Assembly (NCBI GenBank): GCA_012728725.1
Contig: JAAYEM010000030.1
Coordinates: 1-56,225, forward strand
DNA from: Tissierellia bacterium
GTDB taxonomy: Bacteria > Bacillota > Clostridia > Tissierellales > Tepidimicrobiaceae
Length of the DNA stretch: 56,225 nucleotides
Direction of reading: 5' to 3'
In this document: piece after piece, positions 1 to 56,225 of the stretch
How the letters are laid out: each line of letters begins with the position of its first letter
Position numbering within the stretch: position 1 is the stretch's first letter
Position numbers and translations under genes: made by a program
Notes under the pieces: model-generated
Told to the model about the DNA's origin: nothing
The model's input: only the letters and a program-made list of their open reading frames with translations
The model's database searches: none

Positions 1-517
1 CAAGGGTAGAACCATTAGCGAATCTAACATAACGATTTTCTTCCTTTGGTGTTCGTATGGCTAGAAGTTTTTTCTCCACAAAATAGACAAAATTAGCTGC
101 CTTACCTATAACTTGAGCATCGGTAGTTTCAAAAGATTTTAAGGTATCAGATATATATTTAGGACCATAATAGTCATCATCATCAAATTTTGCAATTGTA
201 TCATATTTAGCTTGCTCAACAGCAAAATTAAGGCATTTGCCTAGAGAAAATTTTTCGCTTAATTTAAAAATTCTTACATTTTCATATTGTTTAGTCTCTT
301 GTATCCATTGACTTAAATCTATTTTATCATTATTAATAACTACAATTAGTTCCTTTTTTTCATAGTTTTGTCTAGCGAAATTATCTATTATATTATTGAG
401 AGTATTAGGCTTGTTAGTACAAGTAATTATAGAGACACCATTAGGCAACTTATTTTTATTGGCTTCAATTTTTCTTTTTATGAAATCATAAATATATTTA
501 TAATAAACACTTTTCAT
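1..517 (-). CDS. Family 2 glycosyltransferase, 3' part missing (window edge)
   Basis: The reverse strand reads open from an ATG at 517-515, preceded by GGAGG, to the window edge, giving 172 residues of an N-terminal part. A GT-A fold is supported by a start-like segment (VSIITCTNKP near residue 28), a mid-domain LGKCLNFAVEQAKYDTIAKF stretch and a DDDDYYGP metal/nucleotide-sugar motif near residue 118. Such enzymes transfer a sugar from a nucleotide-sugar donor. The nearby SPOCS-like and beta-propeller genes suggest a role in spore-surface glycosylation, which is inference. The acceptor cannot be told from sequence and the C-terminus lies outside the window. Confidence 0.85.
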   Translation of the reverse strand, partial: MKSVYYKYIYDFIKRKIEANKNKLPNGVSIITCTNKPNTLNNIIDNFARQNYEKKELIVVINNDKIDLSQWIQETKQYENVRIFKLSEKFSLGKCLNFAVEQAKYDTIAKFDDDDYYGPKYISDTLKSFETTDAQVIGKAANFVYFVEKKLLAIRTPKEENRYVRFANGSTL

Positions 518-648
518 TAAACCTACCTCCAAAAATATCTTCATAGGATCTATTTACATTTTTCTAGTTTATTATATGAGTTTCAAGAAAATGTGTAACC
601 AACATACCTAATAAAGAATATATTTATCTTATAGAAGGAGGTATAGTT

Positions 649-927
649 ATGGGGCTTAATTATAAATATTACATTTGTGTATTTAAAGGAAAAAATATGG
701 CAATATATACATTTTCTATTCTAGAAAAATTAGGATATAAAAACATCCAGCTTGTTTCCACTCCCTGTCAAATAAAAGCTGGATGTAGTTATTCTATTAA
801 ATTTAATAATATGGAATATCTAAATATTATAAAAAAATATTCAGAAAAAATAGGGGCTAAAATAGAAGATGTTTACTTAGTTGAAAGAAAAAATGGAAAA
901 AGGACTATTAGGAAAATAATCACTTAA
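649..927 (+). CDS. DUF3343 family (putative Se/S carrier-like) protein
   Basis: A 92-residue protein with an excellent ribosome site (GAAGGAGG) 7 bases before the ATG. The segment STPCQIKAGCSYSIKF is typical of DUF3343, small single-domain proteins sometimes named putative Se/S carriers because of conserved cysteines. No selenium-metabolism gene is visible nearby, so the cellular role here is unknown. It lies alone between the divergent glycosyltransferase and the convergent beta-propeller gene; its last 8 bases overlap the end of the latter. Confidence 0.7.
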   Translation: MGLNYKYYICVFKGKNMAIYTFSILEKLGYKNIQLVSTPCQIKAGCSYSIKFNNMEYLNIIKKYSEKIGAKIEDVYLVERKNGKRTIRKIIT

Positions 928-2200
928 AAAATTTATCAAAAATTGAATTCTTCTTTGTTTCCAATATTTCTAATATATAACTAATTTTTTTCTCTATCTT
1001 ATTTTGAGAAGCTAGGGTTTGATTTAGAGTGTTTTTTATTTCATCGTGTGATTCAGCTAATTGTGCTATTTTTATACTTATTTCTTCTATATCTTGTAGA
1101 ATTCTAGATTGCTCTAATTCATCTTCAATATCAAAAAAAGGCTTATTAGCTGCTGTAGAACTTGAGGAATTAAAGTTATCTAAAAAATAGAATTCTAAAC
1201 CTTTATCCATAGAATAGTAGGTATCATTAATTTTAATAATATTGGTTTCAAATATTGAATTAGAAATTCTGATAAGGTTAATATTAGATGAACCAATATT
1301 GGAAATTTCACCTTTAGACCAAGTATCCCCTCTATCTAATGAATATAAATAACCGATGCCATCAATTATTGAGTATATAATTTTTAGTGTATCTTTTTCT
1401 TCTAGCATTATAGGCATATTATTACACTTTTCTATATATGGAATTTTTATATGCTTCCATATATATTTTTGCATTCTACTTGAATCCACCTTACTATATT
1501 TTAATACGTAATTATTATTTATTTCTTCTAACCATAGTCCATGCAAATTATTTTTTGTATCTACAAATATATATGGATATAGTTTATTAGTATTTGAAGT
1601 AGTCAATTTTTGAGGGGTAGTATTCCATTTGTCTGAATAGGGATTATAAAAGGTATGATAAATTTGAGAGATATCCCCTTCCAGGGAGCGATATAACAAA
1701 TGGATGGTGCCAAAGGAGTCTAAATCAATAGTGAATGGATTAGATACCCTATCCGAAACAAATTTTGTTATATTGTGCTGTTTCCAGTTGGTGTTATTGC
1801 CTACAACATGTTGAATGGTGCGAAGTTTAGAATTTATTAAATTTGCAAAGTCATATATAATATGGACATTACCTTCTTCTGATATAATTTTAATATTGTT
1901 AAATATATTGGAACGAAAATCAAATTTAGCAATTGTGGTATTAGACCAGTTACCTTCATGGTAAATTGAATAAATAAGTTCTCCGGATTTCATTAATGCT
2001 ATTAGGTGAATTTTATCCTTTTTATCGATAGTTACTGAATATTTGAGAACACCGCCTTTATATAGTTCTTGAATTTCCATTGGTTCATAAGATTTGTCCA
2101 AGAAGCAATATTTTATCTCTCCATGAGTGCCTAATTTAAATAAGATATAATCTTCTTTAGAATTAATAATTAAATGGTTAAATTTCGAAAAATTATTCAT
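920..2200 (-). CDS. Beta-propeller (sialidase-like) protein with C-terminal coiled coil
   Basis: A 426-residue protein of unknown function. The start chosen is the ATG at 2200-2198, preceded by GGGGG on the minus strand; an upstream frame extension has no ribosome site. The first ~330 residues contain repeated blades with motifs such as IHLIAL, VHIIYDF, IHLLYRS and LHGLWLE spaced 45-60 residues apart, plus an Asp-box-like SLDRGDTWSKG, the pattern of sialidase/exo-alpha type propellers. Residues ~365-426 are charged and heptad-like, predicted as a coiled coil. There is no signal peptide. Its place between a glycosyltransferase and a coat-like gene suggests a spore-surface protein; this is inference. 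Confidence 0.6.
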   Translation of the reverse strand: MNNFSKFNHLIINSKEDYILFKLGTHGEIKYCFLDKSYEPMEIQELYKGGVLKYSVTIDKKDKIHLIALMKSGELIYSIYHEGNWSNTTIAKFDFRSNIFNNIKIISEEGNVHIIYDFANLINSKLRTIQHVVGNNTNWKQHNITKFVSDRVSNPFTIDLDSFGTIHLLYRSLEGDISQIYHTFYNPYSDKWNTTPQKLTTSNTNKLYPYIFVDTKNNLHGLWLEEINNNYVLKYSKVDSSRMQKYIWKHIKIPYIEKCNNMPIMLEEKDTLKIIYSIIDGIGYLYSLDRGDTWSKGEISNIGSSNINLIRISNSIFETNIIKINDTYYSMDKGLEFYFLDNFNSSSSTAANKPFFDIEDELEQSRILQDIEEISIKIAQLAESHDEIKNTLNQTLASQNKIEKKISYILEILETKKNSIFDKFFK

Positions 2201-2231
2201 TAAATAACCCCCTATAACAGTAAAAAATGAC

Positions 2232-2258
2232 ACAAAACTATACTCAATTCATAATATG
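2232..2258 (+). promoter_or_regulatory. Possible sigma-K-type promoter of the SPOCS-like gene
   Basis: An AC at 2232-2233 is followed after 16 bases by CATAATAT (2250-2257), resembling the sigma-K pattern AC-N16/17-CATAnnnTA. It lies about 40 bases before the downstream ATG, and no good sigma-A -35 element is seen. The motif is short, so chance occurrence is possible. Confidence 0.35.
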
Positions 2259-2298
2259 TAATTGAAAGCTAAATTATTAAAGTAAAGGAGTGAAAAGA

Positions 2299-2919
2299 AT
2301 GCAAGATATAAATGCTGAAAAATTAGGAGAAATTCTTCAAGTTGTAGATGCAGACTGTGTTATAGTAGATAAAGTATTTGCAAGTTGTCAACAACGGGAA
2401 TGTTTTACTCAAGTAGAGGCGGATTTAAAAGATGAAAAATTTAAAAGCATAAAATTTAAACCAGGAATCATTGTTCCAAACACATTAAAAGTAACTGATA
2501 TCGTTAATAGACCAAATTTTAGAAGAGTAAGATTTACATTAAGAATACCTTATGAAATAATAACAGGAAAGGGCAAAAAAATAGAAGGTGTTTTACCAGA
2601 TATATTTAAGGATATAGTTATGTTTATCCCTGATGCAAGAGATGAATTTGAGTTTAAGATAGTAGTGGAAACTAGATCTGAAGTACTAGGCCAACCAATC
2701 CAAGCTGGAGATAAATTAACTTTTGCAGTAGGGGTGTTTATAGTAATAAAAGTAGTAGGAACGGTTCAACTATTAATCCCCACTTTCGGATATTGTCCAC
2801 CACCTGAGTTCTGTGAAGAATTTCAACCTGATAGTATTTGTGATAATTTTGAGTATTTACCATTCCCAGACAATTTTTTCCCACCTCAATTTGACGACCT
2901 ATATCCATCTAATTCATAA
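2299..2919 (+). CDS. SPOCS-like spore coat/exosporium candidate protein
   Basis: A 206-residue protein; the ATG at 2299 sits 8 bases after AAAGGAG, better than the GTG at 2290. The N-terminal segment VDADCVIVDKVFASCQQREC matches the opening of Clostridia proteins related to SPOCS/DUF3794 domains (the family of SafA-, CotD- and SipL-associated domains). The central part alternates beta-strand patterns. The C-terminus is rich in Pro, Phe, Asp and Cys (FGYCPPPEFCEEF). It is monocistronic, followed by two terminator hairpins and preceded by a sigma-K-like promoter, which fits late mother-cell expression. Family placement is moderate; the function is inferred. Confidence 0.55.
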   Translation: MQDINAEKLGEILQVVDADCVIVDKVFASCQQRECFTQVEADLKDEKFKSIKFKPGIIVPNTLKVTDIVNRPNFRRVRFTLRIPYEIITGKGKKIEGVLPDIFKDIVMFIPDARDEFEFKIVVETRSEVLGQPIQAGDKLTFAVGVFIVIKVVGTVQLLIPTFGYCPPPEFCEEFQPDSICDNFEYLPFPDNFFPPQFDDLYPSNS

Positions 2920-2926
2920 AAAGAAG

Positions 2927-2950
2927 GAGAGCATATTAGCTCTCTTTTCT
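2927..2950 (+). terminator. Hairpin terminator 1 after the SPOCS-like gene
   Basis: Stem GAGAGC (2927-2932) pairs with GCTCTC (2939-2944) around a six-base loop and is followed by TTTTCT. Confidence 0.65.
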
Positions 2951-2966
2951 ATGATAGTTTATAATT

Positions 2967-2988
2967 AAGAGCTAAGGCTCTTTTTTTT
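2967..2988 (+). terminator. Intrinsic terminator 2 after the SPOCS-like gene
   Basis: Stem AAGAGC (2967-2972) pairs with GCTCTT (2977-2982) around loop TAAG and runs into an uninterrupted T tract to 2988. It is a backup for the hairpin just upstream and insulates iscR. Confidence 0.8.
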
Positions 2989-3008
2989 GTTCCACCTATA
3001 AATGAATG

Positions 3009-3037
3009 TTGACAAAATTACTAGGGTATAATATACT
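3009..3037 (+). promoter_or_regulatory. Sigma-A promoter of the iscR-nifS-nifU operon
   Basis: TTGACA (3009-3014) and TATACT (3032-3037) are separated by 17 bases, about 45 bases before the iscR ATG. An overlapping TATAAT at 3027 has only a 12-base spacer and is less likely. Autorepression by IscR is expected from the family, but I see no clear IscR box. Confidence 0.7.
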
Positions 3038-3084
3038 TATTACAGAATACCAAGCGATTTAGTTGGAATTAAAGAGGTGGTTAA

Positions 3085-3516
3085 ATGAGGTTATCTACAA
3101 GGGGAAGATATGGATTAAAGGCCATGTTTCAATTAGCCCTTCATTATGGAGAAGGTCCAATACCTCTAAACACTATTGCCAGTGAACATGATCTGTCGGA
3201 GAACTATTTGGAACAATTGGTTTCTGCTTTGAGAAAGGCAGGTTTACTAAATAGTGTTAGAGGAGCCCAGGGAGGGTATATGTTAGCCAAGGACCCAAAA
3301 GATATTACAGTTGGAAATATACTTAGAGTATTGGAGGGAGATATTGCTCCCGCTGATTGTGTTATAGATGATACCAGTGGATGTGATAAAGAAGAGGGTT
3401 GTGTAACAAAATTAGTTTGGATGAGAATAAGGGATAGTATAAATGAGGTTATCGACTCCATATCCTTACAGGATATGGTAGATGAGCAAAACAAATTATT
3501 AAATAACAAAGCTTAG
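3085..3516 (+). CDS. iscR: IscR-type Rrf2 family iron-sulfur regulator
   Basis: A 143-residue Rrf2-family winged-helix regulator that senses Fe-S status and controls cluster assembly genes. The N-terminus STRGRYGLKAMFQLA and the wing-region motif VRGAQGGYMLAK are diagnostic. Three cysteines at 92, 100 and 106 correspond in number and place to the [2Fe-2S] ligands of IscR. It is the first gene of an operon with nifS (11 bases away) and nifU, behind a sigma-A promoter and an AAGAGGTGG ribosome site. As in other iscR operons, autoregulation is likely. CymR-like function is less likely because the cysteine triplet is present. Confidence 0.9.
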   Translation: MRLSTRGRYGLKAMFQLALHYGEGPIPLNTIASEHDLSENYLEQLVSALRKAGLLNSVRGAQGGYMLAKDPKDITVGNILRVLEGDIAPADCVIDDTSGCDKEEGCVTKLVWMRIRDSINEVIDSISLQDMVDEQNKLLNNKA

Positions 3517-3527
3517 GAGGATAAGTT

Positions 3528-4706
3528 ATGAAAAAATTAATCTACATGGATCATGCTGCAACTACTCCACTTAAAAAAGAAGTATTGGATGAGATGTTGC
3601 CCTATATGAAGGATAAATTTGGGAATCCCTCCTCCATATATTCTTTAGGAGGCCAATCTAAAAATGCTGTGGAGATTGCCAGGGAAAAAGTAGCTAATGC
3701 TATTAATGCAAAGCCAAGGGAGATTTTTTTTACAGGGGGAGGTTCTGAAGCTGATAATTGGGCAATAAAAGGTGTAGCCTATGCTAATAGGAATAGGGGA
3801 AACCACATTATTACTTCAAAAATAGAACACCATGCAGTACTCCATACTTGTGAGTACTTAGAAAAACAAGGATTTGATGTAACATATTTAGATGTAGATG
3901 AGTATGGACTTATAGATTTAGAACAACTTGAAAGGTCCATTACTGATAAAACCATATTAATTTCCATTATGTTTGCCAATAATGAAATAGGCACTATACA
4001 ACCCATTAAAGAAATTGGAAGAATTGCTAAAGAAAAAGGCGTATATTTCCATACAGATGCAGTACAAGCAATTGGACATATCAAAATAGATGTGGATGAA
4101 TTAAATATTGATTTATTAACCATGGCTGCCCATAAATTTTATGGTCCTAAAGGCATAGGAGCATTATACATCAGGCAAGGGGTAAAAATTGATCCCCTTA
4201 TTAGTGGAGGAGGCCAAGAAAGAAATCGCAGAGCAGGAACGGAAAATGTGCCAGGGATTGTAGGAATGGGGAAGGCCATAGAATTAGCTTATGAAAACTT
4301 TGAAGAAAAGAATAGAAGATTAACTTATTTAAGGAATAGATTAATAGAAAAAATATTTGAAAAAATTGATTATGTTAGGTTGAATGGTCATCCTACTCAA
4401 AGATTGCCTGGAAATGTAAACGTATGTTTTGAATTTATAGAGGGTGAATCCTTATTATTGAGTTTGGATATGGCGGGCATAGCTGGTTCTAGTGGATCTG
4501 CCTGCACATCTGGAAGTTTGGAACCTTCCCATGTGCTGTTAGCAATTGGGTTACCCCATGAAATAGCCCATGGATCTTTAAGGTTAACTTTAGGAGATTC
4601 TAATACTGAAGAAGAAATAGATTATGTAGTAGAAAAACTAGTAGGTATAGTAGCCAGATTGAGAGAGATGTCACCCTTATATGAAAAGGTAAAGGAGGTT
4701 AAATAA
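3528..4706 (+). CDS. nifS: Cysteine desulfurase NifS/IscS
   Basis: A 392-residue PLP enzyme of the class V aminotransferase fold that converts cysteine to alanine and a protein persulfide, supplying sulfur to NifU. Visible residues: EHHAV at 100-104, the PLP lysine K203 in AAHKFYGPKG, and catalytic C326 in GSACTSGSLEPSHVL on the mobile loop. The RAGTEN motif at 235-240 is present. Length is normal for group I desulfurases. The ATG follows AGGAGG. Its TAA overlaps the nifU ATG by one base (TAATG), implying translational coupling. Confidence 0.96.
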   Translation: MKKLIYMDHAATTPLKKEVLDEMLPYMKDKFGNPSSIYSLGGQSKNAVEIAREKVANAINAKPREIFFTGGGSEADNWAIKGVAYANRNRGNHIITSKIEHHAVLHTCEYLEKQGFDVTYLDVDEYGLIDLEQLERSITDKTILISIMFANNEIGTIQPIKEIGRIAKEKGVYFHTDAVQAIGHIKIDVDELNIDLLTMAAHKFYGPKGIGALYIRQGVKIDPLISGGGQERNRRAGTENVPGIVGMGKAIELAYENFEEKNRRLTYLRNRLIEKIFEKIDYVRLNGHPTQRLPGNVNVCFEFIEGESLLLSLDMAGIAGSSGSACTSGSLEPSHVLLAIGLPHEIAHGSLRLTLGDSNTEEEIDYVVEKLVGIVARLREMSPLYEKVKEVK

Positions 4707-5122
4707 TGTATTCTGAAAAAGTTATGGACCATTTTCTAAATCCAAGAAATGTTGGGGAAATAGAAGATGCAGATGGAATAGGCCAAGTTGGAAATCCAAG
4801 ATGTGGAGATATTATGAAGATGTATTTAAAAATAGAAAATGGAGTTATTGTTGATGCAAAGTTTAAAACCTTTGGTTGCGGTTCTGCTATAGCATCCTCT
4901 AGTATGGCTACTGAATTGATTAAGGGTAAAACCATAGAAGAGGCTATGGAAGTAACTAATAAGGCTGTGGCAGAAGCATTGGACGGACTACCACCAATAA
5001 AAATGCACTGTTCAGTTTTGGCTGAGCAAGCTATAAAATCTGCCTTGTTGGATTATTCAAAGAAGAATAATGTCTATATAAAAGGTTTAGAGGATTTTGA
5101 TCCTACAGAAGATGTTCATTAA
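4706..5122 (+). CDS. nifU: Iron-sulfur cluster scaffold NifU/IscU
   Basis: A 138-residue IscU-type scaffold on which [2Fe-2S]/[4Fe-4S] clusters are built. The ligands C33 (with D35 in NPRCGD), C58 (FGCGSAIASSS) and C102 (HCSVLAEQAI) are all present. It is coupled to nifS by a one-base overlap. No C-terminal NFU or BFD-like [2Fe-2S] domain is attached, so this is the short scaffold form. In many Clostridia mnmA follows nifU; it does not here. Confidence 0.95.
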   Translation: MYSEKVMDHFLNPRNVGEIEDADGIGQVGNPRCGDIMKMYLKIENGVIVDAKFKTFGCGSAIASSSMATELIKGKTIEEAMEVTNKAVAEALDGLPPIKMHCSVLAEQAIKSALLDYSKKNNVYIKGLEDFDPTEDVH

Positions 5123-5236
5123 TTAATACTAATCCCCTTAGTACATGTTTGTATCCCTTGGATATATTTGACTTAATAATCCCTTACAAGCAAAGAAATA
5201 ATATATAAATAAGGGACATGGAAGAGGGGATTATTT

Positions 5237-5710
5237 GTGATAAGATACAACCAATTAATAACCTTGAGGATAATGGATAAAGAAAGCAATGAGCCCATTG
5301 GAGGGATATTAGATGCAATTTACTCTGAAGACTATAGGAAGATTGACTATTTACTTATAAAAAGGGATAATATTATAAGGAATAAATTTATAATTCCTTA
5401 CCAGTATATCCATATATCAAATAATAATACTGTGTATATTAAGAATATGGAAGCCCTAAAGGATAGATGGGAAAAGGATTTTAAAGAAAGATTTAAATTT
5501 ATAGATAAAGAGATAAGGAATGAAGATGGAGAATGTATAGGCTATATTAAGGATATAGTAATAAATAAGGAGAATGGAGTTATAGATGGTTTTATAATAA
5601 CAGAGGGAGTTCTGGAAGATTTATTCCATGGTAGAAATTATATCCCTCTCCTGGATAGCACCACTATCAAAGATGATTGTATCTATGTATCTAATGTAAT
5701 TATTACGTAG
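5237..5710 (+). CDS. PRC-barrel domain protein
   Basis: A 157-residue protein from a GTG start with AGAGGGG upstream. It has two PRC-barrel-like halves (about residues 1-75 and 85-157); the second contains GECIGYIKDIVINKENGVIDGF, a typical PRC-barrel signature. PRC barrels bind partners such as RNA, proteins or small ligands; no catalytic role is expected. Proteins of this type often lie between iscSU/mnmA and alaS in Clostridia. The 114-base gap before it holds no recognisable gene. Confidence 0.7.
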   Translation: MIRYNQLITLRIMDKESNEPIGGILDAIYSEDYRKIDYLLIKRDNIIRNKFIIPYQYIHISNNNTVYIKNMEALKDRWEKDFKERFKFIDKEIRNEDGECIGYIKDIVINKENGVIDGFIITEGVLEDLFHGRNYIPLLDSTTIKDDCIYVSNVIIT

Positions 5711-5807
5711 TTTTACAAAATTAACTATAATTGCAAAAAAAATATAGGATTAATTTCGCCCTAGTATGAAAGAATAATAGATACAAACAATAAAGGAGAG
5801 GATATAA

Positions 5808-5978
5808 GTGAATAATAATGGATTTAGAAGTGGTGCATTGCTAGGTGGTATATTAGGTGCTTCTGTAGGCATGGTTTTAATGTCTAGAGTAAAGCCTATG
5901 CATAAGAGGGTAATAAAAAGGACAGCTAAAAGGGCAAAAGCTACATTAATGAATGGAATAAATACATTATGGAGGTAG
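5808..5978 (+). CDS. Small YtxH-like membrane protein (56 aa)
   Basis: A GTG start with a good AAAGGAGAGG site opens a 56-codon frame. Residues 8-25 (SGALLGGILGASVGMVLM) form one glycine-rich membrane segment, followed by a strongly basic tail (HKRVIKRTAKRAK). Small Gly-zipper segment plus basic tail is the layout of YtxH-type envelope proteins. Function unknown. The stop codon forms the base of a downstream hairpin. Confidence 0.65.
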   Translation: MNNNGFRSGALLGGILGASVGMVLMSRVKPMHKRVIKRTAKRAKATLMNGINTLWR

Positions 5979-5995
5979 GCAGCAAAGGCTGCCTA
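5976..5995 (+). terminator. Short hairpin after the YtxH-like gene
   Basis: TAGGCAGC (5976-5983) pairs with GCTGCCTA (5988-5995) around AAAG. No T tract follows, so it may protect or process the RNA rather than terminate it. Confidence 0.4.
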
Positions 5996-6024
5996 TTAGA
6001 ATAATAAAAATGGAGACAAGTACT

Positions 6025-7215
6025 ATGTATGTAGGATCATCTATTTTAATTAGAAATTTAATATTATTAGTATCTATTTTATTGATTTTGGCAATCTATT
6101 ATTTAATACATATTGGAAACAGGTATGTGGAAGATGATAAGAGGATAAAAATAAATACAAAAAAGATACTGCCCCTTATAATTATACTGGCCATTATTTA
6201 TATATTTTATATATTATTTAAAAAATATAGTATCGTATATGATACCTTTTATACCGTTCTTATATCAGCTATATTGGCTTATATATTTAATCCTGTTATT
6301 AATTATCTTGAAAAACACAAAATACCGAGAATTATAGGTATATTAATTGTATATATATTCATAATTGGAATCTTTATCATATTATCTTTATTGGTAATAC
6401 CAAGAACGGGAAGGGAAATTAAAGGCTTTTTTGCGGCTTTACCTACATATTTTGATAGGATATCCCAATTTTTGGATAATCTATATATAAAGTATTATAC
6501 TAATCTAGACAATATGCCTCCAATATTTAAAAGTCTAGAAGGAATTATATTAGATAATATTAATGCTATTAAGGATATAATAATAAATAGTATTAGTAGA
6601 TTTTTTGAAGGATTAATATCTACTTTTTCCAGGGTAATAAGTTTAATATTGATCCCAATACTAACCTTCTATTTTCTTAAGGATAAGGATTATTTTAAAA
6701 ACAAACTATATATTACAATCCCTAAGAATAAAAGAAAGGAAATAAAAGAACTAAGTCTTGAGATTGATAGGGCTTTAAGCCAGTTTATTCGAGGTAGATT
6801 GATACTGGCCTTATTTGTAGGGGTTGCAACTACTATATTCCTTTTTATACTAAGGGTGGATTTTGCTTTAGTTATAGGAATACTAACTGGAATAGCCGAT
6901 ATAATTCCCTATTTTGGGCCTTTTATAGGCTTTTTACCAGCAGTATTTTTTGCCTACTTAAATAGTCCCATAAAGGCCTTATGGGTAGCCCTCTTGTTTG
7001 TAGGAATTCAGTGGGCAGGTAACAATATATTGGCTCCTAAGATTATTGGTGAGAGTATAGGGATGCACCCTGTAACTGTACTATTAGCCCTAATAATTGG
7101 CGGTGGAGCCTTCGGGGTTGTAGGGATGATATTTTCTATTCCAGTAGTGGCAGTATTAAGGATTATATTTGGATATATATTGGTAAAGGTTAGAAGAAGA
7201 AACATGCTTGATTAG
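6025..7215 (+). CDS. AI-2E family transporter (YrrI-like permease)
   Basis: A 396-residue polytopic protein of the AI-2E/UPF0118 family: about eight membrane segments and the characteristic C-terminal block GIADIIPYFGPFIGFLPAVF, followed by GNNILAPKIIGESIGMHPV. Members move diverse solutes or act as Na+/H+ antiporters; the substrate is unknown. I prefer the ATG at 6025 because GGAG (6012-6015) is 9 bases upstream; the in-frame ATG at 6010 has no ribosome site. In Bacillus the homologue yrrI also lies beside alaS, so the neighbourhood is conserved. Confidence 0.88.
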   Translation: MYVGSSILIRNLILLVSILLILAIYYLIHIGNRYVEDDKRIKINTKKILPLIIILAIIYIFYILFKKYSIVYDTFYTVLISAILAYIFNPVINYLEKHKIPRIIGILIVYIFIIGIFIILSLLVIPRTGREIKGFFAALPTYFDRISQFLDNLYIKYYTNLDNMPPIFKSLEGIILDNINAIKDIIINSISRFFEGLISTFSRVISLILIPILTFYFLKDKDYFKNKLYITIPKNKRKEIKELSLEIDRALSQFIRGRLILALFVGVATTIFLFILRVDFALVIGILTGIADIIPYFGPFIGFLPAVFFAYLNSPIKALWVALLFVGIQWAGNNILAPKIIGESIGMHPVTVLLALIIGGGAFGVVGMIFSIPVVAVLRIIFGYILVKVRRRNMLD

Positions 7216-7234
7216 TTATTTAATTTCCATTTTG

Positions 7235-7263
7235 TTGACAAAACTTAGAGTTTAAATTATAAT
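7235..7263 (+). promoter_or_regulatory. Consensus sigma-A promoter of alaS
   Basis: TTGACA (7235-7240), a 17-base spacer and TATAAT (7258-7263) match the full consensus. Transcription should start near 7270, leaving a leader of about 80 bases with a terminator-like hairpin. Confidence 0.85.
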
Positions 7264-7288
7264 CCAAATGTAGGTTAAACGTCTGTTA

Positions 7289-7315
7289 TCGTCCCTTTTA
7301 GAGGGACGAATTTTT
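7289..7315 (+). promoter_or_regulatory. alaS leader attenuator-like hairpin
   Basis: TCGTCCCT (7289-7296) pairs with AGGGACGA (7302-7309) around TTTAG, followed by ATTTTT. It looks like an intrinsic terminator placed inside the 5' leader, with the CGTCCC/GGGACG stem common in T-box terminators. The leader before it is too short (about 20 bases) to hold T-box stem I or a specifier loop. Confidence 0.55.
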
Positions 7316-7351
7316 GAATTTAAAGATTATTTGTAAAGAGGTGTACAGCTG

Positions 7352-9988
7352 ATGAAGAAATTAGGATTGCATGAAATAAGGAAGGAATTTTTGCAGTTTT
7401 TCCAAGAGAAGGATCATCTTATTATGCCTAGCTTTTCACTAGTGCCAAAGAATGATAAAAGTTTATTATTGATAAATGCCGGTATGGCACCCTTAAAGCC
7501 CTATTTTACCGGAGAAAAGACCCCTCCCAGCAAGAGGGTTGCCACCTGTCAAAAATGTATTAGGACAGCTGATATTGAAAATGTAGGAAAGACTGACAGG
7601 CATGCCACCTTTTTTGAGATGCTAGGCAATTTTTCTTTTGGGGAATATTTTAAAAAAGAGGCTATAGAGTGGGCCTGGGAGTTTCTAACTGAAAGGTTGG
7701 AAATACCTAAAGAGGCTCTTTGGGCTTCTATATATATAGATGATGATGAGGCCTTTGAGATTTGGAACAAGGTAATAGGTTTAGAGGAAAATAGGATAGT
7801 TCGGTTGGGGAAAGAGGACAATTTTTGGGAGCTGGAAGTAGGTCCCTGTGGTCCTTGTTCTGAGATATATGTAGATAGGGGAGAAAAATATGGTTGTGGC
7901 AGTGAGACATGCAAGCCTGGTTGTGACTGTGATCGGTTTATAGAAGTTTGGAACCTAGTTTTTACCCAATACGATAAGGATGAATTTGGAGAATATCATC
8001 CGTTAGAAAATCCAAATATTGATACTGGAATGGGCCTTGAAAGAATTGCTGCTGTTTTGGAAGGAGCTTCAAATATATTTGAGGTAGAGGAAATAAAGAA
8101 GATACTCAAATCTGTAGAGGATATATCTGGAAAAAGCTATGGACTAGATCATAAGGTGGATACTTCCATAAGGGTTATTACTGACCATGCTAGGGCCATA
8201 ACCTTCTTAGTATCCGATGGAGTACTTCCAAGCAATGAGGGAAGAGGTTATGTGCTTAGGAGATTGATTAGAAGGGCTGCAAGGCATGGCAAATTGTTGG
8301 GAATAGAGGAATCCTTTTTAAATAGAATTATAGGGAAGGTTATTGAATCTTGGCAAATTGAATATTCCCAATTGAAGGAAAGAGAAGAACATATAAAAAA
8401 GATAGTAAAGGCAGAAGAGGAAAAGTTCCAAGAGACTATTCACCAAGGAATTGAAATACTAGAAGGATATATTGAAGAAATGGTTAATAGGGATGAAAAA
8501 CGCCTAAGTGGAGAGAGGGCTTTCAAACTTTATGATACCTATGGTTTTCCACTGGAATTGACTAAGGAGATATTGGAAGAGAGAGGATTAACAGTAGATG
8601 AAGATGGATTTAATGCCCATATGGAAGAGCAGCGTACTAGGGCAAGAAGGGCCAGGGATTCTAAGGATTCCGGTTGGAAGAAAGGCAGTCCAATTGAAGC
8701 CATTGAAGGATATGGGGGCCTATTTAAAGGCTATAAACATTTGGATTGGGAGACAGAAGTTGTGGCTATTTTCATAGATGGAGATATGGTTGATGGATTA
8801 GGAGAAGGAGAAGAGGGTATTATAATTCTTAAGGAAACTCCCTTCTATGCCGAAAGTGGAGGCCAGGTAGGAGATATTGGCTATATAAGGAAGGAAGGAT
8901 TTACTGGAAGGGTTTTAGATACAAAATATACAAAGGATGAAACCATAATCCATTTTGTTAAGGTAGAAGAGGGTAGTATCCACAAGGGAGATAGGGTTTT
9001 TGCAATTGTTGATAAAAGGAATAGAAGGAATATTATGAGAAACCACTCAGCTACCCATCTTCTTCATAGGGCATTAAAGGATGTATTAGGAGAGCATGTA
9101 AATCAAGCAGGGTCTATAGTATTACCCAACAGATTGAGATTTGACTTTACCCATTATGAGGCAGTAAGGGATAGAGAATTGAGTGAAATTGAAAGGATAG
9201 TAAATGAAAAAATTCTTGAATCCCTGGAAGTAAAAGTAATAGAGACTTCTTTGCAAGAATCTGAAGAGATGGGTGTAATAGGCTTGTTTGAAGATAAATA
9301 CAAGGATAGGGTTAGGGTTGTTCAGATGGGGGATTATTCCAAAGAGCTATGTGGAGGAACCCATGTGAATAATACAAGTGAAATTGGACTTTTCAAAATT
9401 ATTAGTGAGTCTAGTATTGCATCAGGGGTTAGAAGGATTGAGGCTATTACTGGAGAAGCCGTTTATGAATATTTGTTGGAGCTAGAAAGGAATATTGATC
9501 ATATATCCCATATTTTAAAGACCAATAGAAATAATACATTGGATAGGGTTTCTAGCCTTGTAGAGGAATTGAAAGAAAAGGAAAGGGAAATAGATGTATT
9601 AAAATCTAAAATGGCTTCCTCTTTAGCGGATGATATATTGAAAGAAAAAGTTAATATTGATGGTGTAAGCCTAATAAGCTATAAGGTAGATAATATGGAT
9701 ATGAACAGTTTAAGGAATTTAGGTGATGAGTTAAGAAATTCATTAGAATCAGGAGTAATAGTTCTGGCAAGTGTTTCCAATGGCAAGATTTCTTTTGTTT
9801 CAATGGTTACTAAAGATTTGGTCAAAAAGGGTATCCATGCTGGGAATATGATCAGGGAAGTGGCCAAAATAACTGGCGGTGGTGGTGGAGGCCGTCCAGA
9901 TATGGCACAGGCTGGAGGTAAGGATGTATCAAAGGTTGATGAGGCCTTAAATCTAGTCCCCAATATAATAAAGGAACAGTTGAAATAA
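7352..9988 (+). CDS. alaS: Alanyl-tRNA synthetase
   Basis: An 878-residue class II synthetase that charges tRNA-Ala. The N-terminal catalytic core starts with EIRKEFLQFFQEKDH and contains PSNEGRGYVLRRLIRRAARHG. The editing domain has the zinc motifs NHSATHLLH (about residues 564-572) and LCGGTHV (about 666-672). The C-terminal DHHA1/C-Ala part carries GGGGGGRPDMAQAGG near 848-862. Length is standard. ATG follows AGAGGTG. It is transcribed from a consensus promoter and ends in a strong hairpin. Confidence 0.98.
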   Translation: MKKLGLHEIRKEFLQFFQEKDHLIMPSFSLVPKNDKSLLLINAGMAPLKPYFTGEKTPPSKRVATCQKCIRTADIENVGKTDRHATFFEMLGNFSFGEYFKKEAIEWAWEFLTERLEIPKEALWASIYIDDDEAFEIWNKVIGLEENRIVRLGKEDNFWELEVGPCGPCSEIYVDRGEKYGCGSETCKPGCDCDRFIEVWNLVFTQYDKDEFGEYHPLENPNIDTGMGLERIAAVLEGASNIFEVEEIKKILKSVEDISGKSYGLDHKVDTSIRVITDHARAITFLVSDGVLPSNEGRGYVLRRLIRRAARHGKLLGIEESFLNRIIGKVIESWQIEYSQLKEREEHIKKIVKAEEEKFQETIHQGIEILEGYIEEMVNRDEKRLSGERAFKLYDTYGFPLELTKEILEERGLTVDEDGFNAHMEEQRTRARRARDSKDSGWKKGSPIEAIEGYGGLFKGYKHLDWETEVVAIFIDGDMVDGLGEGEEGIIILKETPFYAESGGQVGDIGYIRKEGFTGRVLDTKYTKDETIIHFVKVEEGSIHKGDRVFAIVDKRNRRNIMRNHSATHLLHRALKDVLGEHVNQAGSIVLPNRLRFDFTHYEAVRDRELSEIERIVNEKILESLEVKVIETSLQESEEMGVIGLFEDKYKDRVRVVQMGDYSKELCGGTHVNNTSEIGLFKIISESSIASGVRRIEAITGEAVYEYLLELERNIDHISHILKTNRNNTLDRVSSLVEELKEKEREIDVLKSKMASSLADDILKEKVNIDGVSLISYKVDNMDMNSLRNLGDELRNSLESGVIVLASVSNGKISFVSMVTKDLVKKGIHAGNMIREVAKITGGGGGGRPDMAQAGGKDVSKVDEALNLVPNIIKEQLK

Positions 9989-10019
9989 ATATTAGCCATC
10001 CTTGGCTAATATTTATTTT
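9987..10019 (+). terminator. Intrinsic terminator after alaS
   Basis: An 11-bp stem, AAATATTAGCC (9987-9997) with GGCTAATATTT (10004-10014), overlaps the alaS stop codon and is followed by ATTTT. Confidence 0.8.
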
Positions 10020-10072
10020 CATACTGTATAATATATCGATGATATGATATAAATATTATAGGGGGTGTTTTT

Positions 10073-10339
10073 GTGAACAATAACCTTAATGAAACTATGA
10101 AATTTGAGGCACCAAAGGAAAATGTCAGTGAGGCCAAAAAAATAATTTTTGCTGTTTATGAAGCATTAAAAGAAAAGGGCTACGATCCAATCAATCAATT
10201 AATAGGCTATATATTATCAGGTGATCCAACTTATATAACTTCCCATAATAATGCCAGGAGTTTAGTCAGAAAAATTGAAAGGGATGAACTGTTGGAGGAA
10301 ATATTGGGTTCTTATTTAAAAAATGAAAAGGAAGCTTAG
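10073..10339 (+). CDS. ireB: IreB family regulatory phosphoprotein (DUF965)
   Basis: An 88-residue protein with the family features: short N-terminus with a phosphorylatable threonine (T8 in [11 protein letters not shown]), a [28 protein letters not shown] core and [15 protein letters not shown]. Enterococcal IreB is a substrate of the PASTA kinase IreK and tunes cell-wall stress resistance. The start is GTG with AGGGGGTG upstream. It lies between alaS and ruvX as in most Firmicutes (yrzL in Bacillus), here separated from ruvX by two extra genes. Confidence 0.92.
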
Positions 10340-10352
10340 GAGAGAAATATAA

Positions 10353-12512
10353 GTGAGGATAGGTAGATTTTTTCTTATAGTACTTGTATTTTTATCTATA
10401 GTATCAATAAATAAATACAGCTACGGTATGGAGAATACAGGAATAGATAATAAGGTTTATGTCCTTGTGGTAAACAAGCTTACCCTAAAGGATATAGATA
10501 AAATGCCCAATCTGCAAAATTTGACCCATGAAGGTAGTTTTGGATTGATGAATGTTAGAGGATTAAACGGCTATAGGGGCGGGGAAGGTTTTGCAACTAT
10601 AAATGCTTCAGCTAAAGCCTATGCCAATAATGAAAGTAGCCAATTTTATAATTTAAATCAGGTATATAAAAAGATTTATGAAAACAGGGCTGGAAGCCTA
10701 GATAAGGAGTATGCTATAGGCAATATTCAAATAGGTAGACTATATAATCAAAACCAGGATAATGATTATACACCCCATATAGGAGCCCTAGGTGATAGTA
10801 TTCATAAAGGAAAGCTTAAAACAGCAGTTTTTGGAAATAGCGATACAGATGAAGAAAATATAAGAACTGCGGCACTGATTCCTATGGACTCAAAAGGACT
10901 TATTGATTACGGCGATGTAGATAATACCCTTACTGAAGATATGGACTATCCCTATGGGATAAAAACCGATTATAATAAGATATTAAAGGATTTACTTGAT
11001 GCTAGCTCCAAAGCATCTTTAATAGTTATTGATACAGGCGACCTTTACAGGCTTCATACTTACGGTGGCCACTTATCAATGGACATGTTCAATAAAAAGA
11101 GAGATATGATATTGGAAGATATAGATAAATTTATTGGCAATCTAATATCCAGTATAGATAGGGAAAAGTCCCTACTAATAGTACTTAGCCCAAATAGTGG
11201 AGAGGAAAGGATAGATGGAAATAGATTATCTCCAATCCTATTATGGGGAAGGGATTTTAAAAAGGGAACAGTAATATCTACTACTACAAATAGGACTGGT
11301 ATTATATCCAATTTAGATATAGCACCTACCATAGCCAATTTTTTAAATACCCCCTTAGACAATATGGCTGGAAACATTATAAAATCTGTAGAGAAGGATA
11401 ATCCAATTGAATATATAAATTCTATCAATAAAAAGATCAATACAACCTCAATGGTAAGGTCTAAGACCTTATCCACCTACGGCACAATATCTGCTATAGT
11501 GCTCTTATTAATAATATCCTTATTTTTATTAAATATGAGGCTGGATAATAGATTAGGGAAATGGATCAAAACTATACTCCTATTGTTGTATGGGATGCCA
11601 TTGGTGTTTATATTGATATCATTATTTTTTAGTAGTAATTTATATAGATTTATATTGGGATTAGCCCTATTCATATTTATTTTTACACTATTTTTAAATA
11701 GATACCAAGGCACTAAAACTGTGTTTTTTATGACCCATATATATTTAGTAATTATAATAGCCGATATATTACTGGACGGTATTATTACTAAGTTTTCTGT
11801 GCTAAGCCATGATCCCATAATAGGGGCAAGATATTATGGGATAGGAAATGAGATGGTGGGAGTATTTTTAGCGGCAGCCACCTTAAGCAGTGGCTTATTA
11901 TATAATAAGTTTAATAATAGATATTTGTCCTTGGCAATACTTATTGTTTCTACTATACTAGTAGGTTATCCAAAATTGGGAGCAAATGTAGGTGGTACTA
12001 TTGCATTTATGTTTGCAAGCCTATATTTTATTTTGGAAACCATGAATAGGCCATTAAGTTTTAAAAATATTGCCTTAATATTCATTATAATAGGTGGAGT
12101 AATTGCTGTTCTAGGTTATATAGATAGTCAATTAAATCCCAACCCAACCCACTTGGGGAGGACTTTAATCCATATAGGAAATAATGGAATTTCAATAGTA
12201 AGAAACATAATAAATAGGAAGCTACTTATGAATGTTAGATTGGTTGGTGTATCTACTTGGACAAAAGTATTGCTTGTAAACATTTTTGCCCAATTTGCAG
12301 CCTTATATTTTAGTAAAAACAATCTTAAAAAACTATACAATAGTAATTTGGGAAAAGGTATACTGTCATCCTTGCTGGGTAGCATATTTGGATTTCTAGC
12401 CAATGATTCTGGATTGATACTGGCTGCCATATCCATAAATCTAGTTACCTTATTCCTGCTATTTATCATTATAAATAATGAGGAAATATATGGAGAACAG
12501 GAAGTGAATTGA
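10353..12512 (+). CDS. Membrane protein with alkaline-phosphatase-like ectodomain
   Basis: A 719-residue protein with an N-terminal signal/anchor (residues 5-25), an extracytoplasmic domain to about 375, then a C-terminal half with about nine to ten membrane segments. The ectodomain has alkaline phosphatase/sulfatase-superfamily traits: VYVLVVNKL at its start, SLIVIDTGDLYRL midway and NLDIAPTIANFLNTP near its end. The usual metal-binding Asp/His set is not clearly complete, so activity is uncertain. It starts with GTG 13 bases after ireB and its stop overlaps the next gene. Proteins of this build are usually left hypothetical; a role in envelope polymer or lipid modification is a guess. Confidence 0.65.
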   Translation: MRIGRFFLIVLVFLSIVSINKYSYGMENTGIDNKVYVLVVNKLTLKDIDKMPNLQNLTHEGSFGLMNVRGLNGYRGGEGFATINASAKAYANNESSQFYNLNQVYKKIYENRAGSLDKEYAIGNIQIGRLYNQNQDNDYTPHIGALGDSIHKGKLKTAVFGNSDTDEENIRTAALIPMDSKGLIDYGDVDNTLTEDMDYPYGIKTDYNKILKDLLDASSKASLIVIDTGDLYRLHTYGGHLSMDMFNKKRDMILEDIDKFIGNLISSIDREKSLLIVLSPNSGEERIDGNRLSPILLWGRDFKKGTVISTTTNRTGIISNLDIAPTIANFLNTPLDNMAGNIIKSVEKDNPIEYINSINKKINTTSMVRSKTLSTYGTISAIVLLLIISLFLLNMRLDNRLGKWIKTILLLLYGMPLVFILISLFFSSNLYRFILGLALFIFIFTLFLNRYQGTKTVFFMTHIYLVIIIADILLDGIITKFSVLSHDPIIGARYYGIGNEMVGVFLAAATLSSGLLYNKFNNRYLSLAILIVSTILVGYPKLGANVGGTIAFMFASLYFILETMNRPLSFKNIALIFIIIGGVIAVLGYIDSQLNPNPTHLGRTLIHIGNNGISIVRNIINRKLLMNVRLVGVSTWTKVLLVNIFAQFAALYFSKNNLKKLYNSNLGKGILSSLLGSIFGFLANDSGLILAAISINLVTLFLLFIIINNEEIYGEQEVN

Positions 12513-13462
12513 TATTGGAAAGGATAAAATTGGGGAATACGGATATTGAAGTATCAAGGTTATGTTTTGGTTCCTTGACTATGACGCCCTTTCAGGCTAA
12601 TTTAACTATAGAAGAAGGGGCTTACCTTATACAATATGCCTATGAAAAGGGGATTAACTTTTTAGATACAGCTGAAATATATGATAATTATAGATATATA
12701 AGAGAAGGTTTAAAGGGTATAAATAGAGAAGATTATGTAATTGCTACTAAATGTTATGCATATACTAAAGATATGGCACAAAAAAGTTTGGATACTGCAT
12801 TAAAAGAATTAGATACAGATTATATAGATATATTTATGCTACACGAGCAAGAAAGTATCCACACTTTGAGAGGCCATTGGGAGGCTATCGAGTACTTTTT
12901 GAAGGCTAAAAGCAAAGGAAAAATAAAAGCTATAGGTATTTCTACCCACAGGATAGAAGGGGTTTTAGGGGCAATACAATTGGAGGAAATAGAGGTAATC
13001 CATCCCATTGTGAATAAATATGGTTTAGGAATACAGGATGGGAATATTGATGATATGCTCAAGGTATTAAAGGATGCTTTTAATAGGGGAAAGGGTATAT
13101 ATGGCATGAAACCCTTGGGAGGTGGCCATTTGATTGACCAGGTTCAGGAAGCTTTCAATTTTGTAAAGAATATCCCCTATATCCATTCCTTTGCCATTGG
13201 GATGCAGTCCAAAGAGGAGATAGATTGCAATATCCATTTATTAGAAACTGGACTAATTCCAGAAGAGTTTAAGGTATATTTGCAGAGGAAAAAGAGAAGA
13301 TTAATAGTTGCCGATTATTGTATAGGCTGCGGTAATTGTGTCGACACATGTAAGCAAGGAGGAATCAAATTAGTTGATGGTAAGGCAAAACCCAATGGAA
13401 ATTGTATACTGTGTGGCTATTGTGCAAGGAATTGCCCTGAGTTTTGTATAAAGGTGGTATAA
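12509..13462 (+). CDS. Aldo-keto reductase with C-terminal 2x[4Fe-4S] ferredoxin domain
   Basis: A 317-residue protein. Residues 1-~255 are an aldo-keto reductase barrel: [21 protein letters not shown] with D and Y of the active site, and DIFMLHEQ. The C-terminus has two ferredoxin motifs, [11 protein letters not shown] and [15 protein letters not shown], holding two [4Fe-4S] clusters. The combination suggests electron transfer between an NAD(P)-like or organic substrate and ferredoxin-type clusters; the substrate is unknown. The start is TTG at 12509, overlapping the previous stop; a second TTG two codons on is possible. It sits one base before ruvX. Confidence 0.85.
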
Positions 13463-13463
13463 T

Positions 13464-13880
13464 ATGGAAAGGATTATGGGATTGGATGTAGGCGATAAAA
13501 CCATTGGAGTTGCAATAAGTGATCCCCTATTGCTTACAGCCCAAGGGCTTAAAACCATAAGAAGGGAAAGCTATAAAAAGGATATGAAACAGATAGAAGA
13601 TATTATAAGGGAGTATAATATTACCAAAATTGTTGTAGGCTTTCCTAAAAATATGAACAATACCGTAGGCCCTCAGGGGGAAAAGGTATTGGAATTTGTA
13701 GATAAGCTTAAGAAAAGAGTAAATATAGAAATAATATTAGAGGATGAAAGGTTAACCACAGTGGCCGCAGAAAGGATCCTAATTGAGGGGGATATGGGTA
13801 GGAAGAATAGGAAAAAGGTAATCGACAAGGTGGCAGCTACTTATATATTGCAGACTTATTTAGATAAAAGAAGAAGGTGA
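13464..13880 (+). CDS. ruvX: Holliday junction resolvase RuvX (YqgF)
   Basis: A 138-residue RNase H-fold protein with the YqgF signatures: [15 protein letters not shown] with catalytic D7, [23 protein letters not shown] and a final [13 protein letters not shown]. The family acts in Holliday junction cleavage and/or 16S rRNA 5' processing. Translated from an ATG overlapping GGTGGTATA two bases after the reductase; DUF1292 follows after 4 bases, as in the yrrK-yrzB pair of Bacillus. Confidence 0.94.
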
Positions 13881-13884
13881 AATT

Positions 13885-14136
13885 ATGAAGGAAATAGTGA
13901 CTTTATTAGATGAAATGGGTAATAAAGTGGAATTTGAAGTATTAGCGACCTTTGGTTTAGATGATATAGATTATGCAGCCTTATTACCTGTAGATGATAT
14001 AGAGGCATCAACCTATATACTAAGAATTGAATATGACGAAGAGGGAAACCTAGTATTAGTTGGTATTGATGATGAAAAGGAGCTTAGGGATGCTATTACT
14101 GCTTATGAAGAGATCTTAAAGGATAGATTACAGTAA
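13885..14136 (+). CDS. DUF1292 domain protein (YrzB-like)
   Basis: An 83-residue acidic protein; the order DEMGNKVEFEVLATF, YAALLPVDD and YILRIEYDEEG fits DUF1292. Function unknown; it is almost always next to ruvX in Firmicutes (yrzB). It probably shares the ruvX transcript, since only 4 bases separate them and AAGAAGGTG precedes its ATG. Confidence 0.85.
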   Translation: MKEIVTLLDEMGNKVEFEVLATFGLDDIDYAALLPVDDIEASTYILRIEYDEEGNLVLVGIDDEKELRDAITAYEEILKDRLQ

Positions 14137-14146
14137 ATTTCAAGGG

Positions 14147-14175
14147 TTGACAAGTTGGGAATATACTAGTATCCT
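14147..14175 (+). promoter_or_regulatory. Promoter and possible operator of the Fur gene
   Basis: TTGACA (14147-14152) and TATCCT (14170-14175) are 17 bases apart; TATAAT lies 5 bases further. The palindrome ATACTAGTAT, flanked by GG on the left and CC on the right, sits in the spacer and could be an operator. It does not match the GATAATnATTATC Fur box closely. Confidence 0.45.
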
Positions 14176-14204
14176 ATAATATATGATAATAAGCGGGTGA
14201 AAAT

Positions 14205-14639
14205 ATGCATATAGATATGGAAAGTGTGAAGGATAAGTTTAGGGAAGAAGGGTATAAACTTACTACCCAAAGGCGGGCAATATTAGATGTTATTGTAGAA
14301 AACCATGAAAAACATTTAAATCCAGAAGAGATTTATGATATAGTTAAGCTAAAGTATCCAGAAATCGGTATAGCTACGGTATATAGGACTTTACAGCTAT
14401 TAGAAAAATTAAATATAGTCTACAAGGTAAATTTCGATGATGGGTATAATAGATATGAACTGAATTACGATTCAGAAAACCATCAACATCATCATCTAAT
14501 ATGTTTGAAATGTGGAGAAGTTGTGGAAGTCAAATTAGATTTGTTGGAAAATTTAGAAAATCAAATCGAAACGGAAAACGATTTTAAGATTATAGACCAC
14601 AATGTAAAGTTTTTTGGCTACTGTGCTAAATGCCGATAG
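14205..14639 (+). CDS. Fur family metal-responsive regulator
   Basis: A 144-residue Fur-family repressor: winged helix in residues 1-85 (TTQRRAILDVI, GIATVYRTLQLLEKL recognition helix), then a dimer/metal domain with HQHHHLICLKCGEVVEV and the C-terminal CAKC. The two CxxC pairs form the structural zinc site. Glu rather than Asp after CGEVV and no PerR-like HxH spacing favour Fur or Zur over PerR. Iron is the likely ligand, not provable here. Start ATG follows GCGGGTG. It is monocistronic, bounded by its own promoter and terminator. Confidence 0.88.
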   Translation: MHIDMESVKDKFREEGYKLTTQRRAILDVIVENHEKHLNPEEIYDIVKLKYPEIGIATVYRTLQLLEKLNIVYKVNFDDGYNRYELNYDSENHQHHHLICLKCGEVVEVKLDLLENLENQIETENDFKIIDHNVKFFGYCAKCR

Positions 14640-14640
14640 T

Positions 14641-14667
14641 GAATCCCATTTTGGGGTTCATTTTTTT
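14641..14667 (+). terminator. Intrinsic terminator after the Fur gene
   Basis: GAATCCC (14641-14647) pairs with GGGGTTC (14653-14659), followed by A and seven T. Confidence 0.85.
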
Positions 14668-14675
14668 AGGAAGTT

Positions 14676-14704
14676 TTTACAGGAATCTGGTGACTAGATA
14701 TGAT
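14676..14704 (+). promoter_or_regulatory. Sigma-A promoter of the RNase J gene
   Basis: TTTACA (14676-14681), 17-base spacer, TATGAT (14699-14704). Confidence 0.65.
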
Positions 14705-14740
14705 AACAAATGGAGAAATTAATAAAAAGGAGATGATAAA

Positions 14741-16408
14741 ATGGGAAGAAGAGCAAATAGATTGAAAATAATTCCACTAGGTGGATTAGATGAAATAGGC
14801 AAGAATATTACCGTTATTGAATATAAGGACGATATAATAGTTATCGATTGTGGTATGAGTTTTCCGGAAGATGAGATGCTGGGAATTGATGTAGTAATAC
14901 CAGATATCAGCTATTTATTAAAGAGCAAGGATAAGATAAAAGGTATTATATTAACCCATGGACATGAAGATCATATCGGAGGATTGCCCTATTTACTTAC
15001 TAAATTAAATATACCAATATACGGTACAAAGTTAACCCTTGGAATGGTGGAGAATAAGCTTAAGGAGCATAGGCTAGAAAATGTTAGTTTAAATGAAATA
15101 AAGGCCAATGATAAGATAAAATTAGGATGTTTTACTATTGAATTCATAAGAGTCACCCATAGCATACCTGGAGCCGTTGCATTAGCTATAAATACTCCCG
15201 TGGGTATGGTAGTTCATACTGGAGACTTTAAAGTAGATTTTACTCCACTGGATGATGATAATGTTATAGATTTGCATAAATTTGCGGAAATAGGGAGCAA
15301 GGGAGTATTAGTATTAATGGCCGATAGTACCAATGTGGAGAGGCCTGGATATACCATGTCTGAAAGGACTGTAGGAGATACCTTCAACGATATATTCATG
15401 AGGGCTAATCACAGGATAATAGTGGCTACTTTTGCTTCAAATATCCATAGGATACAGCAAGTTATTGATGCAGCCGAACTATTCAATAGGAAGGTTGTAG
15501 TTTCCGGCAGAAGTATGATAAATACCATAAATGTAGCCTTTGAATTAGGCTATCTAAGGATTAATGAGGGAACTTTAATCGATATAAACGATATCAATAA
15601 GTATCCAGGCAATCAAATTGTTGTACTAACTACGGGTAGTCAAGGGGAACCCATGTCAGCCTTATCCAGGATGGCCTTTTCTGAACACAAAAAGATAGAA
15701 CTGGTGCCAGAAGACTTAGTAATAATTTCTGCTTCCCCTATACCGGGCAATGAGAAGACGGTTTTTAAGGTAATCAACAAACTGATTGAAATAGGAACTA
15801 AGGTAGTTTATGAATCCTTGGCAGATGTGCACGTGTCTGGCCATGCCTGTCAAGAAGAATTAAAATTGATTCATACCTTAATAAAACCCAAATTTTTTAT
15901 TCCTGTTCATGGAGAGTATAGGCATCTAAAGAGGCATGCTGAACTGGCTATGGAATTAGGAATGCCTAAGGAAAATATATTTATTGCCAGCAATGGTTCA
16001 GTTATTGAATTTACTAAAAACACAGGGGCCATAACCCAGACTGTACAGTCGGGCAACATTTTAGTAGATGGTTTAGGAATAGGAGATGTGGGAAATATAG
16101 TCCTTCGTGATAGAAAACATCTGTCAGAAGATGGATTGATAGTAATAGTTGTAACTATGAGCAAACAGGAAGGCAAGGTAATTGCTGGTCCAGATATAAT
16201 ATCTAGAGGCTTTGTATATGTCAGGGAATCAGAAGATTTAATGGAAGAAGCTAGAATGATAGTTAGAGAAGTGCTGACGGAATGTGAGAGGAAGAACATA
16301 ACCGATTGGGCAACCTTAAAATCCAGTATTAGAGATGCCCTGAGAGGTTATATATATGAAAAGATAAAAAGAAATCCAATGATATTGCCCATTATAATGG
16401 AAGTATAA
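14741..16408 (+). CDS. rnj: Ribonuclease J
   Basis: A 555-residue metallo-beta-lactamase/beta-CASP ribonuclease acting in mRNA decay and rRNA maturation. The zinc motif THGHEDHIGG gives H73, H75, D77 and H78; further motifs are HTGDFKVDF and the beta-CASP ADSTNVERPG and FIPVHGEYRHLK. The C-terminal domain is present (length standard for RNase J1/J2). It has its own promoter, an AAAAGGAG ribosome site and a strong terminator, so it is a single-gene unit inserted in the yrr-like neighbourhood. Confidence 0.96.
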   Translation: MGRRANRLKIIPLGGLDEIGKNITVIEYKDDIIVIDCGMSFPEDEMLGIDVVIPDISYLLKSKDKIKGIILTHGHEDHIGGLPYLLTKLNIPIYGTKLTLGMVENKLKEHRLENVSLNEIKANDKIKLGCFTIEFIRVTHSIPGAVALAINTPVGMVVHTGDFKVDFTPLDDDNVIDLHKFAEIGSKGVLVLMADSTNVERPGYTMSERTVGDTFNDIFMRANHRIIVATFASNIHRIQQVIDAAELFNRKVVVSGRSMINTINVAFELGYLRINEGTLIDINDINKYPGNQIVVLTTGSQGEPMSALSRMAFSEHKKIELVPEDLVIISASPIPGNEKTVFKVINKLIEIGTKVVYESLADVHVSGHACQEELKLIHTLIKPKFFIPVHGEYRHLKRHAELAMELGMPKENIFIASNGSVIEFTKNTGAITQTVQSGNILVDGLGIGDVGNIVLRDRKHLSEDGLIVIVVTMSKQEGKVIAGPDIISRGFVYVRESEDLMEEARMIVREVLTECERKNITDWATLKSSIRDALRGYIYEKIKRNPMILPIIMEV

Positions 16409-16412
16409 AATT

Positions 16413-16451
16413 AAAATCCTAGCATATTCTTTTAGAATATGCTGGGATTTT
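16413..16451 (+). terminator. Terminator hairpin after the RNase J gene
   Basis: A 17-base arm (16413-16429) pairs with 16435-16451 with one mismatch, around TTTTA; the 3' arm ends in TTTT. Confidence 0.8.
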
Positions 16452-16464
16452 CCTCTGTTAGCCC

Positions 16465-16493
16465 TATTCAATGCATAATAATAATGATATAAT
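16465..16493 (+). promoter_or_regulatory. Extended -10 promoter of the YlbF-family gene
   Basis: TGATATAAT (TG at 16485, TATAAT at 16488-16493) is an extended -10; the -35 (TATTCA, 17 bases upstream) is weak. Confidence 0.5.
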
Positions 16494-16525
16494 ATGGAAA
16501 TAAAGGATAAGGAGATGATTATAAA

Positions 16526-16858
16526 ATGGACAATGTTTATAATCAAGCTCATAAATTGGCAAGGGCAATAAAGGAATCGGAGGAATATAAATCCTATGTG
16601 GAAAAGAGAAAAATTGTATATGCCAATGAAAAAAATAGGAAAATGGTTGAAGATTTTAGAGAGAAGGTACTAAAGGTACAATTAGACCGGATGTCAGGTA
16701 AAGAAGTAGATAAGGAGACCATGGAAAGGATAAAGAAACTAGAGGAAGTATTAATGCTAAATCCATCAATAAATGAATTTTTGAAGGCTGAGCTTAGATT
16801 TAGCCAAATGGTTCAAGATATTAACAAGATAATTGGAGAAGCTATAGAAGTAGAATAA
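16526..16858 (+). CDS. YlbF/YmcA family protein
   Basis: A 110-residue all-helical protein: AHKLARAIKESEEYKSY at the N-terminus and NEFLKAELRFSQMVQDINKII at the C-terminus are typical of the YlbF/YmcA family. In Bacillus, YlbF-YmcA-YaaT form a complex that affects RNase Y activity, sporulation and competence. Its position after RNase J is compatible with RNA metabolism. It cannot be assigned to YlbF versus YmcA because it lacks distinctive cysteines. ATG follows AAGGAG. Confidence 0.82.
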   Translation: MDNVYNQAHKLARAIKESEEYKSYVEKRKIVYANEKNRKMVEDFREKVLKVQLDRMSGKEVDKETMERIKKLEEVLMLNPSINEFLKAELRFSQMVQDINKIIGEAIEVE

Positions 16859-16881
16859 AATTATTAATAGGTGGGATATAT

Positions 16882-17367
16882 ATGAATACCAAATTCTTAA
16901 CTAAGGCTAGCTTAATAGCAGGAATTTATTTGGTTCTTATATTAATACAGATTCCTATGGGCAGTTTAACTTTTGGCCCTATACAGCTTAGGATTGCTGA
17001 AGGTTTAACCTTGCTGCCTTTAGTTGAAACGGCGGCTATACCAGGATTATTTGTTGGATGTCTGGTATCCAATTTAATACTTACATCTTTTTCAGCCTTT
17101 GGATTGGTTGATATAATAGGTGGTAGTTTGGTCACCCTACTGGCAGCCTATTTAACATCAAAAATGCCCAATAGGGTATTGGGTGCCTTGCCTCCCATAT
17201 TGTTAAATGGCTTTATAGTATCCATATGGGTTTCTTATTTTACTAATTTCCCCTATATATACACAGTTTTAGGAATAATTGCTGGGGAAACTGTATCTAT
17301 AGCTATATTTGGAACCCTAATATTAACGGTATACAATAAGGTCATAAAACATACTGAAAAGAAATAA
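16882..17367 (+). CDS. queT: QueT family ECF transporter S component
   Basis: A 161-residue membrane protein with five to six helices. The segment FGPIQLRIAEGLTLLPLVE is the family hallmark (QueT: GPIQ-R-SEALT-LP), as is GLFVGCLVSNL. These are the substrate-binding S units of ECF transporters for queuosine precursors (preQ0/preQ1 or queuine), working with shared EcfAAT, not encoded here. No PreQ1 riboswitch is visible in the 23-base gap upstream; it is probably co-transcribed with the YlbF-family gene. Confidence 0.82.
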   Translation: MNTKFLTKASLIAGIYLVLILIQIPMGSLTFGPIQLRIAEGLTLLPLVETAAIPGLFVGCLVSNLILTSFSAFGLVDIIGGSLVTLLAAYLTSKMPNRVLGALPPILLNGFIVSIWVSYFTNFPYIYTVLGIIAGETVSIAIFGTLILTVYNKVIKHTEKK

Positions 17368-17393
17368 ATATATTTCCACTTATGTGTTAATTC

Positions 17394-17422
17394 TTGTAAC
17401 TTATCCATAAAAAATGTATAAT
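17394..17422 (+). promoter_or_regulatory. Sigma-A promoter of mltG
   Basis: TTGTAA (17394-17399), a 17-base spacer and TATAAT (17417-17422), 38 bases before the mltG ATG. Confidence 0.75.
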
Positions 17423-17459
17423 GGAGTAGATAAGAATCTATATTGAAGGTGGAGAGCTT

Positions 17460-18509
17460 ATGGTAGATGTGGGAAAAAGCAAAAGGAAAAAGAGGAATAT
17501 GCATAAAATACTATTCTTCTTTCTCATACTTATAATAGCTACATTCCTCTTGATAGATTACTATAAAAAAGGGTTAACAGCTGTTTCAGCTGATAGCCCA
17601 GTTGAAATAGATGTGGAAATACCTTCTGGTAGTAGCTCTGATAGGATTGCAAAAATTTTGAAGGATAAGGGTTTAATAAGGAATGAGTTGATATTTAAAA
17701 TAGCAGTTAAGAATAGCAGGGCGGATGGAAGCTTAAAGGCAGGAGTATATACATTAAATACTGGTATGGATGTAGAGGAGATTATTTTCCTACTATCCAA
17801 GGGAGGCAAAAATAAAAATGTAGTGAGATTTACTATCCCTGAAGGATATGAGATAAGGCAGATGGCAGAAAAATTGGAAAAGGAAGGTTTAGTCAACAGG
17901 GAAAGATTTTTGGAACTAGCTTCTGACAAGGCAAATTTTGAAGGGGAATATCCAATTTTAAAGGAACTACCAGAGGGGCAAAGCCTGGAAGGGTTCCTAT
18001 TTCCATCTACCTATGAAGTATATTCTAATTCTACGGAAGAGGATATTATAAGGAAGATGTTGGCTAAATTCCAAGAAGTATATGAAAATAGTATAATACC
18101 TAATATGGAGGGTGTGGATTTATCTTTAAATGAATTAGTCACCCTGGCCTCCATTATAGAGAGGGAAGGAAAACTTGATGAGGAAAGGGAGTTAATATCT
18201 GCAGTTTTTCATAATAGATTGAAGCAGGGGATGCCTTTACAATCCTGTGCAACAGTCCAATACGCATTAGGTGAAAGGAAAGAGAGGCTTACAGAAAAGG
18301 ATACCCAGATTGATTCAGTGTTTAATACCTATATCCATAAGGGCCTGCCTCCTGGACCTATTGCCTCTCCAGGAGAAAAATCCTTGCTGGCGGCTATTAA
18401 TCCTGCCGATGTAGATTATCTTTATTTTAGAACCAAGGAAGATGGAAGCGGTGGCCATACCTTTTCAAGAACTTATGAAGAACATTTGGATGCAGATCCT
18501 AATAAATGA
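17460..18509 (+). CDS. mltG: Endolytic murein transglycosylase MltG
   Basis: A 349-residue inner-membrane-anchored YceG/MltG enzyme that cuts nascent glycan strands and sets their length. A basic N-terminus and one helix (about 18-35) precede a LysM-like part (IPSGSSSDRIAKILKDKGLI) and the catalytic domain with E234 in ASIIEREGK, then QSCATVQYALGE, GLPPGPIASPG and NPADVDYLYF. Homologue of yrrL, in its conserved place before trmR. ATG follows GGTGGAG. Confidence 0.94.
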   Translation: MVDVGKSKRKKRNMHKILFFFLILIIATFLLIDYYKKGLTAVSADSPVEIDVEIPSGSSSDRIAKILKDKGLIRNELIFKIAVKNSRADGSLKAGVYTLNTGMDVEEIIFLLSKGGKNKNVVRFTIPEGYEIRQMAEKLEKEGLVNRERFLELASDKANFEGEYPILKELPEGQSLEGFLFPSTYEVYSNSTEEDIIRKMLAKFQEVYENSIIPNMEGVDLSLNELVTLASIIEREGKLDEERELISAVFHNRLKQGMPLQSCATVQYALGERKERLTEKDTQIDSVFNTYIHKGLPPGPIASPGEKSLLAAINPADVDYLYFRTKEDGSGGHTFSRTYEEHLDADPNK

Positions 18510-18521
18510 TATTTATCGAGG

Positions 18522-18557
18522 TAAATTAATACGTGGCATTGACCACGTATTAATTTA
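18522..18557 (+). terminator. Perfect 15-bp hairpin between mltG and trmR
   Basis: TAAATTAATACGTGG (18522-18536) pairs perfectly with 18543-18557 around CATTGA. No T tract follows, but the 3' arm is T-rich. It separates mltG from trmR and lies just upstream of the trmR ribosome site. Confidence 0.6.
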
Positions 18558-18579
18558 TGCTAAGGAGGGTAAATTTAGA

Positions 18580-19227
18580 TTGAGCCATATAAATGAAGAC
18601 TATATTGAAGAATATATCAGGAGCATAATACCAGAACATGAAGGATATTTATATGAGTTAGAAGTTTATGCAGAGAAACACCATATTCCCATAATAGAAA
18701 GGGAAGTAGCCCAAATGTTGAAAGTATTATTAAAAATAATCAGGCCCAAGAGGATATTGGAGGTAGGTACTGCTATTGGGTATTCAGCCCTTATAATGGC
18801 TTCTTCTACAGATGGGGATTGTAATATAACAACCATTGAAAGGCGTAAGGATATGGTAGTATTAGCCCAGGAAAATATAGATAAAACTGAGTACAGGGAT
18901 AGAATTAATATAATTCAGGGGGAGGCGGAAGAGATACTGCCTACTTTAACTGGAAAATTCGATTTTATTTTCTTCGACGCAGCCAAGGGCCAATATTTAG
19001 AATTTTTTAATCTCTGCATAGGTCTCCTTGCAAAACGGGGAATCATTATGTCTGATAATGTGTTATTTAAAGGGATGGTGGCTTCCGATGATCTAGTTAT
19101 AAGGCGTAAGAAGACAATCGTTAAAAGGTTGAGAAAATACCTTAAATATATAAATAATTTAGAAGGCTATGAATCATGTATAATTCCAATTGGAGATGGA
19201 GTAGCTTTAACTTATAAGAAGGAGTGA
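18580..19227 (+). CDS. trmR: tRNA 5-hydroxyuridine methyltransferase TrmR (YrrM-like)
   Basis: A 215-residue class I SAM O-methyltransferase: EVGTAIGYSALIMAS (motif I), DFIFFDAAKGQY (metal/substrate site) and SDNVLFKGMV. Bacillus YrrM/TrmR methylates ho5U34 of tRNA to mo5U34, improving wobble decoding; the adjacent U32 protein supplies the hydroxylation step. I choose TTG at 18580 with AGGAGGG 10 bases upstream; a longer frame to 18442 would run back through the hairpin into mltG. Catechol O-methyltransferase-like naming is an alternative, but the neighbour favours TrmR. Confidence 0.85.
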   Translation: MSHINEDYIEEYIRSIIPEHEGYLYELEVYAEKHHIPIIEREVAQMLKVLLKIIRPKRILEVGTAIGYSALIMASSTDGDCNITTIERRKDMVVLAQENIDKTEYRDRINIIQGEAEEILPTLTGKFDFIFFDAAKGQYLEFFNLCIGLLAKRGIIMSDNVLFKGMVASDDLVIRRKKTIVKRLRKYLKYINNLEGYESCIIPIGDGVALTYKKE

Positions 19228-19231
19228 TAAT

Positions 19232-20461
19232 TTGAAAAAACCAGAATTACTAGCACCTGCAGGTGATTTGGAAAAATTAAAGATGGCAATCATATATGGG
19301 GCCGATGCAGTTTATTTGGCTGGAGAAAGGTTTGGACTTAGGACAGCTTCCAAGAATTTTAGCATAGAAGAGATAGAGGAAGGGGTAAATTTTGCTCACT
19401 CTAGGGGTAAAAAGGTGTATGTGACCATGAATATAGTACCCCACAATGAAGATTTAATAGGAATAGAAGATTATGTAAAAAAATTATATGATATAAAGGT
19501 GGATGCAGTAATAGTATCCGATCCCGGCATATTTTCTATAATAAGGAGAACGGTTCCAGATATGCCCATACATTTGAGTACTCAGGCTAGTGTTACCAAT
19601 TATGAAACTATTATGTTTTGGTATAATCATGGAATTAAGAGGATTGTTCTTGCCAGGGAATTATCCCTTAAGGAGATAGAGGAGATTATAAAGAGGATTC
19701 CAGAGGACATGGAAATAGAGACATTTGTTCATGGGGCCATGTGTATATCCTATTCAGGCAGATGCCTGCTAAGCAACTACATGGTTGGTAGAGATGCTAA
19801 TCGGGGGGATTGTGCCCATCCCTGCCGTTGGAAGTATCATCTAGTGGAGGAGAAGAGACCTGGGGAGTACTTCCCAGTTTTTGAAGATGATAAGGGCACC
19901 TTCATATTAAATTCAAAGGATTTATGTATGATAGAGCATATCCCCCAATTGGTAAATGCAGGGATTAGAAGCTTTAAGATAGAAGGTAGAGTAAAGAGTG
20001 CCTACTATGTGGCTACAGTTGTCCGCTCCTATAGGATGGCCATTAATGAGTACTTTAAGGATCCCCATAATTACTCCTTTAAAAAGGAATGGATGGATGA
20101 AATCAAAAAAGCCAGCCATAGGGATTTCACTACAGGTTTTTATTTTGGCAAACCTACTGAAGAGGATCAGGTATATGGTTCTAGCTCCTATATAAGGGGT
20201 TATGATTTTGTAGGCCTAGTACTGGACTATGATGAGAAGACGGGATTAGCCACCATAGAACAGAGGAATAGGATGTTTATAGGGGATGAAATTGAGGTAT
20301 TCGGGCCTAATAAAGTCCACTTTACCCAAAGGATTGAAAATATGTGGGATGAGGAAGGGAATGAAATAGATGTGGCACCCCATCCGCAGCAGATAATAAA
20401 AATAAAGATGGATAGGCCAGTAGAAGCCTGGGATATTTTAAGAAAGGCAAGGGAAGAATAA
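19232..20461 (+). CDS. trhP: U32 family protein, tRNA U34 hydroxylation (TrhP-like)
   Basis: A 409-residue U32 peptidase-family protein starting at TTG four bases after trmR. ELLAPAGDLEKLKMAI opens the barrel; HGAMCISYSGRCLLSNYM and GDCAHPCRW supply the cysteine cluster, and IRSFKIEGRVKSAYYVA the end of the core. TrhP proteins make 5-hydroxyuridine in tRNA using prephenate. Bacillus has two adjacent genes (yrrN, yrrO); here one gene of the longer YrrO type is present. Protease activity suggested by the old family name is unlikely. Confidence 0.85.
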   Translation: MKKPELLAPAGDLEKLKMAIIYGADAVYLAGERFGLRTASKNFSIEEIEEGVNFAHSRGKKVYVTMNIVPHNEDLIGIEDYVKKLYDIKVDAVIVSDPGIFSIIRRTVPDMPIHLSTQASVTNYETIMFWYNHGIKRIVLARELSLKEIEEIIKRIPEDMEIETFVHGAMCISYSGRCLLSNYMVGRDANRGDCAHPCRWKYHLVEEKRPGEYFPVFEDDKGTFILNSKDLCMIEHIPQLVNAGIRSFKIEGRVKSAYYVATVVRSYRMAINEYFKDPHNYSFKKEWMDEIKKASHRDFTTGFYFGKPTEEDQVYGSSSYIRGYDFVGLVLDYDEKTGLATIEQRNRMFIGDEIEVFGPNKVHFTQRIENMWDEEGNEIDVAPHPQQIIKIKMDRPVEAWDILRKAREE

Positions 20462-20478
20462 TTTAATAATATTATACT

Positions 20479-20518
20479 CCCCCTATCAATTGGTAATAAT
20501 AAGACCAAGGATAGGGGG
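20479..20518 (+). promoter_or_regulatory. Hairpin burying the ribosome site of the PBP gene
   Basis: CCCCCTATC (20479-20487) pairs with GATAGGGGG (20510-20518); inside it TTGGT (20490-20494) pairs with ACCAA (20504-20508). The GGGGG of the 3' arm is the ribosome site, 6 bases before the ATG at 20525. It could be a terminator of the upstream operon, but only TTTGTT follows. Confidence 0.5.
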
Positions 20519-20524
20519 TTTGTT

Positions 20525-22180
20525 ATGAAAAGGTTTCGAAAAAATATTATACATAATAGGATTATTAAAATGACATTTTTAACTTCCGCTATTTGCCTAT
20601 TGTTGATAGGTAGATTATATTGGCTCCAGATCAAAAATTATAACACATTAAAAATTCAAGCCCTAAAACAAAGGGGTCAAGAAATAAGCCTCTATCCTAA
20701 AAGGGGTATCATATACGATACAAACTTGATTCCCCTTGCCAATAGGGATAGGGAGAGCACTCTATTTACTTTTAAGGATAGTATTTATAAGGATCAAAGT
20801 TTAAAGGACTTTATTCTAAAATATAGCAGCCTCAATGAAAGGGAATTGATTGAATATATTAGGTATAAGCATACAATTGTAGATATTCCTTTAACCTATA
20901 CTATGGCCCCTTATAATGATATTAACACTTTAATTACAGATAGGACTTTGCGATATAGTAAAAATAATATACTATCCCATGTAATTGGATATATAAATAA
21001 GTCTGAAAATAGGGGAGAATCTGGTATTGAAAAGGTTTATGATGACATACTCAAAAATCAAAGGATGACCAACTCCCTGTATGTTGAATTAGATGATAAA
21101 AGGAATAAAATCCTCAACAGAGAATATGTGGTAAACCAAAATGTGGATTCCTTAGAACCTAGTGGGGTTAAATTAACGGTAGATTACCACATACAGAAAA
21201 TAGTGGAATCTGTATTAGACCAGGAAGGCTATAGGGGAGCAGTAATAGTGGCCGATGTTAAAAGCGGTGACATTAAAGCTTTAGCCAGCAGGCCAAATTT
21301 TAATCAGGAGGAAATTGACGAATACTTAGACAGGGATGATATGGCCTTATATAATAAGGCCATACAAATAGCCTATCCACCAGGCTCCCTATTTAAATTA
21401 GTTGTACTGTCGGCAGCTTTAGAAGAAGATTTAAATTATATAAATAGGACCTTCTATTGTAAGGGCTATGAACAGGTAGGCAATGTGACTATTAGGTGTA
21501 ATAATACGGGAGGCCATGGACATATAGATTTAAAGGAAGCCTTTTCTAAGTCCTGTAATTCTGCATTCATCCAATTGGGGAAAGAATTAGGGAGTGCTAA
21601 AATTATTGATATGGCAATAAGATTAGGACTGGGGCAGAAGGTGAATATTGGTCTACTAGAGGAGGTGGAGGGAAATCTTCCTAAAGGAAGAGAAATACAA
21701 GGTCCAGCTATAGGAAATATTTCAATAGGCCAAGGAAGTATTGAAACTACACCTATTCAAATAACCAATATGATGATGATAGTAGCAAATAATGGGATAG
21801 AAAAGGGAATGGCCATAGTAGATGGGATTACCTCCCATGAGGGATATATGATTAAACAATATAATAGGGAAAAGGAAAGGCAAGTCCTTTCAGAAAGGAC
21901 CTGTGAAATCCTGAAAGATTGCCTAATAGATGTGGTAGAGGTTGGAACTGCACGAAATATTGACTTATCCCTTGTAGGAGGAGCTGGTGGAAAGACTGGT
22001 TCTGCCCAAGCTGTATTAAATAGAAGGGAGACTATACATGGATGGTTTTCAGGCTTTTACCCAATTGAAGAACCTAGGTATGTAATTACGGTATTTATAG
22101 AGGAAGGCATGTCCGGGTCTCAAACGGCAGCTCCTGTTTTTGAAAAAATAGTCAAACAAATCCATAAAATAAATAGGTAG
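20525..22180 (+). CDS. Class B penicillin-binding protein (transpeptidase)
   Basis: A 551-residue class B PBP. One N-terminal helix (about 14-31) anchors it; the dimerisation domain follows (YPKRGIIYDTNLIPLANR). The transpeptidase has S288-x-x-K291 in PPGSLFKL, S343-C-N345 and K490-T-G492. It cross-links peptidoglycan stems outside the membrane. Length is shorter than most PBP2/SpoVD and there is no PASTA domain. Being directly upstream of sigK suggests a sporulation role (cortex or germ cell wall), which is inference. Confidence 0.85.
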   Translation: MKRFRKNIIHNRIIKMTFLTSAICLLLIGRLYWLQIKNYNTLKIQALKQRGQEISLYPKRGIIYDTNLIPLANRDRESTLFTFKDSIYKDQSLKDFILKYSSLNERELIEYIRYKHTIVDIPLTYTMAPYNDINTLITDRTLRYSKNNILSHVIGYINKSENRGESGIEKVYDDILKNQRMTNSLYVELDDKRNKILNREYVVNQNVDSLEPSGVKLTVDYHIQKIVESVLDQEGYRGAVIVADVKSGDIKALASRPNFNQEEIDEYLDRDDMALYNKAIQIAYPPGSLFKLVVLSAALEEDLNYINRTFYCKGYEQVGNVTIRCNNTGGHGHIDLKEAFSKSCNSAFIQLGKELGSAKIIDMAIRLGLGQKVNIGLLEEVEGNLPKGREIQGPAIGNISIGQGSIETTPIQITNMMMIVANNGIEKGMAIVDGITSHEGYMIKQYNREKERQVLSERTCEILKDCLIDVVEVGTARNIDLSLVGGAGGKTGSAQAVLNRRETIHGWFSGFYPIEEPRYVITVFIEEGMSGSQTAAPVFEKIVKQIHKINR

Positions 22181-22184
22181 GACT

Positions 22185-22239
22185 GGCACCATCACTGTTA
22201 CCCATACATATACTTTAGTATGGGGATAGTGGAGGTGCC
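22185..22239 (+). promoter_or_regulatory. Long stem-loop burying the sigK ribosome site
   Basis: GGCACC (22185-22190) pairs with GGTGCC (22234-22239), CACT (22193-22196) with AGTG (22228-22231), and CCCATAC (22201-22207) with GTATGGG (22218-22224). The ribosome site GGAGGTG (22231-22237) is inside the 3' arm, 5 bases before the ATG. Suggests a translational control element. Confidence 0.55.
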
Positions 22240-22242
22240 TAT

Positions 22243-22941
22243 ATGTTTGGTCAATTCCTTTTTTCATTGGGAGGGGTTATTGAGCCCTTTTTAATATTGT
22301 CTGGATATATATCCGGTTCCAATTCCTTTCCAAAGCCGCTTAGTAAAGAGGAGGAAGAATATTATTTAAAGCTGTATGCAGAAGGGGATGAAAAAGCTAG
22401 GAATATATTAATAGAAAGAAATCTTAGACTGGTAGCCCATATAGTGAAAAAATATAGCAACGTTGGAAAAGATATAGATGATCTAATCTCCATAGGCACC
22501 ATAGGCTTGATAAAAGGGATTACAACCTTTGATATGAACAAAGGCACCAGATTGGCCACCTATGCTGCCCGATGTATAGAAACTGAAATATTGATGACTA
22601 TAAGATCCAATAAAAAATCAAGGGGCGATATATCCTTACAAGAGCCTATAGGCATTGATAAGGAAGGGAATGAGATATCCCTATTGGATATATTAGGTTC
22701 TGATACCGATGATATATTAGATGAGGTCCACTTAAAACTTCAAGTAAAAAGACTCTATAAGATTATCAATAAGGTGCTTAAGGACAGGGAAAGGATAATT
22801 ATAGAATTGAGATATGGATTACTAGATGGCACTAGAAGGACCCAAAGGGAAATAGCATCTATGTTAGGGATTTCCAGATCCTATGTTTCAAGGATAGAAA
22901 AGAGGGCAATTGAGAAACTAAATAAGGCTTTTAATAAATAA
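22243..22941 (+). CDS. sigK: Sporulation sigma factor sigma-K (pro-form)
   Basis: A 232-residue RNA polymerase sigma factor that directs late mother-cell genes (coat, cortex). Region 2 (RNLRLVAHIVKKYSNVGKDI, DDLISIGTIGLIKGI) and region 4 (TQREIASMLGISRSYVSRIE) are intact. A hydrophobic N-terminus (FLFSLGGVIEPFLILSGYIS) followed by GSNSFPKPLS is the pro-sequence, removed in Bacillus by SpoIVFB. The gene is continuous: no skin-type prophage interrupts it. Clostridioides difficile sigma-K lacks the pro-sequence; this one keeps it. Confidence 0.95.
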   Translation: MFGQFLFSLGGVIEPFLILSGYISGSNSFPKPLSKEEEEYYLKLYAEGDEKARNILIERNLRLVAHIVKKYSNVGKDIDDLISIGTIGLIKGITTFDMNKGTRLATYAARCIETEILMTIRSNKKSRGDISLQEPIGIDKEGNEISLLDILGSDTDDILDEVHLKLQVKRLYKIINKVLKDRERIIIELRYGLLDGTRRTQREIASMLGISRSYVSRIEKRAIEKLNKAFNK

Positions 22942-22966
22942 AATCCAGCTTAATGCTGGATTTTAT
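22938..22966. terminator. Bidirectional terminator between sigK and the deacetylase gene
   Basis: ATAAAATCCAGC (22938-22949) pairs perfectly with GCTGGATTTTAT (22955-22966) around TTAAT. It overlaps both stop codons and can serve both converging genes. Confidence 0.85.
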
Positions 22967-23693
22967 TGTTGGATTTAGAATTGATATCGATTAATTCTGA
23001 AACAGTTACAAACCTATATCCCCTGCTTTTTAGGGCGGGAAGAATCAGCTTTAAAGCTTCAATTGTATTACTTTCATCATAATATACATAATCATGAAAC
23101 AATATTATATCACCATTTTTTATATTTGTAAGGGTTGTATTTACAATTTTTTCCACTTCAGGATTACTCCAATCCCTTGAATCCTGGCCTTCGGACCAAA
23201 GGACTAAAACGGAATCGTGGGCTTCCATAATATCTAAAGCATTATGATTAAAGGCACCATAGGGGGGCCTAAATAGTTTAGGTGCTTCATTGGTTATTGA
23301 AGTTATTATATTTTGGGTTTTCTCATATTCTTCTATAATCCTTTCCTTTGGACTATTTTTTATATTGATATGGGAGTAGGTATGGTTTCCTATTTCATGC
23401 CCTTCTTCCCATTGCCTTCTAATTATTTCAGGATACTTTTCTGCAAGCTTTCCCAATACAAAAAAAGTAGATTTAACATCATATTCCTTTAATAGATCTA
23501 AAATTTTATTAGTAAATTCTGGATGAGGACCATCATCAAAGGTTAAAGCTACCACTTTTTCATCTGTATAACCCCTACTGACTATATTACCGTACTCTTC
23601 TCCCCTTATTATTGGTGTAGCTTTTGAAAATCCGAATATACATATAATTATATAATTAATCACTATACAAGATAATATAAATTTATTCTTCAT
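22950..23693 (-). CDS. Polysaccharide deacetylase (NodB family, PdaA/PdaB-like)
   Basis: A 247-residue secreted or membrane-anchored (helix about 5-22) NodB deacetylase. Motifs: TFDDGP with D53 and D54, metal ligands H104 and H108 in HTYSH, RPPYG (142-146), D174-W and H200. All catalytic groups are present. The enzyme removes acetyl groups from peptidoglycan or another glycan; next to sigK and a spore lipoprotein a cortex or spore role is likely. The ATG follows GGGGGAA on the minus strand. Confidence 0.9.
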   Translation of the reverse strand: MKNKFILSCIVINYIIICIFGFSKATPIIRGEEYGNIVSRGYTDEKVVALTFDDGPHPEFTNKILDLLKEYDVKSTFFVLGKLAEKYPEIIRRQWEEGHEIGNHTYSHINIKNSPKERIIEEYEKTQNIITSITNEAPKLFRPPYGAFNHNALDIMEAHDSVLVLWSEGQDSRDWSNPEVEKIVNTTLTNIKNGDIILFHDYVYYDESNTIEALKLILPALKSRGYRFVTVSELIDINSKSNNKIQH

Positions 23694-23743
23694 ACATTTC
23701 CCCCTATATGAGTATTATTAAATTATAAGTCCATCTCTATGTA

Positions 23744-23771
23744 AGATAAATCCGGAAATCCGGATTTATCT
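23744..23771 (-). terminator. Terminator after the YhcN/YlaJ lipoprotein gene
   Basis: AGATAAATCCGG (23744-23755) pairs with CCGGATTTATCT (23760-23771) around AAAT, just past the stop codon of the minus-strand lipoprotein gene. Confidence 0.75.
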
Positions 23772-23778
23772 ATATCCC

Positions 23779-24387
23779 TTATCTAGCTGGGGATATCCTT
23801 CTTAATATTTCTTGAAACTCTCTAGCAAATCCAGTTACCGGCCTTCCATCCCTAATATCTTTTGCCATATTGGAGATCCTAGTAAATAGGTCTGGATCTG
23901 CTGTTATACTTACATTTGTAATCCTGTCATCTGCATTCCTAACAATTCTTTCTATTTTCTGTTTTAAGGCGGTGGTCATGTTTCCTTGGAGATTCCTATC
24001 CATATCCACTCCTACAATGGCTGTATTTCCGCTTATTAATACTGAAGCATTATTGATTTCTTTTAAATTGGCGATTCTTTCAGCTATCCTTTCTTCTCTG
24101 GTCATACGAGTATTACGTCTTGTAAGATCGGTAGCTGTGTTTGGTCCTATACCGTCCATACCTGTTATATTATCCATATTCCTTCTATCAATTCCTCTGA
24201 TATCCTTATTTCTTCTTTCTATTCCTAGCATGGTTGTATTTCTTCTACCTAATTGATTAGTAGTATCCCAACCTACCCTATCCCTGGTAGCAGATCTTTG
24301 AGGTCGGGCGGTACAACCAATTGTAACTAGAACAAGGGTTAAAGCTACAACTAAAAATAAAATTTTATTTTTTTTCAAATGTTTCAC
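23779..24387 (-). CDS. YhcN/YlaJ family sporulation lipoprotein
   Basis: A 202-residue lipoprotein: basic start, hydrophobic stretch and lipobox VTIGC with C25. Residues 90-202 form the YhcN/YlaJ domain (RIANLKEINNASVLISGNTA, VGVDMDR, ITNVSITADPDL). Members are spore inner-membrane or coat lipoproteins needed for normal germination or outgrowth. The linker (30-88) carries repeated RRN tripeptides (GRRNTT, ERRNKD, DRRNMD, TRRNTR). The ATG follows AGGAGGTG on the minus strand. Confidence 0.85.
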   Translation of the reverse strand: MKHLKKNKILFLVVALTLVLVTIGCTARPQRSATRDRVGWDTTNQLGRRNTTMLGIERRNKDIRGIDRRNMDNITGMDGIGPNTATDLTRRNTRMTREERIAERIANLKEINNASVLISGNTAIVGVDMDRNLQGNMTTALKQKIERIVRNADDRITNVSITADPDLFTRISNMAKDIRDGRPVTGFAREFQEILRRISPAR

Positions 24388-24727
24388 CTCCTATTTCTAG
24401 TTTTGCTTTTTATAATTTTTTTATGAAGGCTAATTTTTAAGTTATATGTAATAAGAAGGAATCAATAGTATCATAAGTAATGTCATCATAAATGATAATT
24501 AAAATTAAAATAATCGAACATCAAAAATAATACATGAATAATAAATTAACATAATTAAGTAAAATAAGCAGCAATGAGGGTACAATATTTTTATAGCAAG
24601 AATTTACAAAAAAAGTTAGAAAAATAGGAGGATTTTTAGAATCTTCGTTGAATAATATAGTAAAATAGTACTAAAGAAATTAGTAAAATATTACTTTTTT
24701 TTAATAGCAGTTTATGGGTGAAAAAAA
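24388..24727. other. Divergent AT-rich control region upstream of pilB
   Basis: A 340-base gene-free stretch between the lipoprotein gene and pilB. No riboswitch or small ORF was recognised. Two near-identical 15-mers, TAGTAAAATAGTACT (24658-24672) and TAGTAAAATATTACT (24681-24695), stand 23 bases apart; each has inverted ends (AGTA/TACT, GTAA/TTAC). A third partial copy, AGTAAAATA, is at 24558-24566. They may be operator sites for the pilus operon. The pilB ribosome site (GGGTG) is weak. Confidence 0.45.
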
Positions 24728-26410
24728 ATGAAAAGGACTAGTTCAAGATTAGGAGAGCTATTGCTCTATACTAATAAGATTACAGAAGAGCAACTGAATA
24801 GTGCCCTGGAGGAGCAGAAGGGGACAAACAAAAAAATAGGTGAAATTTTAACTGATAAAGGTTATGTCTCTGAAAAAGATATTGTTGAGGTTTTAGAGTT
24901 CCAATTAGGAATTCCCCATGTAGATTTGGATAAGTACACAATTAAACCAGATGTGGTTGCTCAAATTCCAGAAAATATTGCTAGGAGGTATGAATTAATA
25001 GCCATAGATATTCAAAATAATTTTCTTATAGTAGCCATGGCCGATCCTCTGAATATATATGCAATAGACGATGTAAGGATGTTTACAAAATATGAGATAC
25101 AGCCTGTTATAGCCACTAGGGAGAGTATTTTAAACAATATAGATAGGTATTATAGAAAAGAAAGTACAGAGAAGATGATAGAAGAGTTTACAAAACATTA
25201 TGGGGCTAACGAAGTATCCGATATAGAGGATGTGGAATTATCAGAGGTAAGCAGTGCACCTATAGTTAGATTGATAAATTCCATAATTGAAGAAGCTGTT
25301 GATATGAGGGCAAGTGATATACATATTGAACCCTATGTAGATGATATACGAATTAGATTTAGGATAGATGGGGATCTCCATGAAATTACTAGGTTGTTAA
25401 AGAGTAGCCACTCTGCCATAGTAACCAGGATTAAGATAATGGGTAGGATGAATATTGCAGAGAAGAGGATTCCCCAGGATGGCAGGGTTGAAACCAAGAT
25501 AAATGATAAAGAGATAGATATGCGTATTTCAACAATTCCTACCGTTTACGGAGAGAAGATAGTTTTAAGGCTTTTAGATAGAAGTAATTTCAAATTTTCA
25601 AAGGCTGAATTAGGATTTACTAAGGAAAACATGGAGCTATTTGACAAAATATTTAATCAACCCTATGGGATGATTCTAGTAACTGGGCCAACTGGTAGTG
25701 GTAAAACTACCACTTTATATGCCCTCCTTAAGGAATTAAATAGGATGGAGAAAAACATCATTACAATAGAGGATCCAGTAGAGTATAGATTAGAGGGGAT
25801 AAATCAAGTCCAAGTAAATCCTAAGGCAGGTCTGACCTTTGCCAGTGGATTAAGAGCTATTTTAAGACAGGATCCAGATATTATAATGGTAGGAGAGATA
25901 AGGGACTCGGAAACAGCAGAGATAGCCGTAAGGGCAGCTATTACAGGGCATTTAGTTCTTTCTACCCTTCATACCAATGACAGCCCTTCTGCCATAATAA
26001 GGTTAATAGACATGGGTGTAGAGCCCTATATGGTGTCTTCGGCTGTAATAGGAATAATCTCCCAAAGGCTGGTTAAGGAACTATGTCCTAATTGTAAGCA
26101 AGCCTATCTGGCTAGCTATTCAGAGAAAACTTTATTCGGATTAGACCCTGATGAACCTATTACCCTCTATAAGCCCAGAGGCTGTAATCTATGTAATAAA
26201 GGGTACAAGGGAAGAAAGGCTGTCCATGAAGTAATGGCAGTGGATGAGGGGTTAAGAAGGCTTATAAATAAGGAAGCCAATATAGATAGGTTGCGTGCTA
26301 GTGCTATTAAAGCAGGGATGACAAGCCTATTGGATAATGCAATTCAGTTAGCCCTAAAAGGAGAAACCACTGTGGAAGAAGTTTTAAAAGCAGGTTATAC
26401 ATTGGGTTAG
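24728..26410 (+). CDS. pilB: Type IV pilus assembly ATPase PilB
   Basis: A 560-residue GspE/PilB ATPase powering pilus extension. The N-terminal MshEN-type domain (about 1-150: LGELLLYTNKITEEQL, LGIPHVDLDKY) binds c-di-GMP in some homologues. The motor has Walker A GPTGSGKT (320-327), Walker B IIMVGEIRD (about 387-395), His box HLVLSTLHTND, and a zinc clamp CPNCKQ...CNLCNKGYKG near 453-489. It is first of the pilus gene run, 10 bases before pilT. Confidence 0.96.
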   Translation: MKRTSSRLGELLLYTNKITEEQLNSALEEQKGTNKKIGEILTDKGYVSEKDIVEVLEFQLGIPHVDLDKYTIKPDVVAQIPENIARRYELIAIDIQNNFLIVAMADPLNIYAIDDVRMFTKYEIQPVIATRESILNNIDRYYRKESTEKMIEEFTKHYGANEVSDIEDVELSEVSSAPIVRLINSIIEEAVDMRASDIHIEPYVDDIRIRFRIDGDLHEITRLLKSSHSAIVTRIKIMGRMNIAEKRIPQDGRVETKINDKEIDMRISTIPTVYGEKIVLRLLDRSNFKFSKAELGFTKENMELFDKIFNQPYGMILVTGPTGSGKTTTLYALLKELNRMEKNIITIEDPVEYRLEGINQVQVNPKAGLTFASGLRAILRQDPDIIMVGEIRDSETAEIAVRAAITGHLVLSTLHTNDSPSAIIRLIDMGVEPYMVSSAVIGIISQRLVKELCPNCKQAYLASYSEKTLFGLDPDEPITLYKPRGCNLCNKGYKGRKAVHEVMAVDEGLRRLINKEANIDRLRASAIKAGMTSLLDNAIQLALKGETTVEEVLKAGYTLG

Positions 26411-26420
26411 GAGGATTGAA

Positions 26421-27473
26421 GTGGATTTATTAGAATTGATTAAATATGCTACCCACAATAAGGCGTCGGATATACATATTACTGTGGGTATTCCCCCAGT
26501 TTTAAGAATAGATGGTTCACTGGTAAATTTTGGGGATTATATTTTAAGACCGGAGGATACCAAAGAATTGATTAAGCAAGTATTAGATGAAAGGCAAATG
26601 GCCCAGTTGGAGATGGATGGTGAAATAGATATATCCTTTTCAAGTCCAGGTGTTGGTCGTTTTCGTGTAAATGTATATAAGCAGAGGGGTAGCTTCGCCA
26701 TGGCCATTAGGATAATTCCCCTAAGGATCCCCACTATTGAAGAGCTGGGCCTACCTGCAGTAATTAAGGATATAGCAAGGCTACCTAGGGGCTTAATATT
26801 AGTAACAGGACCCACTGGCAGCGGGAAATCCACTACTTTAGCTGCTATGGTCAATCTGATAAACCAAGAGAGGAAATGCCATATATTAACTTTGGAGGAT
26901 CCTATAGAATATTTACATAAACATAATAAGAGTATAGTAAATCAAAGGGAGGTTGGCTCCGATACCAATAGTTTTTCCAATGCCTTAAGAGCTGCATTGA
27001 GGCAGGACCCAGATGTAATCCTAGTAGGAGAGATGAGGGATCTGGATACCATAAGTATAGCCCTTACAGCTGCTGAAACTGGCCATTTAGTATTGTCAAC
27101 CCTACATACAATAGGTGCAGCTAAGACCATAGATAGGATAATAGATGTTTTTCCTCCCCATCAACAACAGCAGATTAGGATTCAATTTTCCTCAGTAATC
27201 CAAGCCATTATATCTCAACAACTACTCCCTAAGGCCAATGGACGGGGAAGGGTGGCAGCCTTTGAAGTAATGATAGCCAATCCTGCTATTAGAAATTTAA
27301 TAAGGGAAGAAAAAATCCATCAAATAGATACTATTATCCAGACAAGTAAAAAACTGGGGATGCAGACCATGGATAATTCCCTATTGGAATTATATAATAA
27401 GGGCTTAATATCAAGGGAAACCCTATTGAATCAAGCTGTTAATTTAGACTATATCAAAAGGTATATTCTATAA
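26421..27473 (+). CDS. pilT: Pilus retraction ATPase PilT
   Basis: A 350-residue PilT ATPase for retraction: Walker A GPTGSGKS (130-137), Walker B VILVGEMRD (199-207) and the PilT-type AIRIIP and LSTLHTIGAAKTIDRIID motifs; the conserved C-terminal AIRNLIREEK is present. GTG start with AGGAGG upstream. PilT implies retractile pili (twitching, DNA uptake), not simple secretion pseudopili. Confidence 0.95.
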   Translation: MDLLELIKYATHNKASDIHITVGIPPVLRIDGSLVNFGDYILRPEDTKELIKQVLDERQMAQLEMDGEIDISFSSPGVGRFRVNVYKQRGSFAMAIRIIPLRIPTIEELGLPAVIKDIARLPRGLILVTGPTGSGKSTTLAAMVNLINQERKCHILTLEDPIEYLHKHNKSIVNQREVGSDTNSFSNALRAALRQDPDVILVGEMRDLDTISIALTAAETGHLVLSTLHTIGAAKTIDRIIDVFPPHQQQQIRIQFSSVIQAIISQQLLPKANGRGRVAAFEVMIANPAIRNLIREEKIHQIDTIIQTSKKLGMQTMDNSLLELYNKGLISRETLLNQAVNLDYIKRYIL

Positions 27474-27487
27474 TATGGGGTGATTTT

Positions 27488-28696
27488 GTGGCCATATACA
27501 AGTATAAGGCTATTTCAGAAAGGGGACAAGTATTGGAAGGATACCAGGAGGCCCAGTCGGAAGCAGAAGTGATTACAATATTAAAGAGTAATAATTATTA
27601 TCCAATAGTTATAGAGGAAGATAGGGGTAGCCATCTAAGGGAGGAATTGATTAGTAAAAGGATTACTAAAAAAGATTTGGCGGTATTTTGCAGGCAATTT
27701 TATACTATGTTGAATGCAGGCATTAGTATAATAAATAGTCTAGATATTTTAGAAAGGCAGACGGAAAACAGGACCATAAAAAGGGCTATATCAATTGTTT
27801 TAGAGGATGTGCAAAAAGGCTTCACCTTATCGGAGGGGATGAAAAAGCATGGCAAGGTATTTCCTCCCCTATTGGTAAATATGGTGGAAGCAGGGGAGGT
27901 AAGCGGTAATCTTGATGTATTGATGGAAAGGATGGCAATCCATTATGAAAAGGAGAATAAGATTGAGAACAAAATAAAAAACGCCCTTATATATCCAGTA
28001 GTACTCAGTATAGTTGCTTTAGGAGTTGTAATATTTTTGCTTACAGTAGTTATGCCTACTTTTATATCCATGTTTCAAACTAGTGGCTTAATACTACCTA
28101 CCCCTACTAGGATACTATTAACTATTAGCGATTGGTTAACTTTGTATTGGTATATATTTATTGGAATTATTTTACTATTTATAGTGGCATTAACCTTTAT
28201 AGGAAAAACTGAAAATGGAAGGCTTTTTTATGACACCCTTAAAATAAGGATTCCAGGAATAAGGAATATGAATATAAAGATAATTACTTCCAGATTTACC
28301 AGAACCCTTTCTACTTTATTGTCCAGCGGTATACCCTTATTACAAGCCTTGGATGTGGTAGGCAGGGTAGTAGGAAATAAGCTGGTGGAAAATCAGATTA
28401 AAAAGGCAGGGGAGGATATAAAAAAGGGGGTACCCATGTCCAGGACCATAAAGGATATGAATCTATTCCCCCCCATGGTAGATTCTATGATAAGGATAGG
28501 GGAGGAATCAGGAGCCCTAGATGATATCCTCTACAAAACTGCAGATTTCTATGATGAAGAAGTGGAAGCCTCCATGGAAAAGATAACCACCATGCTGGAA
28601 CCAGTATTGATAGTAATAATGGCATTAGTAATTGGATTTATAGTAATAGCTATGGCACTACCTATGTTTGATATGGTAGGCAATATAGAAATGTAG
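27488..28696 (+). CDS. pilC: Type IV pilus inner-membrane platform protein PilC
   Basis: A 402-residue T2SSF-family protein with two homologous cytoplasmic domains (KKDLAVFCRQFYTMLNAGI and TSRFTRTLSTLLSSGIPLLQ) and three membrane helices, the last near 375-395. It couples PilB/PilT to pilin movement. GTG start, 14 bases after pilT. Full length for the family. Confidence 0.94.
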   Translation: MAIYKYKAISERGQVLEGYQEAQSEAEVITILKSNNYYPIVIEEDRGSHLREELISKRITKKDLAVFCRQFYTMLNAGISIINSLDILERQTENRTIKRAISIVLEDVQKGFTLSEGMKKHGKVFPPLLVNMVEAGEVSGNLDVLMERMAIHYEKENKIENKIKNALIYPVVLSIVALGVVIFLLTVVMPTFISMFQTSGLILPTPTRILLTISDWLTLYWYIFIGIILLFIVALTFIGKTENGRLFYDTLKIRIPGIRNMNIKIITSRFTRTLSTLLSSGIPLLQALDVVGRVVGNKLVENQIKKAGEDIKKGVPMSRTIKDMNLFPPMVDSMIRIGEESGALDDILYKTADFYDEEVEASMEKITTMLEPVLIVIMALVIGFIVIAMALPMFDMVGNIEM

Positions 28697-28875
28697 GTTA
28701 CTTTGGGAAAATTGTGAATTGTTTAATGGAGCATAAATTATAATGCGGGAAAGCCCATTAGGCTTAAATATCAAAAAATAGATTATCAAATTTTAATAGG
28801 GGGGAGGGATTATATAGGGATTAAATAGGAGGAATAATCTATAAATTTTTAAATAAATATAAAGGGGGAGATAAG

Positions 28876-29310
28876 ATGTTTAATTGGATGTCAAAGAAAA
28901 TAAAAAAGAATAATAAGGGATTTACTTTGGTGGAGTTGGTAGTTGTAATTGCCATATTGGGAATATTAGCTGCTATTGCAGTGCCAAGATTTACAGGCTC
29001 TAGAAAAAATGCCGCTGTTGCTGCCCATAATGCTAATGTAAGGACCCTTGAAAGTGCAGCCAATATGTATTTAGTGGATGGTGGAGAAGATACTACTTGG
29101 AATAAAGAATCTGTTAGTTGGAAAGATTACCTACAAGAATGGCCGGATATACCTGATTTGGTAAAAAATGATTTGAATATAACTAATGGTAACTATACTG
29201 TAGAATATACAGAATATACTGTAAAAATTGAAGATGGTGAAATAACTGTAAAACCATGGTATGTGGAATTAAAAAATGGAAAGATAGAAGAAAAAGTAGA
29301 AAAAAATTAA
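28876..29310 (+). CDS. pilA: Major type IV pilin PilA
   Basis: A 144-residue prepilin: a 15-residue leader ending KKNNKG, cut before F16, then FTLVELVVVIAILGILAAIA with the conserved Glu5 (E20). The body after the helix is short and acidic (KIEDGEITVKPWYVELKNGK). It is preceded by a 179-base gap and followed by a hairpin, as expected for separate high-level expression. Strong GGGGGAG ribosome site. Only this prepilin stands apart, so it is most likely the major subunit. Confidence 0.9.
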   Translation: MFNWMSKKIKKNNKGFTLVELVVVIAILGILAAIAVPRFTGSRKNAAVAAHNANVRTLESAANMYLVDGGEDTTWNKESVSWKDYLQEWPDIPDLVKNDLNITNGNYTVEYTEYTVKIEDGEITVKPWYVELKNGKIEEKVEKN

Positions 29311-29358
29311 CAGGAATAACAGGGCAGCAATAGAGATGATTTACTTAATAAGCATCTG

Positions 29359-29385
29359 ATTCTATTTTGAATATAAAAACAGAAT
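29359..29385 (+). terminator. Hairpin downstream of pilA
   Basis: ATTCTATTTT (29359-29368) pairs with AAAACAGAAT (29376-29385), one mismatch, 7-base loop. It lacks a T tract; it may stabilise the pilA transcript 3' end or allow partial read-through into pilD. Confidence 0.4.
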
Positions 29386-29411
29386 AGTATATATTACAAA
29401 GGAGGCCTTCA

Positions 29412-30170
29412 ATGGCTATAATAATATTCCTACTAGGAATCACAATAGGTTCATTTTTAAATGTGTGCATTTATAGAATACCAAAGGGGGAAAGCCTAGT
29501 CTTTCCCAGTTCCCATTGTATAAAATGCAATACTCCTTTAAAATGGTACAATCTTATTCCCATAATAAGCTTTATATTACAAAAGGGCAGATGTAGATAC
29601 TGTAGGGAGGCTATCTCCCTCCAGTATCCAGTGCTGGAATTGTTAACTGGCATTATACTTACCATACTGTACTTCAATATTGGAATCAATATAGATTTCA
29701 TATACTATTTGTTCCTATTTAGTTTATTGATCATAATTACCTTTATCGATATAAAACATCAAATAATTCCCGATGGATTGATTTTATCAATCCTAATAGG
29801 GACAATTCTGTATAAAAGCATCCAATACCTATTATTTGATGTTCCCATCAATTTATTAAATGGACTAATAGGATTTATTATAAGCAGCCTCTTCTTCCTA
29901 ATCATAATAATAGTATCTAAAGGGGGAATGGGGGGAGGAGATTTAAAGTTAATTGGAGTGTTTGGTTTTATTCTGGGATTTCCTGAAATTATTTTAAATA
30001 TATTTTTATCCTTTATAATAGGTGGAATGGTTTCCATATTATTATTGGCTTTTAAAATTAAGGGCAGGAAGGATCCCATACCCTTTGGACCATTTATAAT
30101 ATTGGGATTTATTGTTACCCTCTTTTGGGGAACTTGTATTATTAGCTGGTATATTAATAGCTTATTTTAA
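29412..30170 (+). CDS. pilD: Prepilin peptidase PilD
   Basis: A 252-residue membrane aspartic protease that cleaves and N-methylates prepilins. C36, C39, C61 and C64 form the zinc-binding cytoplasmic loop of bifunctional enzymes. Catalytic aspartates are D113 in FIDIKHQIIPD and D177 in GGGDLKL. About seven to eight helices. Its substrates (pilA plus seven prepilin-like genes) flank it. Confidence 0.95.
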   Translation: MAIIIFLLGITIGSFLNVCIYRIPKGESLVFPSSHCIKCNTPLKWYNLIPIISFILQKGRCRYCREAISLQYPVLELLTGIILTILYFNIGINIDFIYYLFLFSLLIIITFIDIKHQIIPDGLILSILIGTILYKSIQYLLFDVPINLLNGLIGFIISSLFFLIIIIVSKGGMGGGDLKLIGVFGFILGFPEIILNIFLSFIIGGMVSILLLAFKIKGRKDPIPFGPFIILGFIVTLFWGTCIISWYINSLF

Positions 30171-30212
30171 AAGGTTAATTTATTATATATTTAAGTAAAG
30201 GGATGGAAGATT

Positions 30213-31463
30213 ATGAAGGGCTACCACAATAAAGGTTTTATAATGATTACCACATCTTTAATATTGGTAGTTTTGTTGGTATTGTCAGCTTTTGTTCTTA
30301 CCTTCATGCTTAATGAAAGGCATCAATCAATACAAGAGGAAAATAAAATGGCAGCCTATTATATAGCTAGGGCCGGGGCAGAGGCTACTGAAAAGGCTAT
30401 ATTCAATATGGCTGATGGGGAAATAGAAAAACTTATGGAAAAATTAAACAAATCCCCTAAACCTTTAAAGGTTAATTTAGACAATCTAGATTTTGAAAAT
30501 GGTGACTTAGAAGTTGAATTGGAGAAGGTCGAAAGTAGTGATAATATAAGGATAGTATCGAAAGGAAGGGCTTTTCTAGGTAAGGATAAAAAGGGCAATG
30601 ATTCATATGTAGAAGATATAGTAAGGAAGGTAATTGTAGGGGAGAGGGTTGCTGATAAAATAGAATTGAATTATGCCATATTTGCTGCTAGCAAACTGAT
30701 AATTAGTGGCAATCCAAATGTAGAAGGGGATATAGGTATAGGAAAGAATGGTGAGAAGGTGATATCTGGAAAAATTAATTTAAAAAATGGAAGAATCCGT
30801 GAAGGTATTGAAGTAGCTTATCCTTTAATGGATTTTCCTGATATACCATCTGTAGATAAAGTGGATGGGAGTGCTAGTGTTAAATCCATAGGAGAAAGTG
30901 TTGAATTTAGCCAGGGATTGGTTACTTTCGATAATGTGGAAATAGATACAATAAAAGGGGATATAGATATTATTGTTAATAGCATAAGCTTTAACAAGGA
31001 TTTGATCATAAAAGGTTCTGGCAAGGTTAGATTATTTGTAAAGAATCAGATCTATTTCAATGATAATAGTAGTAAGATTAATAAAAATGGAGATCCCAAT
31101 AAACTTGAAATATATTATTATGGTAAAGGAATAAATATTTCTACCAATTGTGATATTAGGGCCAATATATTTTTAAAAGATGCTGGGGTTAATATAAGCG
31201 GCAATACTATAACAGGGAGTGTATTTTGTAATGGAGTAAATTCTATGAATATATCTGGAAATGTAAATAATGGTTTTATATATGCTCCCAGATCCCAAAT
31301 AAATATAAGTGGTAATGGTAAATTTTCCAATGGTATAGTTGGAAATGAAATAATTATTAGCGGTCAGTGTGACATTACATTTAGAAAAATGGAATTGCCT
31401 ACAGATTTGTTTGAACCAAATTATTCCGATAAAATTAAAATTATATCTAGTTATTTTGAATAG
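30213..31463 (+). CDS. GspK/PilX-like minor pilin with beta-solenoid domain (set 1)
   Basis: A 416-residue protein with a prepilin-like leader HNKG then FIMITTSLILVVLLVLSAF, lacking Glu5 as in GspK/PilX. ENKMAAYYIARAGAEAT is typical of the PilX N-terminal region. Residues about 160-400 carry recurring ISGN-type turns (ISGNPN, ISGKIN, ISTNCD, ISGNTI, ISGNVN, ISGNGK, ISGQCD), the pattern of a beta-solenoid (DUF7305/bactofilin-like). It may cap the pilus tip; the specific partner is unknown. Confidence 0.72.
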   Translation: MKGYHNKGFIMITTSLILVVLLVLSAFVLTFMLNERHQSIQEENKMAAYYIARAGAEATEKAIFNMADGEIEKLMEKLNKSPKPLKVNLDNLDFENGDLEVELEKVESSDNIRIVSKGRAFLGKDKKGNDSYVEDIVRKVIVGERVADKIELNYAIFAASKLIISGNPNVEGDIGIGKNGEKVISGKINLKNGRIREGIEVAYPLMDFPDIPSVDKVDGSASVKSIGESVEFSQGLVTFDNVEIDTIKGDIDIIVNSISFNKDLIIKGSGKVRLFVKNQIYFNDNSSKINKNGDPNKLEIYYYGKGINISTNCDIRANIFLKDAGVNISGNTITGSVFCNGVNSMNISGNVNNGFIYAPRSQINISGNGKFSNGIVGNEIIISGQCDITFRKMELPTDLFEPNYSDKIKIISSYFE

Positions 31464-31473
31464 GATGATAAAT

Positions 31474-31839
31474 ATGGATAATAGAGGCTTAACTTTAATA
31501 GAGGTTATATTAGCCATAGTTATTATTTCCCTTATAGCTATGGTTTCATTGACAATATTTAATATGGGTTTGAATACTGTAACCCTTTCTGGAGAAAGGA
31601 CCTTGGATATATACAAACTTCAGGAAAAGGTGGATGGAATAATTAACGATCCTAGCAATATTGGGGAAGATGATACTGTTTCAGTAGAGGAAAGGATAGG
31701 GGAGATTGAAGTTACCATTGATGGAGTTATAGAAAAACAAAAAGTGAGTGGGAAATTTATTGCTGTAGAGATAAAAAATGCAAAAAGGGACAACCCTATT
31801 AGACTAATAACCTTTATACCATTTGGCAAGGAAGATTAA
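31474..31839 (+). CDS. GspI/PilV-like minor prepilin (set 1)
   Basis: A 121-residue prepilin: MDNRG, cleaved before LTLIEVILAIVIISLIAM with Glu5 present. Start ATG at 31474 is 8 bases after AGGA; an in-frame ATG at 31465 has none. The short body fits the I-type minor pseudopilin. It follows the K-like gene by 10 bases and is one base from the next prepilin. Confidence 0.78.
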   Translation: MDNRGLTLIEVILAIVIISLIAMVSLTIFNMGLNTVTLSGERTLDIYKLQEKVDGIINDPSNIGEDDTVSVEERIGEIEVTIDGVIEKQKVSGKFIAVEIKNAKRDNPIRLITFIPFGKED

Positions 31840-31840
31840 T

Positions 31841-32374
31841 ATGAAAAATAGAAACAATTTATATAGATTAAATACCAAGGGTATTACATTGGTGGAATTA
31901 ATGCTTATATTGGGGATACTGGCTATTATATTGCAAACCATGTTTTTGATTTTTTCCCTGGGTAATAAAGCTTTTAATGTAAGTAAAGATAAGGGCATTA
32001 TACAAAAAGAGGTAAGGACTGCGGCAGGCCTTATTGTAAAGGAGATCAAAAATGCCAAGGAGTTAAGTAAGGAGAAATTTATGGGTGAGGATAGCTTTTT
32101 CATCCTTTCATTGGAAAAAAAGGATGGCCACAACGCCCTTTGTAGGACTTCCTATTTATCTAAAGAGCAATATGAGAAGTTTTATATTGGACAAGCTATT
32201 ACTGAGCTGTTATTCTTACCCCTGGAAGGGGATAATATGATTCAGGTAAAAATTAAGGCTGAAGAAAAGGGGCAGGAATATGAATTAAGTTTTCAAATAT
32301 TACTAGAAAATATAGAATATGTGGATATACCTGAAAGGGGTATATCCAAAATATTCTATACCAAATACCAATAA
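31841..32374 (+). CDS. GspJ/PilW-like minor prepilin (set 1)
   Basis: A 177-residue prepilin: leader ending LNTKG before ITLVELMLILGILAIIL, Glu5 present. I use the ATG at 31841, after AAGGAAG, not the upstream TTG. Length and place after the I-like gene suggest a J/PilW-type tip protein. Closely followed by pilM (45 bases). Confidence 0.75.
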   Translation: MKNRNNLYRLNTKGITLVELMLILGILAIILQTMFLIFSLGNKAFNVSKDKGIIQKEVRTAAGLIVKEIKNAKELSKEKFMGEDSFFILSLEKKDGHNALCRTSYLSKEQYEKFYIGQAITELLFLPLEGDNMIQVKIKAEEKGQEYELSFQILLENIEYVDIPERGISKIFYTKYQ

Positions 32375-32419
32375 AGCATAAATTTTTCCATAATTCACCA
32401 AACAGGAGGTTGATAGGCC

Positions 32420-33487
32420 TTGAATCTACCATCTTTTTTAAGAAGAAAAATCCTTTCAATAGACTTAGGAGCATATGAAATAAAGGTTGTAGAAGGAAAG
32501 GAAACCAATAAGGGTATTATAGTGTATAAGCACTTTGCCATACCTACACCCAGAGGAGCCTATGATGATGGGCTAATAGTGGACAAGGAATTACTCCATT
32601 ATGTAATAGATGAGGAGTTTAAAAAGAAGGGAATAAGAACTAAAGATGCCTATTTGACCATAAACAGTTCTCATATAATTACCAGGGAGATTATAATTCC
32701 AAAGGTGGAAGAGGACCAAATTGATGGGCTTATTAAATATCAGTTAGAAGACTATATTCCCATGAATCAAGAAAATTATATAGTCCAGTTTAAAAAAATA
32801 GGCTCCATATATGAAGAGGGAGTGGAAAAACTTAATATATTACTTATTGCCATTCCAAAAGAAATGGTAGAAGGCCATTATAAACTATTGAAGGATTTGG
32901 ACTTAAACCCTCTGGTATTGGACTATCAGCCTAATTCTATTGCCAAACTTATCAAGTATAATCAACTGATAAATGAAAACTATCCTACTGAGGATTTAAT
33001 ATTTTCTGCCATCGATATTGGTTATGATACTACTAAAATATCCATAATAAAAAATGGCCTAATACTGGTAAGCAGGACTATTGAAATAGGCGGAAAATAC
33101 ATAGATCAAAATATTTTAAATTTTTTTGAACTGGATCAATTGCAATTGGAAGAAAAGAAAAGGGAGATAGGAAACATAAATAGATTAGAGGACAATGATT
33201 CAGATGAGGATGGAATTAAAAGGATTATCCTAAATTCCTTCCAATCCTTAAGTGAAAGGATAGAGGTGGTATTTAGATATTTTTTAACCAGGGAGATAGG
33301 TAATGAGATAAATATAATTCTATTATGTGGGGGAAATGCAAATTATGATGGGATAGATAGTTTTTTCTCCAATTATTTTAATATACCCTCAATAAAATTG
33401 GAATCCTTTAATAATGTAGTTTTTGATGGAGAATTGGCTAGATACATTCACCCAATAGGTTCAATTATAAGGATGGCAGAGGTGTAA
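32420..33487 (+). CDS. pilM: Type IV pilus actin-like assembly protein PilM
   Basis: A 355-residue actin/FtsA-fold protein: ILSIDLGAYEIKVVEG (phosphate 1), SAIDIGYDTTKISII (phosphate 2), ILLCGGNANYDG (adenosine site). PilM binds the cytoplasmic tail of PilN and links to the motors. TTG start with AGGAGG 10 bases upstream. Two bases before pilN. Confidence 0.92.
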   Translation: MNLPSFLRRKILSIDLGAYEIKVVEGKETNKGIIVYKHFAIPTPRGAYDDGLIVDKELLHYVIDEEFKKKGIRTKDAYLTINSSHIITREIIIPKVEEDQIDGLIKYQLEDYIPMNQENYIVQFKKIGSIYEEGVEKLNILLIAIPKEMVEGHYKLLKDLDLNPLVLDYQPNSIAKLIKYNQLINENYPTEDLIFSAIDIGYDTTKISIIKNGLILVSRTIEIGGKYIDQNILNFFELDQLQLEEKKREIGNINRLEDNDSDEDGIKRIILNSFQSLSERIEVVFRYFLTREIGNEINIILLCGGNANYDGIDSFFSNYFNIPSIKLESFNNVVFDGELARYIHPIGSIIRMAEV

Positions 33488-33489
33488 AG

Positions 33490-34083
33490 ATGAAGGACTT
33501 AAATTTTTTTGAATCTTATTTGGATAAAAGGGAGTTTAGCATAAATAAGGAGTTTATCTATTATACCCTATCTATTTTACTTATACTATCTATTTTGATT
33601 TATTCCATATATAATCAGATTAAAATTAGGATTATTTCAAAGGATATATATAGATTAAGGGTAACTGTGGAGGATGAAAGGACAAATAAAAAGGTGGATC
33701 AAGTATCCAATAAGAAGGAAGAACTAGATGAATTGAAGGATTTTGTAGAAAAAATAAAACTATTAGATAATACCCTTGAGGAAGAAAGTGTTATAGATAA
33801 TAGATTGCTGGAAGCTATCCAATACAGTTTGCCTAATGAAATTTTCCTTACATCGATTAGCATATATACGGAATATATAGAAATAATTGGAGTGGCAGAG
33901 GATAAATGGTCTATAGCAGACTTGGTGGGCAATTTAGGGAGAATTGAAGAATTTAAAGAGGTATTTATATCTAATATATCCAAAGGGGACATTTACTATA
34001 GTTTTGTTATCAATATAGGCCTAAAGGATGTGAATATGGATGGAGTTAATGGAGAAGATGAGGTTTATGAGGAAACTGACTAG
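33490..34083 (+). CDS. pilN: Type IV pilus assembly protein PilN
   Basis: A 197-residue bitopic protein: a short cytoplasmic N-terminus LNFFESYLDK (PilM-binding; the Gram-negative motif is INLLP), helix 23-42, a coiled coil (45-95) and a ferredoxin-like extracellular domain (PNEIFLTSISIYTEYIEIIG). Its 3' end overlaps pilO by 44 bases, so the two are translationally linked. Confidence 0.85.
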   Translation: MKDLNFFESYLDKREFSINKEFIYYTLSILLILSILIYSIYNQIKIRIISKDIYRLRVTVEDERTNKKVDQVSNKKEELDELKDFVEKIKLLDNTLEEESVIDNRLLEAIQYSLPNEIFLTSISIYTEYIEIIGVAEDKWSIADLVGNLGRIEEFKEVFISNISKGDIYYSFVINIGLKDVNMDGVNGEDEVYEETD

Positions 34084-35473
34084 GAGGGAAAGGAATCTAT
34101 TAATATTATTAATGGTAATTATTATCATTTGGTTAGCCTTTAGATTTGTTATTACTCCTCAGCACGATAGATTGCAGGATTTAATTGGGGAAAAAAGTAA
34201 ATATGATGAAAGGATATCCTACATGAATTCTATATTGATCCAGGAAGGCAGTATAGAGAAGGAATGGGATAGTTTACATAGGGAAAAGGATAGGATTATC
34301 AGTAAATATTTTTCCAATTTGGATCAATCTGAAATAATATACCTTCTAAATGAGCTATTGGGGGATGAAAACATAGAGGTATTGGATATTATATTTTCCA
34401 GACCAAGTGAGGAAAAGGTAGGGGACCTACTAGTTGATGCCATGGAGATTACCATCCCCTATAGGGCTAAGTATGAAGGAATAGTTGAGACAATAAGGAG
34501 TTTGACCACCAGTCCAAAAAGGATTCTAGTAACTGGTTTAACTATGGATAATCAAGAGGGGGATATGATAGCTGGTAATATATATTTAAAGGCATATGGA
34601 TTGAAGGGGGCTGGCCATGAAGAGGATAAATTGTTTATATCCCAGTTATCCGATAAGGAAGTATCTAATCCCTTTAAACCCTTTGATAACTATGTTGAAA
34701 GCCGGGATGATATTGAGATAGAAGGGGATAATTTTTATGAAGAAGGCACCAACCATATAGCTCAGCATCTTCCTGAATATAATAGGAGCGATGAAAATCA
34801 GCTAGCAGAAGGGGTAGATGAGTATAAGAGGGAATTACTGGAGGATTTTGGAAGTGCTTATTTTAACTTTATCCCTTCCAGCAGTATGGTAGAAGGAAAT
34901 GTTTCAAGATCCTATATTGGGAAATCAGGTAGAAATTCTATAAGGGTCGAATATAATATATTGGCATTAGGGGAGGAAAATAGGGCCTATATCGATCTTT
35001 CCCATAGAAATATACTGCTTAAATATCCTCCCTCCACTATAGGGTTGTGGGTACGTTCCTATGCCTATTCTCCTATAACATTGGGAATCAGGCTAAAGGG
35101 ACAGGCAGGAGAATTAATAGATATGGAACTAATTAAGGGGATAAATTGGACAGGCTGGCAGTATGTAGAGGCACCTCCTCCATCAGACCTATCCCTATAT
35201 CCATTATACATAGACAAAATATACTTAGAGGTAGCGTACAATAGGGAGGATTATGGAGTTTTATTACTGGATAAATTGGAAGCCAATTATCCTAAAGGGA
35301 ACCAGTCAAAAGAGGATTTTACCTTTTATATAGTAGAAAAGGGGGATAGTTTAGATAAAATAAGTCTTAAATTTTATGGAACTACTAAAAAGAAAGATAT
35401 TATTATGAAGCATAATGAAATAAATGACGATAAAGATATTAGGGAAGGGAAGATATTGGTAATACCAAGATAG
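34040..35473 (+). CDS. pilO: PilO-like protein fused to a beta-sandwich and LysM domain
   Basis: A 477-residue protein, more than twice the usual PilO length. Residues 1-190 are PilO-like: helix near 18-37, coiled coil to 90 and a ferredoxin-like fold with IPYRAKYEGIVETIRSL. A variable acidic linker (190-265) leads to a jelly-roll-like domain (270-415) with GRNSIRVEYN, STIGLWVRSYAYS and INWTGWQYVE. The end (428-476) is a LysM: FYIVEKGDSLDKISLKFYG through LVIPR. LysM binds GlcNAc in peptidoglycan. The start is taken at 34040; closer ATGs lack better ribosome sites. Confidence 0.8.
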   Translation: MELMEKMRFMRKLTRRERNLLILLMVIIIIWLAFRFVITPQHDRLQDLIGEKSKYDERISYMNSILIQEGSIEKEWDSLHREKDRIISKYFSNLDQSEIIYLLNELLGDENIEVLDIIFSRPSEEKVGDLLVDAMEITIPYRAKYEGIVETIRSLTTSPKRILVTGLTMDNQEGDMIAGNIYLKAYGLKGAGHEEDKLFISQLSDKEVSNPFKPFDNYVESRDDIEIEGDNFYEEGTNHIAQHLPEYNRSDENQLAEGVDEYKRELLEDFGSAYFNFIPSSSMVEGNVSRSYIGKSGRNSIRVEYNILALGEENRAYIDLSHRNILLKYPPSTIGLWVRSYAYSPITLGIRLKGQAGELIDMELIKGINWTGWQYVEAPPPSDLSLYPLYIDKIYLEVAYNREDYGVLLLDKLEANYPKGNQSKEDFTFYIVEKGDSLDKISLKFYGTTKKKDIIMKHNEINDDKDIREGKILVIPR

Positions 35474-35487
35474 GGAAGGTGTTGGCT

Positions 35488-37443
35488 TTGAGAAAAATAT
35501 TCAATAAATTACCAATATTTATATTTATTATAGTAATTGTTGGTAATTGTTCAATAGCCTTTGCCAATGATAGGGATAGATATATAGAGGCAAGGGAATT
35601 TGGAGAGCTGTTTGGTTATAGTGATGGATATTTAGAGGGAATAAAAAATTATTCCACTGGTTTAAAACTATCTTACTATCAAATTAGGCCATCTAGAAAT
35701 CAAATAACTAAGGAATATGAGGACTATCTCCAAGACCAAGATACTAGATACATATCCTATTTTATATCCGCCTATTATACTGGATTTGAGAAGGGCTATA
35801 ATGATGGAATTAAAGAAGATGGGGACTTATCTACAGCCAAGGACAATTATGCTAGTTGGTTAGGATCCACTTTGGGGGAGATATTTGGTTATAGGGATTT
35901 CTATAATAATAGAAGGGCTAATGGTACTAATGCTTTACCTTCCAATAAGAACCTGATAGAAATGTTCAATTTAAATGGATTCACCTCCCAATATAGACTA
36001 GAATTCTTAAGGAAATTCAAAGAGGGTTTTCTAGAGGGTTATCAAGAAGGGTATAGGAGGGCAAATTTTGAACCTATAAGGGTTTCCTATGAAGAAGGAA
36101 TTAGGGATGGAGAATATTTTGGCCATTTGCTTGGAAAAGTTAATGGGGCTAAGGATTATTTCAATAATATGTCTAGGGATTATAAAAGGGATCTGCCATC
36201 TGACAAGAGCATTGAAAGGGAATTTTCCCTATCCAGGGATGGAAAAGAGTATAGGGATGGTTTTATAATTGGTTTTAAAAGGACCTATGAAGAGAGCTAT
36301 AATGAAACTTTTAGGGCCATGAATGTGGACATGCATTTAAGGGCCTATGAATTGGGTTATTTAGATGGAAAAGATGCTGGAATAAATAAGGGGGAAATAC
36401 TTGCTACCATTGACTTTTACCTAAAGGATACCAACGATTGGAGAAGACACCTTCCTAACCAGGAGGATATTATAAAAGAATACAATTTAGCCTTAGAATC
36501 CAATAGGTATAGGGAGGGGTTTATAGTTGGGTATATAGAGGGATTATCCCAAGGCTATATGGCAAAATTCCAAGACTTACATTGGGAGGAGATAAGGATT
36601 AAATCCAAAGCTGAAAAGATTCCCATATCCGGTGGAGAGGTTAAAAGTTTAGATAATATACTTATACTAAATATAGATAAGGGAACTTATTATGCACCGG
36701 TAATAGTAGCTATAGATATGATTCCAGATCCTATAAATATGGCTGATGACAGATATATCAAGGCCTCAGACTTTTACAGGGTGGAAATTATAAATCAATT
36801 GGGAGAAGCAAATGATGAAAAAACCTTAGAACTGCAATTTGAATACTATGGGGACTACAAGGGAGGAATTTATAAATTAGTGGATGGAAAATGGCTATAC
36901 ATACCATCCATAATAGAAGAGGGTTTTATAAAAGCCAAGGTTAAGCCTAGTTCCTTTAAGGATGGTCCAAATATATACTGTGTTTTAATAGATAAAGAGG
37001 CTAAACTACTTAGGGATACAAGGAACCATTGGGCCAGGGATGAAATACTGGCCTTTCAGAGGAGGAATATAATTTCAGGCTATTCCGATAATAGGTTTAG
37101 GCCAGATAAAGAAATTACTAAGGGGGAGTTTTTCACTATAATCAGCAAGGTATATAATTGGCAATTGCCTGGGGATAAAAAGGCTAATATCTATAAGAGG
37201 GTAATGGACTATGCTTTAAATAATGGGATTATTGAAAAGCCCTTTAAGGGTAATGAATGGGTAACCTATAGAGAAGTAGATGCAATAATGAGGAAAATTA
37301 CACATTCTAAATCTTTTGCTTGGAGTAATATTGCATCTAAATTGCTGTATGAAAAACTGCACAGAAGTAGAAGTTTGGATTCTCATAATAATCCTATAAC
37401 TAGGGCTGAAGCGGTTTATATGTTATATATATTAAATGAATAA
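35488..37443 (+). CDS. Secreted S-layer homology protein with four GxxxG-rich repeats
   Basis: A 651-residue exported protein (signal cut after AFA-26). Residues ~35-361 hold four imperfect repeats; each has a GxxxGxxxG-like helix, then a conserved R/LPSxK-xxI-x-x-x-Y/F block, then YRxGFxxGYxEGY (for example FKEGFLEGYQEGY). A beta domain (382-502) follows, then an SLH motif (NHWARDEI to GYSDNRFRPDKEITKGEF, about 513-560) and two degenerate SLH repeats ending NPITRAEAVYML. SLH domains bind pyruvylated wall polymers. I use TTG at 35488, 8 bases after GGGAAGG. Lying between pilO and minor pilins, it is probably part of the pilus apparatus; function unknown. Confidence 0.75.
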   Translation: MRKIFNKLPIFIFIIVIVGNCSIAFANDRDRYIEAREFGELFGYSDGYLEGIKNYSTGLKLSYYQIRPSRNQITKEYEDYLQDQDTRYISYFISAYYTGFEKGYNDGIKEDGDLSTAKDNYASWLGSTLGEIFGYRDFYNNRRANGTNALPSNKNLIEMFNLNGFTSQYRLEFLRKFKEGFLEGYQEGYRRANFEPIRVSYEEGIRDGEYFGHLLGKVNGAKDYFNNMSRDYKRDLPSDKSIEREFSLSRDGKEYRDGFIIGFKRTYEESYNETFRAMNVDMHLRAYELGYLDGKDAGINKGEILATIDFYLKDTNDWRRHLPNQEDIIKEYNLALESNRYREGFIVGYIEGLSQGYMAKFQDLHWEEIRIKSKAEKIPISGGEVKSLDNILILNIDKGTYYAPVIVAIDMIPDPINMADDRYIKASDFYRVEIINQLGEANDEKTLELQFEYYGDYKGGIYKLVDGKWLYIPSIIEEGFIKAKVKPSSFKDGPNIYCVLIDKEAKLLRDTRNHWARDEILAFQRRNIISGYSDNRFRPDKEITKGEFFTIISKVYNWQLPGDKKANIYKRVMDYALNNGIIEKPFKGNEWVTYREVDAIMRKITHSKSFAWSNIASKLLYEKLHRSRSLDSHNNPITRAEAVYMLYILNE

Positions 37444-37464
37444 TCCTATTGAAGGGGTTGTTCT

Positions 37465-37908
37465 ATGAAGGATATTAGAGGAAGTACTTTTATAGAGATT
37501 ATATTGATTATTAGTATAATTTCTATTTTAATATTAATTCCACTAATAAGGGGTGGGGTATTCAAAAGCTATAAGGAAAGGGAAGAGTTAAAGGAATTTA
37601 TAAAGGATTTAAATTATGCAAGGATTAGGGCTATAGTAGAATCTACAAGGTATAGCGTCAATCTAAAATATGGAGACAATTCCTATACTATTATTAAACA
37701 TACTAATCCAAAAGAAATCATAAAAAGGAAAGAATTCACAAATGGCATTAGAATTAGAAATTCATCTATAATTAATAACGAAATTGAATTTACCCCTGCT
37801 GGAACACCAAGGGATTCAAAGACCATTTATTTAGAGGATAGAAATAGGAATCTAATCAAGATTACCATAAGAGTTGCTACTGGAAAGATAAGCGTTTATT
37901 TTGATTAA
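37465..37908 (+). CDS. GspH/FimU-like minor prepilin (set 2)
   Basis: A 147-residue prepilin: MKDIRG cut before STFIEIILIISIISILIL with Glu5. The core LKEFIKDLNYARIRAIVES and EFTPAGTPRDSKTIYL is typical of H/FimT-type minor pilins. First of a four-gene H-I-J-K-like set. Confidence 0.78.
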   Translation: MKDIRGSTFIEIILIISIISILILIPLIRGGVFKSYKEREELKEFIKDLNYARIRAIVESTRYSVNLKYGDNSYTIIKHTNPKEIIKRKEFTNGIRIRNSSIINNEIEFTPAGTPRDSKTIYLEDRNRNLIKITIRVATGKISVYFD

Positions 37909-37930
37909 TATGTGTTAATAAGTGAGAAAA

Positions 37931-38377
37931 ATGAAAAAAAAGGGTTTCCTTCTAATAGAAATTTTAATGGGTTTGTTTTTGTTGGGCATAGTATCAGTTA
38001 CCTGCCTACCCATATTGAATGCAGGGATAGATAATATAAAATTGAACAGGAAGAAGGTAGATATGGTATTTATTGCAGAATCTACCATTGAACAGATTAA
38101 ATCCTTTGAAAACACCTGGGATGAGGATGAATACCTATTCCATATGCCTTTGATAGATTTGATGGAATTATTTTCAAACCAGAGTTCTGTAAGCATAACA
38201 CTACCTTCTAATCTAGAAGAAAGTAGTCAGTATAAATGTACTATATACAAGGAAAATTTCGATAAAAATTTGTGGAAGATCCATATTATTATATCACCAA
38301 CTATGGAGGATAATAGGGTCAAGGATGTTAGTATATGGTTTTTTATGCCTGTACCTAAAAAGGATAGGATTAAATAG
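37931..38377 (+). CDS. GspI/PilV-like minor prepilin (set 2)
   Basis: A 148-residue prepilin starting MKKKG, cut before FLLIEILMGLFLLGIVSV, Glu5 present. An in-frame GTG three codons upstream is an alternative start; neither has a strong ribosome site. Its end overlaps the next prepilin by 53 bases. Confidence 0.76.
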   Translation: MKKKGFLLIEILMGLFLLGIVSVTCLPILNAGIDNIKLNRKKVDMVFIAESTIEQIKSFENTWDEDEYLFHMPLIDLMELFSNQSSVSITLPSNLEESSQYKCTIYKENFDKNLWKIHIIISPTMEDNRVKDVSIWFFMPVPKKDRIK

Positions 38378-38927
38378 AAAAAACAATAATGGGGGTTTTT
38401 CTCTAATAGAAATACTGCTGGCCTTAGCTATAGGTTCTATTATATTTATTTCAATGTATTCCATATTGGATTTTACATTAACAGGTTCAAAACTTGCTGA
38501 TATGGAGGATGAAATATTATTAAATGGCCAGTATGCTCTGGAACATATAAAAAGGGAAATAAGGGAGGCAGATGAGATAATAGGCCTCCATAAGATAGAA
38601 GGTGCAGAGGATAAATATGACAATAATTTTGGTTTTGTAATTAAGAAGTATAATGAAACTGCCAGTTATAAGTATAATTATTCTACCTATTATTTTGAAA
38701 ACAACAAGATTTGGAGAGATGCATTCAATACCAATGTAGATAAATTGCCTAGGGCTGCTAACTTAAAAGGAAGCAATGAGATAGCAGAATACGTAATATC
38801 AATTGAGGGTACGGGAATAGATTTTGATTCTAAATTAATCAGATTATCCTTTACATTTAAGGGGGAAGCTGGCAAGGAAAGAAGATTTGAGACACAGCTT
38901 GGCATTAGATGTCCAATTTTATATTAG
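38325..38927 (+). CDS. GspJ/PilW-like minor prepilin (set 2)
   Basis: A 200-residue prepilin with a long 24-residue leader ending KNNNGG before FSLIEILLALAIGSIIFI, Glu5 present. ILLNGQYALEHIKREIREAD is a typical J/PilW region. The start ATG lies inside the previous gene; no later ATG, GTG or TTG lies in frame before the cleavage site. Confidence 0.76.
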   Translation: MLVYGFLCLYLKRIGLNRKNNNGGFSLIEILLALAIGSIIFISMYSILDFTLTGSKLADMEDEILLNGQYALEHIKREIREADEIIGLHKIEGAEDKYDNNFGFVIKKYNETASYKYNYSTYYFENNKIWRDAFNTNVDKLPRAANLKGSNEIAEYVISIEGTGIDFDSKLIRLSFTFKGEAGKERRFETQLGIRCPILY

Positions 38928-38945
38928 GTATGGGGTGATATTCCA

Positions 38946-39965
38946 GTGGGTAATGATGGATTTTCGTCTATTATGGCCCTTTTGGTAGCTACCCTTGTTT
39001 TGGTTATTGCTGTGTTTATTATATTTTTAGCTAGTATGGAACACCAAATAATTTATTCTAATGCAGACAATCTTCAGGCCTATTATCTATCAGAGGGCAA
39101 AATATTCATGGCTTTATATAAGGATGAATATTATAATGATCAGCTTTTACCTAGGCTGGAAACCTATATAAAATACGGTAGATTGTCACCTTTTTACGAT
39201 CCCTATATACGTTTAAAGGAAGAGGATTTAATTGAAGGGGATAAATTTAATACTATTACTACAAGATTCTACTATAAAAATAATAGGAATTATGTAGACT
39301 TGATAACTAGCAGTAATTATAGGGGAATTAACAGTGAGGTAGTAGCAAGAATTATTATACTTAATGACCTATTTGAATTGGGTCATTCCATAATATCAAG
39401 AGAAAACATAAGTGGGGACCAGATGGAAAAATATGAATACTTTTTTAGCCATATTGAAGAGAATATAAAAATTCCAGCCACTGGAAATGATATTTTAGGG
39501 ATGGAAGTTAATGATTATGATATGATAAATATATTAAGGGACACTAATAAAAAAATGAATATTGAATTTTATAGAAATGGCATGGAAGGGCCTGTAAAAA
39601 GTCAGGTATTAACGAAGGATGAAATATTTTTATTGGCTAAGAACAATTCTTCCAAACCCGTTAGGCTGACTATTTTATCAGAGGAAAAGGCGGATAATCT
39701 ATTATTAAAGGGTATTATCTATATAGAAGGGGATTTAGAAATACTTAATGATTTTGAATTCCATGGTATATTGATACTTAATGGTGGCCATCTATATATA
39801 GCCCCTTTGGTTAATTTTGAGGTAGAGGGAATAGTATTTATGAAGGATTACATACAGGATGATAGTACAATCCATGCCAGGTATAATTTTGATAAGATTA
39901 TAAAGTATGGAAATTATTTGCCAATGTTCATATATCCCAAAATAGAATTAATAAAGAGTAATTAG
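38946..39965 (+). CDS. GspK/PilX-like minor pilin (set 2)
   Basis: A 339-residue protein from a GTG start (TATGGGGTG upstream). The N-terminus MGNDG then FSSIMALLVATLVLVIAVFI resembles a prepilin without Glu5, and SNADNLQAYYLSEGKIFMAL matches the K/PilX region. The C-terminal ~120 residues have short beta turns (GIIYIEGDLEILNDFEFHG, ILNGGHLYI) like a small beta-solenoid. It closes the second minor-pilin set. Confidence 0.7.
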   Translation: MGNDGFSSIMALLVATLVLVIAVFIIFLASMEHQIIYSNADNLQAYYLSEGKIFMALYKDEYYNDQLLPRLETYIKYGRLSPFYDPYIRLKEEDLIEGDKFNTITTRFYYKNNRNYVDLITSSNYRGINSEVVARIIILNDLFELGHSIISRENISGDQMEKYEYFFSHIEENIKIPATGNDILGMEVNDYDMINILRDTNKKMNIEFYRNGMEGPVKSQVLTKDEIFLLAKNNSSKPVRLTILSEEKADNLLLKGIIYIEGDLEILNDFEFHGILILNGGHLYIAPLVNFEVEGIVFMKDYIQDDSTIHARYNFDKIIKYGNYLPMFIYPKIELIKSN

Positions 39966-39984
39966 ATGAATAGGGGGGATAACT

Positions 39985-40260
39985 GTGAAGCTTAAAAATT
40001 TAATGGAAGATGAAGTCATGTATGCAATAAATAAGATATTGAAGGACAGGGATGATGTATGTACTTGTGAAAAATGCAAATTAGATATTGCAGCTATTGT
40101 TTTAAACAATTTGAAACCCAAATATGTGGTTACAGAGAAAGGAAGCCTGTATGCAAGATTAGATACATTGGATTATCAATTTGATGCAGATATAGTAAGT
40201 CAGATAGCAATGGCAATTGAAAAAGTAAAGGATGAACCACGGCATGAAAAGGAAAAATAG
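39985..40260 (+). CDS. comFB: ComFB family (late competence) protein
   Basis: A 91-residue protein with the ComFB pattern: NLMEDEVMYAINKIL at the start, CTCEKCKLDIAAIVLNNL with a Cys cluster, and PKYVVTEKG. ComFB proteins have recently been described as cyclic dinucleotide (c-di-AMP/c-di-GMP) receptors that affect type IV pili and competence in cyanobacteria and others. It starts at GTG, 19 bases after the last minor pilin and ends 1 base before aroK, so it is probably the last pilus-operon gene. Confidence 0.85.
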   Translation: MKLKNLMEDEVMYAINKILKDRDDVCTCEKCKLDIAAIVLNNLKPKYVVTEKGSLYARLDTLDYQFDADIVSQIAMAIEKVKDEPRHEKEK

Positions 40261-40261
40261 T

Positions 40262-40795
40262 TTGAATAATATTGTTTTGATTGGAATGAGCGGAGCTGGT
40301 AAATCTACAGTAGGAAAATATATAGCTGATAAATTAAAAATGAGATTTGTAGATACAGATGATATAATAGTAACCAATAGTGGAAAAACAATTAAACATA
40401 TTTTTGCTGAATATGGTGAAGAATATTTTAGAAGGTTGGAGAAAGAGGTTATTACTAAACTGGCTCCGGTAAGCAATACAGTAATTGCTACTGGGGGTGG
40501 GGTGGTTTTAGATAGGGCTAATATAGAGCTGCTAAAAATAAATGGAATTATATTTTTTTTGGAAGCTAGCATAGATACGTTGGTATATAATATTGAAAGA
40601 GCAGCCTATAAGGAACACAGGCCCCTTATAGAAAATAGCAATAATAAGAGGAGTAGAATAGAAAGGCTATATTCTAGTAGGGAAAGGCTGTACAGAGAAA
40701 GTGCAGATTATAGTATTAAAACAGATAACAAATCCATAGCCCAAATAGGGGATGAAATTATTTTTATTTTTAAAAATATAGACCCTTGTAGTTAA
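40262..40795 (+). CDS. aroK: Shikimate kinase
   Basis: A 177-residue P-loop kinase that phosphorylates shikimate. GMSGAGKST is Walker A, FVDTDD binds shikimate/Mg, ATGGGVVLD the GGG loop and EHRPLI the lid. I prefer the TTG at 40262 (AAAGGA 9 bases upstream) because it gives the usual N-terminus; ATGs at 40232 and 40244 are poorly placed relative to a ribosome site. Confidence 0.92.
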   Translation: MNNIVLIGMSGAGKSTVGKYIADKLKMRFVDTDDIIVTNSGKTIKHIFAEYGEEYFRRLEKEVITKLAPVSNTVIATGGGVVLDRANIELLKINGIIFFLEASIDTLVYNIERAAYKEHRPLIENSNNKRSRIERLYSSRERLYRESADYSIKTDNKSIAQIGDEIIFIFKNIDPCS

Positions 40796-40814
40796 TTTTG
40801 AGTATTGATATAAT
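40786..40814 (+). promoter_or_regulatory. Promoter of aroQ-efp
   Basis: TTGTAG (40786-40791), 17-base spacer, TATAAT (40809-40814) with an extended TG at 40806. It overlaps the end of aroK. Confidence 0.75.
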
Positions 40815-40841
40815 TGAATAGCATAATAGGGGAAGATGCAA

Positions 40842-41276
40842 ATGAAAATATTAATAATACATGGGCCTAATATTAACATATTAGGAAGAAGGGATAAATC
40901 AGTTTATGGAAATTTTACCTATGAAGAATTAAATAATTTAATCTATGAAAAGTCTAGGGAATTAGGTTTTGAGGTAGATATATTTCATTCAAACTGTGAA
41001 GGCCAAATCATAGATAAACTCCATCAGGTAATGGATGCAGATATTGATGGAATCATTATCAATCCCGGTGCCTATACTCATTATAGTATAGCAATAAGAG
41101 ACGCTATAGAGGTTTTAAAAATACCGGTAATTGAAGTACATTTATCTAATGTATTTGGGCGAGAGGATTTTAGAGAAAAATCTGTAACTGCCCCTGTCTG
41201 TACAGGTCAAATATCTGGATTTGGCGTGAACAGTTACATACTAGCCCTAGAGTATTTTAAATTGATGAATTTATAA
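40842..41276 (+). CDS. aroQ: Type II 3-dehydroquinate dehydratase
   Basis: A 144-residue dodecameric dehydratase of the shikimate pathway. [16 protein letters not shown] bears the catalytic Arg/Tyr pair; [27 protein letters not shown] and [17 protein letters not shown] are family motifs. Start ATG at 40842 follows AGGGG by 9 bases. Eighteen bases later efp begins, a common pairing in Firmicutes. Confidence 0.95.
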
Positions 41277-41293
41277 ATTTAAGGAGGATGCAT

Positions 41294-41851
41294 ATGATAT
41301 CAGCAGGTGATTTTAGAAAAGGCATTACTTTTGAAATGGATGGAGAAGTATATCAAATAGTAGATTTTCAGCATGTTAAGCCCGGTAAAGGTGCTGCTTT
41401 TGTTAGGGCAAAGGTAAAAAATGTTATGACTGGAACAATAAAAGATATGACATTTAACCCAAACGATAGATTTCCTAAGGCTCATATAGAGACTAAGGAG
41501 ATGCAATATTTATACAATGATGGCCAACTATATTATTTTATGGATAATGAAACCTATGAGCAATTACCCCTGGAAAGGGATCAAGTGGAAGATGCCATAA
41601 AGTATATTAAAGAGAACGATATTGCTATTATTAAATTTTATCAAGGCACCCCATTTCAGGTTGAAGCTCCAAACTTTGTGGAACTGGTAGTAACCCATAC
41701 TGAACCAGGAGTAAAGGGTGATACAGCAACGGGAGCCACTAAGCCTGCCACATTAGAAACAGGAGCTGTTGTGAATGTTCCCCTATTTGTAAATGTAGGG
41801 GATGTTGTAAAAATTGATACTAGGACAGGTGAGTATTTATCCAGAAAATAG
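41294..41851 (+). CDS. efp: Translation elongation factor P
   Basis: A 185-residue EF-P that rescues ribosomes stalled at polyproline. Domain I has [15 protein letters not shown] with the lysine K at the loop tip; domain III ends [15 protein letters not shown]. Start ATG at 41294 is 6 bases after AAGGAGG. No modification enzymes lie nearby. Confidence 0.95.
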
Positions 41852-41888
41852 GTAATAATAAGTATATAAGAATAAAGGAGGGATATAA

Positions 41889-42203
41889 ATGGAATATCTT
41901 TATCAAAGAGTAGCATATCTTAGGGGCTTAGCTGAAGGATTAGGTATTGATGAAGAATCCAAAGAAGGCAAATTACTAATACATATAATAGATGTCCTGG
42001 AAGATTTTGCCGATGCCATGGATGAAATAATGGAAGATTATCAGGATTTGGAAGAGTATGTAGGATATATAGATGAAGATTTGATGGATGTAGAAGATGA
42101 ATTATATGAAGATGATGAGGATTATTATCCATATGAAGATGATGAAGATTTTGAATATGATTTTGATGAAGAATTAGAAGAAGAGCTGGAATATGAAGAC
42201 TAA
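41889..42203 (+). CDS. CD1247 N-terminal domain protein with acidic tail
   Basis: A 104-residue protein. Residues 1-55 (YLYQRVAYLRGLAEGLGIDE, LLIHIIDVLEDFADAMDEI) match the CD1247-type domain usual between efp and spoIIIA in Clostridia. Residues 60-104 are almost entirely Asp, Glu and Tyr. Some homologues carry a C-terminal zinc ribbon, absent here. Function unknown. Confidence 0.75.
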   Translation: MEYLYQRVAYLRGLAEGLGIDEESKEGKLLIHIIDVLEDFADAMDEIMEDYQDLEEYVGYIDEDLMDVEDELYEDDEDYYPYEDDEDFEYDFDEELEEELEYED

Positions 42204-42210
42204 AATTTTC

Positions 42211-42246
42211 AGACCTAAAACCACTGAGGTTTTAGGTCTTTTTTTT
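42211..42246 (+). terminator. Intrinsic terminator before spoIIIA
   Basis: AGACCTAAAACC (42211-42222) pairs perfectly with GGTTTTAGGTCT (42228-42239), followed by an eight-T tract. Confidence 0.92.
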
Positions 42247-42274
42247 GCATATTATTTTTGATGCCTCATACTTA
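42247..42274 (+). promoter_or_regulatory. Sigma-E-type promoter of spoIIIA
   Basis: GCATATT (42247-42253) fits the sigma-E -35 KMATATT; CATACTTA (42267-42274) fits the -10 CATACA-T at its first five bases; the spacer is 13. spoIIIA is a known mother-cell sigma-E operon. Confidence 0.65.
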
Positions 42275-42295
42275 TATATAAAGGAGGGACATGTT

Positions 42296-43273
42296 ATGGA
42301 TGAAAAAGAGATAGGAATATATGAAAATGTATTAGAATATATTAGTTTAGAATTGAGTCAAATATTAAAAAAAATTCCAGATACATATAAGAGTAATGTG
42401 GAAGAAATAAGGCTAAGAAATAATGCACCCCTTTCCATTTATATTAAAGGTTCAGATTTTTTTATTACTGAGGAAGGTATTCCAACAAAAAATAAGGATA
42501 AGGCTAGATTGGTAAATGGTAAGGAAATAATTAAAACCTTCCAATTGATTAGCAATTATTCCCTTTATGCTTTTGAAGAAGAGATAAGGAATGGATTCAT
42601 TACTTTAAAAGGGGGGCATAGGGTAGGCATAGGGGGAAAGGTTTTGTATGGAAATAATGGAATAGAGACCATAAAAAATATTTCTTCTTTAAATATCAGG
42701 ATAGCCAGAGAAAAAATTGGGGTCTCAGATGGGGTTATCAAATACATAGTAGCTTTTCCAAGGACGATACATAATACCTTGATAATCTCTCCTCCTCAAT
42801 GTGGCAAAACTACTATTTTAAGAGATATAATCAGAAATTTAAGTAATGGACTGCCAATATTTGGGGGTGCAGGTTTAAAGGTGGGAGTAATCGATGAAAG
42901 GTCAGAAATTGCAGGTATGTATAATGGGATTCCACAACATGATATTGGCATAAGAACAGATGTATTAGATGGCTGTAATAAAAGGGATGGCACAACTATG
43001 TTACTAAGGGCCATGTCGCCAGAAGTTATTGCAATGGATGAAATAGGTAGCATATCCGATGTGGAAGCAATCCATGAAAGTTTGAAGGCGGGGGTTAAGG
43101 TAATTGCCACTGTTCATGGCAATACTTTGGAAGACATACTTTCTAGGAGGAGTTTAAGTATTTTAATTAAAGACAAGATTTTTAAAAGGTATATATTTTT
43201 GGATAATTCTAAAGGAGTGGGTACAGTAAAGGATATTATCGAAGGAGATTCCTTTACATCTATTAAAAAATAA
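42296..43273 (+). CDS. spoIIIAA: Stage III sporulation ATPase SpoIIIAA
   Basis: A 325-residue secretion-type ATPase of the SpoIIIA-SpoIIQ channel joining mother cell and forespore. Walker A SPPQCGKTT, Walker B VIAMDEIG and the C-terminal ATVHGNTLEDILSRR are clear. ATG at 42296 follows AAGGAGGGA. Confidence 0.96.
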   Translation: MDEKEIGIYENVLEYISLELSQILKKIPDTYKSNVEEIRLRNNAPLSIYIKGSDFFITEEGIPTKNKDKARLVNGKEIIKTFQLISNYSLYAFEEEIRNGFITLKGGHRVGIGGKVLYGNNGIETIKNISSLNIRIAREKIGVSDGVIKYIVAFPRTIHNTLIISPPQCGKTTILRDIIRNLSNGLPIFGGAGLKVGVIDERSEIAGMYNGIPQHDIGIRTDVLDGCNKRDGTTMLLRAMSPEVIAMDEIGSISDVEAIHESLKAGVKVIATVHGNTLEDILSRRSLSILIKDKIFKRYIFLDNSKGVGTVKDIIEGDSFTSIKK

Positions 43274-43287
43274 AGGGAGAGGATTTT

Positions 43288-43812
43288 ATGGGATTAATAA
43301 AGATAGTAGGAGGGCTTCTAATCATCCTCTCAACCAGTCTTATAGGCTTTTGCTATGGAAACAGATATTCTAAAAGGATGAATAATCTAATATATATGGA
43401 ACAATGTTTGAAAATTTTAGAAACAGAAATTGTGTACGGGGCTGTTCCACTACCAGAGGCCTTAAGCAATGTATATAAAAAGGGAAATAAAAAGGTGTCT
43501 TTTGTTTTTGAGGATATAAAGAATCACTTGCTAGAAGATAAGACAGGGGATATATACCAGAGTTTCAAAAGTGTGGCTGGCACATTAAATGAAAAATTGG
43601 ATTTTACGAAAGAGGATGTAGAGATATTCCTCTCTTTGGGACGAGTGTTAGGTTCATCAGACAGGCAGGATCAAGAAAAGAATTTTAAATTAATATTGAA
43701 TCAAATTGCCATATTGGAAAAGGAAGCAAAATTGGAAAGGGATAAGAATGAAAAGATGTATAAAAATTTAGGGATACTTGCTGGTATTGCAATTGTAATA
43801 ATTTTGTTATAG
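43288..43812 (+). CDS. spoIIIAB: SpoIIIAB
   Basis: A 174-residue SpoIIIAB/AF-type protein with GspF-like fold: one helix at the N-terminus (GGLLIILSTSLIGFCYG), helical body (LPEALSNVYKKG, FLSLGRVLGSSDRQDQ) and a C-terminal helix. Spaced 14 bases from spoIIIAA. Confidence 0.93.
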   Translation: MGLIKIVGGLLIILSTSLIGFCYGNRYSKRMNNLIYMEQCLKILETEIVYGAVPLPEALSNVYKKGNKKVSFVFEDIKNHLLEDKTGDIYQSFKSVAGTLNEKLDFTKEDVEIFLSLGRVLGSSDRQDQEKNFKLILNQIAILEKEAKLERDKNEKMYKNLGILAGIAIVIILL

Positions 43813-43825
43813 GGGAGAGAAGCTT

Positions 43826-44023
43826 ATGAATATTGATCTGATATTTAAAATAGCAAGTATAGGTATACTACTAGGTATACTTCATATAGTTTTAGATAAG
43901 GCAGGAAAGGAAGAATTTGCTCATATTGTAAATTTAGTAGGTGTAATTATAGTTTTTACAGTAGTGATAGGTCTAATTTCAAAATTGTTTAATAGCATAA
44001 AAACTATTTTCCAATTGTATTAA
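43826..44023 (+). CDS. spoIIIAC: SpoIIIAC
   Basis: A 65-residue two-helix membrane protein (IASIGILLGILHIVLDKAGK; EFAHIVNLVGVIIVFTVVIG). Standard length; 13 bases after spoIIIAB. Confidence 0.93.
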   Translation: MNIDLIFKIASIGILLGILHIVLDKAGKEEFAHIVNLVGVIIVFTVVIGLISKLFNSIKTIFQLY

Positions 44024-44037
44024 TAGGATGTGATTAT

Positions 44038-44427
44038 ATGGAGATTTTACAGATAGTGGGTGTAGGAATAGTAGCAACTGTATTGATAGTTTTACTCCGG
44101 CAATCAAATAGATCAGAATACGCTCTATTGGTTAGCCTAGTTACAGGCATAATCATATTTACCTTGATTTTAAATAAATTAAAGTATGTTGTTGAAGTTT
44201 TAAACCAGCTAGTTAGAAGTACCGGTGTGGAATTTGCCTATTTTACTACAATACTTAAAATAATTGGAATAGCTTATATAGTTGAATTTGGTGCGCAAAT
44301 ATCAAGGGATGCTGGTGAAAATGCAATAGCATCTAAAATTGAGCTAGGAGGAAAGGTGATTATGATGGTATTAGCCCTACCTATCCTTTTAGCTTTAATG
44401 GATTTAGTAGTAAAAATACTTCCCTAA
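44038..44427 (+). CDS. spoIIIAD: SpoIIIAD
   Basis: A 129-residue protein with about four helices, related to SpoIIIAC at its start (VGVGIVATVLIVLLRQSN) and ending VIMMVLALPILLALMDLVV. Member of the engulfment-stage channel. Confidence 0.93.
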   Translation: MEILQIVGVGIVATVLIVLLRQSNRSEYALLVSLVTGIIIFTLILNKLKYVVEVLNQLVRSTGVEFAYFTTILKIIGIAYIVEFGAQISRDAGENAIASKIELGGKVIMMVLALPILLALMDLVVKILP

Positions 44428-44438
44428 AAGGTGAAAAA

Positions 44439-45629
44439 ATGTTAAAAAACAAGAAACTTTTAATAATAACAATATTATTGGTTTTTATCCCTTCCCTTTA
44501 CTCCTTTGCTGAAGAGGTGGAGGAAGGGGATATAAAGATAACAGATAAATTTATAGAAGAACAACTAGATAGTCTAAATATAAAAGAATTGGAATTGGTT
44601 TTGGAAGACATAGTTAAAGGCAATGAATTTTATTTTCCCAAAATAGATATTAAGGAAACGATTTTATCCATGATAAAAGGAAAGGATACTTTTAGTATAG
44701 AGAATGTAGGAAAAGGGCTTGCCAGTATAATATTTAGGGAAATATTAGGCAATTTAAACTTAATATCTCACATTTTAGTAATAGCTGTAGCCAGTGGGGT
44801 TTTAACTAATCTGCAAAATGCATTTGAAAGGGATACAGTTACTAAATTAGCCCATTATGCCACTTATATAATATTGTCCATGTTAATGATAAATAGCTTT
44901 ACATTGGCTTTGGAACTGGGGAAAAAAACTGTAGACCAAATGGTAAATTTCATGCAGATATTACTACCCATATTATTAACCCTGCTAACAGCAGTAGGTG
45001 GCCCTAATACCAGGCTGATATTCCATCCCCTTATTATAGGAATAGTTAATGTAATAGGTTCCCTTATAAAAGGGATAGTATTTCCCCTTATATTTTTTTC
45101 ATTTATTATAGGGGTTATAAGCAATATATCTCAAAAGGTTCAATTCTCAAAGTTGTCTGAATTAATGAGACAAGTAATTATAGTTTTAGTAAGCGCTTCT
45201 TTTACTGTATTCATTGGAATAATTACCATATATGGTCTAGGGGCTAATGTGGACGGTGTTACCATAAGGACTGCCAAATTTGCAGTGGATAGTTTTGTAC
45301 CAATAATAGGGAAATTTCTATCGGATGCAGTAGAAGCAGTAGTAGGCTTTTCTGCCATATTAAAAAATGGGATTGGAATGGTAGGCCTGATAGCGCTGTT
45401 TTTAATCTGTGTTGCACCAGCTATTAAGATAACGGTACTAATTTTCATATATAAGACCATTGCAGCATTAATAGAACCTATTACTTCCATTAACGCTTCA
45501 ACTTGTTTCAATGAAGTAGCCAAAGGTCTCGTATTAATATTAGTGGGACTGCTTTCAGTTGCCACCATGTTTTTTATAACCATTACCATAATAGTGGGTG
45601 CAGGAAATACAAGCCTTATGTTTAGGTAG
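44439..45629 (+). CDS. spoIIIAE: SpoIIIAE
   Basis: A 396-residue multipass protein with an N-terminal signal-like helix, an extracytoplasmic stretch to ~90 and about seven helices. QMVNFMQILLPILLTLLTAV and GANVDGVTIRTAKFAVDSFV are conserved blocks; it is permease-like and may form part of the feeding-tube pore. Confidence 0.94.
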   Translation: MLKNKKLLIITILLVFIPSLYSFAEEVEEGDIKITDKFIEEQLDSLNIKELELVLEDIVKGNEFYFPKIDIKETILSMIKGKDTFSIENVGKGLASIIFREILGNLNLISHILVIAVASGVLTNLQNAFERDTVTKLAHYATYIILSMLMINSFTLALELGKKTVDQMVNFMQILLPILLTLLTAVGGPNTRLIFHPLIIGIVNVIGSLIKGIVFPLIFFSFIIGVISNISQKVQFSKLSELMRQVIIVLVSASFTVFIGIITIYGLGANVDGVTIRTAKFAVDSFVPIIGKFLSDAVEAVVGFSAILKNGIGMVGLIALFLICVAPAIKITVLIFIYKTIAALIEPITSINASTCFNEVAKGLVLILVGLLSVATMFFITITIIVGAGNTSLMFR

Positions 45630-45638
45630 GTGAATTAA

Positions 45639-46295
45639 ATGGGATTTGTTGAGTTTTTGAGGTTATGGGTAAAGGATATGGCTCTAATTTTTATATTGAT
45701 TTCTATAATAGAAATAGTTTTGCCTAATAGCAATATGAAAAGATACATAAATGTGGTTATGGGCTTTTTAATAATATTGGTGATAATCTCACCAATAGTC
45801 AAATTAGTATTGAAGGATTTCAATATGGATAAAGAGGTATTCCATAATATCATGGAGGGAATTGAGTTTGAAAGGGAGGAGAATTCAAAATTTACATCAA
45901 TTCAAGAAGAACAGGTAAAAAAAATCTATATTAATAAAATAAAGGGAGAGGTTAAGGAATTAGTTGCTGGATGTACAGATCATACAGTAGAGAGCATAAA
46001 TATTTCAATAGGGGAAGAGGATGGTAATTATGGAGATATAGAGGAAATTGAAATAATACTTAATAAAGGGATTCAAATGGAAAGTAAGGAGGAAACAGGG
46101 GATATTATAAAGGTTGCCAATATTGAAACCATATCTATAGGAGAAAAGGGGGATGATTTTGCAGAACTTGTAGAATTGGAAGATAGTAAAGAGATAAAAA
46201 AGATTCTTTCCAATAATTACAATATACCTGAGGAGGATATAAGGATTTTTTTAAATACTGTGGAGGAAGGTGAATTGGATGGAGAAGTTGATTGA
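45639..46295 (+). CDS. spoIIIAF: SpoIIIAF
   Basis: A 218-residue protein with two N-terminal helices (DMALIFILISIIEIVLPNSN; VVMGFLIILVIISPIV) and a soluble ring-building-motif-like domain ending KILSNNYNIPEEDIRIFL. Overlaps spoIIIAG by 17 bases. Confidence 0.9.
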   Translation: MGFVEFLRLWVKDMALIFILISIIEIVLPNSNMKRYINVVMGFLIILVIISPIVKLVLKDFNMDKEVFHNIMEGIEFEREENSKFTSIQEEQVKKIYINKIKGEVKELVAGCTDHTVESINISIGEEDGNYGDIEEIEIILNKGIQMESKEETGDIIKVANIETISIGEKGDDFAELVELEDSKEIKKILSNNYNIPEEDIRIFLNTVEEGELDGEVD

Positions 46296-46860
46296 AAAGA
46301 TAAAAGAGTATTTGGAAAAAGTGGATAATAGGCAATTAATGAGAAATCTATTCATAGTATTAATAATAGGTATCCTTCTTATAATTGTGGCTGATATTTT
46401 TGTCCAATACAAGAAGGGGCCAGATGATAATTTAAGTGGGGAAAGGATTCCAGATACTCCAATATATTCAGATAGGGATTATGGTTCTATTTTGGAAAGC
46501 AAATTGGAAGAAATATTAAGTCAGTTAAAGGGGGTTGGTTCAGTAAGGGTTATGGTAACCCTGGAGGATACTGTAGAGAAAGTGCCAGCTTTTAATACTA
46601 CAAGAAACCAGGAAACCACCAATGAATTGGATTCTCAAGGTGGTACTAGGGAGATTGTTAGAGAAGATACTACAATCCAGGTAGTAACTGGCAGTGAAGG
46701 TTCACCAATAGTTTTAAAAGAGATAAAACCTACCGTTAAAGGGGTGATAGTTATAGCTGAAGGAGCAGATGATCTAGAAACAAAGGAGATGCTATATGAA
46801 GCGGTTAAAACTGTGCTGGGGATACCCGGCAATAAGGTTGAAGTCTATTGTAGTAAATAG
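46279..46860 (+). CDS. spoIIIAG: SpoIIIAG ring protein
   Basis: A 193-residue bitopic protein: helix near 26-44, then an EscJ/PrgK-like ring-building domain (LSQLKGVGSVRVMVTLED, PTVKGVIVIAEGADD, VLGIPGNKVEVY). It forms the large ring of the channel. ATG at 46279 is 8 bases after GGAGGAAGG. Confidence 0.93.
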   Translation: MEKLIEKIKEYLEKVDNRQLMRNLFIVLIIGILLIIVADIFVQYKKGPDDNLSGERIPDTPIYSDRDYGSILESKLEEILSQLKGVGSVRVMVTLEDTVEKVPAFNTTRNQETTNELDSQGGTREIVREDTTIQVVTGSEGSPIVLKEIKPTVKGVIVIAEGADDLETKEMLYEAVKTVLGIPGNKVEVYCSK

Positions 46861-46872
46861 GGAGGGGATAAA

Positions 46873-47538
46873 ATGATTTCAATGAAAAAACCAGCAATAA
46901 TCTTTATACTAATAGTCCTGTTAGTATTTACTGGCTACATCAATCATAATTTAACTCAACGGGCCATGTCGAAAGTGCCCAATGATTATCAGAAACATGA
47001 AGAGATGGAATTGGCTAAACATGTTAATCAAGAAGATGATAAAGAGTTGGTAGAAACACTATCAGAAGGAGAAGAGGAAGAGGATATGGAAATATTGGAC
47101 AGTAAAGTTACAGGAAGTATTGATGAAATAACTAAGGAAACGGAAGATATAATAGAAGAGACTGTTGCTAAAGAAGACAGCATTAGGTCTAAAAACTATT
47201 TTATTGAACAAAGATTATCCAGGGATAAGTTAAGGGCAGGATTAATTGATAGGTTGAATGAAATTGTAAATAATGACAATACTAATGATGAAGTAAGAGC
47301 GGAGGCCCAGAAAAAGATAATGGATATTGGAGAAATATCGGAGAAGGAGTTGACCATAGAAGGATTAATAAAGGCTAAAGGATTTGATGATGTACTGGTA
47401 TTCCTTACAGATGAAAGTGCTAAAGTGGTTGTATCTACTGATAAGCTTACAGAACAGGATGTGGTAAAGATATTGGACATTGTAATGGGGGAAACCAATT
47501 TAGAGGCTTCTAATATTAAAATTATGGAAAAGAATTAG
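46873..47538 (+). CDS. spoIIIAH: SpoIIIAH
   Basis: A 221-residue bitopic protein: one helix (about 7-23), a long acidic linker and a ring-building domain (RLSRDKLRAGLIDRLNEIVN, LIKAKGFDDVLVFLTDESAK) that pairs with SpoIIQ across the septum. Last gene of the operon. Confidence 0.93.
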   Translation: MISMKKPAIIFILIVLLVFTGYINHNLTQRAMSKVPNDYQKHEEMELAKHVNQEDDKELVETLSEGEEEEDMEILDSKVTGSIDEITKETEDIIEETVAKEDSIRSKNYFIEQRLSRDKLRAGLIDRLNEIVNNDNTNDEVRAEAQKKIMDIGEISEKELTIEGLIKAKGFDDVLVFLTDESAKVVVSTDKLTEQDVVKILDIVMGETNLEASNIKIMEKN

Positions 47539-47544
47539 AAATGT

Positions 47545-47573
47545 TTGTAAAAAATCTAAGCCTTTGATATAAT
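47545..47573 (+). promoter_or_regulatory. Extended -10 promoter of asp23
   Basis: TTGTAA (47545-47550), 17-base spacer, TATAAT (47568-47573) with TG at 47565. Confidence 0.75.
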
Positions 47574-47611
47574 AACTCTAAAGACTTTTCTGATCATGGG
47601 AGGTGTATTAG

Positions 47612-48010
47612 GTGTCGGAATTTTCCAAAGATGAAAATATAAAATACGGTACTGTAAAAATAGCTAACGAGGTTGTGGCCATAATAGCAGGTTTGGCTGC
47701 TACTGAAGTAGCAGGTGTTGCTGGTATGAGTGGCGGCCTTACTGGTGATATAACTGAAATGTTAGGCATGAAAAACCTTTCTAAAGGTGTGAAAGTGGAG
47801 GTAGGCGAAAAGGAAGCTGCTATTGATATATTTATTATAGTAGAGTATGGTTCTAAAATATCGGAAGTTGCAACTGAAGTGCAAAGAAATGTTAAAAATA
47901 CAGTTGAAACTATGACTGGTTTAGAGGTAGTGGAAGTTAATGTCAATGTACAGGGAGTCAATATACCTAAGGAGGATCCTAAGGCGGATAAAGAACCAAG
48001 AGTAAAATAA
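47612..48010 (+). CDS. Asp23/Gls24 family envelope stress protein
   Basis: A 132-residue Asp23 protein: YGTVKIANEVVAIIAGLAAT, GVAGMSGGLTGDITEMLG and VEVNVNVQGVNI. In staphylococci Asp23 is a membrane-tethered cell-envelope protein anchored by AmaP, encoded next here. GTG start after GGGAGG. Confidence 0.92.
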   Translation: MSEFSKDENIKYGTVKIANEVVAIIAGLAATEVAGVAGMSGGLTGDITEMLGMKNLSKGVKVEVGEKEAAIDIFIIVEYGSKISEVATEVQRNVKNTVETMTGLEVVEVNVNVQGVNIPKEDPKADKEPRVK

Positions 48011-48013
48011 TAT

Positions 48014-48039
48014 TTTACCCTCTGGAAACAGAGGGTAAA
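48014..48039 (+). terminator. GAAA-capped hairpin between asp23 and amaP
   Basis: TTTACCCTCTG (48014-48024) pairs with CAGAGGGTAAA (48029-48039) with a GAAA tetraloop, followed by T-rich sequence. Probably a partial terminator that raises asp23 over amaP. Confidence 0.65.
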
Positions 48040-48071
48040 TTTAAATATTTTTTAGGAGGATGAAATTTAGG

Positions 48072-48620
48072 ATGGCTATTATGGATAGAATAATTTTAAC
48101 CTTACTTTCCCTATTATTAATACTTTTATCAATTATTACTGTGCTTTCTCCATTTAGTAGATTTAACCAATTGATAATGGAAAATATAAACTTTATTGTC
48201 AATTGGGTGAGAAGTAATTATCTGTTTTCTGGTATTGGACTAGCTATTCTATTAATTGGTATAAGGGTTTTATATATAAGTTTAAAGGGAAATGGTAAAA
48301 CTTCTAAAGAAGCCTACCTTATTCAAAGGACTGATTATGGAGAGGTTAATATTTCATCAGACACTATAATTGGGTTAGTGGAAAGTGTATCCAAAAAATT
48401 TTCTGGTATTCGGAATATTAATACTAGGGTAGATATATTAGAAGGTCAACTTTTTATTACTTTAATAGGTGATGTTTCACCAGAAATAAATATACCGGAA
48501 ACTACTAAGGAGCTTCAACATAAGGTAAAAGAGCATATAGAAAAGTGTACTGGAGTAAATGTTAGTGAAATCAAAGTATTGATAAGCAATGTTGCTACAC
48601 CTGTAAGAAATGTAAAATGA
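48072..48620 (+). CDS. amaP: Alkaline shock response membrane anchor AmaP
   Basis: A 182-residue protein with two helices (MDRIILTLLSLLLILLS; LFSGIGLAILLIGIRVLYIS) and an Asp23-like C-terminal domain. ATG at 48072 is 12 bases after AGGAGG; the ATG at 48060 abuts it and is unlikely. Confidence 0.85.
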   Translation: MAIMDRIILTLLSLLLILLSIITVLSPFSRFNQLIMENINFIVNWVRSNYLFSGIGLAILLIGIRVLYISLKGNGKTSKEAYLIQRTDYGEVNISSDTIIGLVESVSKKFSGIRNINTRVDILEGQLFITLIGDVSPEINIPETTKELQHKVKEHIEKCTGVNVSEIKVLISNVATPVRNVK

Positions 48621-48639
48621 TAGTTGAGGTGTTTTAAAA

Positions 48640-48876
48640 TTGATTAGGGATATATTTCAAGGATTAGTTGAATATATTAAGAAGAACAAGGGCAAGGCCC
48701 TAGGTGGGTTTGTTGGATTTTTAATAGGAATACTAATATTGATAATAGGTTTTTTTAAGGCCATGTTTATTATATTATGTACATGGTTAGGATATTTTAT
48801 TGGAAGTAAAATGGATAATAAAGAAGATTTTAGGGAAGTGTTAGATAAAATCCTTTCTTCAGGTAAAAATTTATAG
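48640..48876 (+). CDS. DUF2273 small membrane protein
   Basis: A 78-residue protein from TTG with two helices (GGFVGFLIGILILIIGFF; AMFIILCTWLGYFIGSKMD). DUF2273 proteins accompany asp23-amaP and may help anchor Asp23. Confidence 0.85.
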   Translation: MIRDIFQGLVEYIKKNKGKALGGFVGFLIGILILIIGFFKAMFIILCTWLGYFIGSKMDNKEDFREVLDKILSSGKNL

Positions 48877-48922
48877 TATAAAGTCAATACAAGATATGAT
48901 GAAATAATTGGGGAGGGTTAAA

Positions 48923-49333
48923 ATGGGCAGAAGATATGCAAGGGAATCCACAATGAAATTATTATATCAAATGGAAATGAATTCAGATTTTTCCCAGGAT
49001 ATTATCAATTTATTTTTTGAAAATAATAGTTTTGATGAAGGGGAAAAAAAATATATCGAGGAATCTATCCACACAATAGTTGAAAATATAGAGGAGATAG
49101 ACTCCCATATTCAAGAGAATATTAGGGGCTGGGACCTACATAGATTGACTAAGATAGATTTATGTACCCTTAGGATTGCCCTATATGAAATGATATATAG
49201 GGAAGATATACCTATTGAAGTTTCAATAAATGAAGCTATAGAGATTGCCAAAAAGTACAGCACAGAGGAATCTGCCAAATTTATTAATGGGGTATTGGGT
49301 GGTTTTGTTAGAAGAAGGGGTAAAAATGGATAA
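48923..49333 (+). CDS. nusB: Transcription antitermination factor NusB
   Basis: A 136-residue NusB that joins the rrn antitermination complex. RRYARESTMKLLYQMEMN at the start, IDLCTLRIALYEMIYREDIP and NEAIEIAKKYSTEESAKFIN are standard. ATG at 48923 after GGGGAGGG. Confidence 0.95.
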   Translation: MGRRYARESTMKLLYQMEMNSDFSQDIINLFFENNSFDEGEKKYIEESIHTIVENIEEIDSHIQENIRGWDLHRLTKIDLCTLRIALYEMIYREDIPIEVSINEAIEIAKKYSTEESAKFINGVLGGFVRRRGKNG

Positions 49334-50279
49334 TAAATATTATGTGGGAATTGACACATCTGCCTATACTACTTCCTTAGCTGTAGTAGATGATGATAAC
49401 AATATTGTATTAGATTTAAGGAAGGTATTGGAGGTAGAAAAGGGCAAGTTAGGGTTAAGGCAGCAGGAGGCAGTGTTTCAGCATATAAATAATTTGCCAG
49501 CTTTGATAGGGGAGATGACTGATAAAATTGATATATCTAAAATAGAAACTATTGCATGTAGTAGTAGACCTAGAAATGTGGAAGGATCATATATGCCTGT
49601 TTTTGTAGTGGGTAAAGGACAGGCATTTATTTTATCTAAAATATTAGGTAGTAGGTATAAAGAATATAGCCATCAGGAAGGCCATATAGGAGCAGGCATG
49701 ATAGCTGGTAGTATTGGTGAAAATTCCAGATTTATTAGTCTCCATATTTCTGGGGGAACTACTGAATTACTACTGGTCCATAATTTGAAAGAGAGATTAA
49801 AAATAGATATATTAGGGGGAAGTTTAGATTTAAGCATGGGCCAATTAATTGATAGGATTGGGGTTGAATTGGGTTTACCCTTTCCATGTGGTGAAAATAT
49901 GGATAGAATGGCTCAGAAGGGAAATATACTGGACATTAAAATACCAATTAAGATTAAAGATGGTACCTGGTTTAATCTTTCAGGTATGGAAAATTTTTTT
50001 AAGAAATTAATCCATAGCCATAAATATGAAACTGAGGATATATTGGCCACCCTCTTTAATACAATGGCAGATTTTATATTTAAGATAATAATCAACAGTT
50101 CCAAAGAGTTTGATATAGATACTGTTTTAATTACCGGAGGTGTATCTGCAAACAAAATTATAAGGAAATACTTGATGGATAATTTGGCTAGTAAAGGAAT
50201 CAAGGTATTGATACCAGATAGAAGGTTATGTACGGACAATGCTATTGGGATAGCTTTCCTGGGAAAAGAAAAAGATTAG
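49326..50279 (+). CDS. TsaD/Kae1 paralogue (peptidase M22 family)
   Basis: A 317-residue ASKHA-fold protein related to TsaD, the t6A tRNA enzyme. Metal ligands H116 and H120 in HQEGH (TsaD: HMEGH) and the C-terminal LCTDNAIG aspartate remain, as does ISGGTTEL. Overall divergent and shorter than typical TsaD, so likely the Clostridia paralogue beside nusB-xseA; true TsaD is probably elsewhere. Its ATG overlaps the nusB stop by 8 bases. Confidence 0.75.
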   Translation: MDNKYYVGIDTSAYTTSLAVVDDDNNIVLDLRKVLEVEKGKLGLRQQEAVFQHINNLPALIGEMTDKIDISKIETIACSSRPRNVEGSYMPVFVVGKGQAFILSKILGSRYKEYSHQEGHIGAGMIAGSIGENSRFISLHISGGTTELLLVHNLKERLKIDILGGSLDLSMGQLIDRIGVELGLPFPCGENMDRMAQKGNILDIKIPIKIKDGTWFNLSGMENFFKKLIHSHKYETEDILATLFNTMADFIFKIIINSSKEFDIDTVLITGGVSANKIIRKYLMDNLASKGIKVLIPDRRLCTDNAIGIAFLGKEKD

Positions 50280-50291
50280 TAGGTGGTTAAG

Positions 50292-51512
50292 ATGGGATCT
50301 AGGCCTTTAAAGGTTAGTGAAGTCAATCAGTATATAAAAAGGGTATTTGCAGGAGATTGGCTCCTTTCAGATATTAAGGTGGAAGGAGAAATATCCAATT
50401 TTAAACATCACTATAGTGGTCATATGTATTTTTCATTGAAAGATGACAGGGGAAAACTCAAATGTGTTATGTTTAGGTCTGATAACCAGCATGTAGATTT
50501 TCCTCTAAAGGATGGGGTAAAGGTTGTAGTATCTGGATATATATCTGTTTACGAAAAAGAGGGAGATTATCAGCTTTATGCCAAGTCAATAAAGGAAAGG
50601 GGTGTTGGAGATTTATATTTAGCCTTTGAAGAGTTAAAAAACAAGCTGGAGAAGGAAGGCTTATTCGATCCCCAACACAAAAAGGAACTACCCTTTATGC
50701 CTAAAAAGATAGGAATAGTTACCTCCTCTACAGGTGCAGCTATTAGGGATATTATAACTGTTATAAAAAGAAGATTTCCCATAGTAGATATTTTGATATA
50801 TCCTGTTTTGGTACAAGGGGTACAAGCCCCAAAGGAAATATGTGAGGGACTTAAATATTTAGATAGTAGAGAAGATATTGACGTAATAATTACAGGCAGG
50901 GGGGGCGGGTCCATAGAAGAGTTATTTGCCTTTAATGACGAATCTGTGGCCAGGACCATATATGGGATGAAAATACCTGTAGTATCTGCTGTTGGCCATG
51001 AGACAGATTTTACTATTGCCGATTTTGTTGCAGATGTAAGAGCTCCAACCCCTTCTGCAGCAGCCGAATTGGTTACTCCTGAACTGGATTTAGTGTTAGA
51101 AAGTTTAAATGAAAAATTTACTCGGTTAAATAGGTCCTTTAATTATATATTAAATGAGTATAGGGGCAATTTAAATTATATCAAAAGGAGTCTAGATTTC
51201 TATAGTCCTATATACCAACTAAAGGAGAAGATGCAGGAGCTGGATAGTATTTTTAGAAAACTCACTCAAATTATGGAAGCAAAATTGAAAATTAATAGGG
51301 ATAGATTAGATAATGTATTTACCGTATTAAATTGTTTAAACCCTGTCACTTCTTTGGCCAGGGGTTATAGTATCTTATTAGATGAAAATAACAATATGAT
51401 CAGTTCTGTAGATAGTTTATCTATAGGTGATGAATTGAATTTATTGATTATAGATGGTACTGTTAAGGTGAAAGTTATAAAAATTGATAAAGGAGAGTTC
51501 ACTTATGAATAA
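50292..51512 (+). CDS. xseA: Exodeoxyribonuclease VII large subunit
   Basis: A 406-residue subunit: OB-fold (residues ~10-105: SDIKVEGEISNFKHHYSGH), catalytic domain with GIVTSSTGAAIRDI and GRGGGSIEELFAFNDE, and a long helical C-terminus. ATG at 50292 follows TAGGTGG. Overlaps xseB by 8 bases. Confidence 0.95.
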   Translation: MGSRPLKVSEVNQYIKRVFAGDWLLSDIKVEGEISNFKHHYSGHMYFSLKDDRGKLKCVMFRSDNQHVDFPLKDGVKVVVSGYISVYEKEGDYQLYAKSIKERGVGDLYLAFEELKNKLEKEGLFDPQHKKELPFMPKKIGIVTSSTGAAIRDIITVIKRRFPIVDILIYPVLVQGVQAPKEICEGLKYLDSREDIDVIITGRGGGSIEELFAFNDESVARTIYGMKIPVVSAVGHETDFTIADFVADVRAPTPSAAAELVTPELDLVLESLNEKFTRLNRSFNYILNEYRGNLNYIKRSLDFYSPIYQLKEKMQELDSIFRKLTQIMEAKLKINRDRLDNVFTVLNCLNPVTSLARGYSILLDENNNMISSVDSLSIGDELNLLIIDGTVKVKVIKIDKGEFTYE

Positions 51513-51738
51513 AGATGATATGACCTATGAGGAAGCTATTAAAGAATTAGAAGAAATTTTAGAGGAGTTGGAAAATGAAGACCTTCCCCTAGAGGTTACA
51601 TTGGAGAAATATAAAAGGGGCTTATATTTATACAATTATTGCAATAATAAATTGAAGGATATTGAAGGTGAGGTTAAAATATTGCTTAAGGATCAAAATG
51701 GGGATTTAATAGAAGAGGATTTTAATGGGGAGGTATAA
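51505..51738 (+). CDS. xseB: Exodeoxyribonuclease VII small subunit
   Basis: A 77-residue helical hairpin subunit: MTYEEAIKELEEILEELEN and LPLEVTLEKYKRGLYLYNYC. The start overlaps the xseA stop, giving translational coupling for stoichiometric production. Confidence 0.95.
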   Translation: MNKDDMTYEEAIKELEEILEELENEDLPLEVTLEKYKRGLYLYNYCNNKLKDIEGEVKILLKDQNGDLIEEDFNGEV

Positions 51739-51741
51739 TTG

Positions 51742-52611
51742 ATGAAATTAGATGAAGTAATAGAATATACTAAAAATATAATAGATGAAGAATTGAGAAA
51801 TTTACTCAAGAATAAGAGGGGTTATCAAGAAAAAATATTTGAATCCATAAATTATAGCCTATTTACAGGAGGTAAAAGGTTAAGTCCTATCCTATTACTT
51901 AAGACTTGCGAAATGTTTAGTGGTGACTATAAAAATGCCATCCCCTTTGCGTTGGCAATAGAGATGATACATACCTATTCTTTAATCCATGATGATTTAC
52001 CAGCAATGGATGACGATGATTTTAGAAGAGGAAAGTTAACAAATCATAAAGTTTTTGGGGAAGCCATTGCTATTTTAGCTGGAGATGGATTATTAAATCT
52101 TGCCTTTGAAACCATGATTAATCATACTTTACAAAATTCTAGGACTATTGAAGAATATAGCAGGCATATAAGGGCTATGGATGAAATTGGAAAATATTCA
52201 GGGGTTGATGGAATGATAGGTGGCCAGGTGGTAGACCTATTATCTAATGATATTTCCATGGATGAAGATAAGTTGCTATTTATGTATAAATGTAAAACTG
52301 CTGCCCTAATTCAAGCATCACTGGTAGCTGGAACCATATTGGGTGGAGGAAATGATGAAGAAATAGAAGATATGAGGAAATTTGGCCTGTATATTGGGTT
52401 AGCCTATCAGATTAGGGATGATATATTAGACGAGGAAAAGGATAGGGCTGTACAGAAGCTTACTTATTTGAGTTATAATAGCATTAGGGAAGCAGAGAAT
52501 AAAATAAGTGAATTAAGTGACAAGGCTATAAATATACTAGAATCCTATAAGGATAAAGATACGGAATTTTTGGAGAAATTAACCTATACCCTAATTAATA
52601 GGAAGTATTAG
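51742..52611 (+). CDS. ispA: Farnesyl diphosphate synthase (polyprenyl synthetase)
   Basis: A 289-residue trans-prenyl synthase. First Asp-rich motif HDDLPAMDDDDFRRG, second QIRDDILDEEKD; GGKRLSPILLL binds IPP. Makes farnesyl-PP for undecaprenyl-PP and quinones. ATG at 51742, 8 bases after GGGGAGG. The usual partner dxs is not next to it. Confidence 0.93.
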   Translation: MKLDEVIEYTKNIIDEELRNLLKNKRGYQEKIFESINYSLFTGGKRLSPILLLKTCEMFSGDYKNAIPFALAIEMIHTYSLIHDDLPAMDDDDFRRGKLTNHKVFGEAIAILAGDGLLNLAFETMINHTLQNSRTIEEYSRHIRAMDEIGKYSGVDGMIGGQVVDLLSNDISMDEDKLLFMYKCKTAALIQASLVAGTILGGGNDEEIEDMRKFGLYIGLAYQIRDDILDEEKDRAVQKLTYLSYNSIREAENKISELSDKAINILESYKDKDTEFLEKLTYTLINRKY

Positions 52612-52670
52612 ATGGATTATGCTATTATTATCTTTTGCGGGGAAATACATAGTCAAAATTGTGGCTTATT

Positions 52671-52710
52671 AAAGGCAGCTAGCATACTGCTACTGGCCTT
52701 TTAAATTTTT
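52671..52710 (+). terminator. Terminator-like hairpin after ispA
   Basis: AAAGGC (52671-52676) pairs with GCCTTT (52696-52701) and TAGCA (52680-52684) with TGCTA (52688-52692), with a three-base internal mismatch; T-rich tail. Confidence 0.55.
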
Positions 52711-52745
52711 CATGATAGATATTTGTCACAAAGGATTTATTATTG

Positions 52746-52775
52746 TTTATGGGCCAATAAATTATATGTTATAAT
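52746..52775 (+). promoter_or_regulatory. Promoter upstream of tlyA
   Basis: Extended -10 TGTTATAAT ending at 52775, with a weak TTTATG at an 18-base spacer. The remaining 270-base gap after ispA holds no convincing gene. Confidence 0.5.
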
Positions 52776-52881
52776 GAAAAAATAGTAATATACAGTTTGA
52801 TCATTAATTTAAAAATAAAAGTTGATTAACAGTTGCCATAAAAAAGTCAACAAAATAACAGAATAGATTAGGTGGGATTAG

Positions 52882-53688
52882 ATGGTAAAAAAAAGGGCTG
52901 ATGTGTTATTGTTTGAAAAAGGAATAGCAGAATCTAGGGAAAAAGCAAAACGGCTTATTATGGAAGGTTTAGTTTTCATAGAAGACAGAAGAATAGATAA
53001 ACCTGGAGAAAAAGTCAATGTAGATAGTCCTATTGTAGTAAAGGAAAACCCCCTTGTATATGTTAGCCGAGGAGGTTTAAAACTTGAAAAGGCAATAGAT
53101 GCCTTTAAACTGGACTTAAAAGATAAAGTAGCCATAGATATTGGAGCTTCTACTGGAGGATTTACCGATTGTATGCTTCAAAAAGGGGCAAAAAAGGTGT
53201 ATGCCATAGATGTAGGTTATGGGCAGTTAGATTGGAAGCTAAGAAATGATTCCAGGGTTGTTGTCATGGAAAGGACCAATATAAGATATGTAACTAAAGA
53301 GGATATTGGTGAAATGGTGGATTTTATTACCATTGATGTTTCATTTATTTCATTAAGATTAGTATTACCTGTTGCAAATCAGCTTTTATCAGAAGAAGGA
53401 AATATAGTTGCTTTAATTAAGCCCCAATTTGAGGCAGGGAGGGATAAGGTAGGCAAAAAGGGTTTGGTAAAGGATAAGAAAGTCCATGTAGAGGTTATTA
53501 AAAGTATAGTGGAATTTTGTAAAACTATTAATTTGAAGGTTGTTGATTTAGATTTTTCCCCTATTACTGGAACAACAGGTAATATTGAATTTTTGGCCCT
53601 AATAACCCAAAATAGCAATAAGCAGGAAATAGATGATCAAATTATTTTAGATACGGTAGATAATGCCCATAGATCTTTAGCTTTGTAA
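52882..53688 (+). CDS. tlyA: TlyA family rRNA methyltransferase/hemolysin-like
   Basis: A 268-residue protein: S4 RNA-binding domain (KKRADVLLFEKGIAESREKA) and an FtsJ-like SAM domain (VAIDIGASTGGFTDCMLQKG, DFITIDVSFISLRLVLP, ALIKPQFEAG). TlyA 2'-O-methylates 16S and 23S rRNA in some bacteria. Starts an argR-recN operon as in other Firmicutes. Confidence 0.92.
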   Translation: MVKKRADVLLFEKGIAESREKAKRLIMEGLVFIEDRRIDKPGEKVNVDSPIVVKENPLVYVSRGGLKLEKAIDAFKLDLKDKVAIDIGASTGGFTDCMLQKGAKKVYAIDVGYGQLDWKLRNDSRVVVMERTNIRYVTKEDIGEMVDFITIDVSFISLRLVLPVANQLLSEEGNIVALIKPQFEAGRDKVGKKGLVKDKKVHVEVIKSIVEFCKTINLKVVDLDFSPITGTTGNIEFLALITQNSNKQEIDDQIILDTVDNAHRSLAL

Positions 53689-53701
53689 GAGGGAGGAGAA
53701 A

Positions 53702-54154
53702 ATGAGAAAGTATACTAGACAGAGACTAATATTGGATTTGATTGAAAATTATGATATAGAAACTCAAGAAGAGTTAGCAGACCATCTATTTAAAAAAGGT
53801 ATAGAAATAACTCAAGCAACCATCTCAAGGGATATTAAGGAATTGAGACTTGTAAAGGTTTTGACTCCCAATGGCAAGTATAAATATGCAACTATGGATA
53901 GCCAATATGAAGGTGTTAATGAAAGGCTGAAAAAAATATTTAAAAGTTCGGTAATAAGTATGGACAAGGCTGAAAATTTAATAGTAATTAAAACCTTGCC
54001 CGGTGCTGCACAGATATGCGCATCGGCTATTGATAATCTAAAGATAGATGGAGTTGCAGGAACTATAGCTGGGAATGATACAATATTTGTAGCCGTATTT
54101 AGAAGGGATATGGTAGATGTAACCTATGAAAATATACAAACTCTACTCAAGTAG
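53702..54154 (+). CDS. argR: Arginine repressor ArgR
   Basis: A 150-residue ArgR: winged helix (EELADHLFKKGIEITQATIS, RDIKELRLVKV) and a C-terminal arginine-binding domain with TLPGAAQICASAIDNL and GTIAGNDTIFVAV (Asp of the Arg site). Confidence 0.95.
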   Translation: MRKYTRQRLILDLIENYDIETQEELADHLFKKGIEITQATISRDIKELRLVKVLTPNGKYKYATMDSQYEGVNERLKKIFKSSVISMDKAENLIVIKTLPGAAQICASAIDNLKIDGVAGTIAGNDTIFVAVFRRDMVDVTYENIQTLLK

Positions 54155-54169
54155 TTTGGGGGTATTTAT

Positions 54170-55873
54170 ATGATAGTTGAGTTAAATATTAGTAACTTCG
54201 CTATTATAGATGATTTAACCATAAATTTTACTAAGGGGTTTAATGTATTAACTGGAGAAACAGGTGCTGGAAAATCCATAATAATAGAGGGTATTGGGAT
54301 GCTTTTAGGAGAAAGGGCTAGTAAAGATTTAGTTAGGTCGGGTAAGGAAAAAGCAAGCTTAGAAGGTTTATTCTTTCTGGAAGAGCCAGAAAGAATAAAT
54401 AGAATATTGGATGAATATGGTATTGATATAGATCCTAACAATTATTTGTTAATATCTAGGGAAATATTTGCTAATGGCAGGAGTGTATCCAGGATTAATG
54501 GCAGGACTGTTACTTTGGCCATGCTAAATAAAGTGACTTCTAATCTAGTAGACATTCATGGGCAACATGAACATCAATCTTTACTAAATGTGGACAACCA
54601 TATAAAACTAATAGATATCTTTGGAGACAATGATTTAAAAACTTTGTTAAGGGCTATTAGGGAAAATTATGAAAAACTGTTGAAAGAAAAGAAAAAGCTA
54701 AAGGAGCTATCCTTGGATAGTAGGGAAAGGGATAGGGAAATAGATCTTTTGAGGTATCAGTTAACCGAAATTGATGAAGGGGATTTGCTCAAGTATGACG
54801 AAGAAGAGATATTTAATGAGTATAGGAAATTGTCTAATATTAAAGAAATTGGATATACATTAGGGGAAATAGCAGATATTATAAATAGTAGAGATTATAA
54901 CAATATATCTGTATTGGATGGTATAAACAGATGTATAGCAAAGATGAATAATATAGTAAATTATGATGATACTTTAAAGGAATTTGGTAAGGTACTAGAA
55001 TACATAAATTTTGAGATACAGGATCTGTCTAGAAATATAATGGCTTATATTGATAATTTGGAAGTAGATGGGGAAAGGTTGGAATTTCTAGAAGAGAGGA
55101 TTGATGTAATAAATAAACTTAAAAGGAAATATGGAAACACCATAGAGGAGATACTTAATTATAGGGATTCAATTGAAAATAGGCTTGAAATACTAATGAA
55201 TATTGAAAAAGCAATAGATAAAATTAATAAAAATATAGAGGACATAGAAAAAAAGTTGACGAAAGACTGTGAAAAATTGACTCAAGTTAGAAAAAAAATA
55301 AGCAATAATATAGAGACTTCGATTACAAAAGAGTTAAAGGAACTAAATATGGAAAATGTGGTTTTCAAAGTGAATTTTCAGAGATTAGAGCATTTCACAG
55401 CTAATGGTTGGGATAAGGTAGAATTTCTTATATCAACCAATAAAGGTGAGGATTTAAAACCTCTATCCAAGATTGTATCTGGTGGAGAGATGTCCAGGAT
55501 CATGTTAGGCTTTAAGAGGATTTTAGCTGATTATGATAATATAGGATGTCTAATATTTGATGAAATAGACACAGGTATAAGTGGTAGAACTGCCCAGGTG
55601 GTAGGTGAGAAGATTAAGGCCATTGGAAGTAAGCGGCAGGTTATATGTATTTCCCATTCACCTCAAATAGCAGCCTTGGCAGATACCCATTTTTTGATTG
55701 AAAAGGATACATCAGGGGAAAGGGTTACTACAAGGGTAAGGAAATTAGATTACAATGAGAGAATAGAGGAATTGTCCAGGCTTCTAGGAGGGGTAGATTT
55801 AACTGACACTACAAAAATGCATGCCAAGGAAATGCTAGAGATGTCAAAAAATTTAAGCCTATACAACAAATAA
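54170..55873 (+). CDS. recN: DNA repair protein RecN
   Basis: A 567-residue SMC-like ATPase for double-strand break repair. Walker A GETGAGKSIIIEG, a long coiled coil (about 150-360), signature SGGEMSRIMLGFKR, Walker B LIFDEIDTGISG and the ICISHSPQIAA His switch. Full length. Spo0A-region genes normally follow; here an insertion sequence does. Confidence 0.96.
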   Translation: MIVELNISNFAIIDDLTINFTKGFNVLTGETGAGKSIIIEGIGMLLGERASKDLVRSGKEKASLEGLFFLEEPERINRILDEYGIDIDPNNYLLISREIFANGRSVSRINGRTVTLAMLNKVTSNLVDIHGQHEHQSLLNVDNHIKLIDIFGDNDLKTLLRAIRENYEKLLKEKKKLKELSLDSRERDREIDLLRYQLTEIDEGDLLKYDEEEIFNEYRKLSNIKEIGYTLGEIADIINSRDYNNISVLDGINRCIAKMNNIVNYDDTLKEFGKVLEYINFEIQDLSRNIMAYIDNLEVDGERLEFLEERIDVINKLKRKYGNTIEEILNYRDSIENRLEILMNIEKAIDKINKNIEDIEKKLTKDCEKLTQVRKKISNNIETSITKELKELNMENVVFKVNFQRLEHFTANGWDKVEFLISTNKGEDLKPLSKIVSGGEMSRIMLGFKRILADYDNIGCLIFDEIDTGISGRTAQVVGEKIKAIGSKRQVICISHSPQIAALADTHFLIEKDTSGERVTTRVRKLDYNERIEELSRLLGGVDLTDTTKMHAKEMLEMSKNLSLYNK

Positions 55874-55915
55874 TTATATGTAGTATATTATTTAGGCTCT
55901 TTGTCAATAGTTGGG

Positions 55916-55937
55916 GTGGGATTTTCTTAAATCCCGC
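55916..55937. repeat. Hairpin inside the ISL3 element end
   Basis: GTGGGATTT (55916-55924) pairs with AAATCCCGC (55929-55937), one G-T pair. May stop transcription entering or leaving the element. Confidence 0.5.
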
Positions 55938-56063
55938 TCCATTACTATTTTTAAGCCTATTTTTGTGTTATGATTGAGATGGATAGAATTACATGTATTT
56001 TGGGCACACTTAAATAAACCTAGCTAAAATGTAGGCTTCTTACAGGTATTCACTTTTAGATGT

Positions 56064-56225
56064 CTATCTAGTACAGTGAAGAATCCTATTACGAAATCTA
56101 TAAAAGTTTTTAAGTCCAAAGGATATTCGTTTTAATACCTTGATCTTATTGTTGAAACCTTCAGTTGGACCATTAGTATAACCATATTTAAAGGCATTTT
56201 TAATTTCCTTATGCCATCTTCTATA
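56064..56225 (-). CDS. ISL3 family transposase, C-terminal fragment (window edge)
   Basis: Read on the minus strand from the window edge to the TAG at 56066-56064: 53 residues containing YGYTNGPTEGFNNKIKVLKR and NFYRFRNRIL, the C-terminal DDE-domain signature of ISL3 transposases (the Glu in PTEG is catalytic). The N-terminal part is off-window, so intactness is unknown. Confidence 0.88.
   Translation of the reverse strand, partial: YRRWHKEIKNAFKYGYTNGPTEGFNNKIKVLKRISFGLKNFYRFRNRILHCTR

Follow-up and report, generated by a model that had tools for sequence, protein, structure and literature searches.

The gene at positions 34040-35473 of the window, the stretch of 56,225 nucleotides of Tissierellia bacterium DNA that was analyzed here, encodes a PilO core fused to a beta-sandwich and a LysM domain. 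Quite probably, the product is PilO from the type IVa pilus machine of a monoderm, lengthened by an arm outside the cytoplasm that would anchor it to the wall. It is an open question for monoderms by what means type IV pili pass through a thick cell wall, and pull against it, without an outer-membrane secretin (PMC6916266). Monoderm PilO proteins are much larger than PilN and resemble PilO at their N-terminus only, and it has been proposed that they may aid in peptidoglycan crossing or wall anchoring, a proposal described as 'entirely speculative at this stage' (Pelicic 2019, PMC6916266). In the following sections, the domains of the window PilO, its neighbors and its relatives are described, and the possible roles of the extension are discussed.

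One open reading frame with three domains

The pilO-like gene is an uninterrupted frame from the ATG at 34040 to the stop at 35473 (Table 1). The exact start is ambiguous: there is a 44-base overlap with pilN, and 34040-34067 contains several ATGs in frame. A sequence-only reading of this DNA had described a fusion of PilO, a beta-sandwich and a LysM domain, with limits at residues 1-190, 270-415 and 428-476. The fusion is borne out by the single intact ORF of 477 aa, by Pfam and by an AlphaFold2 model (input of 34 orthologues, mean pLDDT of 80), and the limits were correct to approximately 10 residues. HMM and structure prediction of residues 190-477, which had been proposed as a check, recovered both the beta-sandwich (262-418) and the LysM domain. 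The same reading had named a missing LysM fold and a frameshift splitting two genes as findings that would speak against it; the LysM fold is present, and the frame is unbroken. Because the three-domain layout recurs in dozens of genomes, a chance match or run-together genes are excluded, and together with the single ORF this recurrence also rules out a frameshift, two merged genes or an assembly join.

Table 1. Features of the pilus locus in the window (positions in nucleotides; residues are those of the PilO protein).
Feature	Position	Strand	Basis and remarks
pilB, extension ATPase	24728..26410	+	MshEN domain; 622 bits, just under equivalog cut-off
pilT, retraction ATPase	26421..27473	+	TIGR01420, 500 bits (cut-off 319)
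pilC, platform protein	27488..28696	+	Pfam T2SSF, E=8.5e-66
Major pilin candidate	28876..29310	+	N_methyl, E=8.5e-11; TIGR02532
pilD, prepilin peptidase	29412..30170	+	Pfam A24_N, Peptidase_A24
pilM	32420..33487	+	Pfam PF11104, E=3.3e-36
pilN	33490..34083	+	Pfam PF05137, E=1.5e-10
pilO-like gene	34040..35473	+	477 aa; PilO core, beta-sandwich and LysM; single ORF, Pfam, AlphaFold2
Membrane helix running into coiled coil	34082..34306	+	Residues 15-89; helix in model; hydrophobic 20-38 in sequence
PilO ferredoxin-like core	34322..34606	+	Residues 95-189 (about 96-187 in model); VIA-align to solved PilO
Acidic disordered linker	34616..34816	+	Residues 193-259 (~65 residues); pLDDT mostly <50
CBM11/FlaA-like beta-sandwich	34823..35293	+	Residues 262-418; AlphaFold2 and fold matches
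LysM domain	35327..35467	+	Residues 430-476; Pfam PF01476; beta-alpha-alpha-beta in model
SLH wall protein, likely functional partner	35479..37443	+	Pfam SLH, E=4.9e-12; model; fold matches

Up to E=1, the window protein has no match to the Pfam PilO family PF04350, and the matches of orthologues to it stay below the cut-off (e.g., 18.6 bits versus 22 for L044). The identity as PilO therefore rests on fold and gene position, both of which support the assignment made in the sequence-only reading. In the AlphaFold2 model, the core aligns with Pseudomonas aeruginosa PilO 2rjz (VIA-align Z 13.1, rmsd 1.9, 91 residues) and with 5uvr (Z 11.6), and the gene lies directly 3' of pilM and then pilN, an order that is kept in relatives. 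Weak Pfam T2SSM matches brought up the type II secretion protein GspM as an alternative identity; the PilM and PilN neighbors, PilT and the matches of the core to solved PilO structures favor PilO. Like P. aeruginosa PilO, the window protein combines a membrane helix, a coiled coil and a ferredoxin-like core, whereas the P. aeruginosa protein has about 200 residues, carries no extension and works with PilP and a secretin.

A complete type IVa operon without a detected secretin

The type IVa pilus set is complete in one locus, comprising PilB, PilT, PilC, PilD, PilM, PilN, PilO and type IV pilins. In addition to its N-terminal MshEN domain, PilB has a c-di-GMP-binding motif (NF053729, above cut-off), which suggests that pilus extension may be controlled by cyclic di-GMP. 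The operon also encodes a protein with DUF7305 (30213-31463), which is probably a minor pilin of modular build that ends in a beta domain, and the product of 38946-39965, which has no Pfam match, resembles it.

No PilQ secretin was found above the cut-off in 20 genomes of the family (controls positive in 6 of 14), and no Omp85 protein scored above the cut-off in these 20 genomes either, with positive controls. This agrees with the absence of an outer membrane assumed in the sequence-only reading. That reading had further suggested that the PilO extension replaces anchoring by PilP and PilQ; the secretin part of this suggestion fits the absence of a secretin from the family, and the search for PilP, in which neither the genomes nor the controls gave a match, is uninformative.

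The LysM domain and the beta-sandwich

The LysM domain matches Pfam PF01476 with E=7.4e-7 (29.5 bits versus a cut-off of 20.9), and its secondary structure in the model, with strands at residues 427-431 and 472-476 enclosing helices at 438-446 and 452-459, is beta-alpha-alpha-beta. A whole-genome LysM scan found it at the same coordinates. With an in-house LysM profile, LysM-keeping orthologues score 38-95 bits, and a double-LysM protein scores 47-48 bits per LysM.

Residues 262-418 adopt a CBM-superfamily beta-sandwich fold in the model, so that both C-terminal domains named in the sequence-only reading are confirmed, one by the AlphaFold2 fold and the other by Pfam. In fold, the sandwich comes closest to FlaA1 (9cyn_B), a sheath protein of the spirochaete flagellar filament (Z 17.2), followed by the CBM11 structures 6r3m (Z 13.7) and 1v0a (Z 13.1); over the CBM families 11, 27, 22, 30 and 4, the Z-scores are 11-14. 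The term 'carbohydrate-binding-like' is a fold label, as FlaA1, which is not known as a CBM, matches better, and the ligand could equally be a protein. A homologous sandwich (about 31% identity) is also present in a 956-aa phosphodiester glycosidase (NAGPA) encoded on another contig of the same genome (C63, L039:4370-7237), and sandwich-bearing NAGPA proteins are widespread in the class.

Conservation and variation among relatives

The three-domain PilO has been observed at pilMN in dozens of genomes, at about 26-60% identity. Among 199 sampled genomes of the order, 108 match the protein somewhere, many of the matches being the glycosidase sandwich, and several dozen encode the full-length three-domain PilO. 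A contig scan with the single protein returned two loci only, one of which is a Tissierellia MAG with 58% identity.

The PilO tree comprises 83 rows across the class. Sandwich and LysM occur together in 47 rows, the sandwich only in 4 and LysM only in 2, while 7 rows have no extension, 20 another extension, 1 SLH domains and 2 a double LysM (one protein); these loci were picked by similarity to the window protein, and the counts are thus not population frequencies. The survey of Clostridia PilO proteins for LysM fusions, which had been proposed along with the sequence-only reading, accordingly found the sandwich-LysM combination in 47/83 rows. The C-terminal layout requires 13 changes on this tree. 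LysM is kept in nearly all of the ~50 sandwich-bearing relatives, and the sandwich residues G372, W373, Y387, P388 and D411 are invariant across relatives. The variants include a double LysM (L070/L105), LysM without the sandwich (L043 and L081), PilO without LysM (L040, L041, L046 and L048) and PilO without any extension (L042, L049, L073-L075, L077 and L078).

Some loci show further deviations. In L045:4703-6340, LysM is followed by a further tail of ~80 residues. The PilO of L034:501-1802 has neither LysM nor an SLH neighbor; a loss of LysM through a frame error was rejected, as the LysM profile is silent in all three frames of the gene's strand. In genome G023 (L033), the PilO LysM is kept and the SLH gene is lost. 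In PilO proteins of the Clostridium type (L088-L103, e.g., L089:4149-5456), the C-terminus holds another conserved, beta-rich domain of ~140 residues, without a Pfam name and with a motif around SSDLPTVILGK ... YADN ... GKYYYKYKT. Kinship between this domain and the sandwich was considered and rejected, as no profile similarity was found (probability 0.1%).

The SLH neighbor and PilO-SLH fusions

The gene following pilO encodes an SLH protein composed of a signal peptide, long glycine-rich helices in the N-terminal half, a ZU5-like beta domain and three SLH repeats. In a structure comparison, its model matches SLH and ZU5 folds (best E 1.2e-3). The genome contains csaB (309.8 bits), whose product synthesizes the SLH ligand. 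An orthologue of the SLH protein lies next to the PilO gene in most relatives. It is adjacent or close by in 45/49 scored loci in which PilO has LysM versus 1/29 without LysM, and in 46/51 loci with the sandwich versus 0/27 without it. After correction for kinship, three independent pairs remain for LysM (sign test p 0.25), and this association is suggestive, not significant. The sandwich association is not significant after this correction either, because both the sandwich and the SLH gene are passed on in blocks. As the SLH neighbor was scored only together with the sandwich, in lineages inherited as blocks, the sandwich may be a docking site for the SLH protein.

In genome G503, PilO (L072:940-2115) has no sandwich and no LysM and ends in SLH repeats (SLH 48.5 bits). 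A second SLH fusion is found outside the class in G848 (L140:1513-2706; SLH 47.7 bits), with 35% identity to L072 over the full length, and because of this second fusion an assembly error is excluded. The SLH tail of L072 scores 84-130 bits against orthologues of the window's SLH protein where these are complete, versus at most 62 bits against other SLH proteins, including those of the window genome. A separate orthologue of the window's SLH protein was not found in G503. From this comparison of one fusion (L072), the tail is likely akin to the SLH neighbor in the window and would represent a 'Rosetta stone' for a PilO-SLH partnership.

Proposed wall anchoring and alternative roles

In the proposed mechanism, the N-terminal helix of PilO would cross the membrane, and the core and PilN would form a pair like that of diderm machines. 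Via the flexible linker of ~65 residues, the sandwich and LysM would reach into the wall, where LysM would hold the glycan strands of peptidoglycan. The SLH neighbor would hold the pyruvylated secondary wall polymer and join the PilO complex. Together, the PilO arm and the SLH protein would secure the PilMNO ring within the wall, so that PilT-driven retraction would have a fixed point to pull on. They would probably also mark or line the wall passage, and they may take over the job that is performed by PilP, the secretin and TsaP in diderms.

Anchoring is favored by the replacement of the wall-binding end of PilO by SLH in two distant genomes, by the doubling of LysM in another and by the retraction ATPase PilT encoded in the operon. 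Several relatives without LysM or without any extension argue against anchoring via PilO as a universal need, and LysM domains are also able to bind different glycans or to act in localisation only. The tethering to peptidoglycan put forward in the sequence-only reading thus keeps its conditional form, with added support from the SLH replacement, the LysM doubling and the SLH gene next door. A further-reaching version can be offered tentatively, in which the sandwich-LysM arm and the SLH protein would form a wall-embedded ring that anchors the machine and passes the filament. Such a ring would be the monoderm equivalent of PilP, secretin and TsaP, with interchangeable ends (LysM, double LysM or SLH).

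It is rather unlikely that LysM acts as a positioning tag, recruiting the pilus base to nascent or septal peptidoglycan or to the pole and bearing no load. A lone LysM is usually a weak binder, which would suit such a tag. FimV, a LysM protein of diderm pili on which this idea is modeled, acts in localisation and assembly (PMC5285504, PMC12918733). However, the linker, the sandwich and the separate SLH partner fit structural anchoring better, and LysM is replaced in the fusions by SLH triplets, which bind wall polymer over the whole surface.

The chances are smaller still that the filament passes the thick wall in a sleeve or gate built from the sandwich and the SLH protein, with LysM orienting only and the PilO arm serving as a conduit instead of an anchor. 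The top fold match of the sandwich to the flagellar sheath protein FlaA1 (Z 17.2), the long helices of the SLH protein and its occurrence beside the sandwich (46/51 versus 0/27) point in this direction, and translocation is one of the two guesses in PMC6916266. The CBM matches are nearly equal, though (Z 13.7), a common fold does not imply a common function, and the association falls below significance after kinship correction. It is highly improbable that the domains at the C-terminus are decorative or degenerate fusions that the pilus tolerates without consequence: the C-termini of monoderm PilO are highly variable (13 changes on the tree) and absent in some, but the sandwich and LysM stay intact at about 26-60% identity with the five invariant residues, and the replacement ends are again wall-binding domains.

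Relation to known systems

PilO of Streptococcus sanguinis (formerly PilH) resembles the window PilO in its N-terminal PilO similarity, its large C-terminal extension and the lack of a secretin (PMC6916266). No domain of that extension is named in PMC6916266, whereas the window PilO has a CBM11/FlaA-like sandwich, LysM and an SLH neighbor. In Litorilinea aerophila (Chloroflexota), a PilO with a C-terminal LysM has been described and peptidoglycan anchoring proposed (PMC12488501, 2025; PMC13319060, 2026). This LysM fusion also lies beside pilN, but there it is found with archaellum genes, pilM, pilP and pilQ are absent, and only three such Chloroflexota genomes were found; the window PilO, in contrast, belongs to a complete type IVa operon with pilM, pilT and pilins, has the additional sandwich and occurs in dozens of genomes. 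TsaP, which according to the summary in PMC13319060 acts for the secretin, and FimV are LysM proteins that tie parts of diderm pili to peptidoglycan, like the window PilO; they are separate proteins and not PilO. Anchoring would be alike in principle to that of the MotB-type stator, with OmpA-like domains and a motor that are unrelated to PilO. In this flagellar stator, a membrane motor part has its own peptidoglycan-binding end.

In the open-access papers searched, no account was found of the PilO sandwich, the SLH partner or PilO-SLH fusions, nor of PilO-LysM in type IVa operons of this order. The extended C-terminus of monoderm PilO was already known (PMC6916266), as was PilO-LysM in Litorilinea; the novelty therefore lies in the identity of the domains, and the new elements are the sandwich, the SLH partner and PilO fused to SLH. 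The domain findings support the standing guess that PilO might anchor the machinery to the wall (PMC6916266). The large PilO C-terminus, formerly a matter of guesswork, is now resolved into named wall-binding modules with a likely SLH partner, and the natural swaps of LysM for SLH open the anchoring hypothesis to direct tests.

Follow-up and report, generated by a model that had tools for sequence, protein, structure and literature searches.

In bacteria that have no outer membrane, it is still an open question how a type IV pilus passes through the thick cell wall, according to the consulted sections of Pelicic 2019 (PMC6916266). The 56,225-nt stretch of DNA analysed here (the window), which is one complete contig from a draft assembly of 2.07 Mb, raises this question at a single gene. 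Downstream of pilO, within a type IV pilus cluster, lies a gene for a protein that combines tandem helical repeats with an SLH end. We therefore asked what this protein is and whether it belongs to the pilus machine.

Domain layout of the protein

The features of the gene and of its surroundings are collected in Table 1. The ORF listing gives a 654-aa product from a mechanical GTG start at 35479. The TTG at 35488, which gives a 651-aa product, appears to be the better start, since a GGGAAGG sequence ends approximately 9 nt upstream of it and the Met of the homologues aligns there. Promoter and terminator scans gave a signal no better than that of shuffles. The predicted signal peptide terminates in SIAFA-ND and the SLH domain scores 46 bits against a Pfam cut-off of 20.8, so that the protein has the combination expected of an SLH cell-surface protein; the SLH domain is also above the cut-off in 17/17 homologues tested. 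The cut-off is reached by the first SLH unit only, while the AlphaFold2 model contains three SLH units. The SLH end called in the first-pass annotation is thus confirmed, and the signal peptide is predicted as it was there. Between the repeats and the SLH end lies a beta domain that was absent from that annotation. Its model superimposes on the ankyrin-B ZU5 domain (VIA Z 11.1, 124 residues, rmsd 3.2), and the ZU5 assignment is a fold-level one, sequence support being E 0.26 in one homologue only. Modelling gave a pLDDT of 82 over the mature protein and of 88 over units 2-4, and a pTM of only 0.47-0.58 leaves the relative placement of the units uncertain.

Table 1. Coordinates of the gene, its domains, the surrounding pilus cluster and proteins of other genomes discussed in the text.
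Feature	Coordinates	Strand	Evidence or remark
PilB, PilT, PilC of the same cluster	24728..28696	+	NCBIfam
Prepilin peptidase PilD	29412..30170	+	Pfam A24_N_bact, Peptidase_A24
PilM	32420..33487	+	Pfam PilM_2 3e-36
PilN	33490..34083	+	Pfam PilN 1.5e-10
PilO-like, C-terminal LysM at ~35327-35467	34040..35473	+	Pfam LysM 7e-7
SLH-anchored pilus-operon protein gene	35488..37443	+	alternative start GTG 35479
Signal peptide, predicted SPase I site AFA-ND	35488..35565	+	read by eye from sequence
Helical GxxxG/YxxGF unit 1, divergent (residues 37-110)	35587..35808	+	unit HMM 3e-10
Helical unit 2 (residues 123-202)	35845..36084	+	unit HMM 5e-27
Helical unit 3, most conserved (residues 204-286)	36088..36336	+	unit HMM 9e-32; mean identity 46%
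Helical unit 4 (residues 290-374)	36346..36600	+	unit HMM 4e-30
ZU5-fold beta domain	36604..36993	+	AlphaFold2 model, matching ankyrin ZU5 with VIA Z 11.1
Three SLH units, third with ITRAE motif	37006..37440	+	Pfam SLH 4.9e-12; VIA Z 14.9 to Sap SLH (AlphaFold2 model)
Minor-pilin genes, start 22 nt 3' of the gene	37465..39965	+	
Small secreted proteins with the unit	L138:840-1784, L140:6226-7005, L139, L141, L142, L143		
VWA-domain proteins, other PilM clade	L082:8543-11776, L083:2661-4526, L085:1429-5274, L086:8295-11162		

The helical repeat unit

Comparison of the protein with itself produces a strong diagonal at an offset of 86 residues (score 106; the highest score among 100 shuffles is 49), and a unit HMM matches four times in the protein and not once in 200 shuffled copies of it. 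Glycine pairs spaced i,i+4 number 20, against 3.0 ± 1.5 in shuffles. The consensus of 50 units is YExGxxxGxxxGxxxGxxxGxxDYxxG..NxWxRxxPSxxxIxxxYxLxxxxxxYRxGFxxGFKxxFxExYxxxYxxxN. The first-pass annotation had described four tandem units, each with a GxxxG stretch, a PSxK-I block and a YxxGF stretch. The blocks and their number stand, but the unit is ~83-86 aa long rather than 75 and the first copy is divergent; pairwise identity among the four is 26-31%. The repeat region is charged, and its top 19-residue hydropathy of 0.36 is too low for membrane spans.

In agreement with the first-pass annotation, which recognised no named domain in the unit, the repeat is not named in Pfam and matches no PDB fold. 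A unit-profile search of the PDB returned nothing below E 0.3, and a profile search of the PDB with the full alignment returned SLH matches only. When PDB folds were compared with a model limited to the repeats (pLDDT 88), no match reached an E below 5. A likeness of the repeat model to an aquaporin (best VIA Z 5.1, 71 residues) was set aside as chance tight-helix packing. The modelled repeat seems to have no relative among solved folds, a missing match being no proof of a new fold.

Homologues and their genomic setting

Scanning genome contigs with the single sequence found no relatives, and an alignment-based profile search succeeded. The repeat region has a relative in 29 of the 61 genomes of the order, plus a fragment at a contig end in G005, and in 10 of 291 genomes of a wider class sample, including two families outside the order. 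Named relatives include Schnuerera, Tissierella, Sedimentibacter and Tissierellia MAGs, and by these the window belongs in Tissierellales or close to it. Cultured carriers include Sedimentibacter acidaminivorans DSM 24004, Tissierella simiarum MSJ-40 and Schnuerera. When both the repeat and the beta domain are required, 40 distinct homologues of 496-895 aa remain, each with 2-5 detected units and, in those listed, a matched SLH end. The longest (L060:2998-5682, genome G024) has 895 aa and five detected units; the PilO of that genome has an internal LysM followed by ~85 more residues.

Sequence upstream of the gene is available for 39 of the 40 homologues, and all 39 lie in type IV pilus loci. 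In 37 of these the gene directly follows pilO on the same strand, and in the other two (G026 and G042) it is found ~2 kb further downstream, after a pilin gene of the same cluster. Conserved genetic linkage to pilMNO, as expected of a type IVa pilus accessory protein, is therefore seen at every checkable locus, which upholds the link to the pilus drawn in the first-pass annotation; for the gene as a whole, homologues do not lie mostly outside pilus loci.

The gene is present in a single copy in genomes that carry it. Within the 61 genomes of the order every match to the unit falls in this gene, and none was found in their other SLH proteins. In a phylum sample, however, the unit is also present in small secreted proteins of other orders (families f116 and f136), where a copper-amine-oxidase-N-like domain (Cu_amine_oxidN1-like) stands in front of the GxxxG units. 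None of the genes around f116 and f136 is recognisably homologous to the pilus genes of the window; the f116 proteins adjoin an apparent efflux/MacB-type ABC transporter operon. On its own, the unit is thus found in a small number of surface proteins that are not part of pilus systems. Its presence there makes the unit a module older or wider than the pilus role, with the full architecture pilus-linked wherever it was seen.

Several pilin genes also lie upstream of pilMNO, together with pilB, pilT, pilC and pilD. No secretin over the cut-off is present in the 61 genomes of the order, as expected because these are monoderms, and the window protein itself has no Pfam secretin match (PF00263). 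The window PilO carries a middle domain of ~170 aa without a Pfam name ahead of its LysM. The gene at 38946-39965, after the minor pilins, encodes 339 aa with a pilin-like N-terminus and no Pfam match, and is the fastest-evolving among the compared cluster genes (40% within the family). The shikimate kinase gene aroK (40232-40795) follows the pilus cluster, a position kept in most relatives that is reminiscent of the pilQ-aroK linkage of proteobacteria.

Loss of the gene, the S-layer and the PilO LysM tail

A PilM tree of 48 rows contains a clade of 29 genomes with a support of 100/100. All 23 carriers of the gene in this clade have 9-57 SLH matches each, whereas the six non-carriers have 0, 0, 0, 0, 3 and 4 (Fisher p 2e-6, a statistic that ignores relatedness). 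The carriers' counts include the gene's own SLH units, which are too few to explain values of at least 9. The six non-carriers occupy four places on the tree, in a part where some forks are open, pointing to approximately four separate losses. Four of them (G001, G009, G031 and G057) keep the gene order of the pilus cluster except for this gene, the first minor pilin coming directly after pilO. CsaB is the SCWP pyruvyl transferase, the enzyme that makes the wall polymer ready to be bound by SLH domains. It is missing in five of the six non-carriers, G009 being the one that keeps it, and is present over the cut-off in the window genome (G000:C67, E 1e-92). Two carriers, G010 (78% complete) and G016, have no CsaB that we could find, which may reflect assembly gaps. 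The SLH end, together with loss of the gene alongside genomic SLH proteins and CsaB, bears out the earlier suggestion of anchoring at the wall and S-layer.

The gene also goes with the LysM tail of PilO, which is found at 38 of 40 gene-positive loci against 2 of 20 gene-negative ones, counts that are somewhat limited by draft contigs and frameshifts (the PilO of G001 is split). Among the genomes that lost the gene, the LysM of PilO is absent in G018, G020, G031 and G057 and present in G001 and G009; conversely, G034 and Fusibacter have the gene and a PilO without LysM. Twelve members of the order have a true PilM and many SLH proteins but not the gene, and LysM is missing from each PilO of theirs that the contig includes. 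Therefore, the gene is not required for type IV pili in SLH-bearing cells generally, and is one solution among several. At four loci of the other PilM clade that we examined, which have neither the SLH gene nor a LysM on PilO, the pilus cluster encodes a secreted VWA-domain protein of 620-1280 aa with a C-terminal PLPxI-like motif, possibly a tip adhesin or a different wall solution.

Discussion

We consider it likely that the gene encodes a dedicated envelope component of the type IVa pilus machine in bacteria without a secretin. The best reading is that of an anchor of the monoderm machine at the level of SLH binding and the S-layer, acting with the LysM-tailed PilO. This would be a new part of a known machine; its basis is wholly computational, with export, fold, operon membership and correlated loss coming from sequence, model or genomics. 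A different account is that of an SLH surface protein or adhesin whose expression goes along with that of the pilus but which is no part of the machine and acts next to it, perhaps in attachment. Any SLH surface protein would be expected to be anchored in this way and to be lost with the S-layer, and the variable unit number and the occurrence of the unit in non-pilus surface proteins fit this account as well. However, the 39/39 pilus loci, the co-variation with the PilO LysM tail and the absence of the unit from the numerous other SLH proteins that these genomes encode argue for a closer tie to the machine. Moreover, the divergence of the gene matches that of PilN and PilO (46 vs 49%, 37 vs 37%) and is not faster, which speaks against a fast-evolving adhesin. 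We therefore regard an adhesin beside the machine as unlikely.

In pilMNOPQ operons, pilP and pilQ occupy the position after pilO. The position of the gene, the absence of a secretin from the order sample and the role of GX3 helices as protein-protein contact elements in Yae1/Lto1 (PMC4523923) would suit the collar or channel put forward in the first-pass annotation, taken as a closed structure of several subunits that lets the filament through and replaces PilQ in monoderms; with no fold match to any ring protein and a unit number that varies from 2 to 5, we find such a structure distinctly improbable. Because the unit number varies, a tether, arm or spacer is mildly favoured over a ring of fixed geometry. 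A further reading, in which several copies of the helical repeat, attached to wall polysaccharide through their SLH ends, form with the LysM-tailed PilO a secretin-free conduit for the pilus through peptidoglycan and S-layer of single-membrane bacteria, is possible but doubtful. As for the loose likeness to deca-GX3 proteins remarked on in the first-pass annotation, it is real but weak: Yae1_N matches 6 of 17 homologues (best 5e-4) but not the window protein, and NCBIfam FliH matches at 2e-5. Yae1/Lto1 and FliH share with the window protein a glycine at every fourth residue of their helices. The window protein, however, is predicted to be secreted, with a signal peptide and an SLH end, has at most five consecutive GX3 (not ten) and is built of a two-helix unit of ~85 aa with a PSxxxI linker, and its FliH score is 24 bits against a cut-off of 192. 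Membership of either family was rejected, and a role as a deca-GX3 or FliH-type adaptor of an ATPase is hardly credible.

The signal peptide is expected to export the protein, and the SLH end to keep it bound to pyruvylated wall polysaccharide, level with the wall and S-layer. If the protein is indeed an anchor of the pilus machine, the stiff, tightly packed GxxxG helices could form an arm or collar reaching from the SLH anchor to the machine, most likely to PilN/PilO, or to the filament as it emerges. Below the SLH anchor, PilO would bind peptidoglycan with its LysM tail. Such an arm or collar may fix the machine against retraction force and keep a passage open through wall and S-layer. Such a role would resemble that of PilP/PilQ plus TsaP in Gram-negatives, without relationship. 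The shared features are the operon position after pilO, an envelope partner for PilMNO and wall binding within the system, TsaP being a LysM protein that binds peptidoglycan (Siewering 2014, as cited in the consulted part of PMC7545093). In contrast, the window protein has no secretin or LysM domain, is anchored by SLH rather than in the outer membrane, and has no sequence or fold relation to them that we found.

Other systems offer partial parallels. We know of no homology between the window protein and ArlF/ArlG of archaella. The latter tie a type IV-filament motor to the S-layer (consulted part of PMC13319060) and thus share the idea of the role, but they are archaeal and bind S-layer protein directly. 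With Sap (3pyw) and SpaA the window protein shares the SLH domain (VIA Z 13-15), and it differs by its N-terminal helical units, ZU5 domain, pilus operon and single copy in each genome; we see no sign that it is a major S-layer protein. The extra C-terminal part of the large, non-canonical PilO of monoderms is proposed to handle peptidoglycan (consulted part of Pelicic 2019, PMC6916266), and a PilO-LysM is described from Litorilinea (consulted part of PMC13319060); the window PilO shares such a C-terminal extension. In the latter source, as far as consulted, PilO-LysM stands beside archaellum genes in only 3 Chloroflexota, whereas in Tissierellales loci carrying the SLH gene it is the rule. 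The consulted parts of both sources describe no SLH partner gene of a large PilO or PilO-LysM, and we found no SLH protein in a type IV pilus locus in the literature.

It is probable that the protein ties the pilus machine to wall and surface layer by means of an unnamed helical repeat. For the question of how pili cross the monoderm wall, the SLH gene and the LysM tail of PilO are two concrete, deletable candidates that are present together, tend to disappear along with the S-layer and are found in cultured strains.
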